A stretch of DNA of 64,000 nt from Chitinophagaceae bacterium (GTDB lineage: Bacteria > Bacteroidota > Bacteroidia > Chitinophagales > Chitinophagaceae): NCBI GenBank assembly GCA_003168265.1, contig PMSV01000024.1, forward strand, positions 248,001-312,000, given 5' to 3'. The notes under the pieces were generated by a model. It did no database searches, had not been told where the DNA came from, and worked only from the letters and a program-made list of their open reading frames with translations. Of the stretch, positions 1 through 64,000 are shown one piece after another; positions within the stretch are counted from its first letter, which is position 1, and each line of letters begins with the position of its first letter. The translations under genes were made by a program, and so were the position numbers.

Positions 1-1058
1 CCCCGCAGCGCCTCTTCTTGCATCCCGCTCACTTCATATCCTGTATATTCCCGGATGGCATCCAGGATACCGATCCGTTTAAAGGGGGCCTTGAAATCGA
101 TCTCTTTTTCGCCTACCTGGACACGCGTAGACCCCTGAATGGCAACGGCGACTTTTTCCAGCAATTGTTCTGTGATCTCCATCATCCAGAAATAGTCCTT
201 ATATGCTGCATACCATTCCAGGATGGTGAATTCCGGGTTATGTGTCCTGTCCATGCCTTCGTTGCGGAAATTCCGGCTGAATTCATAGACCCAATCGAAC
301 CCTCCGACGATCAGTCTTTTCAGATAGAGTTCATTTGCGATCCGGAGATAGAATGGAACATCCAGGGTATTGTGATGCGTGATGAAAGGCCTGGCGGTCG
401 CGCCGCCGGGAATGCTCTGAAGGACCGGTGTATCTACCTCCAATGCGCCGCGTTCGTTCAGGAATTCGCGAATGGATTGAATTATCCTGGTACGCAAAAC
501 AAAGACTTCTTTTACCTGAGGATTTACGATCAGGTCCGCATAGCGTTGCCGGTACCTGAATTCCGGATCCGTCACCGCATCAAAGGTTTCTCCTTCCTTT
601 TCTTTCACTATTGGAAGGGGCCGAAGGGATTTTGCCAGCAAACTCAGTTCACTGACATGGACGGAAATCTCGCCGGTCCTGGTCGTAAATACATAACCTT
701 TAATGCCGATGATATCACCGATATCGAGCAGGTGTTTCCAGACCCTGTCGTATAATGTCTTGTCTTCGCCAGGACAGATTTCATCCCTTTTGATGTATAA
801 TTGAATGCGGCCGGTACTGTCCTGGATAACGGCAAAAGAGGCCTTGCCCATATCCCGGATGCTCATGACCCTTCCTGCAAGGCAGACAGCAGCAAATTCC
901 TGTTTATTTTCCTGTTCGCGGTAGTTGGACTTGATAAAGACTGCGTTCGTATTGACCGGGTACAAAGCGGCAGGATAGGGATCGATGCCCAGTTTCTGCA
1001 ATTCAGACAATTTTTCCCTTCGAATATTTTCCTGTTCCGATAATTGTGGACTGCTCAT
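1..1058 (-). CDS. lysS: Lysine--tRNA ligase (class II), 3' end truncated by window edge
   Basis: Reverse-strand translation from ATG at 1058 reads MSSPQLSEQENIRREKLSELQKLGIDPYPAALYPVNT...VCLAGRVMSIRDMGKASFAVIQDSTGRIQLYIKRDEICPGED; near the edge it reads AIREYTGYEVSGMQEEALR. Typical LysRS. Not in ORF track because it runs off the window. Confidence 0.95.
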   Translation of the reverse strand, partial: MSSPQLSEQENIRREKLSELQKLGIDPYPAALYPVNTNAVFIKSNYREQENKQEFAAVCLAGRVMSIRDMGKASFAVIQDSTGRIQLYIKRDEICPGEDKTLYDRVWKHLLDIGDIIGIKGYVFTTRTGEISVHVSELSLLAKSLRPLPIVKEKEGETFDAVTDPEFRYRQRYADLIVNPQVKEVFVLRTRIIQSIREFLNERGALEVDTPVLQSIPGGATARPFITHHNTLDVPFYLRIANELYLKRLIVGGFDWVYEFSRNFRNEGMDRTHNPEFTILEWYAAYKDYFWMMEITEQLLEKVAVAIQGSTRVQVGEKEIDFKAPFKRIGILDAIREYTGYEVSGMQEEALR

Positions 1059-1127
1059 GTTCTTTAGAATCAAAAAGATTTCGGTAAAGATAAAGACTGG
1101 AGATTGGATTTTCCTGTGAATGCAAAT

Positions 1128-2012
1128 TCAGATCCTGAGGAGAGCCTGCCAGGCTTCTGTCAGCTTACCTTCGGAGATCAGTTCTTTGGCATAGAGATGA
1201 ATTTCCTTTTCCATTTCATCGGGATGCAGGCTGAAATATTGAAAAATATTCTTCAGCCTGATATTATCAAAAGAAAGATTCGTATCAGGATCCGGAATTT
1301 GCTGAAAATTGGCAAGCAGGGCCAGGTCGTTCCCTGTTAGAATCCGGCTTTGGCGTATGGACGAAGGCAAGGCATCAAAGCCCACCCCTAGTTTTGTATT
1401 GGGTTTTTCAACTTCAAAAAGGTTGGAAGCATCGACCTGGCAATACCAATTTCCGCCAAGCCTTCCAACTTGCTGTAATTTCCGCTGGTCGATAAGGCCC
1501 TGTTCATTGAGAATAGAATCATCTATATGCATGAGCAGGATCTCAGAGATCACGAGATTGCCTGCCCCAGCTTTTTCGCCGAGAGGCTTAACTTCCAGAA
1601 CCTGGCATTCCATTTTGATCTTGCTCTCCTTAACCATAGGAGGACGGACCAGGGAGGCTGGTTCCTGCGTGAAGCCGGATTTCAGGAATTCGTTGATTTC
1701 TTTTGGATATTCGCAACTGGAAAGGCTGGTCTGGTTTACCATATCATAATCGACGATATGCACCACAGCCTGGGGCACTTCCAGGATATTTTCCAGTGTA
1801 TGTTTGGTGCTGTTATCACGCACTCTCAGGGAGGGGGAGAAGACCAGAATCGGCGGCTGAGCGGAAAACAGATTGAAAAAACTGAATGGGCTTAGATTTA
1901 TCTGGCCGGCCTGGTTCACCGTGCTGACCAATGCGATCGGTCTGGGGGCGATCGCAGATTGCAGGTAATTCTGGCGTTGTGCTATAGTAATTTCCTTTAG
2001 GTCGAAGATCAT
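1128..2012 (-). CDS. Flavin reductase family protein (FMN-binding split barrel)
   Basis: 294 aa; YLQSAIAPRPIALVSTVNQAGQINLSPFSFFNLFSAQPPILVFSP is typical of the flavin reductase-like family. Confidence 0.9.
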   Translation of the reverse strand: MIFDLKEITIAQRQNYLQSAIAPRPIALVSTVNQAGQINLSPFSFFNLFSAQPPILVFSPSLRVRDNSTKHTLENILEVPQAVVHIVDYDMVNQTSLSSCEYPKEINEFLKSGFTQEPASLVRPPMVKESKIKMECQVLEVKPLGEKAGAGNLVISEILLMHIDDSILNEQGLIDQRKLQQVGRLGGNWYCQVDASNLFEVEKPNTKLGVGFDALPSSIRQSRILTGNDLALLANFQQIPDPDTNLSFDNIRLKNIFQYFSLHPDEMEKEIHLYAKELISEGKLTEAWQALLRI

Positions 2013-2015
2013 GGC

Positions 2016-3023
2016 CTACACTTTTTTGATGCGAAGCAGGGAAAAATCGTCTTCTTCCGAAACGATCCTGTTTCTCAACACGCCGAGTCCCTCGATATCC
2101 AGTTCTACCTCATCTCCGTCCTGCAGCCATTGTTCCTCATAGGAAGGATCATTCAATTTTCCGGTTCCGTTCAATTCCAGGAAACAACCGGTTCCTACGG
2201 TTCCGCTTCCTATAATATCTCCCGGATAAAGATCAGCCCCGTAAGAGGCTCTTTCGATGATTTCGGCAAAGGTCCAGTCCATATCTTTTAAATTCCCTTC
2301 ACTTACCTGTTTGCCGTTGATCCTGCATTTCATGGATAGGTTCCAGCTCTTCCCTACATGTCCTTCCGGGCAGGGCGCCTCAAAAGCTTCCAGTTCCTCG
2401 AGGGTGACCAGCCAGGGACCGGTAGTGGTGGCGAAGTCCTTTCCTTTAGCGGGTCCGAGGTTCAAAAGCATCTCCTCTGACTGCAATCTCCTGGCACTCA
2501 GGTCGTTCATTATCATCAGCCCTGCAATATAGGAATCCGCTTCGCCGCCTCTTATATTTCTGCCATGGCGGCTGATCACAATAGCAGCCTCCAGTTCAAA
2601 ATCGAGTTTTTCGAAATGATCAGGCATGCATCTGACTTCTCCTGGTCCGTAAATACTGTGATGGTTTGTGAAATAAAAAATGGGGTATTGACGGAATTCA
2701 GGAATCATGGGAGCTCCCCGGTTGCGCCGTGCTGTTGCCACATGCTGGTAAAAAGCATATCCGTCCCTGCAGGAGGGCGGAGCAGGCACTGGAGCCAGCC
2801 ATTCCACAGAGTCGGGATCTATACCCCTTTCTCTGGAAATCTGCCCCTCCTGGATTGCAATCCCGCCTGCCTGAACGATGAGCAGGTATTCATCCCAGTG
2901 ATTCAGAAACATATTCATGCTTCCAGGGAGGTCCGGATGGATATATTCCAAATCAAAAAGGAGCCCTTCTTCCAAAATAGCCAATTGATCCTGGCCTTCC
3001 TTCAAATAAGAAACAAATTTCAT
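2016..3023 (-). CDS. Fumarylacetoacetate hydrolase family protein
   Basis: 335 aa; FELEAAIVISRHGRNI, YIAGLMIMNDLSAR, GPAKGKDFATTTGPWLVT, YPGDIIGSGTVGTGCFLELNG match FAH-family core motifs. Confidence 0.92.
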   Translation of the reverse strand: MKFVSYLKEGQDQLAILEEGLLFDLEYIHPDLPGSMNMFLNHWDEYLLIVQAGGIAIQEGQISRERGIDPDSVEWLAPVPAPPSCRDGYAFYQHVATARRNRGAPMIPEFRQYPIFYFTNHHSIYGPGEVRCMPDHFEKLDFELEAAIVISRHGRNIRGGEADSYIAGLMIMNDLSARRLQSEEMLLNLGPAKGKDFATTTGPWLVTLEELEAFEAPCPEGHVGKSWNLSMKCRINGKQVSEGNLKDMDWTFAEIIERASYGADLYPGDIIGSGTVGTGCFLELNGTGKLNDPSYEEQWLQDGDEVELDIEGLGVLRNRIVSEEDDFSLLRIKKV

Positions 3024-3177
3024 ATGACCATATTAAAGGTGGTAAAATTAAATAATTAAAAATGAAGCTGATCTTTGACCCTTCTTATTCTTCCATATTT
3101 TCAGATCGGCCAATATTTTGCGGTGTAAGATAGGCTGGGTAACTTCATTAAGTTATTTTTGTACATTCGTTGGAACC

Positions 3178-3864
3178 ATGAAATTCGAAAAAATTCACAA
3201 TAAGGGACAAGCGCAGCTATTCAAGAACCACTATCTTGAAATGCTTACCAAGACCCACCCCTTAGTTATCTGGGGGATTTATTCTCCGGTCATGCTTTAC
3301 TGCCTTTATTATAGCCGGATGGGCCTCCGCTTTAGTTTTCTGCACATTGGGCTGACTTTTATTGCCGGAGCTTTTTTCTGGACTTTTTTCGAATACATCA
3401 TGCACCGCTTTATTTTTCACATGATTGCGGAGAGTGAAAAAGCCAGGAAAATTGTCTATGTACTGCATGGGAATCATCATGAATATCCCAGGGATAGGGA
3501 GAGGCTCTTCATGCCACCTGTTCCCAGCCTTATTCTAGCCTGCATGATCTTTTTGCTGATGTTCGGGGTTATGCGGGAAAACAGTTTTATGTTCTTTTCG
3601 GGATTTCTGCTTGGCTATCTCTTGTATGGCAGCATGCATTATGCCATTCATGCCTGGAATCCTCCTTTCAAATGGCTCAAACCGCTTTGGCGTAATCACC
3701 ACCTGCATCATTATAAGAGTGAGCATCAGGGCTTTGGTGTAAGTACTACGATCTGGGACCGGATTTTCGGAACCATGTTTGACCTGAAAAAGGAAAAAGA
3801 AGACAAGGAAAAAGTGAAGGAATTGATGTATATCAGAAAGAATAGGGAAGCAATTAAAAACTAA
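3178..3864 (+). CDS. Sterol desaturase / fatty acid hydroxylase family membrane protein
   Basis: ORF 3118-3864; likely start is ATG 3178 (MKFEKIHNKGQ). Histidine clusters EYIMHRFIFH, LHGNHHEYPRD, MHYAIH, NHHLHHYKSEHQGFGVS. Confidence 0.9.
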   Translation: MKFEKIHNKGQAQLFKNHYLEMLTKTHPLVIWGIYSPVMLYCLYYSRMGLRFSFLHIGLTFIAGAFFWTFFEYIMHRFIFHMIAESEKARKIVYVLHGNHHEYPRDRERLFMPPVPSLILACMIFLLMFGVMRENSFMFFSGFLLGYLLYGSMHYAIHAWNPPFKWLKPLWRNHHLHHYKSEHQGFGVSTTIWDRIFGTMFDLKKEKEDKEKVKELMYIRKNREAIKN

Positions 3865-3870
3865 CTTCAA

Positions 3871-4191
3871 TTACCATTTTTCCTCATTGCCTTCCTGATT
3901 ACCCCTCGCATATTCCGTCCTGGTTTTTATTTTTTGCAATTGTCTTTCAAAGATCAGTTCCGCAATCAATTCCCCCGCATCTCTCTCCGGCGATTTCGCC
4001 AGTTCCATACGAAGTTTTTTTTCGTCCACATCGACGCGGTAAAGCAATGTAACCAGGCGGTCAAAATCCTGGCTTATCAAATGGCTGATCTGCCTGGCGA
4101 GTTCCGCCAGGATCTCCTGCTGAGAAATATGCCCTTTGACTTCCAGCCCGATTTCTTTTAAAGCTCCTGAAATAAGCTCCTCCTGAGTCAT
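3871..4191 (-). CDS. Conserved hypothetical protein (106 aa)
   Basis: Intact ORF in collinear position upstream of the TIGR02757 gene's stop; no confident family recognised. Confidence 0.6.
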   Translation of the reverse strand: MTQEELISGALKEIGLEVKGHISQQEILAELARQISHLISQDFDRLVTLLYRVDVDEKKLRMELAKSPERDAGELIAELIFERQLQKIKTRTEYARGNQEGNEEKW

Positions 4192-4200
4192 TGGTATTAC

Positions 4201-4992
4201 TTAAAAATGTTCTTCGGCTCCCATGCCGAAAAGAGCAAAATCATATTTGACCGGATCTTCCGGATCGAAAGTACGTAAACAGGAAGTAAGTTGCAAAGCG
4301 GTCTGCCAATTGACGATGCCTCCACCGATCAAATTTAATCTGGCTGCAACCCTGGCCACATGCAGGTCGATCGGGCAAACCAATTGGGAGGGCCTGATAC
4401 CGTTCCAGATCCCGAAATCGACTCCCTGCCTGTCCTTTCTGACCATCCATCGGAGAAACATGTTTAAACGTTTACAAGAGGAATTTTTTTCCGGGGAAGC
4501 AATATGTTTTCTGGTCCTTAGTGGGCTATCTTCAAATGAAAAAAAATAGTGGTGAAAATTGCTCAGCCCTTTTTCCACGGTGGTCGCTTCTTTGTCCATT
4601 CCATGGAGGAAGGCGCTTTCCAGGGATTTATGTTTGGAATAATGTTGTTTGAGAAAATGAATGAAATAAAGAAGGTCGGTTGTCTGAAATGTCCTGTGTC
4701 TGAAAGAGAGCATCCTGGCCAGCTCGGACTCCCTGTGCTGAAGACAAAACTCGTGAGGGGAATCATCCATCAGGTTCATCAGTCCGAGACTTTTATTGAT
4801 GATGGTGGTTCGGTTTCCCCAGGCAAAAACTGCCGCAAAGAAACCTGCAATTTCGATATCCTGCTTTTTTTTGAATCGGTGGGGAACCGAAATGGGATCC
4901 TTTTCTATAAAAAATGGCCTGTTATAATAAGCCGATTTACTCTCCAGCAGGTCTTTAAGAAGGATTGAAGAATTTTGTTTTTTACCGGGCAT
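4201..4992 (-). CDS. TIGR02757/DUF2400 family protein
   Basis: 263 aa; SAYYNRPFFIEKDPISVPHRFKKKQDIEIAGFFAAVFAWGNRTTIINK...LNMFLRWMVRKDRQGVDFGIW...LVCPIDLHVARVAARL. Confidence 0.92.
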   Translation of the reverse strand: MPGKKQNSSILLKDLLESKSAYYNRPFFIEKDPISVPHRFKKKQDIEIAGFFAAVFAWGNRTTIINKSLGLMNLMDDSPHEFCLQHRESELARMLSFRHRTFQTTDLLYFIHFLKQHYSKHKSLESAFLHGMDKEATTVEKGLSNFHHYFFSFEDSPLRTRKHIASPEKNSSCKRLNMFLRWMVRKDRQGVDFGIWNGIRPSQLVCPIDLHVARVAARLNLIGGGIVNWQTALQLTSCLRTFDPEDPVKYDFALFGMGAEEHF

Positions 4993-6132
4993 CTAGCCAA
5001 TTGCTTGTTTAAGGTCTTCGATCAAATCCCCTGCATCTTCAATGCCTACGCTTAAGCGAATCAGGGAATCGCTCAATCCGTTTTTGATCCGCTGTGCTTT
5101 TGGAATGGATGCATGGGTCATGGTAGCCGGATGGTTGATCAGGGATTCCACACCGCCCAGGCTTTCTGCGAGAGAGAACAATTTAGTGGCAGAAAGCACG
5201 CGCCTGGCTTCTTCCACAGACTGATCCTTTAATTCAAAACTCATCATGCCTCCAAAGCCTCTCATTTGTTTTTTTGCGATCTCATAACCAGGATGTTCTT
5301 TGAGGCCGCACCAATAGAGTTTCTGCACTTTAGGATGACTCTTAAGAAAATCAGCGATCTGTTCCCCGTTCTGGCAATGCCTGTCCATACGAACATGCAG
5401 GGTTTTCAGACCGCGTAAAACCAGGAAGCAATCCTGAGGTCCGGGCACCGCTCCGCAGGATTTTTGTATGAAATAAAGTTTTTCTCTAAGTTCCGCATCA
5501 TTTATCATGATGCATCCCTGGATCACATCACTATGACCTCCCAGGTATTTGGTGGCTGAATGAAGGACAAGGTCAACGCCCAGATCCAATGGGTTTTGCA
5601 GGTAGGGTGAAGCGAATGTGTTGTCGACACAGGTAAGTATATTATGCCTGGATGCCAGCTCTGCCACCGACTGGATATCGATAATATTCAGGAGCGGGTT
5701 GGTAGGAGTTTCAATCCAGATCAGCCTGGTGTTTTTGTTAATATATGGTTCTGCATCACGGGCATTATGCATATCGATAAAATGGAACCTGATGCCGTAT
5801 CTCTCAAATATTTTAGTGAACAGGCGATACGTGCCTCCGTAAAGATCATTCCCCGCAATGACCTCATCGCCGGGCTGGAGCAGTTTGATCACCGCATCGG
5901 TTGCTGCCACCCCGCTGCTGAATGACAAAGCATATTTCCCATTCTCGATAATGGCTAAAGCATTTTCCAGGGCGGTCCTTGTAGGATTCTGGGAACGTGC
6001 ATATTCATATCCCTTATTCTGACCTGGCGCTTCCTGAACATAAGTGGAGGTCTGGTAGATCGGGATCATGATGGCTCCGGTGGAGGGGTCCGGTTCCATA
6101 CCTGCATGTATCAGTTTGGTTGCTATCTTCAT
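4993..6132 (-). CDS. Cystathionine gamma-synthase/lyase family PLP-dependent enzyme
   Basis: ORF 4993-6201; likely start MKIATKLIHAGMEPDPSTGAIMIPIYQTSTY at 6132. LHSATKYLGGHSD contains the PLP lysine. Confidence 0.95.
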   Translation of the reverse strand: MKIATKLIHAGMEPDPSTGAIMIPIYQTSTYVQEAPGQNKGYEYARSQNPTRTALENALAIIENGKYALSFSSGVAATDAVIKLLQPGDEVIAGNDLYGGTYRLFTKIFERYGIRFHFIDMHNARDAEPYINKNTRLIWIETPTNPLLNIIDIQSVAELASRHNILTCVDNTFASPYLQNPLDLGVDLVLHSATKYLGGHSDVIQGCIMINDAELREKLYFIQKSCGAVPGPQDCFLVLRGLKTLHVRMDRHCQNGEQIADFLKSHPKVQKLYWCGLKEHPGYEIAKKQMRGFGGMMSFELKDQSVEEARRVLSATKLFSLAESLGGVESLINHPATMTHASIPKAQRIKNGLSDSLIRLSVGIEDAGDLIEDLKQAIG

Positions 6133-6459
6133 GGTTTGTATTTGCTGGTTGCAAAAGTCTGGAATTATTTTGCCCTTCCCAAATAGAGGATTTGATGTCA
6201 AAATGGCGAATGCACTGATCCGCCATTCCAGTTTAACACAAACTTAACCCCTCTGCAATAAACGCGTGCAACAAATCGCAAACGCTGCACCGGCAAGGAT
6301 TTTGCGGTGGCAGGATAAGGATAATTCTGCCGTGAATACCTTTATTGCTGGAACAATTTTATAAAAATACACCGGTAAACCATCCTTAACTTGACTCGCC
6401 TTGATTACATGAATATTTTCACTGTGTCAAATTCATTGAATCATTCAAAAAATCGAGCC

Positions 6460-6906
6460 ATGAAAAAAATTATTATTTCTTCGCTTTTGCTGGCAGGATT
6501 GCTTTGCGGGAGTGCTTATTCATCTTTTGCCAATGTGAATCAAAAAGTCCTGAATGCTTTTCATTCCATCTTCAACAGGGCCTCGGATGTGAGGTGGACA
6601 GAATACAAGGACCATTATTTTGTCAGTTTTCGCATGAGCGACGAGATTGTTGAAGTGAATTTCGATCACTCGGGAAATGTCCTGAATTCTACCCGTTATT
6701 ATAAAGCCCAGCATCTTCCGCTGAATATACTGCTGAATGTCCGCAATGAATATCCTGAAAAGATCATTCACAGCGTAACTGAAATCAGCGACGAGGACGG
6801 AATGGTTTACCTGATACAATTGAAGGATGCAAAGGAATATATTTATCTGAAATCGGATATTTCGGGGAATCTCGAAATATCGGACCGGTTCAACAATGCC
6901 GGATAG
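6460..6906 (+). CDS. Small secreted PepSY-like protein
   Basis: ORF 6391-6906; signal peptide from MKKIIISSLLLAGLLCGSAYSSFA at 6460; 'FNRASDVRWTEYKDHYFVSFRM' resembles the protein at 9753. Confidence 0.75.
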   Translation: MKKIIISSLLLAGLLCGSAYSSFANVNQKVLNAFHSIFNRASDVRWTEYKDHYFVSFRMSDEIVEVNFDHSGNVLNSTRYYKAQHLPLNILLNVRNEYPEKIIHSVTEISDEDGMVYLIQLKDAKEYIYLKSDISGNLEISDRFNNAG

Positions 6907-6910
6907 TGAC

Positions 6911-8752
6911 TTAAAATATGCATTTTGCCGTTACAAGGTAGCGCCAGTCAAAGTTGTCAGCCGCATGGGCATCCATCGGCTGATTTTTTTTATTCAGGAC
7001 TTCCTTTTTCAGAATTTTTTCACCAACAAGGATTTTCCTTCCTTCCTGAACGTAATCCTGCAGTTGTGGGTCGGACATCCAGGTTTTCTGAGGGGGTTCA
7101 AACCCGATCTTATCCTTTCTCCATACGATCTCGGAAGGAAGCTGATCTTCCATGGTTTTTCGCAGAATATATTTGGTCCATCCATTATGGATTTTTAAGG
7201 AGGAAGCCAGGGAAAACAGGAACTGGATCAATTCATGGTTCAGGAAAGGGAGCCTTATTTCACAACCATGCGCCATTGAATTGCGGTCGGCATAATGGAG
7301 AAGGTCCTGCAAACCCTGCCTGAAACAATTAAAATATAGCTGGTCATTCAGTTTCATGACCAGGGGCTTGTAAATGGAAGGCCTGTCAAAAAACTGGTCT
7401 TTGTATTCGGGATTGATATCAGGATTTCCAGCTATTTTTCTCGCCTCCCTTTTTTCAAGTTGAATTGCCGCCTGTGCGGGAAACCAGGCCGCCAGGTAAT
7501 TCCTCCATGACCAATGATAAGGAATCCGGTTCCTATTCAGCGCTCGCTTCTCGGATAGAAAATTCAGCGGATTTTTTCTGAAAAGCTCCTGCAGATACCA
7601 ATGTATGTATTTGGAATATCCAGCGAAGAGTTCATCGGCACCCTGGCCATCCAGAAGTACTTTGGTTCCATGTTCTTTAGCGAGCCCGAATACCCTGTAT
7701 TGCAGATAAATGCTCGAAGAGGTGAATGGTATTTCCTGGTAATGGCAGAGTTTTTCGAAATCCCCGATCAATTCATCCACTTTGGGTGTGATGCTGAAAT
7801 TTGCCAGGTCAAATCGGGCTGCCACTTTTTCGATATAGGAAGATTCATCTTTTTCATAACCTGGGAAAACGGCGGAAAATGTTTTCTGCCTGAACTTGCC
7901 GGTTCCATGTATTGCTGCCGCAATAGAACTGCTATCCAGGCCACCGCTCAGGGTAGAACCTGTTTCCACATCGCTTCGAAGCCTGCGGGTCAGAGATTGT
8001 CCGAATAAATGACTGATTTTTTCCTCTGCTTCCTTTTCACTGATTTTTAACATGGATTCTTTATCCGCGTCCCAGTAAGCATGGAGGCTGAGTTCAAGAT
8101 CGGGCATTGACAGTCTTAGATAATGGGCGGGGGGAAGGATGAATACCTGCTGGTAAAAGCTGATAGTCAAATCCAGGGGAGTGTTCACATGGCCTGCCGA
8201 TAAAAAATTCAGCAGCATCGGTTCATTCACTTTTTTGGGCAGCCCTGCAGCCCAAAGGACCTTCGCTTCCGATCCAAAAACAAAGGCATTCTCAAAAAAA
8301 CTGTAATAAAAGGGCTTCTCGCCCATACGGTCTCTTGCACAAAACAAAGTTTTTTCCAGTTCGTCCCAAATGGCAAAGGCAAACATCCCGTCGAAATGTG
8401 ATAGACATTCGACTCCGTAACAATGATAGGCTGCGATCAATACTTCAGTGTCCGAAGCTGTTCTGAAAAAATAACCTCTGGCAATCAGAACCTGTTTTAA
8501 TTCTGTGTAATTGTATATTTCACCGTTGTGTATGCAGGTATATTTTCCGAGATAATGCATGGGTTGAGCGGCGCTTTCACTCAGGTCAATGACGGAGAGC
8601 CTCCGGTGCCCAAATCCCACCTCGCCGTCAGGATTCATCCAATAGCCTTCCCCGTCGGGTCCCCGGTGGGCTACCGAATCTGTCATCTTCTTCAACCTTT
8701 CCAGGTAAATATTTGAAGGATCACAGGAGAGGATCCCAGTAATGCCGCACAT
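6911..8752 (-). CDS. asnB: Asparagine synthase (glutamine-hydrolysing)
   Basis: 613 aa; N-terminal MCGITGIL (Cys2 nucleophile), SGGLDSSSIAAA PP-loop, LLDGQGADELFAGY. Confidence 0.96.
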   Translation of the reverse strand: MCGITGILSCDPSNIYLERLKKMTDSVAHRGPDGEGYWMNPDGEVGFGHRRLSVIDLSESAAQPMHYLGKYTCIHNGEIYNYTELKQVLIARGYFFRTASDTEVLIAAYHCYGVECLSHFDGMFAFAIWDELEKTLFCARDRMGEKPFYYSFFENAFVFGSEAKVLWAAGLPKKVNEPMLLNFLSAGHVNTPLDLTISFYQQVFILPPAHYLRLSMPDLELSLHAYWDADKESMLKISEKEAEEKISHLFGQSLTRRLRSDVETGSTLSGGLDSSSIAAAIHGTGKFRQKTFSAVFPGYEKDESSYIEKVAARFDLANFSITPKVDELIGDFEKLCHYQEIPFTSSSIYLQYRVFGLAKEHGTKVLLDGQGADELFAGYSKYIHWYLQELFRKNPLNFLSEKRALNRNRIPYHWSWRNYLAAWFPAQAAIQLEKREARKIAGNPDINPEYKDQFFDRPSIYKPLVMKLNDQLYFNCFRQGLQDLLHYADRNSMAHGCEIRLPFLNHELIQFLFSLASSLKIHNGWTKYILRKTMEDQLPSEIVWRKDKIGFEPPQKTWMSDPQLQDYVQEGRKILVGEKILKKEVLNKKNQPMDAHAADNFDWRYLVTAKCIF

Positions 8753-8789
8753 CCTGTAAATATCAGGATTCTGCCGCCAACAAAAAATT

Positions 8790-9389
8790 CTATTGCCACC
8801 CTTCTGTCAATTCAGAAAGCCGGTTTCTGGAATAGGATTTTAATTCCGGAAAGAATTCATGGTAACAGAATGCCAGGCCGGACAGGTGTTCCTGAAAGAG
8901 CTTAAAAGCCTTTTCTGTTTCAGTTAGGTAAGCGGCACGATGGGCTAGCCCCCTTAAGCTGTTTTGAATCCCTTCCTGGTACCGGTAATGATAAAGCCAG
9001 TTTTGAAGGCGCATATAATGAAAGAACATCCGGAATTTATCCGGAAAATAAATGCTGAACAAATCCAGGTCTGAATAGACACCCGTTGAAAAACTCATCA
9101 GGTTTTCTGCCGTAAACTCTTCCTGGTCATTTGCCAGAAAGTAATCATAAATGATATCGGTAATAGCCCCCGAATACAAGCCGTAGTCGGATCTGAAATA
9201 GCTTTTTGCCTTACTGGTAGCTTCATGCCTGTCGGTGAATTCGTCGATCGACCGGTGCAATGAAATCCCAGCCTGGATCATTGCCGGATAATCCAATTTT
9301 TTCTTTCCCTTTACGAAGTCGCTGATCATATTTCCTAAAAGAATTTCCGGAATTCCAAAAGAAAGATAGGCATGTGCGAGATAATTCAT
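8790..9389 (-). CDS. acpH: Acyl carrier protein phosphodiesterase family
   Basis: 199 aa; MNYLAHAYLSFGIPEILLGNMISDFVKGKKKLDYPAMIQAGISLHRSIDEFTDRH...GAITDIIYDYFLAND. Confidence 0.9.
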   Translation of the reverse strand: MNYLAHAYLSFGIPEILLGNMISDFVKGKKKLDYPAMIQAGISLHRSIDEFTDRHEATSKAKSYFRSDYGLYSGAITDIIYDYFLANDQEEFTAENLMSFSTGVYSDLDLFSIYFPDKFRMFFHYMRLQNWLYHYRYQEGIQNSLRGLAHRAAYLTETEKAFKLFQEHLSGLAFCYHEFFPELKSYSRNRLSELTEGWQ

Positions 9390-9752
9390 GGACTTAAGTT
9401 ATGCAAAAGAACGATTGAAAGGGCCAGGGAAACTCATGGATCACAATTATGAATTGCTTAACCTAATTTTATGGTTTATTTAAGAAATAGGCTGAAATAG
9501 GCTACAGTAAAGGGTTATGCGTCATTATACGAGTTTATTTCATTGAAAGAAATTCCCTGTGCTTAACCTTTGCTTCACATAAGGTCCCACCGGTCAATTA
9601 TCTGCTCTCTCTGTTTGCATCCTGAATACTTTTGTGCACGTCAAATGAATGGCATAGATCCTTCGATTGTGAAAAAAACAAAAAATAGGAAAGCGATGCA
9701 ACAAGTGAAAGATATCAGCGTCTCTTATCAGTAAAAGTAAAAAATCAAAAAC

Positions 9753-10199
9753 ATGAAAAAGATAATTTTTTCAACTGCCCTCACGCTGGCCCTCGGTACT
9801 ACATTCAGCTTCGCATCTACAAAAGATGAGATCGGAGCACAGGTTACCAGTTCATTCAAGAAAGAATTCACCGGAGCCAAGGATGTGCGCTGGGAAAAAG
9901 ACAAAAGCTTTATCAAAGCCACTTTTCTTTTCAACGATCAGGTAATGTTTGCCTATTATAACCCAAATGGAGATCTGATCGGAGTGGTCAGGAATCTTTT
10001 GTCGGACAAACTGCCCTTTAACCTGCTGGAGAATCTTCGGCTTAATTACTCCGAATTCTGGATTACTGACTTATTTGAATTCGCTTCCGAAAGTGAAAGC
10101 ACTTATTATGTCACTCTTCAGACTGCCGATGAAACCCTGACGCTCCAATCAGAAGGCACATCGGGATGGTCTGTCTATAAAAGGGCAAAAAAAAAATAA
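9753..10199 (+). CDS. Small secreted PepSY-like protein, paralogue of 6460-6906
   Basis: Signal peptide MKKIIFSTALTLALGTTFSFAS; FKKEFTGAKDVRWEKDKSFIKATFLFNDQVMFAYYNPNGDLIGVVRNL. Confidence 0.8.
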   Translation: MKKIIFSTALTLALGTTFSFASTKDEIGAQVTSSFKKEFTGAKDVRWEKDKSFIKATFLFNDQVMFAYYNPNGDLIGVVRNLLSDKLPFNLLENLRLNYSEFWITDLFEFASESESTYYVTLQTADETLTLQSEGTSGWSVYKRAKKK

Positions 10200-10230
10200 T
10201 TGATCCGTTAGCGTAGGTTTTGGTTTTGTT

Positions 10231-10259
10231 AAAGTCCTGCAGAGCATGCGGGACTTTTT
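10231..10259 (+). terminator. Rho-independent terminator downstream of the 9753-10199 CDS
   Basis: AAAGTCCTGC-agagcat-GCGGGACTTTTTG: stem plus T-run read directly. Confidence 0.8.
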
Positions 10260-10333
10260 GTGTAAGCGCAGTTTTGCTGAAACGTTCTGTTCCGACTGGG
10301 GGAAAATTTTTATTTTTGCTGAAACCACCAAAA

Positions 10334-11308
10334 ATGAACAGGGGCCAGGTATCTCATTTTATTCAACATCACTACAGGCATTTCAATGCAGCGGCGCTCA
10401 TGGATGCCGCAAAAGCTTATGAAATGCATCTGAACGAGGGAGGGAGGATGATGGTGACTCTGGCGGGGGCCATGAGCACGGCCGAGCTAGGGATCAGCCT
10501 GGCCGAAATGATCAGGCAGGACAAAATTTCAATCATCAGTTGCACCGGGGCCAACCTCGAAGAAGATATTATGAACCTCGTAGCGCACAGTCATTATAAA
10601 CGTGTTCCCAATTACCGGGATTTAAGCCCTAAAGAGGAATGGGAACTGCTGGAAAATCATTATAACCGTGTCACCGATACCTGTATTCCGGAAGAAGAGG
10701 CATTCCGGCGCATTCAACAGCATATCCACAAGATCTGGAAGGATGCCCAGGAGAAGGGAGAACGATATTTTCCGCACGAATACATGTACAAAATGCTATT
10801 AAGCGGAGTGCTGGAACAATATTATGAGATCGACCCCAAGAACAGTTGGATGCTGGCGGCTGCGCAAAAGAATATTCCGATCATTGTTCCTGGTTGGGAG
10901 GACAGCACCATGGGAAATATATTTGCTTCCTACGTGATTAAGGGAGAACTAAAGGCTTACACCATGAAAAGCGGGATCGAATACATGGTGGAACTCAGTG
11001 ATTGGTACCGTAAGAATTCCGGGGGAAAAGGAATAGGATTCTTCCAGATAGGTGGTGGAATTGCGGGAGATTTCCCTATTTGCGTGGTCCCGATGATGTA
11101 CCAGGACCTCGAATGGCATGATGTTCCATTCTGGAGCTATTTCTGCCAGATCTCTGATTCGACCACTTCCTATGGTTCCTATTCCGGTGCAGTGCCGAAT
11201 GAAAAGATTACCTGGGGTAAACTGGATATCCATACTCCTAAATTCATCATCGAAAGCGATGCTACCATTGTGGCTCCATTGATTTTTGCATGGATCCTGG
11301 GGTGGTAA
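10334..11308 (+). CDS. Deoxyhypusine synthase family protein (bacterial homologue)
   Basis: ORF 10220-11308, likely start ATG 10334 (MNRGQVSHFIQHHYRHFNAAALMDAAKAYE). SCTGANLEEDI; FFQIGGGIAGDFPICVVPM; SYSGAVPNEKITWGKLDIHTPKFIIESDATIVAPL. Confidence 0.92.
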   Translation: MNRGQVSHFIQHHYRHFNAAALMDAAKAYEMHLNEGGRMMVTLAGAMSTAELGISLAEMIRQDKISIISCTGANLEEDIMNLVAHSHYKRVPNYRDLSPKEEWELLENHYNRVTDTCIPEEEAFRRIQQHIHKIWKDAQEKGERYFPHEYMYKMLLSGVLEQYYEIDPKNSWMLAAAQKNIPIIVPGWEDSTMGNIFASYVIKGELKAYTMKSGIEYMVELSDWYRKNSGGKGIGFFQIGGGIAGDFPICVVPMMYQDLEWHDVPFWSYFCQISDSTTSYGSYSGAVPNEKITWGKLDIHTPKFIIESDATIVAPLIFAWILGW

Positions 11309-11320
11309 AAAAGTATAGCT

Positions 11321-11818
11321 ATGAATACGAATTCTGAAGAACTCTATCTGGAAGCTGAAGCTGATATTAAAAACAACAATTACGCCGAGGCCTTTAAGAA
11401 ATACGAAAGCATACTCTATGAGGAACCGGATAGTGCGCCCTGCCATAATTCCATGGGTTGGTTATATAAAACCCAGTTTGATGATTATGCCAAAGCGGAA
11501 AATCATTTCCAAACTGCCGTCAAATGCGACCCCCTTTATCCCCATTCCTATTTTCATATTGCCGCCCTGCTGATGGATATGGAAAGAATGGAAGAATTAA
11601 CCAGGCATCTTGATAGATGCCTGAAGGTCAGAACAATTGACAAGTCTTGGGTTTATGGCCGTTATGCGATGATGGAAGAACAGAGGATGGATTATGACAA
11701 AGCAATCCACCATTTTGAATCAGCCATTCTGGCCAGCCAGAATGATGACAAAATAAAAGACTTCAAGCAGGATATCGAGCGTTGCCGGATGAAGATGGAG
11801 ATCAGGAAAAACCGATAA
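11321..11818 (+). CDS. Tetratricopeptide-repeat protein
   Basis: 165 aa; repeated NNYAEAFKKYESILYEEPDSAPCHNSMGWLY / DYAKAENHFQTAVKCDPLYPHSYFHIA / DYDKAIHHFESAI. Confidence 0.85.
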   Translation: MNTNSEELYLEAEADIKNNNYAEAFKKYESILYEEPDSAPCHNSMGWLYKTQFDDYAKAENHFQTAVKCDPLYPHSYFHIAALLMDMERMEELTRHLDRCLKVRTIDKSWVYGRYAMMEEQRMDYDKAIHHFESAILASQNDDKIKDFKQDIERCRMKMEIRKNR

Positions 11819-11826
11819 TGCGGGAA

Positions 11827-12285
11827 TCAGGAGCTGCAGGCGATTTTTCCCACCCGGATGCCGTGCCGGCCCCCTTCAAATTCGGTCTCCATGAAGATTT
11901 CAATCAGGGATTTGGCCAGCTCCAGCGCTATAAATCGGGCTGGAAGACAAATGATATTGGCATCGTTATGTTGCCGGACGAGCTGGGCGATTTCTCCCTG
12001 CCAGCAAAGAGCGGCACGGATATGCTGGTGTTTGTTAGCCGTCATGCAGACTCCATTGGCGGAACCGCAAAACAGGATGCCGAAACAAGATCCTCCGTTT
12101 TCGACACTTTTAGCTACAGGATGAGCGTAATCCGGATAATCGACTGACTTGTTTTCGCCTACTCCGAGATCCGTTACCAAATGACCATTGGAAAGGAGCC
12201 AATTTATGATTTGCTGTTTGTATTCAAAGCCGGCATGGTCACTGCCGATTGCGATGGGTTTAGAAGGATCGAAGGATGCATTCAT
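11827..12285 (-). CDS. rpiB: Ribose 5-phosphate isomerase B
   Basis: ORF 11827-12348; likely start MNASFDPSKPIAIGSDHAGFEYKQQI at 12285; GILFCGSANGVCMTANKHQHIRAALCW. Confidence 0.95.
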   Translation of the reverse strand: MNASFDPSKPIAIGSDHAGFEYKQQIINWLLSNGHLVTDLGVGENKSVDYPDYAHPVAKSVENGGSCFGILFCGSANGVCMTANKHQHIRAALCWQGEIAQLVRQHNDANIICLPARFIALELAKSLIEIFMETEFEGGRHGIRVGKIACSS

Positions 12286-12319
12286 TTTCTCAAGTAAGAT
12301 GCAAATATAGCGAAGCCAT

Positions 12320-12346
12320 AAAAAACAAGCACCCCTTGCGGGGTGC
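12320..12346 (-). terminator. Rho-independent terminator downstream of the CBS/CorC gene
   Basis: Minus strand GCACCCC-gcaa-GGGGTGC followed by TTGTTTTTTAT; perfect 7-bp stem. Confidence 0.85.
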
Positions 12347-12486
12347 ATTGTTACTCCTAACTGACCTATGAAAAATTTTTATTTCTAAATTTTCTTCTCC
12401 CTCTTGGGCTAAGTTGACAAAAAATAAAAGAATGGAGAAAAATTAAGAATGGATTAACCACGCTTTAACAATGGTTAACGGATCGT

Positions 12487-13764
12487 TTATTTAAGGACTT
12501 TCATTCTTACCATTTCAATGCGGGTGTCGCTGACATTCAAGATTTCAAACTCATAATCCCCCACGATGATATGCTCTTTTTGTTTGGGAATAGATTCATG
12601 TTTATTGATGATATATCCTGATAAGGTTTCGGATTCTTCAACAGGAAAATTGAGATTGAATTTGGAATTAAGATAGTCCAGTTCAAGCCTCCCTGAAAAA
12701 ATATATTCATCGGAAGAGATCTTCTTTTCTTCAAATTCCTCTGTATCGTATTCGTCTTTAATATCTCCGAAAATTTCTTCCAGCAGGTCTTCCATCGTAA
12801 CTATCCCCGCAGTTCCGCCAAATTCATCAACGACCCATGCAATGCTCTTTCTTTCGCGGGAAAACTTATTGATTAGATCGGTCGCACTCATGCTCTCAGG
12901 TACTGCTGGAATGGGAAGTAAAATAGATTTGATGAATCCCGGAAATTTAAAAAGGTCCAGTTGGTGGATATAGCCCGCTACATGATCCAGGTTGCCATCA
13001 TAGACAATCAATTTGCTTAATTTGGTGGAAACAAGTTTTAACCTGGCCTCCTCGATGCTGCTGTTCAAGTCGATGCCTTCAATTTCTTTGCGGGGGACCA
13101 GGCATTCCCTCACTTTTACCTTTGGCAGGGAGAGGGCAGCCTGAAACAATTCCGTATTCAGTTCCATATTCTCTTCGATGGCTTCGCCTGTTTGCTGATA
13201 AAAAAATTCAACGCTCCTTGTAGAGAAAACCTCCCTTTCTTCATCAATGCGCAGATTGAACAAGTATTTGAGTATCCATTTGGATATTCCGGAAAACAGG
13301 GAAATCAGGGGTTGAAATAGGCCATGAAAGAAATCGGCGACGCCGGAAAAAAAAGAAAGCAGCGAATCGCTTTTTGCGCGGAACAAGGCCCTGGGCAGCA
13401 GGCTTCCGAAAAGGAGGATGAAAAGAGCCGAGATAAATGTTTCTGCAAGCAGGTGTATTGCATTCACATATCCGCTCGGAATATTGATCCGGGTGATCAG
13501 CCAATTCCAGAAAGGAAGAAGGGTTTCCCCCACCATTAGTCCGAACAGAACCAGGAAAATATTAAAGCCGACAATGGCAGTTCCGATAAAACTGGCAGGC
13601 CTTTCCATTAGCCTGGATAAAACGATGCCGCTATGCAGACCTTGGTTTTTTTTCAGTTCAATCCCCAGTTTATTGGCGCTCACAAAGGCGGATTCCAGAC
13701 CGGCAAAAAAGAAAAGCATCAACCAGGCCACTCCGATCCATATGAAAGTATAGACATTGAGCAT
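12487..13764 (-). CDS. CNNM/hemolysin-C family transporter-associated protein with CBS pair and CorC_HlyC domain (GldE-like candidate)
   Basis: 425 aa; N-terminal TM domain FFFAGLESAFVSANKLGIELKK; CLVPRKEIEGIDLNSSIEEA; WVVDEFGGTAGIVTMEDLLEEIFGDIKDEYD. Confidence 0.92.
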   Translation of the reverse strand: MLNVYTFIWIGVAWLMLFFFAGLESAFVSANKLGIELKKNQGLHSGIVLSRLMERPASFIGTAIVGFNIFLVLFGLMVGETLLPFWNWLITRINIPSGYVNAIHLLAETFISALFILLFGSLLPRALFRAKSDSLLSFFSGVADFFHGLFQPLISLFSGISKWILKYLFNLRIDEEREVFSTRSVEFFYQQTGEAIEENMELNTELFQAALSLPKVKVRECLVPRKEIEGIDLNSSIEEARLKLVSTKLSKLIVYDGNLDHVAGYIHQLDLFKFPGFIKSILLPIPAVPESMSATDLINKFSRERKSIAWVVDEFGGTAGIVTMEDLLEEIFGDIKDEYDTEEFEEKKISSDEYIFSGRLELDYLNSKFNLNFPVEESETLSGYIINKHESIPKQKEHIIVGDYEFEILNVSDTRIEMVRMKVLK

Positions 13765-13787
13765 CAGCTAGAGCGTTTAAATTTCTT

Positions 13788-14354
13788 TCAATTTACAAAA
13801 TCTTCTATGATTTGATCTGCCAATGCATAGGCCCGGTCCAGATCCTTATTGACGATTATCCTGTCGAAATGCTGTTTGAAGGAAATCTCATACGACGCTT
13901 TATTTATCCTGTCCTGCAGGCTTTTCCCGGTCTCCGTGCCTCGGGAAAGCAGCCTCTTTCTCAGTTCATCCAGGGAAGGCGGATCGACAAAAATAGAAAG
14001 GGCGGATTGAGTGTATTGTTGTTGAACGTGGATGGCCCCTTTTACGTCAATATCCAGTACCGGTATCCCTCCCTCCTTCCAGATGCGCTGCAATTCGGAT
14101 TTTAGCGTTCCGTAATAACGGCTTTCATAGACCATTTCCCATTCCACAAATTCCTGGTTGGTGATTTTCTCCTGAAAAGCTTCGGGGCTAAGAAAATAAT
14201 AATCGACTCCTTCCCGCTCAAAAGACCTCTTTTCCCGGGTGGTGGCTGAAACGGAAAAAGAGAGTTTCGGGAACTTAGCCAACAGGTGCCGGGTGATGGA
14301 AGTCTTTCCCGCCCCGGAAGGAGCCGTAATAATGATTAATTTTTTTTCAGTCAT
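13788..14354 (-). CDS. gmk: Guanylate kinase
   Basis: 188 aa; IIITAPSGAGKTSITRHLL P-loop; FSVSATTREKRSFEREGVDYYFLS. Confidence 0.96.
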   Translation of the reverse strand: MTEKKLIIITAPSGAGKTSITRHLLAKFPKLSFSVSATTREKRSFEREGVDYYFLSPEAFQEKITNQEFVEWEMVYESRYYGTLKSELQRIWKEGGIPVLDIDVKGAIHVQQQYTQSALSIFVDPPSLDELRKRLLSRGTETGKSLQDRINKASYEISFKQHFDRIIVNKDLDRAYALADQIIEDFVN

Positions 14355-14365
14355 TTCTCTTTGGC

Positions 14366-15670
14366 TTATATTCTCCTGATCTGCGCGCCCAGCTCCCTCA
14401 GTCTTTCATCTATATATTGGTATCCCCGGTCGATCTGGTCGATGTTTTGAATCGTGCTTTTTCCTTCAGCGCTCAGTGCAGCAATGAGCAGGGCCACGCC
14501 AGCGCGTATATCAGGTGTTGTCATCGTTATGCCGCGGAGCTTTTGTTCTCTCGCTAGTCCGATCACGGCAGCCCGGTGAGGATCGCATAGAATGATCTTT
14601 GCGCCCATATCTATCAGCTTATCTACGAAAAACAACCTGCTTTCGAACATTTTCTGGTGGATCAGGACACTGCCCTTCGCCTGTGTGGCGACTACCAGGA
14701 CGATGCTCAGCAGATCCGGAGTGAATCCCGGCCAGGGATGATCATAAATGGTCAGTACCGAGCCGTCCAAAAAAGTTTGGATCTCATAGATCTCCTGACT
14801 GGGCACATGGATATCATCACCCTTGATATCAAGGTGGATGCCCAATTGCCTGAATTTTTCAGGGATGATGCCCAGGTGTTCTATTCCGGCCTGCCGGATG
14901 GTAATATCGCTCTGTGTCATAGCCGCCAGCCCTATAAAGGATCCTACTTCGATCATATCCGGCAACATGCGGTGTTCGGTTCCACCCAGTTCTCTGACTC
15001 CTTCAATATGCAGGAGATTGCTCCCGATTCCGCTGATTCTTGCCCCCATGCGGATCAGCATTTTGCAGAGTTGCTGGATATATGGCTCGCAAGCAGCATT
15101 GTAAATTTCGGTATTTCCCTCTGCCAGAACGGCGGCCATAATGATATTGGCAGTTCCGGTAACAGAGGGCTCATCGAGCAATAGACTGGTTCCTTTGAGT
15201 ACGGGCGCCGAAAGGCGGAAAAAATATTCATCTGCCTGGTAATCGAATTTGGCGCCAAACTTTCCGAATCCGATCAGATGAGTGTCCAGCCTACGGCGCC
15301 CAATCTTGTCTCCTCCGGGTTTGGCGATATAGGCCTTTTTATACCTTGCCAGTAAGGGTCCGGCAAGCATCACCGATCCGCGGAGCCTACCGCTTTTTTT
15401 GCGGTAATCCTCACTTCGCAGGTATTCCACATTGACCTGGTCCGCCCGGAAGCTGCAGGTATGAGGGTCCAGGCGCTCGGTCCTGACATTCATTTCTCCT
15501 AATAATTCGATCAGGAGATTGACATCTAAAATATCCGGGATATTGCTGATGGTGACCTTTTCGGATGTCAGCAAGACAGCGCTGATGACCTGTAAGGCTT
15601 CATTTTTGGCTCCCTGCGCTGTAATCGAGCCGTTCAGCCTTTTTCCGCCATTTACTTCAAAAGCGTTCAC
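14366..15670 (-). CDS. murA: UDP-N-acetylglucosamine 1-carboxyvinyltransferase
   Basis: 434 aa; FEVNGGKRLNGSITAQGAKNEALQVISA; RLRGSVMLAGPLLARYKKAYIAKPGGDKIGRR; TTPDIRAGVALLIAALSAEG. Confidence 0.96.
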   Translation of the reverse strand: MNAFEVNGGKRLNGSITAQGAKNEALQVISAVLLTSEKVTISNIPDILDVNLLIELLGEMNVRTERLDPHTCSFRADQVNVEYLRSEDYRKKSGRLRGSVMLAGPLLARYKKAYIAKPGGDKIGRRRLDTHLIGFGKFGAKFDYQADEYFFRLSAPVLKGTSLLLDEPSVTGTANIIMAAVLAEGNTEIYNAACEPYIQQLCKMLIRMGARISGIGSNLLHIEGVRELGGTEHRMLPDMIEVGSFIGLAAMTQSDITIRQAGIEHLGIIPEKFRQLGIHLDIKGDDIHVPSQEIYEIQTFLDGSVLTIYDHPWPGFTPDLLSIVLVVATQAKGSVLIHQKMFESRLFFVDKLIDMGAKIILCDPHRAAVIGLAREQKLRGITMTTPDIRAGVALLIAALSAEGKSTIQNIDQIDRGYQYIDERLRELGAQIRRI

Positions 15671-15690
15671 GTTTAAATTCTTGTCTTAAT

Positions 15691-15717
15691 AAAAAAGCGA
15701 TGAGCCCGGCTCATCGC
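15691..15717 (-). terminator. Rho-independent terminator downstream of the DUF4290 gene
   Basis: Perfect 9-bp stem GCGATGAGC-cgg-GCTCATCGC (minus strand) followed by TTTTTATT. Confidence 0.85.
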
Positions 15718-15740
15718 TGCAAACTGTTTTTCTGTTTTTC

Positions 15741-16439
15741 TCAGAATCTTTTCTTCTTGAATTTATTATCTCTGCCGCCGTTGTTGCGGTTGTTATTGTT
15801 CCTTGGCTGGAATTTCTGATTGCGTTTGTTGCGATAATCGCCATAGCCTCCCCGGTCCCTGTTTTCATTGGGGCGGAAGCTTTTCACGTAGGGGGTATTG
15901 GTGAATTCCAATTGCCCTCCCGTAAGGTTTTTGAGTTCGCCCTGAATGGCATCGTCGTGGACAGTCTCCTTATGCCAGTTATTGTAGGCGAGTTTCATGT
16001 AATATGCGATCGCATTTGCAAAACCATTTCGCTTGTCTAATTGCTCCTCCTGGAGCGCTTTATTGATCACGAGCTCAAGATTCTTTCCCAGATGGGAAAA
16101 TTTCGGATAGCGTTTGGGGTAAGGGAGTCTTTTAGGTTTTGATTTCAGGGTTTCCCGGGTTGGAATGGGATAGGGGGAAGAAACCTTTAATTTGAAATCG
16201 GATATCAGGAAAAGATGGTCCCATAATTTATGCCGGAAATCCTCTACATTTTTCAGGTGGGGATTCAGAAATCCCATCAGCTCGATGACAGCATAAGCAT
16301 TTTTCTGACGCTTCTCAGTATCTTCCAGGGAAAGCAGGTATTCGATCATCTTTTGTATATGCCTGCCATATTCCCTGATCACCAAATGGTTCCTTGTGGT
16401 ATTGTATTCCATTTCCATAGCGAAGTAATAATTCAACAA
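15741..16439 (-). CDS. DUF4290 domain-containing protein with Arg/Asn/Gly-rich C-terminal tail
   Basis: 232 aa; MEYNTTRNHLVIREYGRHIQKMIEYLLSLEDTEKRQKNAYAVIELMGFLNPHL...; tail GGYGDYRNKRNQKFQPRNNNNRNNGGRDNKFKKKRF. The start may be the internal Met. Confidence 0.9.
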   Translation of the reverse strand: MLNYYFAMEMEYNTTRNHLVIREYGRHIQKMIEYLLSLEDTEKRQKNAYAVIELMGFLNPHLKNVEDFRHKLWDHLFLISDFKLKVSSPYPIPTRETLKSKPKRLPYPKRYPKFSHLGKNLELVINKALQEEQLDKRNGFANAIAYYMKLAYNNWHKETVHDDAIQGELKNLTGGQLEFTNTPYVKSFRPNENRDRGGYGDYRNKRNQKFQPRNNNNRNNGGRDNKFKKKRF

Positions 16440-16503
16440 ACCTACATGAAATACCGTAAACGGTCAAAGTCGGTTAAAGATTTTATGTCCGGCGCCCTTT
16501 TTC

Positions 16504-16541
16504 AAAAAATAAGGCCCTCATTTCTTTAAAGCGAGGGCCTT
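16504..16541 (-). terminator. Rho-independent terminator downstream of the T9SS-sorted protein gene
   Basis: Minus strand AAGGCCCTC-gctttaaagaaat-GAGGGCCTT-ATTTTTTG. Confidence 0.85.
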
Positions 16542-16565
16542 GAATATTCTGACATGACCTGTAAG

Positions 16566-17756
16566 CTATTCTATGATTATTTTGGTAATGTATTGCAGGT
16601 TATTTCCTTTATCCAGCACATGAAGGTAATAAATTCCGGAAGCGGGTTTGCTGTTCAGGTTCATCCGGATCTGATTTGAGCCGGAGATGGTCACCGGTTC
16701 ATGCTGGATGATTTGCCCCGTGGTGCTGACCAGGTCAAGTTCAAAATTGCCATTCATCACCTGGTCGAATTCGACAACAGCATAACTAACCACCGGGTTG
16801 GGATAGGTATGAAGGCTGGCCATGCCCGGGCTATTGCTCAGGTTTACTGATTTTACTTCAGAATAAATAACGGTTTTTCCATCGGCTGCCGTCCTTTTGA
16901 GACGGAAATATATCTTTCCCAATTGGGCCGAAGGAATGGGGAAATTGTATTGGTAGAAAGCCGGTTGGCCGCCAGCAGTACTGTCTGAAAATTCGGTCCC
17001 GGAAACCAGGAAATGGGACCCATCCGTGCTGTATTCGATATCATAACGGATACCCGGCTCTTCATTTGGGGCCTGCCAACTGACTAACACAGAACCGCTG
17101 TTGCGTGCCGCTGTGAAATCGCTGATTTCAGTTGCCAGGACACTGGCATTGCACCAATAATAGATCAATTTGAAATTTCCCCAGTAATTGGTGATGATCT
17201 GGTCCCCGTAGTTCAAACCTCCACCCCCGATGGAGTTTAGCCCTCCTCCCAAAGTATAGGTGTAACTGACGGTTCCGGTCGATCCCAGATAAGGAGCACT
17301 ATTGGCTGTATTAGTGGAGTCGGGGATATTCTTAAAAAGGCTATCCGGACCATAGGTGATGCTGTCGCCGGGTGACCCGTTAGCCTGCAGGGAGTCCGGC
17401 CCATAGATCTTTGTAAAGGTCTGATCTACAGAAATGCCGGGACCGGTAATGCTGTTGTCAACTATCAGCAGGAAAGAATAACTTTCCGCTGTGCTGGCCA
17501 GGTTCCAGGCGTTGGTGGTGGTCACCCCTGAAATGGTATCGAGGAAACTGATGCAACTCAATGTCCCGATACTCGGATTGAATTTAGGAAAACTGATTGT
17601 TGAGGAGGGGGCATTTGTATTAAGCAAGGTGTCTTCATAAATGACCATATTTGGTGTGACACCTCCGGAGCATAGACATTGTGCGCAGCTATTTAGTGGG
17701 CCCAATGTCAACAGCGATCCACAGATTGCAAGAAACACAGTGTAGACATTTTTCAT
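16566..17756 (-). CDS. Secreted protein with T9SS type A C-terminal sorting domain
   Basis: 396 aa; signal peptide; C-terminus LHTYPNPVVSYAVVEFDQVMNGNFELDLVSTTGQIIQ...SGIYYLHVLDKGNNLQYITKIIIE. Confidence 0.9.
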   Translation of the reverse strand: MKNVYTVFLAICGSLLTLGPLNSCAQCLCSGGVTPNMVIYEDTLLNTNAPSSTISFPKFNPSIGTLSCISFLDTISGVTTTNAWNLASTAESYSFLLIVDNSITGPGISVDQTFTKIYGPDSLQANGSPGDSITYGPDSLFKNIPDSTNTANSAPYLGSTGTVSYTYTLGGGLNSIGGGGLNYGDQIITNYWGNFKLIYYWCNASVLATEISDFTAARNSGSVLVSWQAPNEEPGIRYDIEYSTDGSHFLVSGTEFSDSTAGGQPAFYQYNFPIPSAQLGKIYFRLKRTAADGKTVIYSEVKSVNLSNSPGMASLHTYPNPVVSYAVVEFDQVMNGNFELDLVSTTGQIIQHEPVTISGSNQIRMNLNSKPASGIYYLHVLDKGNNLQYITKIIIE

Positions 17757-17933
17757 GGGTTACTGGATTTGATGGTGAACTATAAGGATTTCTTATTGCT
17801 AAATTATTCTGAATCCGATTGAGTTGCAAAGTGTTTTTACCTTTGGGAGTCTGGTATTAAAACAACCTGTAATCAAGGGCTTTTACGTGTCATTTTAGGG
17901 CCTTCCCAGAGGCATATTTTCAAGATATTTCAT

Positions 17934-19025
17934 ATGGTAAAATCGAAAGTCCTGGTCGATTTGCTCTCTTTCCGGTCTTCCGGTCTTTCACCCTCGGTAA
18001 AACGCTCAATTCTCTTTCATTATCATAGCCTTATAATTCTGAATCCTGACAGGGAATGGGTTTTTGTTCTTGAGGAGGAAGATTCCCTGCCTCCAGATCT
18101 TTCAGGATTTGAAGCGGTCAGTTTCATTCGGGTCAAAAAATGGCCCGGATGGATCGGATGGAGTCTGTGGTATGGGCACAGGTTGCCTGCCCTTTTAAAA
18201 AAACTGAAGGCAGACTGCTTTTTCGGATTGGGATCGGCCGCTTATATTAAAAGGGAAGGGCTCCGCCAGATCATCTGGCTTCCAGGGAAAAGAGGCTTTT
18301 CGGCTGGTAAGGATCAGCATGCCAAATATTGTCACAAACGATTGAAAACTACCCTAGTAACTGCTGATTTAGGTCTTGTCTTTTCCCTCAAAACCAAGGA
18401 AATTCTTGGGCGGGAATGGCCTGGGACAATGCCGTCTCTAAAATTATTCGAAGGTTTTGAGCAGTCTTTTAAGCCCCTGGCTTTGGATGAAAAGGAGGAG
18501 GCAAAAACGAAATTTGCCGGCGGGAAGGAATATTTTCTTTGCCTGGATGGAAAGGGAGAAGCAGAAATAGTCAGTCTTCTAAAGGCATTTTCGATATTCA
18601 AGAAGCGGCAGCAAACCAACATGCGCCTGGTCCTGACAAGCGGAGAGTGGATTAAAGAAAAACTCAGTTTCTACGCATACAGGGAAGAGTTGAGCCTGAC
18701 CGGCGACCTCAAACAGCAAGAATTCAGACTCCTGCTTTCTGGTGCATATGCCTTGATCGACCTGGGCTCGGAGTTCCTCATCGACCTTTATCATGCTTTC
18801 GCGGCCGGGGTACCTGTCCTTGCTGCGGGTAAAGAGTTGACAAAAGAGCCATTCTTTCCGGCCCTGTTTAATGCGGGCTGGCTTGACCCTCAATCCATGG
18901 CCAGAGAATTCATGACGGTTTACACGAATGAAAAACTGCGTTTTTCTAAGATCGAATCGGGAAATCGATACTGGACAGATCATAAAAAGGATTCCGAAGA
19001 AGGCGGAGCATTTGGATTGCTATGA
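17934..19025 (+). CDS. Glycosyltransferase-like protein (GT4-type fold, divergent)
   Basis: 363 aa; FKKRQQTNMRLVLTSG...LSLTGDLKQQEFRLLLSGAYALIDLGSEFLIDLYHAFAAGVPVLAAG resembles the GT4 C-terminal donor domain. Confidence 0.7.
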   Translation: MVKSKVLVDLLSFRSSGLSPSVKRSILFHYHSLIILNPDREWVFVLEEEDSLPPDLSGFEAVSFIRVKKWPGWIGWSLWYGHRLPALLKKLKADCFFGLGSAAYIKREGLRQIIWLPGKRGFSAGKDQHAKYCHKRLKTTLVTADLGLVFSLKTKEILGREWPGTMPSLKLFEGFEQSFKPLALDEKEEAKTKFAGGKEYFLCLDGKGEAEIVSLLKAFSIFKKRQQTNMRLVLTSGEWIKEKLSFYAYREELSLTGDLKQQEFRLLLSGAYALIDLGSEFLIDLYHAFAAGVPVLAAGKELTKEPFFPALFNAGWLDPQSMAREFMTVYTNEKLRFSKIESGNRYWTDHKKDSEEGGAFGLL

Positions 19026-19076
19026 GCAGGCAATCAGGATAAATCGGTGTAAATTGCCCGCTCAGAGAATTGAAAC

Positions 19077-19424
19077 ATGAAAAATTCAACCATCCATATT
19101 GATGTGCAATTAGATGATAAAAACCTGCCCGAACAGATCAAATGGAATGCTTCCGATTCCAGCTTGGTGCGGGAACAGGAGGCAAAAGCCATGATGCTGA
19201 CTTTTTGGGATGGGGTGGACAAATCTGCCCTGCGAATCGATTTGTGGACTAAAAACATGATGGTAGACGAAATGGCTGATTTTTATTATCAATCCCTGAT
19301 GGCGATGGCCGATAGTTTTCAGCGTTCCACTGGTAAAAAACAACTGGTGGAGGATATGAAGGAATTCGCGAAAGATTTTTACAAAAAATTCAGGGACCTT
19401 GATTTTGGAGAAAACAAAGCATAA
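19077..19424 (+). CDS. gldC: Gliding motility protein GldC
   Basis: 115 aa; STIHIDVQLDDKNLPEQIKWNASDS...QEAKAMMLTFWDGVDKSALRIDLWTKNMMVDEMADFYYQSL. Confidence 0.92.
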   Translation: MKNSTIHIDVQLDDKNLPEQIKWNASDSSLVREQEAKAMMLTFWDGVDKSALRIDLWTKNMMVDEMADFYYQSLMAMADSFQRSTGKKQLVEDMKEFAKDFYKKFRDLDFGENKA

Positions 19425-19429
19425 ATATT

Positions 19430-19882
19430 ATGAGTCTGGAACAAAAAATAATGGCAGAATTGAAGAATGCCATGCTTGCAAAGAATGAGGCGGCACTCCG
19501 GGGATTGAGGGCTGTCAAAGCTGCGATCATACTCGCCAAAACGGCCGAAGGGGCAGGTGGGGAATTAAAGGAGGCTGATGAGACCAAGCTCTTGCAGAAG
19601 CTGATCAAACAGAGGAAGGATTCCCTGGAAATTTATGAAAAGCAAAATCGGCCGGACCTGGCAGTGAAAGAAAAGGAAGAAATATCCGTGATCGAAAAAT
19701 TTTTACCCAAACAAATGGATGAGGGGGAACTGAAATCCGTGATTGGGCGCATCATTTCCGAAACAGGTGCAACATCGGCTGCTGATATGGGGAAAGTCAT
19801 GGGCTTTGCTACCAAAGAACTTGCGGGTAAGTCGGATGGAAAAACGATTAGTGAAATAGTTAAGCAGTTGCTTCAGAAATGA
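19430..19882 (+). CDS. GatB/YqeY domain-containing protein
   Basis: 150 aa; MSLEQKIMAELKNAMLAKNEAALRGLRAVKAAI...KQRKDSLEIYEKQNRPDLAVKEKEEISVIEKFLPKQM. Confidence 0.95.
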   Translation: MSLEQKIMAELKNAMLAKNEAALRGLRAVKAAIILAKTAEGAGGELKEADETKLLQKLIKQRKDSLEIYEKQNRPDLAVKEKEEISVIEKFLPKQMDEGELKSVIGRIISETGATSAADMGKVMGFATKELAGKSDGKTISEIVKQLLQK

Positions 19883-19903
19883 ATCCTGTTAAATGGATAG
19901 CAA

Positions 19904-20455
19904 TTGACCATAGATGTGTTGTTTATCATACTGCTGTTGCTGGCAATTATTAGAGGCTGGCGAAGAGGAATTATCGTAGGAATATTTTCGCTGTTATCCT
20001 TGTTTATCGGACTGGCAGCGGCGGTCAGGTTATCTGCCTGGGTGGCCGGAGCGATCAGGGAATATGCGAATCTTTCTTCCCGCTGGTTGCCTGTTCTGGC
20101 ATTCCTGCTGGTATTCGTTGGCGTGGTTTTGATAGTGAGATGGGCGGCCCTATTGATAAAATCCGTCGTGGACTTTGCGTGGCTTGGTTGGGCCGATAAG
20201 CTGGGCGGGATCCTGCTTTATGCCTGCATATATACGATCGTATTCAGCGTGATTCTGTTTTATGCCGGGAACCTGCATTTGATCTCCCCAACGATGAAAT
20301 CCTCCTCTGTATTCTATTCCTTCATTGAACCCTGGGGTCCGGTGTCGATCAATGCACTGGGGAAACTGATCCCCTGGTTTCAGGATATGTTTCGCCAATT
20401 GGAAAATTTCTTTTCCAGATTCGATGATCGGGCCGCTGCAATTCATTTTGTTTAG
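19904..20455 (+). CDS. CvpA family membrane protein (TTG start in the track)
   Basis: 183 aa; MTIDVLFIILLLLAIIRGWRRGIIVGIFSLLSLFIGLAAAVRLS; multi-TM. Confidence 0.88.
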   Translation: MTIDVLFIILLLLAIIRGWRRGIIVGIFSLLSLFIGLAAAVRLSAWVAGAIREYANLSSRWLPVLAFLLVFVGVVLIVRWAALLIKSVVDFAWLGWADKLGGILLYACIYTIVFSVILFYAGNLHLISPTMKSSSVFYSFIEPWGPVSINALGKLIPWFQDMFRQLENFFSRFDDRAAAIHFV

Positions 20456-20520
20456 AAAACCTTTATGGAAGCCACTTTCCACAATGGGAATTACTAAGGT
20501 CCATTGATGTTTAGTTATTG

Positions 20521-20528
20521 TAAATTTG
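20521..20528 (+). promoter_or_regulatory. Candidate Bacteroidota -7 element upstream of the alpha/beta hydrolase
   Basis: TAAATTTG matches TAnnTTTG; no well-spaced -33 TTG identified. Confidence 0.35.
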
Positions 20529-20596
20529 TCTCTTGGTAAATGGTATTTGACCTAAAACCTATATTTTAGCAATTGGTAATAGCGAGGAATCGAGTG

Positions 20597-21376
20597 ATGA
20601 TACAATACGAAATCAAACAGCAGGACAAATTCAAATACATCGAAGAAGGTGAGGGAGAGCCTTTGCTGTTACTTCATGGATTATTCGGTGCGTTGAGCAA
20701 TTTTGCGGGTTTGATTGATTATTTCCGGCTCCATAATAAGGTGATCGTGCCCATGCTGCCGCTTTTTGACCTGGATCTGCTACATACCACCGTGGGCGGT
20801 TTGGAGAAATTCGTGCATAAGTTCATCGAAAAAAGAGAATACGACAAGATTCATTTGCTTGGAAATTCATTGGGTGGCCATGTGGCCCTGGTGCATGTTC
20901 TGAAGCATCCTGAACGGATCAAGTCGATCATTCTTACCGGCAGCTCAGGTCTTTTTGAGAGTGGAATGGGGGATACCTATCCTAAGAGAGGCGACTATGA
21001 TTATATCCGGAAAAAAACGGAAGTGACCTTCTATGATCCCAGGACAGCTACCAAAGAACTGGTGGATGAGGTTTATGAGATCGTCAATAACCGGATTAAG
21101 GCAATCAAGATCATTGCACTGGCCAAAAGCGCAATTCGAAATAATTTGGGAGAAGAACTCAATCAAATCAAACAACCGACGTTATTGATCTGGGGCAATA
21201 ATGATACAATTACCCCCCCTTTCGTAGGAAGGGAATTTCATCGCTTGATTCCGAACAGTGAGTTGCACTTTATCGACAAATGCGGACATGCACCGATGAT
21301 GGAAGTTCAAGATGAATTCAACGAGATTTTGCATAAATTCCTGACAAAATTGAACCATCCTGCAACCGTAGCCTGA
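20597..21376 (+). CDS. Alpha/beta fold hydrolase
   Basis: ORF 20573-21376, likely start ATG 20597. LLLLHGLFGALSNF; HLLGNSLGGHVALV (nucleophile elbow GNSLGG); catalytic-His region DKCGHAPMMEVQDEF. Confidence 0.92.
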   Translation: MIQYEIKQQDKFKYIEEGEGEPLLLLHGLFGALSNFAGLIDYFRLHNKVIVPMLPLFDLDLLHTTVGGLEKFVHKFIEKREYDKIHLLGNSLGGHVALVHVLKHPERIKSIILTGSSGLFESGMGDTYPKRGDYDYIRKKTEVTFYDPRTATKELVDEVYEIVNNRIKAIKIIALAKSAIRNNLGEELNQIKQPTLLIWGNNDTITPPFVGREFHRLIPNSELHFIDKCGHAPMMEVQDEFNEILHKFLTKLNHPATVA

Positions 21377-21408
21377 GAAAAACCGTATTTTAACCAAATA
21401 CCTTTTAC

Positions 21409-22071
21409 TTGTTGAATAAAGAGATCATATCAACTTCCATACCTTCACTGAGTCCTGACGACCCTGTATTCCAGGCTCTGGACATTATGGCTGATTTTCA
21501 CGTTTCGAATCTGGCTGTCGTCAACGATGAGAAACTGATCGGAATTGTCATGGAAGCCGACCTGCTCAACGCTCCGGATGAATCGCTTCCGATTGGCCAA
21601 TTGCCCGGGCAACTTCCAAAAGTGGCGGTTCATGCCAATGCCCATTTCATAGAAGCTGTTCAACGTGCAAATGAATATAATCTCAGTGTGATCCCCGTCA
21701 TAGAAAAAGAGGAACTCTATGTCGGATCCATCACTACGGCGGACCTTTTGCAGCAACTCGGCAAACTGACTGGTATAAATGAGCCCGGAGGGATCATCGT
21801 ATTAGAAATGGAGCAAATCAATTTTTCTTTTTCAGAATTGAGCAAATTGGTAGAAACCAATGATGCCCATATTGTCCAGTTGAACAGTTATATGGACAAC
21901 CAGTCTAAAATGTTTTATGTAACCATTAAGATCAACAAATTCGAAATAGCCGATATCATAGCAACCTTTCAGCGCTATGATTATGTGGTGAAATATTTCT
22001 TTGGGGAAGAGCTGTACGAAAACGACCTGCGCTCGAATTATGAGCACCTGATGAACTATCTCAACATCTGA
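21409..22071 (+). CDS. CBS domain-containing protein (TTG start in the track)
   Basis: 220 aa; tandem CBS pair SPDDPVFQALDIMADFHVSNLAVVNDEKLIGIVMEADLL / ANAHFIEAVQRANEYNLSVIPVIEKEELYVGSITTADLL. Confidence 0.9.
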   Translation: MLNKEIISTSIPSLSPDDPVFQALDIMADFHVSNLAVVNDEKLIGIVMEADLLNAPDESLPIGQLPGQLPKVAVHANAHFIEAVQRANEYNLSVIPVIEKEELYVGSITTADLLQQLGKLTGINEPGGIIVLEMEQINFSFSELSKLVETNDAHIVQLNSYMDNQSKMFYVTIKINKFEIADIIATFQRYDYVVKYFFGEELYENDLRSNYEHLMNYLNI

Positions 22072-22131
22072 TCTCCCCTGTCTCTTCTTTTTAACAATAT
22101 AAACTTAAGCCAGCCGGTTAGATTTGCAGGA

Positions 22132-23622
22132 ATGTTAAGAATGCATCCAAAATGGCTCAGCCTGCTGGCGGTGACGGCATTGTTTTACACTAATGCCTTA
22201 CCACAGTCTGCCGATGCTTTGGATCAGATGGCCTCCGCTCAAAATGCTTTCACGGGTCAGTCTGCTGCGCCCCTACCCCCATCCTCCCTGAATATTTCGC
22301 CCTTTGTGATCGGCCATATCTATGTCTCAGGCAACAAGATCACAAAACGCTATATCGTACTGCGTGAATTAAACTTTAAAGAAGGGGATTCCGTCTTGTT
22401 GCCTACCCTGGTAAAAAATTTTCAAATGGGGCATGACCGGCTGGTCAATACTCTTTTGTTTACAAGTGTAATTGTTTATGTGAAAGGTTTTCGGGGCTAT
22501 ACCGTTGATATAGGAATTGATCTGGTGGAGAGATGGTATATATTCCCCCTTCCCTATTTTCATCCGATCGACCGGAACCTCACCGTCTGGCAGGGTTATC
22601 ATTATAGCCTGAGCAGGGTGGATTATGGAATAAAATATACACAATATAATTTTTCCGGGCGCAACGACAACCTGATCGCATGGCTTTATACGGGCTATTC
22701 CAATGCAGCGGAAATTTCATATGATCAACCCTATTTCAATTCTTCTTTGAAAAGCGGACTGGGTTTCACTGTCCTTTATAGCGCGAACAAACAATTGGAT
22801 GCTATAACCCAGAATAACCAGCAATATTTTATCAATTCCGACAGCATTGGTTTTGCCGGTAAATACCTGAGTGAGGAATTCCGGCTTTCCTTTAGATATT
22901 ATTACCGGCCAGCGCTGACTACTCGTCACACTTTGAGATTTGGCATCGATAATATTAAGATTGATACCGCGGTACGTTATTATAACCCGGATTATTTCAG
23001 CAACGCAAAAAAACAATTACTCTTTCCGGAGATTTCCTATCAACTGGATTATAATAATGTCGATTATATCGCATATCCTCTGAGAGGCGCACTGGCCACC
23101 ATTAAATTCATCAAAAGGGGATTCAGTCCGGATATGAATCTTTGGCAATTGAATCTGCTTAGCGTGGAAAGTTTCAAACTGGCGCCCAAAACCTATTTCA
23201 GCACACAGAATATGGCTACCCTGAAACTTCCCTTCAATCAGCCTTTTTACAATCAAACCCTCTTCGGCTATGGAAATTTCTATTTGCGCGGCCTGGAAAA
23301 ATATGTAATCGACGGGGAAGGGGGGTTTGCGATCCGGAACAGTTTCTTAAGAGAGATCGTAGAATTCAGCCTGCCGGCGAATATACCTTTCCTGGGGCTA
23401 TATCATATACCTTTCCGGATTATGGCCAAAGCCTATTCGGACCTGGGTTATATTTATAACAGCGATCCTCTGCCAGGCAATTTCCTCACGAACCGTTTTC
23501 TCTATACTGAAGGGGTTGGTGTAGACATAGTAACTTCCTATGATTTTGTTTTCCGGATCGAATACAGTTTTAACCAATTAGGTCAAAACGGTTTATTTTT
23601 ACATATTCACAATGATTTTTGA
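22132..23622 (+). CDS. Omp85/BamA-like outer-membrane protein with one apparent POTRA domain
   Basis: 496 aa; IGHIYVSGNKITKRYIVLRELNFKEGD POTRA-like; C-terminal beta-barrel ending ...RIEYSFNQLGQNGLFLHIHNDF. Confidence 0.85.
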   Translation: MLRMHPKWLSLLAVTALFYTNALPQSADALDQMASAQNAFTGQSAAPLPPSSLNISPFVIGHIYVSGNKITKRYIVLRELNFKEGDSVLLPTLVKNFQMGHDRLVNTLLFTSVIVYVKGFRGYTVDIGIDLVERWYIFPLPYFHPIDRNLTVWQGYHYSLSRVDYGIKYTQYNFSGRNDNLIAWLYTGYSNAAEISYDQPYFNSSLKSGLGFTVLYSANKQLDAITQNNQQYFINSDSIGFAGKYLSEEFRLSFRYYYRPALTTRHTLRFGIDNIKIDTAVRYYNPDYFSNAKKQLLFPEISYQLDYNNVDYIAYPLRGALATIKFIKRGFSPDMNLWQLNLLSVESFKLAPKTYFSTQNMATLKLPFNQPFYNQTLFGYGNFYLRGLEKYVIDGEGGFAIRNSFLREIVEFSLPANIPFLGLYHIPFRIMAKAYSDLGYIYNSDPLPGNFLTNRFLYTEGVGVDIVTSYDFVFRIEYSFNQLGQNGLFLHIHNDF

Positions 23623-23740
23623 GCAATGGGTTCCTTCTTCTAAAAATTTTCCATGAAACCAAGGATCAGCAATTTGGCTCAAACAGAGCAGTCTATATGC
23701 GAGGTTCCGGCTGGCAAACAGAAAAACTAGATATTTGAAG

Positions 23741-24619
23741 ATGAAAATTGCAATTTACAGCAGGGTGTTGGAATATGACCAGCGATCGGATATCCAGCAT
23801 CTTTTCGATGAGCTTATTAAGCAGCATGTTGAGCCTGTCATCTATCAACCTTTTCTGGATAAGATCAAGGTTGATTTTTTGCTCCCCTCCAATATCTCGG
23901 CCTTCAATGATTCCGGGGACCTCAACGGCTCCATCGAATTTTTGATTAGCCTGGGCGGGGACGGTACATTACTCGACACCGTTTCCCTTGTCAGGGACAA
24001 GAATATCCCCGTGCTCGGTATCAACTTCGGAAGGCTGGGTTTTTTGGCGGGAATCGGTAAAGAAGACCTGAAAACGGCAGTCTCAGCCCTGGTTAACCGC
24101 ACTTTCGTGATAGATAAAAGAACCCTCGTTCATCTGGATTCCAATAAATCCCTTTTTGGGAAAGTGCCATATGCACTGAATGAATTTGCCATTCACAAGA
24201 CTGATACTTCTCCCATGATCAAGATCCATACTTATATGAATGGAGAGTTTCTGAATACTTACTGGGCCGATGGCCTGATCGTTTCCACCCCTACGGGGAG
24301 CACCGGTTATTCCTTAAGCTGTAACGGGCCTGTCGTCTTTCCGGACTCTGCCAGTTTTGTCATCACTCCGGTGGCGCCTCATAACCTGAATATCCGGCCA
24401 ATTGTCATTCCGGATAACAATATCATCTCTTTTGAAATTGAAGGGAGGTCGGACCAGTTCATTTGCGCCCTGGATTCCAGGAAGGAAATCGTGGACAAGA
24501 ATGTTCAGATCGCCATTCGGAAAGAAGCTTTTACCATGAGTCTGGTAAGGCTAAACGAAAACAATTTCTTACAAACCCTTCGAAACAAATTGTCCTGGGG
24601 ACTTGACACAAGAAATTAA
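23741..24619 (+). CDS. nadK: NAD kinase
   Basis: ORF 23735-24619; LISLGGDGTLLDTVSLVRDKNIPVLGINFGRLGFLA; GLIVSTPTGSTGYSLSCNGPVVFP. Confidence 0.96.
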   Translation: MKIAIYSRVLEYDQRSDIQHLFDELIKQHVEPVIYQPFLDKIKVDFLLPSNISAFNDSGDLNGSIEFLISLGGDGTLLDTVSLVRDKNIPVLGINFGRLGFLAGIGKEDLKTAVSALVNRTFVIDKRTLVHLDSNKSLFGKVPYALNEFAIHKTDTSPMIKIHTYMNGEFLNTYWADGLIVSTPTGSTGYSLSCNGPVVFPDSASFVITPVAPHNLNIRPIVIPDNNIISFEIEGRSDQFICALDSRKEIVDKNVQIAIRKEAFTMSLVRLNENNFLQTLRNKLSWGLDTRN

Positions 24620-24679
24620 TTTAGGATTTATTATAAAAGAAATCCGGTAATATTTCGTTATCGGGTATCATTTACTAAT

Positions 24680-25546
24680 ATGGCATTGATGAAAAAACCT
24701 GGCATTGTCTTATTTCCCTTGATTTTTCTTTTTTACATCTCCAAATCACAACAGGTCCAAAGCGTTGTGAACGAAGGCGAATTGGGTATTTCGCTGGGTG
24801 CGGCCCATTATTTCGGCGACCTTAATCCAAGGCTCAGGCTCAACAGGCCAAAGATCGCCGGTGGCATACTTGCCCGAAAGCAGATGAATAATTATATCGC
24901 CCTTCGGATTACCGCTCATTTTGCTCAATTGGGCTATTCTGATATATATAATACTGATAATGTGTTCATGCATACCAGGAATCTCAGTTTTAATACCAAT
25001 ATCTGGGAGCTGGCTTTTCATGGGGATTTTAATTTTTTCAAATACGTTCCCGGCGATATTGACCATCGGCAAACTCCCTATATTACAATTGGTATGGGGG
25101 TTTTCAATTTCGATCCCTATGCTTATTATCAGGGACAAAAGGTTTATCTCAGGGATTTAGGAACGGAAGGACAGGGTTCCACAGAATACCCAAACAAGAA
25201 ACCCTATAGTACTGTTGCGGCCTGTTTTCCTATAGGCTTAGGTTATAAATACAGCATCAATTCAATGTTCAACGCAGGTTTTGAAGTCGTTTACCGGTTC
25301 ACCACGACGGATTATATCGATGACGTCGGCGGCACTTATGCCGGTGCAGCCGCGTTCCCTGCCCTGCCAAACGGACAACCTTCCCTTGCAGGAATATTGC
25401 AGGACCGATCCTATGTATATGGCACCCCTATTGGCATTGCCGGAAGACAGCGGGGCTCGGGGAATAAATACGACAGCTATGTATTGGCCGAGTTCATGCT
25501 GACCATGAATCTAACTTCTTACAGGTGTCCGACGATCAGACCCTAA
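24680..25546 (+). CDS. DUF6089 family (outer membrane beta-barrel-like) protein
   Basis: 288 aa; GELGISLGAAHYFGDLNPRLRLNRPKIAGGILARKQMNNYIALRITAHFAQLGYSD; position between nadK and uppS. Confidence 0.85.
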   Translation: MALMKKPGIVLFPLIFLFYISKSQQVQSVVNEGELGISLGAAHYFGDLNPRLRLNRPKIAGGILARKQMNNYIALRITAHFAQLGYSDIYNTDNVFMHTRNLSFNTNIWELAFHGDFNFFKYVPGDIDHRQTPYITIGMGVFNFDPYAYYQGQKVYLRDLGTEGQGSTEYPNKKPYSTVAACFPIGLGYKYSINSMFNAGFEVVYRFTTTDYIDDVGGTYAGAAAFPALPNGQPSLAGILQDRSYVYGTPIGIAGRQRGSGNKYDSYVLAEFMLTMNLTSYRCPTIRP

Positions 25547-25642
25547 CCAAAAGCCTTTAGCGGCTATCTAAATTTACTTAGAACCCCTTCCTTCAAGCCT
25601 GTCAAATTTTCCATACCTTCGCAGCCTTTAAAACGCTGGTCC

Positions 25643-26386
25643 TTGTCTTTCAAAGAACAAATTAACCTGCGGCAATTGCCAAATCATATTGCAATCATCA
25701 TGGATGGCAATGGCAGGTGGGCTAAAGAAAAGGGCCAGGACAGGCTCTACGGGCATTTTCATGGCGTAGAAAGCGTGCGGCAGGTGGTCGAAGGAGCCGC
25801 AGAACTGGGAATAGGTTATCTTACCCTTTACGCTTTTTCCACGGAAAACTGGGACAGGCCTGAGGATGAAGTTACTGGTCTGATGGAATTACTGGTTGAT
25901 ACCATCAAAAAAGAAGTCGGAACGCTCAACAAGAACAATATCAGACTCCATGTGATAGGGGACCTGGATATGCTTCCGGAAGCTGCAAAAAAAGAGATGC
26001 AGGAAGCCATGGAGCAGACTTCCGCCAATACAGGCCTGAACCTGATCATGGCCCTGAGTTATAGCAGCCGCTGGGAACTTGCCGAAGCGATCCGAAAAAT
26101 CGCATTAGAAATAAAGGATGGTGTATTGCAACCGGAACAGATTGGGCAGCAAACCCTTGCTAACTATCTATGTACAAAGGATTTCCCTGATCCGGAATTG
26201 ATGATCCGGACCAGTGGTGAATTTCGGATCAGTAATTTTCTGCTCTATCAACTTGCCTATGCCGAACTGTATTTTACGTCCGTTCTGTGGCCGGATTTCA
26301 GGAAGGAGCAATTGTACCAGGCGATCTCAGATTTTCAGAGCAGGGAGAGAAGGTTTGGGAAGACCAGCGAGCAATTGAAAAAATAA
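25643..26386 (+). CDS. uppS: Isoprenyl transferase (undecaprenyl diphosphate synthase)
   Basis: LPNHIAIIMDGNGRWAKEKGQDRLYGHFHGVESVRQVVEGAAELGIGYLTLYAFSTENWDRP; PDPELMIRTSGEFRISNFLLYQLAYAELYF. Confidence 0.96.
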   Translation: MSFKEQINLRQLPNHIAIIMDGNGRWAKEKGQDRLYGHFHGVESVRQVVEGAAELGIGYLTLYAFSTENWDRPEDEVTGLMELLVDTIKKEVGTLNKNNIRLHVIGDLDMLPEAAKKEMQEAMEQTSANTGLNLIMALSYSSRWELAEAIRKIALEIKDGVLQPEQIGQQTLANYLCTKDFPDPELMIRTSGEFRISNFLLYQLAYAELYFTSVLWPDFRKEQLYQAISDFQSRERRFGKTSEQLKK

Positions 26387-26503
26387 CCCCATGCAAGTAC
26401 ATAAAATTCTCTATAAATGAATCATTAAGGCCCTGTTAGCTCCGCATTTTAACAAAGACTTTTAATAAATCAACTTAATTTGCCGCTCTAAAAAACCGAC
26501 TGG

Positions 26504-29230
26504 ATGCTACGAAGATTACTGTTTTGTGTACTTGTGTCATTTTTTTCCATTTTTCTTTCCCCATCCATCGCATTTAGTCAGGTTACCGATACCACCCATC
26601 CGGTTTCCGTTGATCCGGAATTACTTGCGCTTCAAAATGCCAAAGCCCCAAAGGAATATATTATTGCGGGCATCAAGATCACCGGCACAAAATTTCTCGA
26701 CGAGTCGCTTCTTCTCTCTATTTCCGGACTGACAGTAGGGGACAAGGTTAATATTCCCGGTGGTGATAATTTCAGTAAGGCAATTACCAATCTCTGGAAA
26801 CAGAACCTCTTTTCCTATGTAGCGATCTATATAACCAAATTAAATGGCAATGACATTTATTTAGAGATCAATGTGACCGAAAAACCCAGGCTTCGGGATT
26901 TTACTTTTAAAGGGCCCAGCAAATCCGAGTCAGATGACCTGCAGAGCAAGACAGGATTGATCAAGGGTCGTGTGGTCACGGAAAATATGAAAAGGCAGGC
27001 CATCGACGCCATTCAAAAATACTATGCGGAAAAGGGGTATCCGGCAGCTATCGTAAAGACAAGAGAGACTCCTGTGGGATCCTCCAATTCCGAGGTGCTC
27101 ACTTTTTACGTTCAGAAAGGGGTGAAGGTCCATATCAATGAGATAAGTGTTTTCGGGAACAAAGATGTATCGGAAGCCAGGCTGAAAGCTCAGTTAAAAG
27201 ATACCAAGGAACTTACCCGGGTAACAATTTTTCCAACGCATGATTCCAGCAGTTACGGAATGAAGAAATACATGACCCTCCAGGAATATATAGAAAACTG
27301 GGGCTTTCTTTCTTTCACTCAGAGCAAGGAATTTTTAGACCCCTATTTCCGTTTCAAATTGTTCAGCGGCTCCAAATTCGACGCAAAGAAATTTGCCGAT
27401 GACAAGGAAAGCATGATCAGCTATTATAATTCCCTTGGTTACCGCGATGCAACCATTGTCAGTGACACCCAATATTACAATAAAAAGGGACAAATGGATA
27501 TCGATATCCGTGTGGATGAAGGGCACCGGTATTATTTCGGAAATATCAGTTGGAAGGGCAATACCCAATATTCCGATTCCATACTCACGGTAATTTTGGG
27601 ATTACGCAAGGGGGATATATATAATCTGGATATCCTGAATAAAAAACTGGGCAAACAGGTTTCAGCGGAAGGCGGAGATATCAGCGGACTCTATCAGGAT
27701 AATGGTTATCTATTCTTTCACGTAGATCCGGTTGAAATGGCTGTGTACAATGACACCATCGATTTTGAAATCCGGATGGTCGAAGGGCCGCAGGCAACCA
27801 TTAAGAATGTGACCATTACCGGTAACGAAAAAACAAAGGAATATGTGATTCGTCGTGAATTGAGGACCATCCCGGGTGAAAAATTCAGCAGAACGGATCT
27901 TATCAGGTCGCAACGCGAAATTGTCAATCTTGGATTCTTTAATCAGGAAAAAGTAGTTCCAAACCCAGTACCCAACCAGGATGACGGAACCGTGGATATT
28001 AACTGGAGTGTGGAGGAAAAATCCGCGGACCAACTGGAACTTTCTGCAGGCTGGGGCGGCGGTATCGGCCTGACCGGTACGGTGGGTGTCTCTTTCAACA
28101 ATTTCTCCATCAAGCAAATATTCAAAAAGTCCTCCTGGGACCCAATTCCAACGGGTGACGGACAAAAACTAAGTATTCGTGTGCAGTCCAATGGTAAAGC
28201 CTATCAATCCTATAATGCTTCCTTTACCGAGCCCTGGTTTGGTGGAAAAAAGAATAACTCATTGACTTTCAGCTTATATCGAAGTGTTTTCAGGACGGGT
28301 GGATTAAATAGATCGACCAATACCTATAAGTTCAGCGATACCAACTCATTGAAAAACATCGGTGCAACTGTGGCCCTGGGTACCCGATTGAAATGGCCGG
28401 ATGATTATTTTACGCTAACCTATTCGGTGAGTTTTGTTAATTATGACCTTACCAATTATTCCCTGTTTACCACGAATTTCAGGAATGGAACCTCCCGAAA
28501 TTTTAGTTTCAAACTGGCTCTTAGCCGTTATTCCCTTGACCAGCCGATATTTCCCCATAGCGGGAGTAACCTGCTGTTGAGCGTCCAGTTTACGCCCCCT
28601 TATTCGCTGTTTAATCCTTCCATCACAGAGCAACAGAGCTATATGCTGCCGGAATACCATAAATGGCGTTTTACCAATGAATGGTATATCCCGATCGGAA
28701 GACCTATGGGAGAGGACAAAAGCCGGCAGTTCGTGCTAAAAGCCTCAGTCAAATATGGCTTCATGGGACGGTATAATTCAAACCTGGATTTCTCTCCTTT
28801 TGAAAGATTCCAGTTGGGGGATGCCGGCTTGACCAATAACTTCGGTCTTTTGGGTTATGAGATCATTTCCCAAAGAGGATATCCTGTCTACTCGAATTCC
28901 AATCCGACTGTCAATCCGGAAACGCAGTCCACTCAGCAGTTTTTTGTACTCTTTAATAAGTATACCCTGGAAATGCGTTATCCCTTCGTGACCAACCCGA
29001 GCAGCACCATTTACGGGGAAACCTTCTTTGAAGCTGCAAACGGATGGTATACTTATACGTCTTATAATCCATTCCAACTGCGACGCAGCGTAGGTGCCGG
29101 GCTCCGGTTCTTCCTGCCTATGTTCGGTTTATTGGGCTTCGATTATGGCATTGGACTTGACAGGATCCAGAACGGTTCGATCAAGAATGCCAGCCGGTTT
29201 ACGTTTATGCTGGGCTACGAACCGGAATAA
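26504..29230 (+). CDS. bamA: Outer membrane protein assembly factor BamA
   Basis: 908 aa; several POTRA-like segments (IAGIKITGTKFLDESLLLSISGL; INEISVFGNKDVSEARLKAQL; YYFGNISWKGNTQYSDSIL; IKNVTITGNEKTKEYVIRRELRTIPGEKFSRTDL); C-terminal beta-barrel. Confidence 0.95.
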   Translation: MLRRLLFCVLVSFFSIFLSPSIAFSQVTDTTHPVSVDPELLALQNAKAPKEYIIAGIKITGTKFLDESLLLSISGLTVGDKVNIPGGDNFSKAITNLWKQNLFSYVAIYITKLNGNDIYLEINVTEKPRLRDFTFKGPSKSESDDLQSKTGLIKGRVVTENMKRQAIDAIQKYYAEKGYPAAIVKTRETPVGSSNSEVLTFYVQKGVKVHINEISVFGNKDVSEARLKAQLKDTKELTRVTIFPTHDSSSYGMKKYMTLQEYIENWGFLSFTQSKEFLDPYFRFKLFSGSKFDAKKFADDKESMISYYNSLGYRDATIVSDTQYYNKKGQMDIDIRVDEGHRYYFGNISWKGNTQYSDSILTVILGLRKGDIYNLDILNKKLGKQVSAEGGDISGLYQDNGYLFFHVDPVEMAVYNDTIDFEIRMVEGPQATIKNVTITGNEKTKEYVIRRELRTIPGEKFSRTDLIRSQREIVNLGFFNQEKVVPNPVPNQDDGTVDINWSVEEKSADQLELSAGWGGGIGLTGTVGVSFNNFSIKQIFKKSSWDPIPTGDGQKLSIRVQSNGKAYQSYNASFTEPWFGGKKNNSLTFSLYRSVFRTGGLNRSTNTYKFSDTNSLKNIGATVALGTRLKWPDDYFTLTYSVSFVNYDLTNYSLFTTNFRNGTSRNFSFKLALSRYSLDQPIFPHSGSNLLLSVQFTPPYSLFNPSITEQQSYMLPEYHKWRFTNEWYIPIGRPMGEDKSRQFVLKASVKYGFMGRYNSNLDFSPFERFQLGDAGLTNNFGLLGYEIISQRGYPVYSNSNPTVNPETQSTQQFFVLFNKYTLEMRYPFVTNPSSTIYGETFFEAANGWYTYTSYNPFQLRRSVGAGLRFFLPMFGLLGFDYGIGLDRIQNGSIKNASRFTFMLGYEPE

Positions 29231-29260
29231 TGATTAATTTTCCGACAAACAAATCGGTTT

Positions 29261-29776
29261 ATGAAAAAAATATTTTCCTTCCTGCTGTTGGTTATGGCAA
29301 CATTGACTGCTGCTCATGGCCAGGCCCGTTATGCCATCGTGGATACAAAATATATCCTGAATAAGGTGCCTGATTACGTCGAAGCCCAGAAAAAACTTGA
29401 CCAGCAAAGTATGGTCTGGCAAAAAGAAATTGACGATAAACAGGCGGCTCTGGACAAAATGTACAAGGATTTTGAGGCGGAACAAGTGATGTTGAGCGAT
29501 GATCTGAAGAAAAAAAGGGAGGATGAGATTTATAATAAGGAAAAGGAAGTGAGGGACCTTCAAAGAAAACGCTTTGGTTTTGAAGGAGATCTGTTTAAGA
29601 AAAGGCAGGAACTGGTAAAACCCATACAGGACAAGGTCTATAACGCAATACAGAAAATTGCGGTAAGCCGGATGTATGATTTTATTTTGGATAAAAGTGA
29701 AGGAATTACTGTTATCTTTGCCGACCCCAAATTGGATAAAAGTGAGGATGTATTGAGGGAATTGGGAATTAAATGA
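29261..29776 (+). CDS. OmpH/Skp family periplasmic chaperone (copy 1)
   Basis: 171 aa; signal peptide, RYAIVDTKYILNKVPDYVEAQKKLDQQSMVWQKEI, coiled-coil. Confidence 0.93.
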   Translation: MKKIFSFLLLVMATLTAAHGQARYAIVDTKYILNKVPDYVEAQKKLDQQSMVWQKEIDDKQAALDKMYKDFEAEQVMLSDDLKKKREDEIYNKEKEVRDLQRKRFGFEGDLFKKRQELVKPIQDKVYNAIQKIAVSRMYDFILDKSEGITVIFADPKLDKSEDVLRELGIK

Positions 29777-29871
29777 GATCTGATCTCGTTTCAATCAATT
29801 CTTAATAAAACAACTAACAAAATGTGAAACAACCCTAAACAGGGTACATGTTGTTCTAAAACAAACAAAAA

Positions 29872-30384
29872 ATGAAAAAGATCGTTTCGATGTTCTTGCT
29901 GGCAGCGTTGCTTTTCGCAGCAAAAACAAATTCTTTTGCACAACAGGGTAAGATCGGCTATATCAGCCTGAATGAATTCTTACCCACCATGCCTGAATAT
30001 AAAAAGGCGGATACCTCCATGAATGATTTCCGGAATGCATTGGCACAGCAGTTTGAAGATATGAAGAAAGAATTCAACGAACAGGATAGCCTGCTATCGT
30101 CTAAGGATACGGCAAAATTCAATAAAGCGCAGTTGGAAGTGAAAAGAAGAACCCTGGCCGAGCTGTACACAAAAGTCACCGGCTTCCAGCAGCAGGCACA
30201 GGAGGAATTGCAGACGAAACAACAGGAACTGATCGCCCCGATCCAAAAGAAAGCAATTGAGGCAATTCAGACAGTGGCTAAAGAAAATGGCTATACCTAT
30301 GTGTTTCAGAAGGAGGCGCTTTATAGTTACCCCGGCGCAGATGACCTGCTTCCACTTGTAAAAAAGAAGCTTAACCTGAAATAA
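29872..30384 (+). CDS. OmpH/Skp family periplasmic chaperone (copy 2)
   Basis: 170 aa; signal peptide, KIGYISLNEFLPTMPEYKKADTSMNDFRNALAQQFEDMKKE, coiled-coil. Confidence 0.93.
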   Translation: MKKIVSMFLLAALLFAAKTNSFAQQGKIGYISLNEFLPTMPEYKKADTSMNDFRNALAQQFEDMKKEFNEQDSLLSSKDTAKFNKAQLEVKRRTLAELYTKVTGFQQQAQEELQTKQQELIAPIQKKAIEAIQTVAKENGYTYVFQKEALYSYPGADDLLPLVKKKLNLK

Positions 30385-30407
30385 GAACATACGAATAATT
30401 TGCAAAG

Positions 30408-30434
30408 ACGCCCCTTGATCCGGGGCGTTTTTTA
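30408..30434 (+). terminator. Rho-independent terminator after the second skp, ending about 10 nt before murI
   Basis: ACGCCCC-ttgatcc-GGGGCGT followed by TTTTTATTTTT. Confidence 0.88.
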
Positions 30435-30443
30435 TTTTTGAAT

Positions 30444-31268
30444 ATGAATTCTCCAAAGGCGATCGGCATATTTGACTCAGGTTATGGAGGACTTACCGTA
30501 CTCAGGGAAATCCGTGCACATCTTCCCCAATACGATTATATCTATATGGGCGATAATGCCAGAGCGCCTTATGGTACCCGCTCATTTGATACTGTTTATC
30601 GTTACACCTTAGAAGCGGTAAAATGGTTTTTCAGCCATGGCTGTTCCCTTGTTATTTTAGCCTGCAATACAGCTTCGGCAAAGGCCCTCAGAACTATTCA
30701 GCAAAAAGACCTTCCGGTCATGGAACCCGGTAGCAAAGTGCTGGGTGTAATCCGCCCTACCACCGAGATCATTGGCAAATTCTCCCTTTCCGGAAAAGTG
30801 GGGATACTGGCCACTAAAGGCACCGTGCAATCAGGTTCCTATCCAATAGAGATCAAAAAATTCTATCCCGGTATTCAGGTTTATCAACAGGCTTGCCCCA
30901 TGTGGGTTCCCTTGATTGAAAACCATGAGCAGGATAGCTCTGGCGCAGATTATTTTGTAAGAGAATATTTGAATGCCTTGCTGAAACAGGACCAGGATAT
31001 CGACAGCATCCTGCTTGGATGCACTCATTACCCTCTTCTGCAAAACAAGATAATGCAATGGCTACCGGGGGACATTAAGTTGATTTCCCAGGGGAAAATC
31101 GTCGCCTCCAGCCTGGCTGATTATCTGCAAAGGCATCCCGAAATTGACCAAAAATGCAGTAAGAACGGGGAAATAAGCTTTTATACTACCGACTCCCCTG
31201 ATGATTTCGACCTGCAGGCCAGTTTTTTTTATGGTGAATCCGTCCGATCTTCTCATGCCGTTCCCTGA
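30444..31268 (+). CDS. murI: Glutamate racemase
   Basis: KAIGIFDSGYGGLTVLREIRAHLPQYDYIYMGDNARAPYGTRS; LVILACNTASAKALR; ILLGCTHYPLL. Start at ATG 30444 rather than TTG 30438. Confidence 0.96.
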   Translation: MNSPKAIGIFDSGYGGLTVLREIRAHLPQYDYIYMGDNARAPYGTRSFDTVYRYTLEAVKWFFSHGCSLVILACNTASAKALRTIQQKDLPVMEPGSKVLGVIRPTTEIIGKFSLSGKVGILATKGTVQSGSYPIEIKKFYPGIQVYQQACPMWVPLIENHEQDSSGADYFVREYLNALLKQDQDIDSILLGCTHYPLLQNKIMQWLPGDIKLISQGKIVASSLADYLQRHPEIDQKCSKNGEISFYTTDSPDDFDLQASFFYGESVRSSHAVP

Positions 31269-31310
31269 GAAAAACATGTCCTAAAAAGCAGAAATTGAAG
31301 AATATTGATA

Positions 31311-31318
31311 TAAATTTG
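31311..31318 (+). promoter_or_regulatory. Candidate -7 promoter element upstream of rpmH
   Basis: TAAATTTG matches TAnnTTTG; about 95 nt upstream of rpmH. Confidence 0.4.
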
Positions 31319-31412
31319 CAGCCCTTTCATAACTGCATGCATGGTGGCAGGCAGTATGAAAATAAACGGCCCGTTCTCCCGGGTATTCTAAATTTTAGAA
31401 AACAGATAACAA

Positions 31413-31568
31413 ATGAAACGCACATTTCAACCCCACCGGCGCAGACGCAAAACCGTTCATGGTTTCCGTAAACGGATGCAGACTGCAAATGGCCGTAAGG
31501 TGTTGGCCAGCCGCCGCAGGAAGGGTCGTACGAAACTGTCGGTTTCCGACGAGTCCAGGCTCAAATAA
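31413..31568 (+). CDS. rpmH: 50S ribosomal protein L34
   Basis: 51 aa, below the ORF-track cutoff: [51 protein letters not shown]. Next to rnpA. Confidence 0.97.
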
Positions 31569-31600
31569 TAAAAGGGCTCTGCCCGAATTTATAATACATG

Positions 31601-31627
31601 GCCCCGCCTACCCGGGGCTATTTGTTT
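31601..31627 (+). terminator. Terminator/attenuator-like hairpin between rpmH and rnpA
   Basis: GCCCCG-cctacc-CGGGGC followed by TATTTGTTTG; imperfect T-run. Confidence 0.5.
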
Positions 31628-31640
31628 GTATTGATTAGCT

Positions 31641-32048
31641 GTGGAAACCCATACCTCATATAGGTTACATAAATCAGAAAGGTTGAAAAGCCGCAAAATC
31701 CTGGAACAATTATTTCGCAGGGGAAGCCCCGTCGTGCATGGTCCCTTGCGTATTCTATACCTGGAGCAGGGCCCGCAAAATACCCCGAAAAGGGCCATTT
31801 ACCCCCTGCAGGCAGGTTTTGGAACAGGGAGCCGGCAATTCAGGAGAGCAGTGGACAGAAACCGGATCAAAAGACTTTTGAGGGAGGCCTACCGTTTGCA
31901 AAAAAACGAGATCCTGCAGCTCTTGCTAAAAAAGGATAATTCCCTCTACTTGTTTATCCTTTATACCGGTAAACAAATCCCGGAATATTCGGTCATTTAT
32001 GAGCAGATGAAGGTAATTTTGTCTCTGCTGATCAGGAAAATTGCATAA
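31641..32048 (+). CDS. rnpA: Ribonuclease P protein component (GTG start)
   Basis: [35 protein letters not shown]...[22 protein letters not shown]. Confidence 0.95.
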
Positions 32049-32274
32049 GAAAATCCTCCATATTCTCAGTCTGCCCTTGATCTTTTTGATAAAAGCTTAT
32101 CAATGGATCCTTTCCCCGATTTTGGGTCCCAAATGCAGGTTTACGCCTTCCTGTTCTCAATATGCCCTGGAAGCTCTTAAAAAGTATGGGATGATGAAAG
32201 GCCTATGGCTTGCAATAAGGCGGATCTCGCGCTGCCATCCCTGGGGCGGCCATGGTTATGATCCCGTTCCCTGA
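32041..32274 (+). CDS. yidD: Membrane protein insertion efficiency factor YidD (TTG start)
   Basis: 77 aa; [59 protein letters not shown]. Confidence 0.97.
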
Positions 32275-32292
32275 TCTATTGGTATAGGTGGC

Positions 32293-32886
32293 CTAAGGCT
32301 TGGAACCGGCCATTTTGGAGAGGTTAGCTATGATTTCCCTTTCTTCCTGAATTGCATAAAATTTATAGATCTCCGGAACGGTGCTGGCGTCGAATCCTGA
32401 AGGAATAGTTGTATAGGGTCCGAATACCCTGGCCTTTATATTGTCTGTAATTTTTTGAATGCTGCCCGGCTTGATAAAATAATTCTGGCTGGCATTGCTG
32501 ATATTGGAATCGGCAACCAGTTTCTTAAGGCTGTCTATTCTCTTTTTGAGATCGTCCTCAGTTATCTTGACCATCCCGGTGTCCGCTCCAATATGCTGGA
32601 AACTGCCTACAACCGTATCTAGCTTTAGGTTGGCGATATAAAAACCCGGACCGCTGGTTTGAAGAGTATATTTACCGGACGGACCGTCAATATTCAAGGT
32701 AATGGGACCGGAACCAAAATCCAGAATTTTTTCATTGTGAGTAGTGCCATCATCCACCTTTATGTTTTTCTGGCTTTCATCTAACTGGATATCATTACTG
32801 GCATAGACAAGTATCCTGGTTTTTGAACCGCAGGATGAGATCATTAGCGAAATGGCCAAAACGAAAAACAAAATATTTCTATTCAT
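32293..32886 (-). CDS. Hypothetical lipoprotein
   Basis: 197 aa; lipobox-like LAISLMISSCGSKTRI at N-terminus; no family recognised. Confidence 0.7.
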   Translation of the reverse strand: MNRNILFFVLAISLMISSCGSKTRILVYASNDIQLDESQKNIKVDDGTTHNEKILDFGSGPITLNIDGPSGKYTLQTSGPGFYIANLKLDTVVGSFQHIGADTGMVKITEDDLKKRIDSLKKLVADSNISNASQNYFIKPGSIQKITDNIKARVFGPYTTIPSGFDASTVPEIYKFYAIQEEREIIANLSKMAGSKP

Positions 32887-32902
32887 TGCAGATGATTTAA
32901 AT

Positions 32903-32928
32903 AAAAAATCCCGGCGTTAAACCGGGAT
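32903..32928 (-). terminator. Rho-independent terminator downstream of the superoxide dismutase gene
   Basis: Minus strand ATCCCGG-tttaacg-CCGGGAT followed by TTTTTTAT. Confidence 0.85.
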
Positions 32929-32957
32929 GAAAATACTGATTTTTTAAAGAATCACTT

Positions 32958-33563
32958 CTAGATAGCCTTCTCAAAATGTTCGGACACTTTGTTCCAGTTG
33001 ATCACATTCCAGATCGCGCCAAGGTACTCGGGCCTGCGATTCTGGTATTTCAGGTAATAAGCATGTTCCCACACATCGACCCCTAATATGGGGCTTCCCT
33101 TCACTTCAGCGACATCCATCAAAGGATTATCCTGATTGGGAGTGGAATTTATTTCGAGTTTTCCGTCTTTAACCAGGAGCCAGGTCCAGCCGCTGCCGAA
33201 ACGTCCCACGCCTGCGGCGTTGAATTTCTCCTTGAATGCATCAAAAGACCCGAATGCCGCGTTGATCGCATCAGAAAGATTTCCGCTTGGATTTCCACCT
33301 GCTTTAGGCCCCAGGATCTCCCAGAAAAAACTATGATTCCAGTGTCCGCCACAATTATTGCGCACGGCCGGGCTAATGGTTCCAGCCGATTTAACCAATT
33401 CTTTGAGTGATTTATTTTCATTCGGAGTTCCGGCGACAGCCTTATTCAGATTGTCCACATAGGCCTGATGATGTTTGCCATGATGTATCTGCATGGTCAG
33501 TGCGTCGATATAAGGCTCCAAAGCGTCGTGAGCATAAGGAAGAGCCGGTAATGTAAATGCCAT
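32958..33563 (-). CDS. Superoxide dismutase (Mn/Fe family)
   Basis: 201 aa; [70 protein letters not shown]. Confidence 0.96.
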
Positions 33564-33590
33564 AGTATTTGATTTATATTGTTAGGACAA

Positions 33591-33598
33591 CAAATTTA
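33591..33598 (-). promoter_or_regulatory. Candidate -7 promoter element of the sod gene
   Basis: Minus strand TAAATTTG matches TAnnTTTG, 28 nt upstream of the ATG. Confidence 0.4.
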
Positions 33599-33666
33599 AG
33601 GCCGATAAGTTGAATCGGAGGCCAAACAAATAGTGGCAGGAACCTTGTTTCGGGCCGCTGCACAAA

Positions 33667-35604
33667 TCATAATCGCCCCTTCCTGATTTCTTCGACAATA
33701 CCCGGATCCAGCAAGGTAGAAGTATCTCCAAGGTTCTGCGTTTCCCCTTCTGCGATCTTTCGCAGGATCCTTCTCATTATCTTTCCGCTTCGGGTCTTTG
33801 GAAGTCCGCTCACGAACTGAATCTTGTCAGGTTTGGCGATCGGACCGATAACCCTGGATACGGTTTGCAAGATGTTCTTTCGGTTGAGGTCCGGATCATT
33901 CTGGTGACCCGTATAAATGATATAGGCATAGATTCCCTGGCCCTTGATCTCGTGCGGATAACCGACTACCGCGCTTTCCACGACCCCCGCATGCATGTTG
34001 ATCGCATTCTCCACTTCAGCCGTTCCAATCCGGTGACCGCTTACATTCAGCACATCGTCGACTCTTCCGGTAATGCGGAAATTTCCCTCATCATCTTTAA
34101 GCGCTCCATCGCCAGTGAAATAGAGATTGGGATAGGTTGCAAAATAATTGGTCCGGCATCGTTCATGGTCGCCATAGGTCGTGCGTATGATGGAAGGCCA
34201 TGGGTATTTAATGCATAGATTGCCCTTGTATAGACCATGAGTATCTTTTTCAGTGACTTCTTTCCCATTTTCATCCACCAGCACGGGATGAACTCCCGGC
34301 ATTGGGAGGGTGGCCCAGGAAGGTCTTGCCGGAGTTATGCCGGCCAGATTTGAAATGAGGATTCCTCCAGTTTCAGTTTGCCACCAGGTATCGATGATGG
34401 GACATCTTCTCTTGCCCACATGCTCATCGTACCAATGCCAGGCTTCCTCATTGATGGGTTCGCCCACAGTTCCAAGAACCTGAAGAGAAGACAGGTCCTT
34501 TCCATTTAAGGGATCGAGCCCGAACCCCATCAGGCTGCGAATGGCCGTGGGTGCTGTATATAAAATATTCACCTTGTGCTTATCCACGATCTCCCAAAAT
34601 CTTCCGGCATCCGGCCAGGTGGGAACCCCTTCGAACATGACGGAGGTAGCGCCAGCGGAGAGCGGACCGTAAACGATATAACTGTGTCCTGTAATCCATC
34701 CTATATCGGCTGTGCAGAAATGAATCTGGCCTGTTTTGTATTGGAATGCATTGACGAATGTATAATTGGTCCACACCATGTAACCGCCGCAGGTATGCAC
34801 AACTCCCTTCGGTTTTCCTGTACTTCCGGAAGTGTAAAGAATAAAAAGGGGATCTTCTGCATCCGTTTCTTCGGCAGGAAAGGAAACCACCCCATCTTTT
34901 TCTACCTGGGTTTCGGCAAAATCCATTTCATCTTCCCACCAGACATCCCTACCCTTTAACATGGAGACCGGGGTGCGGGTCCTCGTATAAACGATGACCC
35001 TTTTAATTGTTCTGTTGCCAATCAGGGCGTCGTCGATCACGCCCTTGAGGGGAATATCCTTGCCTCCGCGATAGGCCCCGTCACAGGTGATGATATATTC
35101 TGCCTGGGCGTCATAGAGGCGGTCTGCAATGCTTTGTGCGCTGAATCCGCCGAATATCACGCTATGAACGGCTCCTATCCGGGCGCAACCCAGCACGGCA
35201 TATACCAGTTCAGGCACCATACCCATATAAATGCATACCCGGTCGCCTTTCTTCATCCCATTGTTCTTCAGCATCTGGGCCACCTGGCAAACACGTTTAT
35301 GGAGACGATTATAGGTTACAATACGGACCCTGTCTTCAGGATGATTGGGTTCCCAGATAAACGCAGGTTTTTCACCCAGTTCCTGCAAATGCCGGTCTAT
35401 ACAGTTTTCTGTGATATTCAATTTCCCGCCAAGGAACCAACGCACATGCGGTTCGATAAAATTCCAGTCAAGGACTTTTTCCCATTTCTTCTTCCAATGA
35501 AAATTGGAAGCAATCTCCCCCCAGAATCCTTCAGGATCTTCTTCACTTTTCTTATAAACAGAATGATATTCTTCCAGGGATTTGATCTGATAGGGAAAAT
35601 TCAT
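33667..35604 (-). CDS. acs: Acetyl-CoA synthetase
   Basis: 645 aa; YTSGSTGKPKGVVHTCGGY; WWQTETGGILIS; LPKTRSGKIMRRILRKIAEG. Confidence 0.96.
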   Translation of the reverse strand: MNFPYQIKSLEEYHSVYKKSEEDPEGFWGEIASNFHWKKKWEKVLDWNFIEPHVRWFLGGKLNITENCIDRHLQELGEKPAFIWEPNHPEDRVRIVTYNRLHKRVCQVAQMLKNNGMKKGDRVCIYMGMVPELVYAVLGCARIGAVHSVIFGGFSAQSIADRLYDAQAEYIITCDGAYRGGKDIPLKGVIDDALIGNRTIKRVIVYTRTRTPVSMLKGRDVWWEDEMDFAETQVEKDGVVSFPAEETDAEDPLFILYTSGSTGKPKGVVHTCGGYMVWTNYTFVNAFQYKTGQIHFCTADIGWITGHSYIVYGPLSAGATSVMFEGVPTWPDAGRFWEIVDKHKVNILYTAPTAIRSLMGFGLDPLNGKDLSSLQVLGTVGEPINEEAWHWYDEHVGKRRCPIIDTWWQTETGGILISNLAGITPARPSWATLPMPGVHPVLVDENGKEVTEKDTHGLYKGNLCIKYPWPSIIRTTYGDHERCRTNYFATYPNLYFTGDGALKDDEGNFRITGRVDDVLNVSGHRIGTAEVENAINMHAGVVESAVVGYPHEIKGQGIYAYIIYTGHQNDPDLNRKNILQTVSRVIGPIAKPDKIQFVSGLPKTRSGKIMRRILRKIAEGETQNLGDTSTLLDPGIVEEIRKGRL

Positions 35605-35747
35605 ATGGCTGCAATTTATTTAAAGGCCTAAATGTAAATAATCCTTTCAAAAATGGGGCTGCCCGGAATCAATTGTTTTTCCGGCATATGTATTAGCCTG
35701 GTCCCCCTAATTTGTTTACTTTCGTCGGGCAAACCTCAGTTGCAATT

Positions 35748-37980
<2,233 letters not shown>

Positions 37981-37990
37981 GGCCATTTGG

Positions 37991-38021
37991 CCTTTCCGGG
38001 CAGCCGCGCTGCCCGGAAAGG
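37991..38021. repeat. Perfect 13-bp inverted repeat (hairpin) downstream of eno
   Basis: CCTTTCCGGGCAG-ccgcg-CTGCCCGGAAAGG; no T-run on the + side. Confidence 0.85.
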
Positions 38022-38048
38022 TTCTAACTTCCATTATAAGCTCTCACC

Positions 38049-38351
38049 ATGAAGCAGAACTTAGGAAAATTATCTAACGTATTGAAAAACAAATATTTGC
38101 TTACTGCCCTAGGCTTTCTGGTATGGATGCTGTTTTTCGATGAACGGGATCTCATCACCACCCATATCAAACAGCCGGAGGAATTAAAGAAACTCCGCCA
38201 GAGCGAAAAATACTACCAGGACGAGATTGGGTCAACGCGCAAAGAACTTGAGGGCTTGAAATCAAGACCCGCGGATATTGAAAAATATGCCCGGGAAAAA
38301 TACCACATGAAACGCGATAACGAAGACCTGTATCTCGTCAATGAAAAATAG
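38049..38351 (+). CDS. Septum formation initiator (FtsB/DivIC-like) family protein
   Basis: 100 aa; single TM then coiled coil: LLTALGFLVWMLFFDERDLITTHIKQPEELKKLRQSEKYYQDEIGSTRKELEGLKSRPADIEKYAREKYHMKRDNEDLYLVN. Confidence 0.9.
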   Translation: MKQNLGKLSNVLKNKYLLTALGFLVWMLFFDERDLITTHIKQPEELKKLRQSEKYYQDEIGSTRKELEGLKSRPADIEKYAREKYHMKRDNEDLYLVNEK

Positions 38352-38501
38352 CAGTTTACCGACGCTGATATTGGATCTTACCATTTAGTTTCGTAAAATT
38401 ACCATATAAAGGTTTTTTTGGATGAAGCGCAATAAGAGGAAACGATCCCCGTTTTTTATGTGGACGTTTCAGCTTACTGGATAATTAAATTAGGACATTA
38501 A

Positions 38502-38753
38502 ATGGTTTTGCCTATGACACTCTTTACACCGGAGGATTTGTTGCTTTATTTGCACAAAGAATCTTCTCAGGAACTTACTGCTGCGATAGAAACAGCATTA
38601 AAAGATGATTGGACCCTCCGCGAGAAACTAATGGTTTTGGAGTCTTCTTCCCTCGAATTAGATAAGCTAGTTGTTGCACCTCGCATGGAAGTGATTTTAA
38701 ATGTTATGAACTACGCACGCGAAACAGCGGACGAATCTGTTCATCAGCGCTAA
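38502..38753 (+). CDS. Small conserved-looking protein (83 aa), weakly anti-sigma-factor-like
   Basis: FTPEDLLLYLHKESSQELTAAIETALKDDWTLREKLMVLESSSLELDKL; no TM segment, no Cys. Confidence 0.55.
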   Translation: MVLPMTLFTPEDLLLYLHKESSQELTAAIETALKDDWTLREKLMVLESSSLELDKLVVAPRMEVILNVMNYARETADESVHQR

Positions 38754-38803
38754 AAATTACTTAGCTCAATCGACTAATCCCGATTGCCTTATTTTCGCGG
38801 TCA

Positions 38804-39463
38804 ATGACCCGGAAAGAGAGATATCAGTTTGTTATTGATTATTTTCAGCGAAATGTTCCCGATGCCGGGACAGAGCTCCTCTATGACAGCCCTTATCAAT
38901 TGCTGGTAGCCGTTATACTATCGGCCCAATGCACGGATAAGCGTGTCAATATGACCACCCCGGAAATTTTCAAAAAATACCCCGACGTGGAAAGCCTTTC
39001 CAGGGCGCAATTCGAAGATTTGTTCCCCCTGATCAAAAGCATTTCCTATCCCAACAACAAAACCAAACACCTGATCGGCATGGCCAGGATGGTCGTAGAC
39101 GAATTCAAAGGGCAGATACCCCTGAGCGTTGAGGAATTGGTTGAATTACCCGGGGTGGGTAGAAAGACGGCCAATGTAATTACATCTGTTATTGACCAGC
39201 AACCCAATATGGCAGTGGATACCCATGTATTCCGGGTTTCTGCCCGCATAGGCCTGACCCTGGGCGCCAGGACTCCGCTTGCGGCAGAAAAACAATTAGT
39301 GCATTTTATTCCCAGGGATCTCATTCATAAAGCGCATCACTGGCTGATCCTTCACGGCCGGTATATCTGCATTGCCCGATCGCCTCATTGCATGGAATGC
39401 GGCGTCAAAAAAGCCTGTAAATATTTCAGCAGATTAAAAGTTGAGAAGAAGGAAAGTGCCTGA
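38804..39463 (+). CDS. nth: Endonuclease III
   Basis: 219 aa; LLVAVILSAQCTDKRVNMTTPEIF; VEELVELPGVGRKTANVITSV; [4Fe-4S] Cys at CIARSPHCMECGVKKAC. Confidence 0.96.
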   Translation: MTRKERYQFVIDYFQRNVPDAGTELLYDSPYQLLVAVILSAQCTDKRVNMTTPEIFKKYPDVESLSRAQFEDLFPLIKSISYPNNKTKHLIGMARMVVDEFKGQIPLSVEELVELPGVGRKTANVITSVIDQQPNMAVDTHVFRVSARIGLTLGARTPLAAEKQLVHFIPRDLIHKAHHWLILHGRYICIARSPHCMECGVKKACKYFSRLKVEKKESA

Positions 39464-39607
39464 TGCCTTTCTCTTTTAAATTGCCGGCTAATCGATACGG
39501 CAATCGGTTCGGCCATCGCTTTCCGCCCCATCGCCGATCAGTTCAGTTTCATTATGAATATTGCTAATTCCCTCGAAAAAGAAGTGCTAAACTGATATTG
39601 AGTCGGA

Positions 39608-41464
39608 TCAATTATTCCCGCCCAGCATCTCCCTCAATTTCATGACCAGCTCGGTCTTCGTAATGGGAATGCCCATAACCTTATTATAAGCTTTCGCGTC
39701 TATGAAATATTGATCCCTTATGATGCGAACCAGTTGTCCGTTGTTAATTTCTGGAATGAGCACTTTTTCGAAGTTTTTCAGGATCTCGCCCAGGTTCTTC
39801 GGGAATGGTCGTATATAACGCAGATGTGCATGTGAAACTGCATAACCTTCCCGCTGCAATTCGGCCACTGCGCTCTTGATGGCCCCATAGGTACTTCCCC
39901 AACCCAGCACCAGCACCTTACCTGTGGAAGGTCCGCTGTCGAGTTTTTGCTGAGGAATATAGTCTGCGATCCTGTCAATTTTTTCCTGCCTGATCCTTAC
40001 CATTAGCTGGTGGTTTTCCGGTTCGTAATTGACATTGCCCGTAATATTCTGTTTTTCAAGACCACCTACCCTGTGTTGCAATCCGGGCGTTCCCGGTATT
40101 GCCCAGGGTCTGACCAGTTTTTCATCCCTGCTATAGGGACTTAGTTTTTCTTCTCCTGGTTCCAGTTGCTTTTTGAATTGAAAGGAAATACCGGGCAATT
40201 CTGCGCTGGTCGGAAATTTCCAGGGTTCGGCTCCGTTCGCAATATAGCCATCGCTTAAAAGGATCACAGGAGTCATATGTTGTACCGCGATTCGCACCGC
40301 TTCATAAGCTACTTCGAAACAATCGCTGGGTGTAGAGGCTGAAATGATGGGCATGGGGCATTCTCCGTTCCTTCCGTAATAGGCCTGCATCAGGTCACTT
40401 TGTTCAGTCTTGGTGGGAAGCCCGGTGGAAGGTCCTCCACGCTGTATATTGCAAATCACCAAAGGAATTTCAAGCATGACCGCAAGTCCCATGGCTTCGG
40501 CTTTCAGGGCCATGCCGGGACCGGATGTGGAAGTCACTCCTAAAGAACCACCGTAACTGGCTCCAATGGCCGAGCTAATGGCGGCGATCTCGTCTTCAGC
40601 CTGGAAAGTGCGAACGCCAAATGATTTGTGCTTGCTTAGATCATGTAAGATATCTGAAGCAGGAGTGATTGGATAGGAACCCAGGAATAAGGGCAAACCG
40701 CTCTTTTGTGAGGCTGCAATCAAACCATAGGTCAGCGCCTGATTGCCCATGACGGGCCGGTAAGTGCCGGGTTCAAGCTTGGCCTTTTCCACTTTATAGG
40801 TCGTGGTAAAGGTCTCGGTGGTATCCCCGTAATTATAACCCGCCCTTAGGGCCTTTATATTACTTTCAAGTATTTCCGGTTTTTTTGAGAATTTATCAGT
40901 CAGGAATTTTTCCGTGCTCGCCATGTCCCGGTTATACATCCAATAAAGAAATCCAAGCACGAACATGTTCTTGGCACGATCCTTTTCTTTCATGCCTATA
41001 GAAAACTCTTTCAGTGCCTCACGCGTCATCTTTGTAACGTCGATCTTGATCAATTCGAATCCGTCCAGGCTATTGTCTTCAAGTGGATTGCCCCCGTCCG
41101 GATAGTTGGCAAGCCGAAGGTTTTTGGAATCAAAGCCTTCAATATTTGCGATGATTTTTCCGCCTTTTTTAAGGGCTATAAGGTTGGCTTTTAGCGCCGC
41201 AGCATTCATAGCGATCAGCACATCGCATTCGTCTCCGGGCGTGAAGACCGGGTTACTGGAAAATCTAAGCTGAAAGCCGCTAACTCCGGGCAGGGTGCCC
41301 TGGGGGGCACGTATCTCCGCGGGAAAGTCGGGGAAGGTGGCAAGGTCGATTCCCATCAAAGCCGTGTTATTGGTAAACTGGCTTCCGGTTAATTGCATAC
41401 CGTCTCCGGAATCCCCTGCGAATTTTATGACAACATCATTTAAAACAGTTTCTTTCCTTTTCAT
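39608..41464 (-). CDS. 2-oxoacid:acceptor oxidoreductase subunit alpha (gamma-alpha fusion)
   Basis: 618 aa; VIKFAGDSGDGMQLTGSQFTNNTALMGIDLATFPDFPAEIRAPQGTLPGVSGFQL; FLGSYPITPASDILHDLSKH; TSTSGPGMALKAEAMGLAVMLEIPLVICNIQRGGPSTGLPTKTEQSDL. Confidence 0.95.
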   Translation of the reverse strand: MKRKETVLNDVVIKFAGDSGDGMQLTGSQFTNNTALMGIDLATFPDFPAEIRAPQGTLPGVSGFQLRFSSNPVFTPGDECDVLIAMNAAALKANLIALKKGGKIIANIEGFDSKNLRLANYPDGGNPLEDNSLDGFELIKIDVTKMTREALKEFSIGMKEKDRAKNMFVLGFLYWMYNRDMASTEKFLTDKFSKKPEILESNIKALRAGYNYGDTTETFTTTYKVEKAKLEPGTYRPVMGNQALTYGLIAASQKSGLPLFLGSYPITPASDILHDLSKHKSFGVRTFQAEDEIAAISSAIGASYGGSLGVTSTSGPGMALKAEAMGLAVMLEIPLVICNIQRGGPSTGLPTKTEQSDLMQAYYGRNGECPMPIISASTPSDCFEVAYEAVRIAVQHMTPVILLSDGYIANGAEPWKFPTSAELPGISFQFKKQLEPGEEKLSPYSRDEKLVRPWAIPGTPGLQHRVGGLEKQNITGNVNYEPENHQLMVRIRQEKIDRIADYIPQQKLDSGPSTGKVLVLGWGSTYGAIKSAVAELQREGYAVSHAHLRYIRPFPKNLGEILKNFEKVLIPEINNGQLVRIIRDQYFIDAKAYNKVMGIPITKTELVMKLREMLGGNN

Positions 41465-41653
41465 CTGTATATCTCTTGTTTTTTCTATTTGCCTGATGGT
41501 ACCTCGCGTAGATTTTGCTTTATCGGCAGCTCGGTTTCATGTTGCAAATTTAATTCAATATGGTAAGTATTAGTTAGTGATTGCGATCAGTTTTGCAATA
41601 AAATAGCTTTTTCCGGTTCCAAGTGCCATATATTTAACTGTAAAACCCCGGAT

Positions 41654-44623
41654 TTAGTGTATTCCCATTGCCTGGTAAATCAATTCCATGATCCCGCCCC
41701 TCACACTCAGCGTGGAGATTTTTGAATTTTCGCTCGTGGGGTTGACCCTGTTGGAGAGAAAAACATAAACAAGATTGTATTTGGGGTCGACCCAAACACA
41801 GGTGCCAGTAAATCCGGTATGCCCAAAAGTCCTGGGAGAAGCCGAAATGCAGGGATAGGGCTCTTTCAGTGATGCATTGTTCCTTTCAGGTTTGTCGAAA
41901 CCCAGACCTCTGCGGCTGATAGCTGTCTGATAATCCGTGAACTCATCAATTGTTTCCTTCTTCAGGAATCTAATTCCATTCATCTCTCCTCCGTTCAGGA
42001 GCAACTGTTCCAGCACGGCAAGGTCATAGGCATCGCTAAACAGGCCGGCATGGCCGGCCACCCCCCCGAATAAAGCAGAACCTGGATCATGCACATCTCC
42101 GCGTATCAATTGTTTGCGGAAAATTTGTTCGTTTTCCGTTGGGGCGATCCGGTTTAGTTGGAATCGGTTTCTTGGCAGGAATCCTGTGGTTTTCATGTCC
42201 AGGGGATCATAAAAGGTTTTTTTGACATAGGCATCCAGGGTCATGCCACTCAGGGATTCCACGATTTTCCCCATGAAAATGAAATCATTGTCGCTATACA
42301 CGTATTTTTTGGCTGTATCGACCGGGCTGCTCAAAATCCGGGAATAGATCGTGTCCAGCCAATCAGTCCGCATATATAAATTCTCGGCGACCCGCACCCG
42401 GTGCAGGCTGTCTGATTTCCAGGAATAAATGGAAAGAATCGGAGCCCCGGCCTTGTTGCTGTCAATGGTTTCCTTGTAAAAGGGAATAAAGGCCTTGAGC
42501 CCTGCCTGATGGAGCATAATATCCCTGATCCTCAGCCCCTCCTTGTTACTCCCCCTGACCCAGGGCAAATAATCTCCTAAGGTCTTCCCCATATCCAGTT
42601 TCCCTTTATCATAGAGTTTCATTACGGCCATGGTGGTCGCGCAGATCTTCGTGACCGATGCCAGGTCATAAATGGTTTCCGGGTAGACCAATTCGCGGTT
42701 ATCATAAGAGAGGTGTCCAAATGCCTTATCATAAACCACATTCCCATCCCTTGCCACCAGGACCACGCAACCGGGAAATGCTTCCTTTGCAATAGCGGCT
42801 TTGCAAACCGAATCGATCAGGGATAGTTTTTCCAGATTAAAATCCTCTGACATGGCAGGCGCAATCGGAAGCAAACCTTTTCCTGCCACAATTCCTTCCC
42901 CTGCTTTTAAATTGGAGTCAATAGTCACTGGCGATCTGCCATGTGGGTTGAATTTTCCGTTGAGCAGGTCTGCTGCCACATCCTGTGTAATATCATCGTC
43001 TTCATAACAGGCAACCAGAGTCCTGTCCTGGCTGAAATTTTTTATGGCATAGGGATTACCAAATACAAAGGTTATGGCCTTAAATTGTTCATGTAATTGT
43101 CCGAGCAGCCAGATGGAAGCGGGACTCAAACCAAACTGGTTGGCCGGGAAACGATGGTAATTATGCAGCCCGACGATAACCGCGTCATAACGGCCCTTCA
43201 TCAATTGTAATAAGGCTGCCGCCTTGCCGCTGTCAAGTGAATAATCGAAAAAGAATTCATGCGCATGATAGTCACGGCTCATTCTTCGGGCAAATTCATT
43301 CTCAGCATTCAACCCAATACCGATATAGGCAACCCTTTTCGCGGGTTCCGCATAGAGGGGAAGCAGCTCCGGTTCGTTCCTGCGTAACACGGTAATGGCC
43401 GCTTCGCTCACCCTTTTGCGCATATCAGCAATATCCTTATTCAGGTCATCTGTGAGGTTGTCCAGTTTGACAGGGGAAAGATTGGCCAGTCCGTATTCGT
43501 ATTTGGCCATCAGCACCCTTTTGACATGGGCATTGATATCTTTCCACTTCAATCTTTTATCCGCCAGCGCTTCTTTGATCTTCATGACAACGGTGTCCAC
43601 ATTTCCAGGAAGACAGAGCATGTCATTTCCCGCAATCAGGGAGAGCACGGCGGCTTCGCCGTTGGGAAAATATTTTGAAACCCCTTTCATTTCCAAAGCG
43701 TCCGTGAATCTAAGCCCGTCATATTTCAATTTCTTCTTCAGCAATTTGGTAACATTCTTATAGGAGAGGGAAGTGGCCAGGTTCGGCGTATTATCTATAG
43801 CGGGAATATAAAGATGGGCGATCATGACGGAGCCCACGCCGGCCTGGAATAAGGCTTTGAAGGGAACTAGTTCGAGAGTATCCATCGCTTTGACACTTTT
43901 GGAAATCAACGGCAGATCAAGATGAGAATCTACGGAGACATCCCCGTGTCCCGGAAAATGTTTGGCGCAGGCCATGACGCCTCCGTCCTGGAGTGCCTTC
44001 ATATATTGCAATGCATTAACAGTCACTGCCTGCTTGTCCTCCCCGAAGGAGCGGTCATTAATAATCGGATTATCAGGGTTGTTATTTATATCTGCTACCG
44101 GAGCATAGTCGACCTGAATGCCCAAACGCCTGCATTGAGCAGCAACTACACGGCCATATTGATAAACCAATTCAGGGTCATGAGCAGCACCAAGCGTCAT
44201 TTGCCTCGGCAGGCCCTGCACGCTGTCCATCCTCATGCCAACCCCATTTTCCGCATCGATGGAGATGATGATCGGGGTCCTGGCAAGGCTCTGGAAATAG
44301 TTGATATATCGAGCCTGTGTAATGGGTCCTCCCTGAAAAAGGCAGATTCCACCGATATCGTATTTTTTGACGGCATCCTCCACATCCTTCTCATAAAAAC
44401 TCACTTTTCGGGTGGCAGGATCGATGGAAGAAAGTCTTACGATGATCAATTGTCCGATTTTTTGCTCGTCGCTCAGGGTTTTGAATGAGCTGTCCACCCA
44501 TTCTTTGGCTGTTAACCGGGTTTGAGATAAGGCCGACCCTTCAAAAAAAAGCAGCATGCCGATAACAAAGGGAAAGACTTTCATTGACATGGTTTTACAC
44601 AAATTAAGAAGTTTACCAGACAA
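41654..44623 (-). CDS. GH3 beta-N-acetylhexosaminidase (NagZ-like) fused to a class C beta-lactamase/serine hydrolase domain
   Basis: 989 aa; NagZ signature CAKHFPGHGDVSVDSHLDLPLI; C-terminal SVTK (SxxK), YSDNDF (YxN) and FGHTGFTG (HxG) motifs. A downstream Met may be the true start. Confidence 0.93.
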   Translation of the reverse strand: MSGKLLNLCKTMSMKVFPFVIGMLLFFEGSALSQTRLTAKEWVDSSFKTLSDEQKIGQLIIVRLSSIDPATRKVSFYEKDVEDAVKKYDIGGICLFQGGPITQARYINYFQSLARTPIIISIDAENGVGMRMDSVQGLPRQMTLGAAHDPELVYQYGRVVAAQCRRLGIQVDYAPVADINNNPDNPIINDRSFGEDKQAVTVNALQYMKALQDGGVMACAKHFPGHGDVSVDSHLDLPLISKSVKAMDTLELVPFKALFQAGVGSVMIAHLYIPAIDNTPNLATSLSYKNVTKLLKKKLKYDGLRFTDALEMKGVSKYFPNGEAAVLSLIAGNDMLCLPGNVDTVVMKIKEALADKRLKWKDINAHVKRVLMAKYEYGLANLSPVKLDNLTDDLNKDIADMRKRVSEAAITVLRRNEPELLPLYAEPAKRVAYIGIGLNAENEFARRMSRDYHAHEFFFDYSLDSGKAAALLQLMKGRYDAVIVGLHNYHRFPANQFGLSPASIWLLGQLHEQFKAITFVFGNPYAIKNFSQDRTLVACYEDDDITQDVAADLLNGKFNPHGRSPVTIDSNLKAGEGIVAGKGLLPIAPAMSEDFNLEKLSLIDSVCKAAIAKEAFPGCVVLVARDGNVVYDKAFGHLSYDNRELVYPETIYDLASVTKICATTMAVMKLYDKGKLDMGKTLGDYLPWVRGSNKEGLRIRDIMLHQAGLKAFIPFYKETIDSNKAGAPILSIYSWKSDSLHRVRVAENLYMRTDWLDTIYSRILSSPVDTAKKYVYSDNDFIFMGKIVESLSGMTLDAYVKKTFYDPLDMKTTGFLPRNRFQLNRIAPTENEQIFRKQLIRGDVHDPGSALFGGVAGHAGLFSDAYDLAVLEQLLLNGGEMNGIRFLKKETIDEFTDYQTAISRRGLGFDKPERNNASLKEPYPCISASPRTFGHTGFTGTCVWVDPKYNLVYVFLSNRVNPTSENSKISTLSVRGGIMELIYQAMGIH

Positions 44624-44645
44624 AACTTACCAATCCCAATTCGCC

Positions 44646-44653
44646 TAAATTTG
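44646..44653 (+). promoter_or_regulatory. Candidate -7 promoter element of mutL
   Basis: TAAATTTG matches TAnnTTTG; overlaps the track's TTG start at 44651. Confidence 0.4.
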
Positions 44654-44671
44654 TCCAAAATACCGAATCGC

Positions 44672-46519
44672 TTGACAGATACCATTCATTTATTGCCAGA
44701 TCATATTGCTAACCAGATCGCAGCCGGCGAGGTCATTCAAAGGCCCGCCAGCGCGGTAAAAGAATTGTTGGAGAATGCCGTGGACGCGGGCGCAACGGAA
44801 ATAAAACTGATCTTCAGCGATGCGGGAAAGGCACTCGTGCAGGTGATCGACAACGGAAAAGGAATGAGTGAAGGCGATGCCCGAATGGCATTCGAACGTC
44901 ATGCCACTTCCAAGATCAGCAATATCGAAGACCTGTTTCGTATCCGGACCATGGGATTCCGGGGAGAGGCCCTGGCATCCATCGCCGCTGTTGCACGAGT
45001 CGAAATGAAAACCCGGAAGGCGGATGAAGAAACCGGTATCTATATAGAAATAGAAAACAGCCTGATCCGTAAGAAAGAGGCTGTTGCCAGTCCGCCAGGA
45101 ACCAATATTGCGATGAAGAACCTTTTTTTCAGCGTTCCGGCAAGAAGAAATTTTCTCAAAAGCCCGGCAACCGAAACCAGGCATATCATTGAAGAATTAT
45201 TCCGGGTGGCGCTCGCCTTTCCGGGGATATTTTTTTCTGCCAACAACAACGGCCAGGAAATATTCCACCTCGAGAAGGGAACCCTGAAACAGAGAATAGT
45301 CCAATTGATGGGAGACCAGGTGAATGCAAGACTGGTTACCGTTCAGGAAAATACCAACTATCTTAACATCTATGGGTTTGTAGGCAAACCGGATACGGCA
45401 AAAAGGACCAGGGGAGACCAGTATTTCTTTGTAAACAATCGCTATATCCGCAGCCCTTACCTGAATCATGCCGTCATGAATGCCTACCAGCAAATGATTC
45501 CCGCAGACTGCTATCCGCTCTATGTTTTGTTCATCGAACTGGACCCCGCACAGATCGATATCAATGTACATCCCACAAAACAAGAGATCAAATTCGAGGA
45601 TGAGAAGATTCTCTACGCTTTTGTAAATGCTGCTGTAAAGCATGCCCTGGCCCAATTCAGTATTACACCTACCCTGGACTTTGACCTTGATCCGAACATT
45701 CAGGGTCTCGATGCGATCAGCAAGCCCTTTACCGATGAAAAAAGAGCGGCTGCTGCATCCGGCTCCCTGTACAAGACATTCACTCAGAAAAACCAGGCTC
45801 ATTTTATTGAAACTGATAAAAAAAGCGACCTCAGACATTGGAGAGATTTTTATGAATCCTATGGTCCCGGGAAAACAGAGAAACCGGAGTTTGAAATAAC
45901 CGGCACCGTTGAGACAGCACCTTCCTTCGCCGAAGGGTTTATCGTAAATCTTCCCGAGAATCAGTCCTTCCACCAATTGCTACGGATCTATATCCTTGTC
46001 ACCACGGAATCCGGCTTCCTGCTCGTTCACCAACAAAGAGCTCATGAAAGGATACTCTATGAGCGTTATCAAACCGTAAACAAAAGCAGGCCGATGACTG
46101 TGCAATCCAGTTTGTTTCCGGTGACCATTAACCTGTCCGTGCAGGACGCCGTCCTGCTGGAAGATATTAGCGATGACCTCAGGGAATTCGGCTTTCTCAT
46201 CGAACCATTTGGCAAGAACGCATTTATCATTCAGGGAACCCCGGCAGACACAATAAGCGGGAATGAAAAAGCAGTAGTGGAGAACCTGTTGGAACAATTC
46301 AAACATTATAGCAGCGACCTGAAATTCCCGAAAAGGGAAAAACTGATCCGGAGCCTGGCCTGGCAACAAGCCGTGAAAAGCGGCACGCAACTTTCCGAAA
46401 AGGAAATGCAGGCACTTATATCGGATTTGTTTCAATGCAGCCAGCCGAATATCGCCCCGAATGGAAGACCAGCACTCATAAATATTTCCGAAGAATGGCT
46501 CGAAAAATTATTCAGATAG
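44672..46519 (+). CDS. mutL: DNA mismatch repair endonuclease MutL
   Basis: ORF 44651-46519; TIHLLPDHIANQIAAGEVIQRPASAVKELLENAVDAGATEIKL; FRGEALASIAAVARVEM; VNVHPTKQEIKFEDE-like. I prefer TTG 44672 as start. Confidence 0.95.
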   Translation: MTDTIHLLPDHIANQIAAGEVIQRPASAVKELLENAVDAGATEIKLIFSDAGKALVQVIDNGKGMSEGDARMAFERHATSKISNIEDLFRIRTMGFRGEALASIAAVARVEMKTRKADEETGIYIEIENSLIRKKEAVASPPGTNIAMKNLFFSVPARRNFLKSPATETRHIIEELFRVALAFPGIFFSANNNGQEIFHLEKGTLKQRIVQLMGDQVNARLVTVQENTNYLNIYGFVGKPDTAKRTRGDQYFFVNNRYIRSPYLNHAVMNAYQQMIPADCYPLYVLFIELDPAQIDINVHPTKQEIKFEDEKILYAFVNAAVKHALAQFSITPTLDFDLDPNIQGLDAISKPFTDEKRAAAASGSLYKTFTQKNQAHFIETDKKSDLRHWRDFYESYGPGKTEKPEFEITGTVETAPSFAEGFIVNLPENQSFHQLLRIYILVTTESGFLLVHQQRAHERILYERYQTVNKSRPMTVQSSLFPVTINLSVQDAVLLEDISDDLREFGFLIEPFGKNAFIIQGTPADTISGNEKAVVENLLEQFKHYSSDLKFPKREKLIRSLAWQQAVKSGTQLSEKEMQALISDLFQCSQPNIAPNGRPALINISEEWLEKLFR

Positions 46520-47938
46520 CTACATTTTTTGGAACCTGCTGTTATGGATATTCAGCCCATCATTAATTCGGATATAATAAACCCCTGAAGGCAGTTTTTG
46601 AACCGGGAGGACCAATTGGTTATTCCCCGGCATCCCTCCGTATTTTTTAGAGATCACAAAATTCCCGACAGCATTGTAAACATCAATGGTCACACTGGAA
46701 TAGTTTGTCAAACTAATCACGATATTCAGATGATCAGTCGCCGGGCTTGGATATACCGGAATTTGCATTATCGAATTCGTATTGGGTGGAGAGACGATGA
46801 GATTAGGCGAAACGATATAAAGGTTTTGCCATCCTGAGCTTGCTTGGCATCCCGATTGAGTGATTGTAGTTGCATTTATGGTATAAAAGCCGGTATCCGG
46901 AAATGAATAGATCGGATTGATACCTGTTAGTGTAACAATGTCTGCGGAATCTTTTGGAATGAACGTTGCACTGTTAGCCGCATAACCTTTTACAATACTC
47001 CATTGAACAGAATCCTGGTTGGTAGCACCGGCAACCAAGAGTGTAAAAGCACCCGTTTTCCCGGATATAGGGCTGAAACTGATACTTACAGCGCAACTGT
47101 CCGAATCGTTGGGCCCAGTCGATCCTTCTGGCACAATGAGAGTTAACGTACTTGTTGAAGAGCAGAGTATTCCTAATCCGGATGCTGTTGTTTCTGTCAG
47201 GGTAATTGTATAGGTTCCGGTATCCTCGTAAATATGAGTTGGATTTTCAACGGAGGAAGTCGTGCCATCTCCAAATGACCATAGAAAACTTCCTATTGGT
47301 CCTGTCCCCATATCGGAAAAATTGAACAGATAGGGATTGGCGGTGGAGGGGCTTGCAGTAAAAGCCGCATGTATTGGGCAGGTATCAGCAACAGTAATAC
47401 TAATGCTGTTGCAAATACTGGAACTGCAACCAGAGCTAGTGGTCAAATTTTCACAAACTGAATAGGTTCCCAGCCTTGGAAAAACATAGGTTAAGCTTTG
47501 GCCCTGACCAACCGAAGTGTCATTGACCGTCCAGGTCGCATTCAAAAAATTGGAGCCAACTATTACCGATGCATCTTCGAAAAAATATTCATCTGCCAAG
47601 ACTGAATCCGAAAAACTATTAAAAGCTGCCGAACAGGAGGGAGTAAACTGCAATTGAATGATTTGAGTAACGGTATCCGAACAATAACCGGAATCCGTTA
47701 CTATATGACGTACTGTATAGGTCCCAGGCTGGCTGTAATTATGTGAGGTATAACTGAATTGGCCCGTCGTTCCATCTCCGAAATTCCAGTAGGACTTTCC
47801 GGTCTGGATGCTATCGATCGAATTGAAATATACCAGGCTGTTTTGAATCGTGTATCCAAATGCCGCATTGCAATTTTGCGCTAGCGCTGCATGATGCATC
47901 AGGAAGACCGGAACCAGGATAAGTAAATGTTTTTTCAT
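46520..47938 (-). CDS. Secreted PKD-repeat protein with T9SS type A sorting domain
   Basis: 472 aa; signal peptide; YWNFGDGTTGQFSYTSHNYSQPGTYTV and FLWSFGDGTTSSVENPTHIYEDTGTYTITL PKD signatures; C-terminal IPVYPSPATDHLNIVISLTNYSSVTIDVYNAVGNFV...LPSGVYYIRI. Confidence 0.92.
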   Translation of the reverse strand: MKKHLLILVPVFLMHHAALAQNCNAAFGYTIQNSLVYFNSIDSIQTGKSYWNFGDGTTGQFSYTSHNYSQPGTYTVRHIVTDSGYCSDTVTQIIQLQFTPSCSAAFNSFSDSVLADEYFFEDASVIVGSNFLNATWTVNDTSVGQGQSLTYVFPRLGTYSVCENLTTSSGCSSSICNSISITVADTCPIHAAFTASPSTANPYLFNFSDMGTGPIGSFLWSFGDGTTSSVENPTHIYEDTGTYTITLTETTASGLGILCSSTSTLTLIVPEGSTGPNDSDSCAVSISFSPISGKTGAFTLLVAGATNQDSVQWSIVKGYAANSATFIPKDSADIVTLTGINPIYSFPDTGFYTINATTITQSGCQASSGWQNLYIVSPNLIVSPPNTNSIMQIPVYPSPATDHLNIVISLTNYSSVTIDVYNAVGNFVISKKYGGMPGNNQLVLPVQKLPSGVYYIRINDGLNIHNSRFQKM

Positions 47939-48168
47939 AGACCACTCGTTGAATTAAACCAATTATAATGTGGGTCTCAGAAGCATGCTAAAGCTACAAA
48001 TTCAGAGAGCATTCACCAAATTAAAGCGGATTGATCACTGGTAAAGGAAAGGAAACAAATCATTTTAGGAAATGGCGATGAAAAAATATGGATGCGATTT
48101 TGAAATCTTCCGAAAATTTTCCCAGAGGATTGCTGTTTTTAATAGCTGGAGCTAGCTCTATGACTTTT

Positions 48169-49485
48169 CTAATATTTTGCACGCAACATGTCCACATACC
48201 TCGCCATGGCATCTCTAACCGCCGATCCTGAACCATTATAATTGTTGACTAATATTGAAAATAACAAAAGATGCTTATTATCGGTATAGAGGTACCCGCT
48301 TAACGCAGCTACCCCACCCAAACTGCCGGTCTTTGCATAGAGATATCCGCTGTCCTGTTTGTATCGGCTTCCGAGTGTGCCTTCTCCCCCGGTGGCGAGT
48401 AACCTTTTCATACGGTCAATGCCGAACTCATCCTTTAACCGGTTCAATATCCAGATAAAATCCATTGGGGTAAATAGGTCGGACCGGCTCAATCCGCAAC
48501 CGTCGACCCAACTAGGTTTTTGAGGCAATCCTGTGAGATCGGTTTTGAGCAGGGTATCGATGATCCTTTCATCGTTCATCAGGCCAAGCACCCTGTTGCT
48601 GACCATCAGCAGGGTTTGTTCGGCAAAAAAATTATCGCTTCGATGCATCATGGGCCGGTACATGGAGTCGCTGGGTCTTGATTTAATCGAATGATAATTC
48701 GATTCGGGCGGAAAATTCCTGCCTGGTATTATATTAATGGCTAAGGAGTCGCTGAGCAGTTTCATGGCGGTTTCCGCTCCATGGGTTACAAAGGGAACCT
48801 GCACGATCCTTTGCTTTTCTCCGCTGGTTTGAATGCTGAAACGGTTTTCGGATAAATCCCTCCTGACAGTGAAACGTTTTAAGGGTGAATCAATATTCAA
48901 CTGAATATTCCAGTTGGCCTGTGGTTTGGGTAAGACCTGAAGTGTTCCATCATTCAGTCTTGTCTGCTCCCAGGTGACCAGGTTGCCGAATACGGGCAAA
49001 GGACTCCTCTCGGGCATATAGTCATCATTATAATCGTCCCAGCCCCAGCCCCGGCCCAGAGCATTTTCTTTCCAGATCTTGTCAAAGAGATAGATCTTCT
49101 TTTTTACCTGTTTAAGCCAATCGATCACCGGCTGGTCGGTATAATCCGGATGAAGAAGGGTGGGATCGCCAGTAGGATAGAGATAGATCGCTGTATCATC
49201 CTCCTGGTAACGCATTCCTTCCAGGGAATCACCAAGATATTTTAACCCGGCATAGAGCGAAAAGAGTTTGGTGTTACTTGCGGGAGTGAAATATTTGCCG
49301 GCCTGGAATTCTTGCAAGGTTTTATTATCCGTTGCATCATAGACTGATATTCCGATATGGGCCGAGAGAGTGGAAGAATCCCGGAGCAATCCCTCATAGT
49401 CTGGTATGATTGCTTTTTTCTGAACGGAACAGGAAAAGAAAATAATCGGCCAGCCGATCAAGAAAATAAAAATTCGGAAACGCAT
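48169..49485 (-). CDS. D-alanyl-D-alanine carboxypeptidase/endopeptidase (PBP4/S13 family), lipoprotein-like signal
   Basis: ORF 48169-49554; likely start MRFRIFIFLIGWPIIFFSCSVQKK at 49485; motifs SNTK (SxxK), MHRSDNFFAEQ (SxN), YAKTGSLGG (KTG). Confidence 0.93.
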   Translation of the reverse strand: MRFRIFIFLIGWPIIFFSCSVQKKAIIPDYEGLLRDSSTLSAHIGISVYDATDNKTLQEFQAGKYFTPASNTKLFSLYAGLKYLGDSLEGMRYQEDDTAIYLYPTGDPTLLHPDYTDQPVIDWLKQVKKKIYLFDKIWKENALGRGWGWDDYNDDYMPERSPLPVFGNLVTWEQTRLNDGTLQVLPKPQANWNIQLNIDSPLKRFTVRRDLSENRFSIQTSGEKQRIVQVPFVTHGAETAMKLLSDSLAINIIPGRNFPPESNYHSIKSRPSDSMYRPMMHRSDNFFAEQTLLMVSNRVLGLMNDERIIDTLLKTDLTGLPQKPSWVDGCGLSRSDLFTPMDFIWILNRLKDEFGIDRMKRLLATGGEGTLGSRYKQDSGYLYAKTGSLGGVAALSGYLYTDNKHLLLFSILVNNYNGSGSAVRDAMARYVDMLRAKY

Positions 49486-49498
49486 TTGTTTTTTTTTA

Positions 49499-50638
49499 TC
49501 AAACCCTCTCCTGTGCCCGGAGCCAGCGTTCCGGAATCTCATTGCTGCTTGCAAGCAGATAATCCTTGTAGGAGCAGGCGATATAATTCTTGTCAGGCAA
49601 CTGCATCCACCAGCGATTGGTCTTCCTGCTCTTTAAGAAAACGGTTTCTACTTCGGCAAAAGCGGTATGATACTCAGTAAATGAATCCCGGTCATCGAGG
49701 CCTGCTTCCCGCTGTCCCCGGCTCTTTCCGTCGATAAGATACCAGATCATATGACTGATCTGTTTGGCGGTGAGATCCTGAACATCCAGATCGGGTCGGT
49801 AACCATAGATGCCAATGGTATTGACATGGGGACTCAATCCGGCAAAACGCATCAGGGAGCATGCTTCTTCCCCATTGAAGCCATTGGGAGAAAAATGGTT
49901 TGCCGGAGCATAGGCATGGGCGATGGCGCTGATATCTAAACTGAATAAGGAGGCATTGCGGATGACGGGTTCCATTTCCTCGATATTTTCCTTGACGCTG
50001 CCAACACGGAAACAATCGAATCGCAACTTATCCATGGTTTCGAGCATATGAGGATGAACATAAAAGCTTTGGAAACCGATATGACTATAATGCCGCACAT
50101 AATTGGGTTCGCTGGTCAGCATCTCCATCAGGAAAAAATCACTGCGATTCAGTGAATCGATGTCCAGATCGATCCTGGCATCCACTGATACGGCTTCGAT
50201 CACCCTTTTTTTATCGACATAATGCTGGTATTGGGCCAGGGTCAGGTCATGGGAACCCCCTAATACCAGCACGGTCTTGCCCAGATCAGTTAATTCAGAA
50301 ATTACGGTTTTCAAAGCCGCATAGGTATCCTGAACAGTAGCCCCCGTCTTAATATCACCGGCATCTGCTAATTGAATATCCTTATGCCAGTTATAGAGAT
50401 GGTAGAGTTGTTCCCGTATGGCCTGGGGAGCGGTTTTGCCCTTTGTGACATATCCGCCGCCCCTCGTATCCGGGCATCCGACCAGGATAAGGTCCTTTTC
50501 TATTAAATCAGGCAAAATTCCCTCTTCATGAACTTCAATGCTTTTCCCTATCTGGCCGTGTTTGTACAAATCTTTAACCGGTCTGTCCGCCAGTTGCACA
50601 GGTTCCAGAAAATCAATCAGGTTAAATAAATGGCTCAT
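49499..50638 (-). CDS. Arginase/formimidoylglutamase-fold protein with altered metal-site motifs
   Basis: 379 aa; VLGGSHDLTLAQYQHY; AVSVDARIDLDID; SLDISAIAHAYAPANHFSPNGFNGEEACSLMRFAG. Confidence 0.85.
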   Translation of the reverse strand: MSHLFNLIDFLEPVQLADRPVKDLYKHGQIGKSIEVHEEGILPDLIEKDLILVGCPDTRGGGYVTKGKTAPQAIREQLYHLYNWHKDIQLADAGDIKTGATVQDTYAALKTVISELTDLGKTVLVLGGSHDLTLAQYQHYVDKKRVIEAVSVDARIDLDIDSLNRSDFFLMEMLTSEPNYVRHYSHIGFQSFYVHPHMLETMDKLRFDCFRVGSVKENIEEMEPVIRNASLFSLDISAIAHAYAPANHFSPNGFNGEEACSLMRFAGLSPHVNTIGIYGYRPDLDVQDLTAKQISHMIWYLIDGKSRGQREAGLDDRDSFTEYHTAFAEVETVFLKSRKTNRWWMQLPDKNYIACSYKDYLLASSNEIPERWLRAQERV

Positions 50639-50730
50639 GAAATCTTATTTGGAACAAACATAGAAAAATAGGAATTCAGAACCGGCCTTTGTTTATGCAC
50701 AGCATCTGGAAATTAAAGATGAAACTGGCT

Positions 50731-51981
50731 TTACGGAATGGAAATCCGGAATTCGTGAAAGGGGGATCGGAATGAGTATTGAATGGTCAGGGCATGGTGG
50801 TCGCAGATCTGTTTGACGATGGCAAGGCCAAGCCCGACTCCTTCTGAGCGCTCGCCTTTATGAAAACGCTGGTACAAATATTCGCCGGGAAGCGCTTCAG
50901 GAACTCCGGTATTGGCAATCCTGAATTGCCCTTCCCTGAGAGATATAATGATCCTTCCATCTTTTTTGTTATGACGGACTGCATTGCCGATAAGGTTATT
51001 CAAAAGGGTGTCGGCCAGATAATGATTCATCCGGATAGGAATCTCTTCCAGTTCAGTTTCGAATTCCACTCCCTGGGCGGCAGCCAGTTCTTCGAATTGC
51101 AATAATTTTTCCCTGACCAGTTGGTCCAATGGAAAGATTTCAGTTTTGCTGAATTGGTTGTTCTCGATCTTGGTTAAGAGTAAAAGGGATTGATTCAGTT
51201 TGGTCATCCTGGCCAGGGCCTGGTACATGGCCTGCACCTGCCTGGTCTGCGATTCATTCAGTCCGGGTTCCTGGATCATCAGGTCCAGTTTGGATCTGAG
51301 AATGGCGAGAGGGGTTTGCATTTCGTGGGAAGCATTGTCTGCAAATTGTTTCAGGTTTTCGTAATCTCTTAAAATGCGTTTCTGCATGGATCCGGTTACA
51401 AGGTTCAGTTCATCAAATTCGTCAGTTCCGGTCTTATGATCCTGTATATTTTCTTTGTTAGAGAGATTAAAAGCCTTGATATTCTCAAGTGTCCGGTAAA
51501 ATGGCTCCCACAGTCTTCGCAATAGAAGCCGGTTGGACAAATACAGGAACAGAAGCAGAAGGATAATTACGATTACCGTGATCAGGACGATAAGAAAGAC
51601 CAGTTCTCTCATCTCGTCTTCTGATTTCGTCACAGAAGCCCGAAAGAATTTACTGCCAGTGCTTATTGGGAAGGACAGCTCTCTGAAAACCTTTGTTTCA
51701 CCATGTTCCCGGTCCCTGGATCTAAAATCCCTGTACTCCCTGGGAACCGGTTCGGCCACTTCTTCAAAGGCGGTATGCTGGTCCCGGTAATTGGTGGCTT
51801 CGGGCAGTTTACCATGATCCTTTACAAAGCTGATGATTTCTGCCTCCTCGACATTAAGGGTATTTTCCAATTGATGTATGAGTACATAGCGGAGGATGAA
51901 ATAATAAAGGATGCTGGCCATGACCAGAACAATGATGGCGGCTATTGAATTGATGCGGCTATAGCGAGTCAATAATTTCAT
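50731..51981 (-). CDS. Sensor histidine kinase
   Basis: 416 aa; two TM segments; FADNASHEMQTPLAILRSKLDLM H-box; NNLIGNAVRHNKKDGRI N-box; GVGLGLAIVKQICDHH. Confidence 0.95.
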   Translation of the reverse strand: MKLLTRYSRINSIAAIIVLVMASILYYFILRYVLIHQLENTLNVEEAEIISFVKDHGKLPEATNYRDQHTAFEEVAEPVPREYRDFRSRDREHGETKVFRELSFPISTGSKFFRASVTKSEDEMRELVFLIVLITVIVIILLLLFLYLSNRLLLRRLWEPFYRTLENIKAFNLSNKENIQDHKTGTDEFDELNLVTGSMQKRILRDYENLKQFADNASHEMQTPLAILRSKLDLMIQEPGLNESQTRQVQAMYQALARMTKLNQSLLLLTKIENNQFSKTEIFPLDQLVREKLLQFEELAAAQGVEFETELEEIPIRMNHYLADTLLNNLIGNAVRHNKKDGRIIISLREGQFRIANTGVPEALPGEYLYQRFHKGERSEGVGLGLAIVKQICDHHALTIQYSFRSPFHEFRISIP

Positions 51982-52655
51982 GTGGGTTGAAATTTATAGC
52001 CCATGCCGTAGACGGATTGGATATAGTCTCCGCAACCGGCCTGTATTAATTTTTTGCGCAGATTCTTCACATGCGTATAAATGAAATCAAAACTCACTGA
52101 AGATTCCATTTCATCTCCCCAGAGATGTTCTGCTATTGCGTGTTTGGAAATGACCCTCCCCTTATTGTATGCGAAATAAAGCAGGAGTTGATATTCCTTC
52201 CTGGTCAGTTCAACTCTTTGATGGTTGATGCTCACCTCTTTGCCAAGGGTATCGATTGACATTTCCCGGATCTGGATCAGGTTTTGGCCGCCTGAATTCT
52301 TTCGGCGGATGATCGCATGGATTCTGGCTGCCAGTTCCGGGAGATGGAAGGGCTTGGGAAGATAATCATCAGCCCCCAATTGCAATCCCTGTACCTTATC
52401 TTCAAGGGAATTGCGCGCGGAAATGATCAATACCCCATCCCCCTTCTTGTTTTTTTTCAGACTTTCCAACAGACGGAGTCCGCTGCCTCCAGGTAAATTG
52501 ATATCAAGCAGTATGCAGTCATAATCGAAAACTTCTATTTTTTCATTTGCTTTTTCAAAATGATCTGCCAATTCGCAAATGAATCCCTCCTGCTTCAGGA
52601 ATATCAGAATGCTTTCCGCAAGTGTTTTTTCGTCTTCTATGACCAGGATCTTCAT
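51978..52655 (-). CDS. Response regulator transcription factor (OmpR/PhoB-like)
   Basis: MKILVIEDEKTLAESILIFLKQEG...YDCILLDINLPGGSGLRLL...GADDYLPKPFHLPELAARI; winged helix DFIYTHVKNLRKKLIQAG. Overlaps the kinase start by ATGA. Confidence 0.95.
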   Translation of the reverse strand: MKILVIEDEKTLAESILIFLKQEGFICELADHFEKANEKIEVFDYDCILLDINLPGGSGLRLLESLKKNKKGDGVLIISARNSLEDKVQGLQLGADDYLPKPFHLPELAARIHAIIRRKNSGGQNLIQIREMSIDTLGKEVSINHQRVELTRKEYQLLLYFAYNKGRVISKHAIAEHLWGDEMESSVSFDFIYTHVKNLRKKLIQAGCGDYIQSVYGMGYKFQPT

Positions 52656-52731
52656 AATTTGCAAACTTCAGGATTCCTTCAAATTTGCTGAGAACCTTGG
52701 GTGCTCATTCAAAAAACTAAATTAAACTACC

Positions 52732-53736
52732 ATGCAATATCCAAAACAAATTTTTTGCGCTTTGATCCTACTCACTCAATTCGCATTTGCCCAAAATTCC
52801 ACCGGCTTCTACCTGTCAGGCAATTACGCCATTGCCAGCAGCGGTGGCTGGGATTATATATCAGTGGGACCCGGGAATAACCGGATCTATGTGTCTCATG
52901 GAACCCAGGTGAATATCCTGAATGAAGATAACGGAGATTCCGTTTCCATGATTCCGGGCACCACCGGTGTACATGGGATCGCCTTTGCTGCTTCCCTGAA
53001 CAAAGGCTTTACCAGCAATGGCAGACTGAATACGGTTACTGTTTTCAACCTACAAACCAATGCCATTATCACCCAGATTGAAACGGGCCAAAACCCGGAT
53101 GCCATCATGTTCGATGATTATTCCAAAAGGATCATCACTTGTAACGGAAGAAGCAAGGACCTTTCCCTGATCGATCCGCAAACCGATAAAGTCGTGGCTA
53201 CGATTCCTGTAACCGGAAAACCCGAGACCGCAGTATCAGACGGAGCCGGAAAGATATATGTGAATATTGAGGACAAGAACCAGATCGATGTAATCGACCT
53301 GGCCGCTGGTAAGGACGTGGCCAGTTGGAGCCTCGCACCCGCTGAAGGGCCCACAGGACTTGCCATTGACCGGAAGACTAAGCGCTTGTTCGCAGGCTGC
53401 GAAAAATTACTGGTAGTGATGAATGCGGAAAACGGACAGATCGTGGACAAATTACCGATCAGCGATGGTTGCGACGGAGTTGGATTTGACAGCAAGCTTC
53501 AGTATGTTTTTGCTTCCTGCGGCTCAGGAAAATTATGTGTCATCAATGAGGTGAATGCTTCCAAATTTTTGGCGATGGACCCCGTGGATACAAAAAGAAG
53601 TGCAAGAACCATTGCAGTGGACGAGAACAAACACGTGGTTTTTCTTCCAGCAGCTCAACTGGAGGCTGCGGCTCCTGGCGAGAGGCCAAAAATGGTGCCC
53701 GGCACTTTTCAGGTACTGGTAGTTAAGAAGAAATAA
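52732..53736 (+). CDS. YncE family secreted beta-propeller protein
   Basis: 334 aa; signal peptide; NRIYVSHGTQVNILNEDNGDSVSMIPGTTGVHGIAF...TNAIITQIETGQNPDAIMFDDYSKRIITCNGRSKDLSLIDPQTDKVVATIPVTGKPE. Confidence 0.9.
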   Translation: MQYPKQIFCALILLTQFAFAQNSTGFYLSGNYAIASSGGWDYISVGPGNNRIYVSHGTQVNILNEDNGDSVSMIPGTTGVHGIAFAASLNKGFTSNGRLNTVTVFNLQTNAIITQIETGQNPDAIMFDDYSKRIITCNGRSKDLSLIDPQTDKVVATIPVTGKPETAVSDGAGKIYVNIEDKNQIDVIDLAAGKDVASWSLAPAEGPTGLAIDRKTKRLFAGCEKLLVVMNAENGQIVDKLPISDGCDGVGFDSKLQYVFASCGSGKLCVINEVNASKFLAMDPVDTKRSARTIAVDENKHVVFLPAAQLEAAAPGERPKMVPGTFQVLVVKKK

Positions 53737-53743
53737 TTATCCT

Positions 53744-56700
53744 TTAGGCATCCGATTCCTTTTGGTTTCGATAGATCATCCGGATCAGGCTTGGCAACAC
53801 GATCAGCAATAAGGGCAGGGCCCCTGTAAATCCGCCGATAACCGCGATGGCCAGCGGCTGGTGCAATTGGGCGCCCGTCCCAATTCCAAGAGCGATCGGC
53901 ATCAGAGCGATGATGGCGCCCAGGGCGGTCATCAGTTTTGGACGAAGCCTGGTTGAAATAGAATAAATAATGGCGCCGTCGACATCATGGGAATGACTTA
54001 TTGATTCCCGGAACTGCAAAAAAGTGAAAATCGCATTTTCTCCAATGATCCCCACGATCATGATCAGGCCCGTATAAGAACCCACATTGAGGGCTGTATG
54101 TGTAAGATAAAGGGCCAGATAACTTCCGGCAAGTCCGAGCAATGCGAGCAAAAGGATCACCATAGCAACCCGGAAATCCCGGAAAAGAAATAAAATTACG
54201 CCAAATACCAGCAGGCTGGAGCTGATCAGGATGAGCAGCAGTTCATGGAAGGATTGCTGTTGCTCAGCATAAGCTCCCCCATAGAAAACGGCATAGCCCG
54301 GTGGCAGGATCAGTTTATCCCCGATCTGTTTTTGAATATCCTTCATCACACTGCCGAGATCGAGTATATCCAGTCTGGCGCTGACCACCCCCATGGATTG
54401 GAGGTTTTCTCTTTGAATTTCTGCATCTCCCGGATTTACCCGGACATCTACAAGCTGGCCGATCGGCTGAATTTTGCCATTGGGAAGAAAGATAGGCATC
54501 TGCTCTATCCCCACAACGCTCAGATCCCTGTTTCCCGGATAAACAAGCCTTATATTGGACAATTGCTGCCGGTCATAAACCACGCCGGCGACATTTCCTT
54601 CAAGAGCGTTCTGCAACTGGAATTGAAGATCCGCAGGACTGATTCCATATTGGGCAAGTTTCTGATAATTGGGATCAATGTCCACGGAAGGTCCCGCGAT
54701 CACGATGCCATTGAAAACATCGGCCGTTCCGTCGACTTTAGCGATCAATCCCGCGGCCTGCCTGGAAAGTCTTTGCAGGGTGGCCTGGTCGTTGCCAAAT
54801 ATCTTCACCTCGATGGGTTGTACGGAAGTCATTAGATCACCTAACATATCCGTGATTACCTGGCCAAAATCGATCCTCAGTGAAGGTTGGCTTGCATTGA
54901 TCTTTTTCCTGATATCATCGCTGACTTCATCGGTCGTTCTTTTCCTGTCCTTCTTCAACTGGATCAGGTAATCTCCCCGGCTGGGTTCAGTGATAAAAAA
55001 CCCCATTTCAGTTCCGGTGCGGCGGGAATAGGCTTCCACTTCAGGAACCTGTAGTAATATCTTCTCCACTTCTCGCAAAATCCTGTCGGTCTCTTCGAGG
55101 GAGGTCCCGGGTGGGGAATTATAGTCCAGCACAATGCTCCCCTCGTCCATATCAGGCAAAAACCCGGTTTCCAGTCGCGGAAGTATCAAGAATATGCCTG
55201 CTGCAAAAGCTCCCATAAGGATCCAACTTATATAGGGTCTAAGAATGAAAAATCTTACCCATCTCTGGATCTTTACCGGATGGGCGGACCGGTGTATTCG
55301 GGGAATATTGGTTGACTTCGACTTGAACGGGAAGAGAAGATAGAGCACGGGCAGGCAGAGCCAGGTAACAAAAAAGGAGCATACCAGGGTAATGATCATC
55401 GTATTGGTCATCACAAGGAAATAGGCGCCGGCCACCCCGCTCATCATGGCAAAGGGAAGAAATATGACAATAGTGCTCAGAGAGGATCCAACCATGGCTG
55501 GAAAAAGATAATTAATGGCCTGCAATACCAATAAGCCCGATCCCTCACCCGGATTCTCTTCATGGGTTCGGTGAATTTGTTCCACTACCACTATGGCATC
55601 GTCGATGATGAGACCGATGGCGGCTGCCATGGCGCCAAGGGTCATTATGTTAAAGGTCTGTCCGCTTGCATAAAGACAAATGATGGTCAACAGTAAAGTG
55701 ACAGGGATGGTGAATAAGATTACGGCGCTGGCTTTAAGGGATCTCAGGAAAAGAATGGATACCAGGATAGCAAGTGCAAGCCCGATCCATAAACTATCTG
55801 TCACGCTCCTGATAGAGTCCCTGACAAAATCAGCCTGTACATAATAGGGCTGAATAGAGATGTCCGCAGGAATTATTTTTTTCAGTTCCTTCAGCTTGGC
55901 CTGCATCTTATCCGAGACTTCGATAAGATTGGCATTGGGTTGTTTGATGATGGCGAGTAATATCCCTTCGTGGCCATTGGCATTGATCCGGATATACTCT
56001 TTGGCTTCCTGTATCTGAACGGCGGCAATATCCTTCAGCAGGACGATCCTTTTTCCGTTATTGCTGACCACTATATTTTCCAACTCCTCCTTAGAATTGA
56101 CAGAAGCATCCGTCAGCGTCAGATAAAGCAACCTATAATCATTCAGGTAACCATTCGATTTGATAAAATTGGTCTGGCCCAAAGCAGTGTTGACGGCTTG
56201 CGGAGTGAGGCTGATACTGCTCATCTTACGGGAGTCCAGCACAACCCAGTATTCCTTTGTCTTTCCTCCGATCACGCGCACATCTGAAACTCCCTCCACC
56301 TGAGAAAGAAAGGGCTTGATGCTGTATTGCGCCAATAATTTCAGATCGATTGGGTTCATTGTCTTGCTTTCCAGGGTATAGCCGATCACAGGCAGGATCG
56401 AGGGATTCATTTTTTCCACGGTGATCTGAATATCCGGAGGCAATTCATTACGGATCTCATTTATCTTTGATTCAATGTGTTGCTGACTGATATCCAGGTC
56501 GGCCTTCCAGTCCATGAAAGCGGAAATTTCACAACTGCCCCTGCTAGTAGTGCTGCGGATCATTTGAAGATCGGGCACTTTTTTAATCGCATTTTCGAGT
56601 TCACGGGTCACCGTGATCATCATCTTGTGGACGGGTTGCTGTCCTGCATCGGCAATGATCTTTATTTTTGGAAACGTGATTTCAGGGAATAACGATGTCT

Positions 56701-56791
56701 GCATCCTGCTATAGGCAAAAAGCCCCCCCATGATGATCATAACGATCAGGACAGTAATCGGATTTTTATAGGAGCTGAAGAAATTGCGCAT
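53744..56791 (-). CDS. Efflux RND transporter permease subunit (HAE1-like)
   Basis: 1015 aa; NPITVLIVMIIMGGLFAYSRMQTSLFPEITFPKI; TM4 Asp pair GLIIDDAIVVVEQ. Confidence 0.95.
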   Translation of the reverse strand: MRNFFSSYKNPITVLIVMIIMGGLFAYSRMQTSLFPEITFPKIKIIADAGQQPVHKMMITVTRELENAIKKVPDLQMIRSTTSRGSCEISAFMDWKADLDISQQHIESKINEIRNELPPDIQITVEKMNPSILPVIGYTLESKTMNPIDLKLLAQYSIKPFLSQVEGVSDVRVIGGKTKEYWVVLDSRKMSSISLTPQAVNTALGQTNFIKSNGYLNDYRLLYLTLTDASVNSKEELENIVVSNNGKRIVLLKDIAAVQIQEAKEYIRINANGHEGILLAIIKQPNANLIEVSDKMQAKLKELKKIIPADISIQPYYVQADFVRDSIRSVTDSLWIGLALAILVSILFLRSLKASAVILFTIPVTLLLTIICLYASGQTFNIMTLGAMAAAIGLIIDDAIVVVEQIHRTHEENPGEGSGLLVLQAINYLFPAMVGSSLSTIVIFLPFAMMSGVAGAYFLVMTNTMIITLVCSFFVTWLCLPVLYLLFPFKSKSTNIPRIHRSAHPVKIQRWVRFFILRPYISWILMGAFAAGIFLILPRLETGFLPDMDEGSIVLDYNSPPGTSLEETDRILREVEKILLQVPEVEAYSRRTGTEMGFFITEPSRGDYLIQLKKDRKRTTDEVSDDIRKKINASQPSLRIDFGQVITDMLGDLMTSVQPIEVKIFGNDQATLQRLSRQAAGLIAKVDGTADVFNGIVIAGPSVDIDPNYQKLAQYGISPADLQFQLQNALEGNVAGVVYDRQQLSNIRLVYPGNRDLSVVGIEQMPIFLPNGKIQPIGQLVDVRVNPGDAEIQRENLQSMGVVSARLDILDLGSVMKDIQKQIGDKLILPPGYAVFYGGAYAEQQQSFHELLLILISSSLLVFGVILFLFRDFRVAMVILLLALLGLAGSYLALYLTHTALNVGSYTGLIMIVGIIGENAIFTFLQFRESISHSHDVDGAIIYSISTRLRPKLMTALGAIIALMPIALGIGTGAQLHQPLAIAVIGGFTGALPLLLIVLPSLIRMIYRNQKESDA

Positions 56792-56800
56792 GGTCCGGGG

Positions 56801-57739
56801 TTAATGTTGTATGGAAACTTTTGCGGTATCTGCCAGGCCGTAATTGCCGCTGATCAGGATCCTGTCCTTATCGGAAAAAGCAGGAGAAAGAATTTCCACC
56901 TCTCCGCTGTTTTCCATTCCCTTTTGGATCGGTACTTTGACGGCGATATTGCTGTCTGTGATTTTCATCACCCAAAATTGGCTTTGGGTCTCATCGGTCA
57001 ACACGGCCGCTTTGGGAACCATTATGGCATGGTTTTTTGATTTTTTGATCAGGCTCAATCTGGCAATAAGATTTTCCGGGATAGCACGGTCTGTATTCAC
57101 CTTGATTACATAACTCTGTGTCTGGGAGACTGCGTCCACAGTTGGCAAGGCCTCGCTTAGCGTTCCATTCAGGCTGGTTCCGTCCGGCAATTTCAGCACG
57201 ACATTCCGATTGCCTGGCAAATAAGGTTTCAACTCATAAGGGAGATCCAACAGAAATACAAAACTCTTCGTATCGGTGATCACGGCGAGCTGTTCGTTGT
57301 CCTGAACATAGTCCCCGGCCTGATAACTAAGTTGGGTGATATAGCCGCTGCCGGGGGCGGGAATATGGATCAATCCCTCGAAATGGAGTGTGGTATCCAG
57401 GGAATTGATGCTATTGCCCAGGCTTTGCGCTTCCTTGGTCCTGATGATGAACAGGTCCTCACCCCTTTTCACGTACTTTCCAATTCGGGCATTCACAGTT
57501 TGAAGATATCCGTTAGCGTTGGCTTTCACAAAGGTCTTGAGTAAAAAGGAAGAAACGGCGTTCAGCTCGACCTGCTCGACCATGTTGCCGCTGCTCACCT
57601 GTGCCACTTGTACAGGTGTGCCTTCGCTGGACGAATCCTTCTCTGATGCCTCCGATTCTTTGGCTTCGGGTTTGGAACTGCAGGAAGTTAGGGTTATGGC
57701 AAAAACCAGGACCACAGCAAAAGGTTTCAGGATCTTCAT
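56801..57739 (-). CDS. Efflux RND transporter periplasmic adaptor subunit
   Basis: ORF 56801-57751; lipobox-like VFAITLTSCSSKPE; VKANANGYLQTVNARIGKYVKRGEDLFII; HIPAPGSGYITQLSYQAGDYVQDNEQLAVI. Confidence 0.92.
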   Translation of the reverse strand: MKILKPFAVVLVFAITLTSCSSKPEAKESEASEKDSSSEGTPVQVAQVSSGNMVEQVELNAVSSFLLKTFVKANANGYLQTVNARIGKYVKRGEDLFIIRTKEAQSLGNSINSLDTTLHFEGLIHIPAPGSGYITQLSYQAGDYVQDNEQLAVITDTKSFVFLLDLPYELKPYLPGNRNVVLKLPDGTSLNGTLSEALPTVDAVSQTQSYVIKVNTDRAIPENLIARLSLIKKSKNHAIMVPKAAVLTDETQSQFWVMKITDSNIAVKVPIQKGMENSGEVEILSPAFSDKDRILISGNYGLADTAKVSIQH

Positions 57740-59004
57740 TTTCTGTTCCAATAGTTCAGTTGATTGATGATTTGAAGTTTGGTGACCGTATTACGGGTAA
57801 TTGAGTGTTTGGCGCTCAGATAATTTCCAATAGCGATGATATAATCTGCTATGCGGGCATCCCCTGTTTCAAGTAATTTCCGGTTCGCATCGATCAGCCC
57901 ACGGGCAAAGCGTAATTGTTCCGTGCTTTGTTCGATGATTCGGGCTGCATCATCCAGTTGCTGCAGCAACTGCTCCACCTGTTGACCATACTGGGCCTTA
58001 TAAAAATCACGATAGGCCACACGGGTCTGTTCGGCAATGGCAATCTTATCGTGCTGCATTTTTCTTTGGTGGCCGTCATAAATAGGAACTGTCAGATTAA
58101 ATCCGACGCTTGTTCCAAAATTCTTAAAGGGTAGGTACATGAGGGAAGACAGATAACCCGCATCCGCATACCAGCTCAATTTTGGCTTATAGCTGAAATC
58201 TATCTGTTCATCGCTATTGTGAAGTCTCAGGCTGTCTACTTCAAATTGGTGATAGAAAACAGTGTTTTCCAGGTCGGGCACCGGCACCGCATCCAGAACA
58301 GGCGCTTGCAGCTCCGTGAATGATGTGTCCCGGAGTCCGCAGAGATAGTTGAGGGTGGCGAATTCATTCTGGTATTGCTGGCGGATCTGTTGGATATTGA
58401 CCCGCTCCTGCTGCAGGGTGACAATAAAAGTAAGATAATCCGTCTGGCGGTAAACTCCTCTTTCAGTCAATTTTTTCAGCAGTCCTTCCTCCTGTTTTAG
58501 CAGATCCTCCATTTCCTGGTTAAAGGCGAGTTCCTGGTAAATGCCATAGGCTGTGATATATTGGCTGGTGACATTTTTTTTCAGATCCTGCTGGCTGATC
58601 TTCCCTTTAACCCTGAGTTCTTCGTTTTGCAGCCGAACCGCGTCATATTGATTTTGGAGGTTTTGCCTGCTGCTTATTTTCTGTGTTACGCCAACCAAGG
58701 CGCTGATATTGGCTCCGTTAGTAACTGCGTTATCATAACCCCATCCATTGATCACCGGAGCATAAGAGTTCACGCTGTTGCCGCTCACGATGGGTTGAAA
58801 ATTGGCTCGGATGCGGAGGCTGTCGATCTGGTTTGATAGGACCTGGTAACCATAATCCTTTAGCAAAGGGCTGCTTTCCAAAGCTGCTTCTACATAATAA
58901 TTAACAGATTTTTCCTGTGCATTCAGACCCGATTGGCAAAACTGCACCAGCAATGTCAATATAATGATTGGCTTCATGAGTAGATCCGGGACGGTTCTCC
59001 CCAA
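57736..59004 (-). CDS. TolC family outer membrane efflux protein
   Basis: 422 aa; signal peptide; helical repeats YYVEAALESSPLLKDYGYQVLSNQIDSLRIRANFQPIVSGNSVNSY; first gene of the RND operon. Confidence 0.9.
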   Translation of the reverse strand: MGRTVPDLLMKPIIILTLLVQFCQSGLNAQEKSVNYYVEAALESSPLLKDYGYQVLSNQIDSLRIRANFQPIVSGNSVNSYAPVINGWGYDNAVTNGANISALVGVTQKISSRQNLQNQYDAVRLQNEELRVKGKISQQDLKKNVTSQYITAYGIYQELAFNQEMEDLLKQEEGLLKKLTERGVYRQTDYLTFIVTLQQERVNIQQIRQQYQNEFATLNYLCGLRDTSFTELQAPVLDAVPVPDLENTVFYHQFEVDSLRLHNSDEQIDFSYKPKLSWYADAGYLSSLMYLPFKNFGTSVGFNLTVPIYDGHQRKMQHDKIAIAEQTRVAYRDFYKAQYGQQVEQLLQQLDDAARIIEQSTEQLRFARGLIDANRKLLETGDARIADYIIAIGNYLSAKHSITRNTVTKLQIINQLNYWNRK

Positions 59005-59036
59005 AACAATGCAATGATTCTGAAGAAATTCTGAGT

Positions 59037-59969
59037 TTATTCTTTTTTCCCGGTCGCATCCATGCTGATAATCATTTTGACCGGTATCTGCTGGCCCTTG
59101 ACTCCGACCACCATGTTGACCTGCATATCTAACCTGCTCTTCAACGGAATCCCTGTTTCAATATCGCAGTCGGTTTCTCCATTCATTTCGCCCGTAACCT
59201 GGCTCGCGCCGGAATGGCTGCTGTCTGCGCCGCTGCTGAGTTTAGCATTTACCGCGATATGAGCGATATCATCAATGATCGAGATCGATTTAAGGGTATA
59301 TATGTTTTGGAACTGAATGGTAAGGCCACTGGAAACTGTCGCCAGGCTGCCCGTCCATTGGTCTCCGGGTTTTACCGGGTGATCCGGATAGATCTTGAAG
59401 GATTGCTCGATATTCTGCCGGAAATTATTCTCATCGATGGATTTGGAAATATTCAGTATAAGTGATTCCGGATTGTTGGGATTGATGGATTGGGCCATCT
59501 TTTGGATCATTTCCTGCATTCCGAAGACCCTGCCTACTTTGCCCTGCCCATCAATTGTAAAAGAAAACTGTCCACCTACCAGGGAGGAATAGATCCGGGT
59601 CATCATTCCCGAAGGGGTGGTAGTATCAGGCTGACTGCTATCCGTATCAATGTGGATGGACTGACCTCCCGCATTAATATTCATATAGATCCGTTTAATG
59701 GTAGAGTTGAGGATTTTCCATCCTGCACTGTCGTCCTTTACTTGAAATTCATAGCCGAAACCCATTTGGTTGGCCACATCGATCTGCTGCCCCGAAATAT
59801 TTTCAGTGATGCGCATATTCATCAGGGCATTGTATCTGAAACGGGAACCCTTTTCCACATTGAACTTCAGTGTGACAGGTCCGTTGACATTCCTGGGATG
59901 CTTACAGGAGCAGATACTTGCGGCAAAAACAAGAAGGAAAAAACCCGTCTTTTTAATCATAATGCTCAT
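59037..59969 (-). CDS. DUF6263-like lipoprotein
   Basis: 310 aa; lipobox LLVFAASICSCKH; VTLKFNVEKGSRFRYNALMNMRITENISGQQIDVANQMGFGYEF. Confidence 0.65.
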   Translation of the reverse strand: MSIMIKKTGFFLLVFAASICSCKHPRNVNGPVTLKFNVEKGSRFRYNALMNMRITENISGQQIDVANQMGFGYEFQVKDDSAGWKILNSTIKRIYMNINAGGQSIHIDTDSSQPDTTTPSGMMTRIYSSLVGGQFSFTIDGQGKVGRVFGMQEMIQKMAQSINPNNPESLILNISKSIDENNFRQNIEQSFKIYPDHPVKPGDQWTGSLATVSSGLTIQFQNIYTLKSISIIDDIAHIAVNAKLSSGADSSHSGASQVTGEMNGETDCDIETGIPLKSRLDMQVNMVVGVKGQQIPVKMIISMDATGKKE

Positions 59970-60016
59970 TTAACCGCCGCAAATTAACTGAAAAATGAAT
60001 GAATCAGGCCGCATCT

Positions 60017-60024
60017 TATCTTTG
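60017..60024 (+). promoter_or_regulatory. Candidate -7 promoter element of pheS
   Basis: TATCTTTG matches TAnnTTTG and ends 4 nt before the ATG at 60029. Confidence 0.4.
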
Positions 60025-60028
60025 CCCC

Positions 60029-61066
60029 ATGGAAGATTTGTTAAAGCAAATACAGAATTATAAGCAGGAAATTTCATCGACGGTGGCAGTTGATCCGGAT
60101 TCGCTGGAAGCCTACCGCATTCGTTTTCTTGGGACAAAGGGCATTGTTAAGAATTTGATGGGAGAGATGCGGAATATTCCCGCAGAAAAGAAAAAAGAAT
60201 TCGGACAGGTGTTGAACGAGTTTAAGTTATTTGCCGAATCCAAATACGAAACCTGGAAACAGTCCGTCACGGGTTCAGGATTACAGAAAGAAGCTTCCGG
60301 CAGCATGGACCTTTCCCTGCCCGGTGACCCATTGCCCCTGGGAACACGCCACCCGATCAGCCTTGTGAGAAACAGGATCATCCATATATTCGGGCGTCTT
60401 GGCTTTTCCGTAGCAGAAGGACCTGAGATCGAAGACGATTGGCATAATTTCACCGCGCTCAATCTGCCTGAGAATCATCCGGCCAGGGACATGCAGGATA
60501 CCTTTTACATTAACCGGAATCCGGACTGGCTCTTGAGGACCCATACCAGCAGCGTACAGGCCAGGGTCATGGAAAAACAGAAACCGCCGATAAGGATCAT
60601 CTGTCCGGGCCGGGTTTACCGCAACGAAACGATCAGTGCCCGTGCAAATTGCTTTTTTCACCAGACAGAGGGACTCTATGTGAACGAGCAGGTCTCCTTT
60701 GCCGATTTGAAACAGACCCTTTACTTTTTCGTGCAGGAAATGTTCGATAAGGATGTGAAGATCCGATTTCGTCCTTCCTATTTCCCTTTTACCGAGCCGA
60801 GTGCGGAGATGGATATCAGTTGCCTGATTTGTGGTGGTAAAGGTTGCCAGGTTTGTAAACATACGGGATGGGTGGAAATTCTGGGAAGCGGAATGGTTCA
60901 TCCCAGGCTATTGGAAAATTTTGGTATCGATAGCAACAAATACACAGGATTCGCCTTTGGCATGGGGGTGGAAAGGATTTGCCAGTTAAAATACAGGATC
61001 AACGACCTGCGCCTTTATTCCCAAAATGATGTGCGTTTTCTGAGGCAGTTTACCAATGCGATTTAA
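60029..61066 (+). CDS. pheS: Phenylalanine--tRNA ligase alpha subunit
   Basis: ORF 59999-61066; start MEDLLKQIQNYKQEI at 60029; LPGDPLPLGTRHPISLVRNRIIHIFGRLGFSVAEGPEIEDDWHNFTALNLPENHPARDMQDTFYI; GFAFGMGVERICQLKY. Confidence 0.97.
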   Translation: MEDLLKQIQNYKQEISSTVAVDPDSLEAYRIRFLGTKGIVKNLMGEMRNIPAEKKKEFGQVLNEFKLFAESKYETWKQSVTGSGLQKEASGSMDLSLPGDPLPLGTRHPISLVRNRIIHIFGRLGFSVAEGPEIEDDWHNFTALNLPENHPARDMQDTFYINRNPDWLLRTHTSSVQARVMEKQKPPIRIICPGRVYRNETISARANCFFHQTEGLYVNEQVSFADLKQTLYFFVQEMFDKDVKIRFRPSYFPFTEPSAEMDISCLICGGKGCQVCKHTGWVEILGSGMVHPRLLENFGIDSNKYTGFAFGMGVERICQLKYRINDLRLYSQNDVRFLRQFTNAI

Positions 61067-61075
61067 TTCATTATT

Positions 61076-61852
61076 ATGAGCACTGCACTTATTACCGGAG
61101 CATCAGGAGGAATCGGGCTTGAACTATCCAGGATTTTTGCCGCAAAAAAAGCAAATCTCATTCTGGTAGCCAGGGATGAAGGAAAATTAAATGAACTGGC
61201 GGCCGATCTCAGAAAAATGGGCATCGAAGTACTGGTGCTTCCAAAGGACCTGAGCATTAGTAAATCGGCGAAAGAAATATTTGACTATTGCCAGGAGCAT
61301 AAAATAAAGGTCGATTACCTCATCAACAATGCCGGTTTAGGGGACTATGGATTTTTTATCGAAAGCGATTGGAAAAAGCAGGAGCAAATGATCAATCTGA
61401 ATATTACGGCACTTACCTGCCTGACCAGGTTATTCCTTCCGGGAATGGTAGAAAGAAAATCCGGAAAGATCATGAATCTTGCTTCAACCGCGGCTTTTCA
61501 ACCTGGCCCTACCATGAGCGTTTATTTTGCATCCAAAGCCTTCGTACTTCATTTTTCCGAGGCCATCGCCAACGAACTCGAAGGAACCGGAGTAACGGTT
61601 ACTGCGCTTTGTCCCGGCGCCAGCGAAAGCGGATTTCAAAAAGCGGCGGCCATGGAAGAATCCAAGATTTTCAAGGGAAGGAAATTGCCCACTTCACGGG
61701 ATGTTGCCGAATACGGATACAAAGCAATGATGAAGGGAAAAGTCGTTGCGATATACGGGTTCATGAGCAAGCTAATGATATTGGGCGCCCGTTTTTCCCC
61801 GAGATTTTTAGTGGTAAAAATTGCCCGTTATTTACAGGATAAGGCTAAATGA
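61076..61852 (+). CDS. SDR family oxidoreductase
   Basis: 258 aa; TALITGASGGIGLELSRIFA; LINNAGLGDYG; YFASKAFV (YxxxK). Confidence 0.95.
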   Translation: MSTALITGASGGIGLELSRIFAAKKANLILVARDEGKLNELAADLRKMGIEVLVLPKDLSISKSAKEIFDYCQEHKIKVDYLINNAGLGDYGFFIESDWKKQEQMINLNITALTCLTRLFLPGMVERKSGKIMNLASTAAFQPGPTMSVYFASKAFVLHFSEAIANELEGTGVTVTALCPGASESGFQKAAAMEESKIFKGRKLPTSRDVAEYGYKAMMKGKVVAIYGFMSKLMILGARFSPRFLVVKIARYLQDKAK

Positions 61853-61859
61853 ACTAATC

Positions 61860-62381
61860 ATGTTCAGCAAGACCCTGATCGAACAATTCTATAATGCCCA
61901 GAAGCAAAACGGCCTCTTATTACTTGGAGCCGGGTTGCTTTGTTGCTTACTCGCCCTAGTTTTTCAATATGCCCTGAAAAGAAATTTTCTGAAAGGCATG
62001 GTTCCCCCCTTGCTTATCCTGGGAGCGCTGATGACGCTGCCCGGTTATTTGGATTACAAAAACAGTGATCAGCTTCGAATTGACAGGGTATATTCTTTTG
62101 ATATGTATCCGAATAAACTAAGGACGGAGGAAGTTCCTTTTATCAGGGGCATGATCGACCAACGTCAATATGTAATGGTAATGATGATCGTTTTAGCTGC
62201 AGGGAGCCTGATCCTGTTGATTTATTTTCTTATGACTAACCGGGAGACCTATCGCTATGGCTTCGCACTTGCCTTATTATTGCTTTCAGGCCTGATGCTG
62301 CTTTGGGTAAACCTGGACCTGACCCGTGAGAAAAATTATCTGAATTTACTTAATCAATGGGGCATTTTTCATGGTAATTGA
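61860..62381 (+). CDS. Hypothetical membrane protein (4 TM)
   Basis: Start ATG 61860 (MFSKTLIEQFYNAQKQNGLLLLGAGLLCCLLALVFQ); alternating TM segments. Confidence 0.75.
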   Translation: MFSKTLIEQFYNAQKQNGLLLLGAGLLCCLLALVFQYALKRNFLKGMVPPLLILGALMTLPGYLDYKNSDQLRIDRVYSFDMYPNKLRTEEVPFIRGMIDQRQYVMVMMIVLAAGSLILLIYFLMTNRETYRYGFALALLLLSGLMLLWVNLDLTREKNYLNLLNQWGIFHGN

Positions 62382-63393
62382 TCAATTCCAACCTGTTGGG
62401 TTCAAATTCAAAACCCGTATAAACAGATTTTACCTCTTCCAATATATCAAGTATATCATCCATGCTTTTGAGAGTGACTAGTTTTTGCCTGTATTCCTTG
62501 ATATTAGGAAGCCCTCTGAGATAATTTGCATAATGACGCCGCATCTCATTCACGCCCACTACATGGCCTTTCCATTCCACAGAGCGGAGCAAATGTTTTT
62601 TACAAACTTTTATTCTTTGTTCGATATCGGGAGGGGGGAGATGTTCTCCGGTCCTGAAAAAGTATTTGATCTCATTGAAGATCCAGGGATAACCGATGGC
62701 TGCCCTTCCGATCATGATCCCGTCTACGCCATAGCGGTTCTTATATTCCAGCGCTTTTTCAGGGCTGTCGATATCTCCATTTCCGAATATGGGGATATGG
62801 ATGCGGGGATTGTTCTTCACTTTCCCGATCAGCGCCCAGTCTGCCTCTCCCTTATACATTTGCGTACGTGTACGGCCATGAATGGAAAGAGCCCGGATGC
62901 CTATATCCTGCAACCTTTCGGCCGCTTCCTCAATATTCCTGGTTTGATCGTCCCAGCCCAGCCTAGTTTTCACAGTGACAGGCAGCGAGGTTGATCTAAT
63001 GACGGCATTTGTCAGCCGGACCATCAGATCAAGATCCCTGAGCACGCCCGCTCCTGCTCCCTTCAATGCCACTTTCTTAACAGGGCATCCATAATTGATA
63101 TCGAGCAGGTCCGGCTGGGTCACATCCACGATTTTTGCTGCGAGACCGAGACTTTCCTCATCTCCCCCGAATATCTGAATGCCGATGGGACGTTCGTAAT
63201 CAAAAATATCCAGTTTTCTCCTGCTCTTTATGGCATCACGGATCAATCCTTCACTGCTGATGAATTCAGTGTACATGAGATCGGCTCCATTGTCCTTGCA
63301 GACAGCGCGAAATGGCGGATCACTGACATCCTCCATGGGCGCGAGAAGCAGGGGGAAATCCGGTAAACTGATATGACCTATTTTGATGGACAT
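62350..63393 (-). CDS. dusB: tRNA dihydrouridine synthase DusB
   Basis: 347 aa; LLLAPMEDVSDPPFRAVCKDNGADLMYTEFISSEGLI; DINYGCPVKKVALKGAGAGVLRD; IFGNGDIDSPEKALEYKNRYGVDGIMIGRAAIGYPWIF. Confidence 0.96.
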   Translation of the reverse strand: MSIKIGHISLPDFPLLLAPMEDVSDPPFRAVCKDNGADLMYTEFISSEGLIRDAIKSRRKLDIFDYERPIGIQIFGGDEESLGLAAKIVDVTQPDLLDINYGCPVKKVALKGAGAGVLRDLDLMVRLTNAVIRSTSLPVTVKTRLGWDDQTRNIEEAAERLQDIGIRALSIHGRTRTQMYKGEADWALIGKVKNNPRIHIPIFGNGDIDSPEKALEYKNRYGVDGIMIGRAAIGYPWIFNEIKYFFRTGEHLPPPDIEQRIKVCKKHLLRSVEWKGHVVGVNEMRRHYANYLRGLPNIKEYRQKLVTLKSMDDILDILEEVKSVYTGFEFEPNRLELINYHEKCPID

Positions 63394-63469
63394 TTTTTAA
63401 CTTTCCTTCTTGTATCTTGCGAGCCTGACCGGCCAGTTTCGAAAAGGGTCAAAATTAATTGATTTTTCA

Positions 63470-64000
63470 ATGAGAAGCTATCTCCGCATACATTCACCCT
63501 GGTCTCAGTTGGCCCTTTTGCTCGTATTGATGGGGGCTGGTCTTATCGTGTACGGAGAATTGACTCAAATCATACTTAAGATCAATGGAATGTCTCTGGG
63601 CGATATTTCTACCTGGAAACTAAGCGACCCCAGGCAATTGAATATTCTGAAATTTCTTCAGGCCATCTCCTCAGTCATTATTTTCATGCTGACCTCCCTG
63701 GCCTTTGCCCTTTTCACCTTCAGGTTCAAACATTATCATTATCTGGGATTCAGGAAAATAGAAAAAGCCTCATTCCTGATTTATGCTATCTTATTGACCT
63801 GTCTCTCTTTTCCAATGGTTGCGTGGCTTGGAGAATTGAACCAGCACCTGCCGCTCAGCAAATCCATGGCCGATTCGGAAAAGGAAATAAATCGGCAATT
63901 GGAGGCTTTCCTCAGCATTCATCATCCCTATGATACCGTAATAAACCTGTTATTAATCGCCTTATTGCCCGCCATCTGCGAAGAATTGTTTTTCCGGGGC
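63470..64000 (+). CDS. CPBP family intramembrane protease, truncated by window edge
   Basis: ATG 63470 (MRSYLRIHSPWSQLALLLVLMGAGLIVYGEL...); the window ends in AICEELFFRG, the CPBP EExxxR motif. Not in ORF track. Confidence 0.85.
   Translation, partial: MRSYLRIHSPWSQLALLLVLMGAGLIVYGELTQIILKINGMSLGDISTWKLSDPRQLNILKFLQAISSVIIFMLTSLAFALFTFRFKHYHYLGFRKIEKASFLIYAILLTCLSFPMVAWLGELNQHLPLSKSMADSEKEINRQLEAFLSIHHPYDTVINLLLIALLPAICEELFFRG

Follow-up and report, generated by a model that had tools for sequence, protein, structure and literature searches.

A predicted arginase-fold pseudoenzyme family with an additional C-terminal domain, carried in single copy across class Bacteroidia

The window analysed here, a 64,000-nucleotide stretch of the genome of a Chitinophagaceae bacterium, carries on its reverse strand a gene for an arginase-fold protein, which we call the pseudo-arginase, flanked by genes for a PBP4-like carboxypeptidase and a PorY-family sensor histidine kinase. 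These features are given below by window position, with residue numbers of the pseudo-arginase in brackets.

48172..49485, minus strand: downstream neighbour, PBP4-like D-Ala-D-Ala carboxypeptidase (TIGR00666, 1.8e-21, 76 bits, below the cut-off of 108)
49499..50638, minus strand: pseudo-arginase gene, 379 aa, ATG start, TGA stop
49502..49723, minus strand: C-terminal extension (306-379), a b4-a2 domain with invariant Phe334, Trp343 and Cys355
49784..49813, minus strand: GIYGYRPDLD (276-285), with G279 at the arginase Glu277 column
49904..49942, minus strand: SLDISAIAHAYAP (233-245), with S237 in place of the Mn_B Asp and D235 kept
49958..49972, minus strand: EPVIR (223-227), with Glu223 and Arg227 invariant in 153/153 clade members
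50162..50185, minus strand: VDARIDLD (152-159), with R155 in place of the Mn_B His and D153 and D157 kept
50246..50260, minus strand: GGSHD (127-131), the Mn_A His130 column followed by Asp131
50734..51981, minus strand: upstream neighbour, PorY-family sensor histidine kinase (NF052314, 437.6 bits, cut-off 350)

The likely ATG start of the PBP4-like gene lies 13 bp past the pseudo-arginase gene, and a PBP4-like gene is the next gene in 44 of the 78 loci of the window's family. The PorY-family kinase is found directly upstream in only 4 of these 78 loci; with an OmpR-type response regulator it may form a PorXY-like pair.

The window protein matched the Pfam Arginase family PF00491 (2.7e-20 over residues 49-301), placing it in the superfamily, and an AlphaFold2 model built from an alignment of 73 sequences reached a pLDDT of 92.3 and a pTM of 0.92. 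The model has the arginase fold: its top PDB match in Foldseek was the Bacillus subtilis formimidoylglutamase 3m1r (E 3.7e-17), its best solved structural matches were formimidoylglutamases and metformin hydrolases, and giant-virus arginases were the top matches in a fold search of a viral library.

Relatives were drawn from genome contigs and from whole-genome sets at the level of order, class and phylum, and the 153 aligned clade members comprise 76 close rows (the window's family) and 77 distant rows. The pseudo-arginase profile matched 276 of 295 sampled Bacteroidia genomes, including 240 of the 253 good ones, and 93 of the 94 good genomes of the order gave a hit in a protein search. The family is present in single copy per genome in class Bacteroidia, and a search for plasmid carriage found none. 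In a maximum-likelihood tree the clade is separated from the canonical members by a branch that is 1.33 changes per column long and has an SH-aLRT support of 100. Matches in the phylum beyond the class were weak, and the ten that were read all grouped with the canonical members and kept the Mn_B pair. The pseudo-arginase is orthologous across class Bacteroidia.

An alignment of the window protein to 21 canonical ureohydrolases of its own phylum puts the six ligand positions at H130, D153, R155, D157, D235 and S237. An earlier note on this DNA had read R155 and S237 as replacements of the His and Asp that bind Mn_B, and its mapping is borne out, these columns being His and Asp in 21/21 canonical sequences. 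The codons that it gave for Arg (AGG) and Ser (AGC) were likewise found on the reverse strand, where H130 is encoded by CAT, D153, D157 and D235 by GAT, and S233 by AGT. No nearby His or Asp in the alignment restores Mn_B. The binuclear site of two His and four Asp is interrupted at two of its six positions, and the Mn_B pair occurs in 0/153 clade members, compared with 21/21 canonical ones. The R155 column is occupied across the clade by R, L, K, T, Y and other residues, and the S237 column mostly by S, A, G or N. Two further features, G279 and the C-terminal extension, were missing from the earlier note. Arginase Glu277 contacts the guanidinium group of the substrate (PMC9224512), and the corresponding position 279 is Gly in 76/76 close members, Glu in 53/77 distant members and Glu in 21/21 canonical members.

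The same note had described the Mn_A set as retained, which holds for the window protein and for 63 of 76 close rows, all reading HDDD, but for only 23 of 77 distant rows. Residue 130 is His in 71 of the 76 close members; of the 77 distant ones, 23 have His and 41 Gln, and in 36/77 the change of the Mn_A His to Gln is the sole one. At least eight distant members have lost two or more Mn_A ligands. The neighbouring residue 131 is Asp in 148/153 clade members. The four Mn_A columns read N-S-S-N in loci L154 and L156 and P-T-P-T in L176, and in L154, L156, L170 and L174-L176 most of the Mn_A set is gone and the other invariant residues are kept, the alignment of the most divergent rows being less sure because these lie on long branches of the tree. 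Since most distant rows lack the full Mn_A set, selection has not preserved a mononuclear Mn_A enzyme throughout the clade.

Changes at individual positions were counted on a tree of 88 clade members. Sites 155 and 237 proved to be among the most variable, with at least 52 and at least 29 changes, respectively, and the proposal that R155 and S237 are signature residues of a repurposed site was rejected. The earlier idea of a conserved repurposed clade is supported: the family is class-wide, single-copy and devoid of the Mn_B pair. R and S, however, are not its invariant residues. Site 130, scored as intact or not, changed at least 11 times and site 279 at least 14 times. By comparison, no change was counted at residues 92, 190, 223, 227, 299, 334, 343 and 355, which are Asp92, Gln190, Glu223, Arg227, Trp299, Phe334, Trp343 and Cys355. 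Arg227 is not common to the canonical members, and L154, L156 and L176, which have lost the metal set, keep all eight invariant residues. This drift of the ligand columns while eight other residues stay fixed argues that selection acts outside the metal site. With its catalytic residues lost and its fold kept under selection, as judged from sequence and model, the clade appears to be a pseudoenzyme family of long standing, under selection for a role outside the metal site. D153 and D235 nevertheless persist in 150/153 (98 percent) and 145/153 (95 percent) of the clade members, and almost all members have H, Q or N at position 130. This pattern is more conservative than free decay, and the old pocket may therefore still bind some ligand or metal.

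The C-terminal extension of the window protein is about 74 residues long; clade members have 61-88 residues past position 305, compared with 0-8 in canonical members. Along it lie Phe334, Lys-Ser, Arg-Trp-Trp and Cys355. A 76-residue fragment modelled alone gave four strands and two helices with a pLDDT of 88.5. Identification with a known domain was rejected, as neither the Pfam families nor the PDB sequences gave a match and the best Foldseek match had an E-value of 0.65. The domain occurs once per genome, always within the pseudo-arginase open reading frame, and a phylum-wide search listed no match outside the class.

The gene neighbourhoods of distant relatives differ from that of the window. 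The gene order seen most often in the 78 distant loci is topA, pseudo-arginase, porP, gldK, gldL, gldM, gldN. The pseudo-arginase lies just ahead of porP or gldK of the gldKLMN operon in 31 of them and by gldJ-porP and porU, in some cases with porV, in 7 more, and linkage to core genes of the type IX secretion system (T9SS) amounts to 39/78. Representative neighbours scored above the NCBIfam cut-offs for PorP, GldK, GldL, GldM, GldN, PorU and PorV, and the GldJ model was also matched. T9SS linkage in the window's own family consists only of a shallow PorY-family neighbour; the gene is linked to topA in roughly half of the distant loci and not in the window. Intergenic gaps, calculated with starts estimated as the first ATG, had a median of 17 nt between topA and the pseudo-arginase (37 loci), 139 nt from the pseudo-arginase to porP, 106 from porP to gldK, 61 from gldK to gldL, 50 from gldL to gldM and 24 from gldM to gldN. 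Given a gap of 17 nt to topA against 139 nt to porP, the tight genomic partner in the distant relatives is topA, with the T9SS operon adjoining it. A block of secG, an unnamed gene, an lptE-like gene, a sigma54 regulator gene and miaB facing topA, pseudo-arginase, porP and gldKLMN is conserved in L218, L191 and some 30 further distant loci and is found in many families of the class; apart from topA, porP and gld, its genes were named by eye.

Co-occurrence with the T9SS was scored against SprA in the 253 good genomes, of which 237 had both proteins, 5 neither, 3 the pseudo-arginase only and 8 SprA only (Fisher 8e-6, with no correction for descent). The agreement breaks down in both directions. 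Within one genus of 41 genomes the pseudo-arginase is present in 41/41 and SprA in 11/41, and one genome that lacks SprA (G530) also lacks GldM; conversely, six genomes (G190, G561, G399, G454, G480 and G504) have SprA and GldM and no pseudo-arginase. Such discordance both ways indicates that the pseudo-arginase is not a strict part of the T9SS, and the reading as a strict component was rejected on the 41/41 against 11/41 of this genus. The loss of the T9SS within one genus, that of G530, represents a natural experiment for T9SS-dependent genes in general. Another genome, G002, keeps GldM without SprA.

Taken together, we consider it probable, if well short of certain, that the pseudo-arginase is a cytoplasmic arginase-fold pseudoenzyme that has lost Mn_B and catalysis, gained a C-terminal domain, and acts by binding, a binding or scaffold role being the most likely function. 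We infer the lack of hydrolysis and the binding role, as well as the cytoplasmic location, the last from a sequence in which no signal peptide was seen by eye. An ancestor would have lost Mn_B early, and ureohydrolase catalysis with it, and would have gained the C-terminal b4-a2 domain. The remaining active site would then have eroded lineage by lineage as another surface was held fixed. The dead arginase core may serve as a platform, with an interface formed by the 223-227 helix together with the C-terminal domain, and the binding surface could include the Glu223/Arg227 helix, Gln190, Trp299 and the C-terminal domain, in the role of scaffold or regulator. Candidate partners would be TopA first, from the gene spacing, and the T9SS motor second, from the neighbourhood. 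It is conceivable, albeit a speculation to which we give little credence, that the dead arginase with its new C-terminal domain, as a near-universal core protein of Bacteroidia, regulates DNA topoisomerase I, the product of its frequent operon neighbour topA, and couples it to envelope secretion.

Some of the same evidence could be read differently. An accessory or regulatory role in the T9SS would account for the 31 of 78 distant loci just ahead of porP/gldK and the 7 more by gldJ-porP or porU/porV, for a correlation with SprA in which 11 of 253 genomes are discordant, and for the PorY-family kinase next to the gene in the window; we regard it as unlikely, although deserving of some weight, given the 41/41 against 11/41 in one genus, the six genomes with SprA and GldM that lack the gene, and a gap to porP of 139 nt compared with 17 nt to topA. 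The earlier note had predicted a mononuclear or non-hydrolytic protein; on one such reading it is an enzyme that uses Mn_A or another metal in a weak or altered hydrolase chemistry. His130, Asp153, Asp157 and Asp235 of the window protein, and the same set in 63/76 close rows, are consistent with this, and the PDB lists an N114H variant of the Trypanosoma cruzi formiminoglutamase with Mn, which shows that the fold can accommodate an unusual ligand. The full set is found in only 23/77 distant orthologues, however, L154, L156, L170 and L174-L176 have lost the greater part of it with the other invariant residues intact, and the Glu277 column is Gly in the window's family, all of which makes this reading rather improbable. 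An enzyme that needs no metal and has a new active site composed of Cys355, Glu223, Arg227, Gln190 and Trp343/344 would explain why charged and thiol residues are invariant over 153 members, and a single invariant Cys would be unusual in a pure scaffold; but known families with such a site number none, and we think this explanation quite doubtful.

Two further readings concern canonical ureohydrolases. The pseudo-arginase could be a working formimidoylglutamase or arginase, as its nearest solved structure is the B. subtilis formimidoylglutamase, but the Mn_B pair, the Glu at the Glu277 column and the H-S-G-x-x-x-R stretch of canonical HutG-like rows are all absent, and it scored 77.3 bits with the NCBIfam hutG model TIGR01227, for which the cut-off is 229. 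A canonical paralogue in the same genome also fell below this cut-off (54.8 bits), and the score alone is weak as a criterion. This paralogue (L002:1453-2565, on contig G000:C24) is the genome's second PF00491 protein, a ligand-complete, HutG-like and divergent formimidoylglutamase candidate that has all six ligands and adjoins formiminotransferase-cyclodeaminase, in agreement with the earlier statement that the window protein is not a standard HutG. A check for hut-gene linkage found no hut gene beside the pseudo-arginase, and the hutH matches lay on contigs C17 and C3. The pseudo-arginase is probably not a formimidoylglutamase, and any working arginase or formimidoylglutamase activity strikes us as exceedingly improbable. 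It might instead be a pseudo-subunit that activates a canonical ureohydrolase, for which the MetCaCb pair provides a precedent (PMC11271267) and the paralogue L002 a candidate partner in its own genome. This is very improbable, as a canonical neighbour was not seen in the loci read and the pseudo-arginase is the single PF00491 match in several near-complete genomes (among them G215, G227, G238, G251, G260 and G292). Because these genomes carry the pseudo-arginase as their only PF00491 protein, it does not depend on a canonical member, and the stronger proposal of an obligatory partner of the canonical paralogue was rejected.

Among known systems, HutG (TIGR01227; PDB 3m1r, 1xfk) is the nearest solved relative of the pseudo-arginase by sequence and fold, sharing the fold over residues ~45-305 and the GG-x-H, DAxxD-like and SxD motifs. 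In contrast to HutG, the pseudo-arginase is without the Mn_B pair, HSGxxxR and, in the window protein, the Glu277 equivalent, has an extra C-terminal domain, and scores low with the hutG model. We take the T. cruzi formiminoglutamase (4mxr, 4myn), going by its PDB title, to have one His ligand replaced, by Asn114. It resembles the pseudo-arginase in this replacement of a His ligand; unlike the pseudo-arginase, its second site works, and two Mn are listed for 4mxr. The precedent for a binding pseudo-arginase is MetCb / MfmB, the pseudo-subunit of metformin hydrolase (PMC11271267; 8x3g, 8snf). Both it and the pseudo-arginase have an arginase fold without a metal centre, kept as a binding protein, but MetCb shares a gene cluster with the active subunit that it pairs with and has a different C-terminal element, whereas the pseudo-arginase is class-wide, single-copy and unpaired. 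The Trypanosoma brucei arginase-like protein TbARG, as cited in PMC11271267, is without a Mn cluster. As far as that citation describes it, TbARG is, like the pseudo-arginase, a natural arginase fold without the binuclear cluster. It is eukaryotic, belongs to the arginase lineage and is not known to carry the C-terminal domain of the pseudo-arginase.

Pseudo-arginases were already known; new here is a family that spans the class in single copy and has an as yet undescribed C-terminal domain. The literature searched contained no paper linking this family to a function, absence there not being proof, and no relevant work was found that connects arginase or formimidoylglutamase to the T9SS, gldK or gliding. 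As a single-copy gene of nearly the whole class that is easily filed as a metabolic enzyme, the pseudo-arginase would be misread in metabolic models. Its history of metal loss over many lineages presents a clear case of the passage from an enzyme fold to a probable non-enzyme, and the newly selected residues, now named, are open to point mutation.

Three other genes of the window were noted. A family 3 glycoside hydrolase of the beta-N-acetylhexosaminidase type, fused to a beta-lactamase/PBP4B domain (41657-44590, minus strand), lies near the PBP4-like gene, and the two may belong to a cell-wall recycling group. A PKD-domain protein (46523-47938, minus strand) carries a T9SS C-terminal sorting domain (PF18962), and the gliding-associated ABC ATPase GldA (35748-36671, plus strand; 430.6 bits, above the cut-off) is encoded next to enolase.
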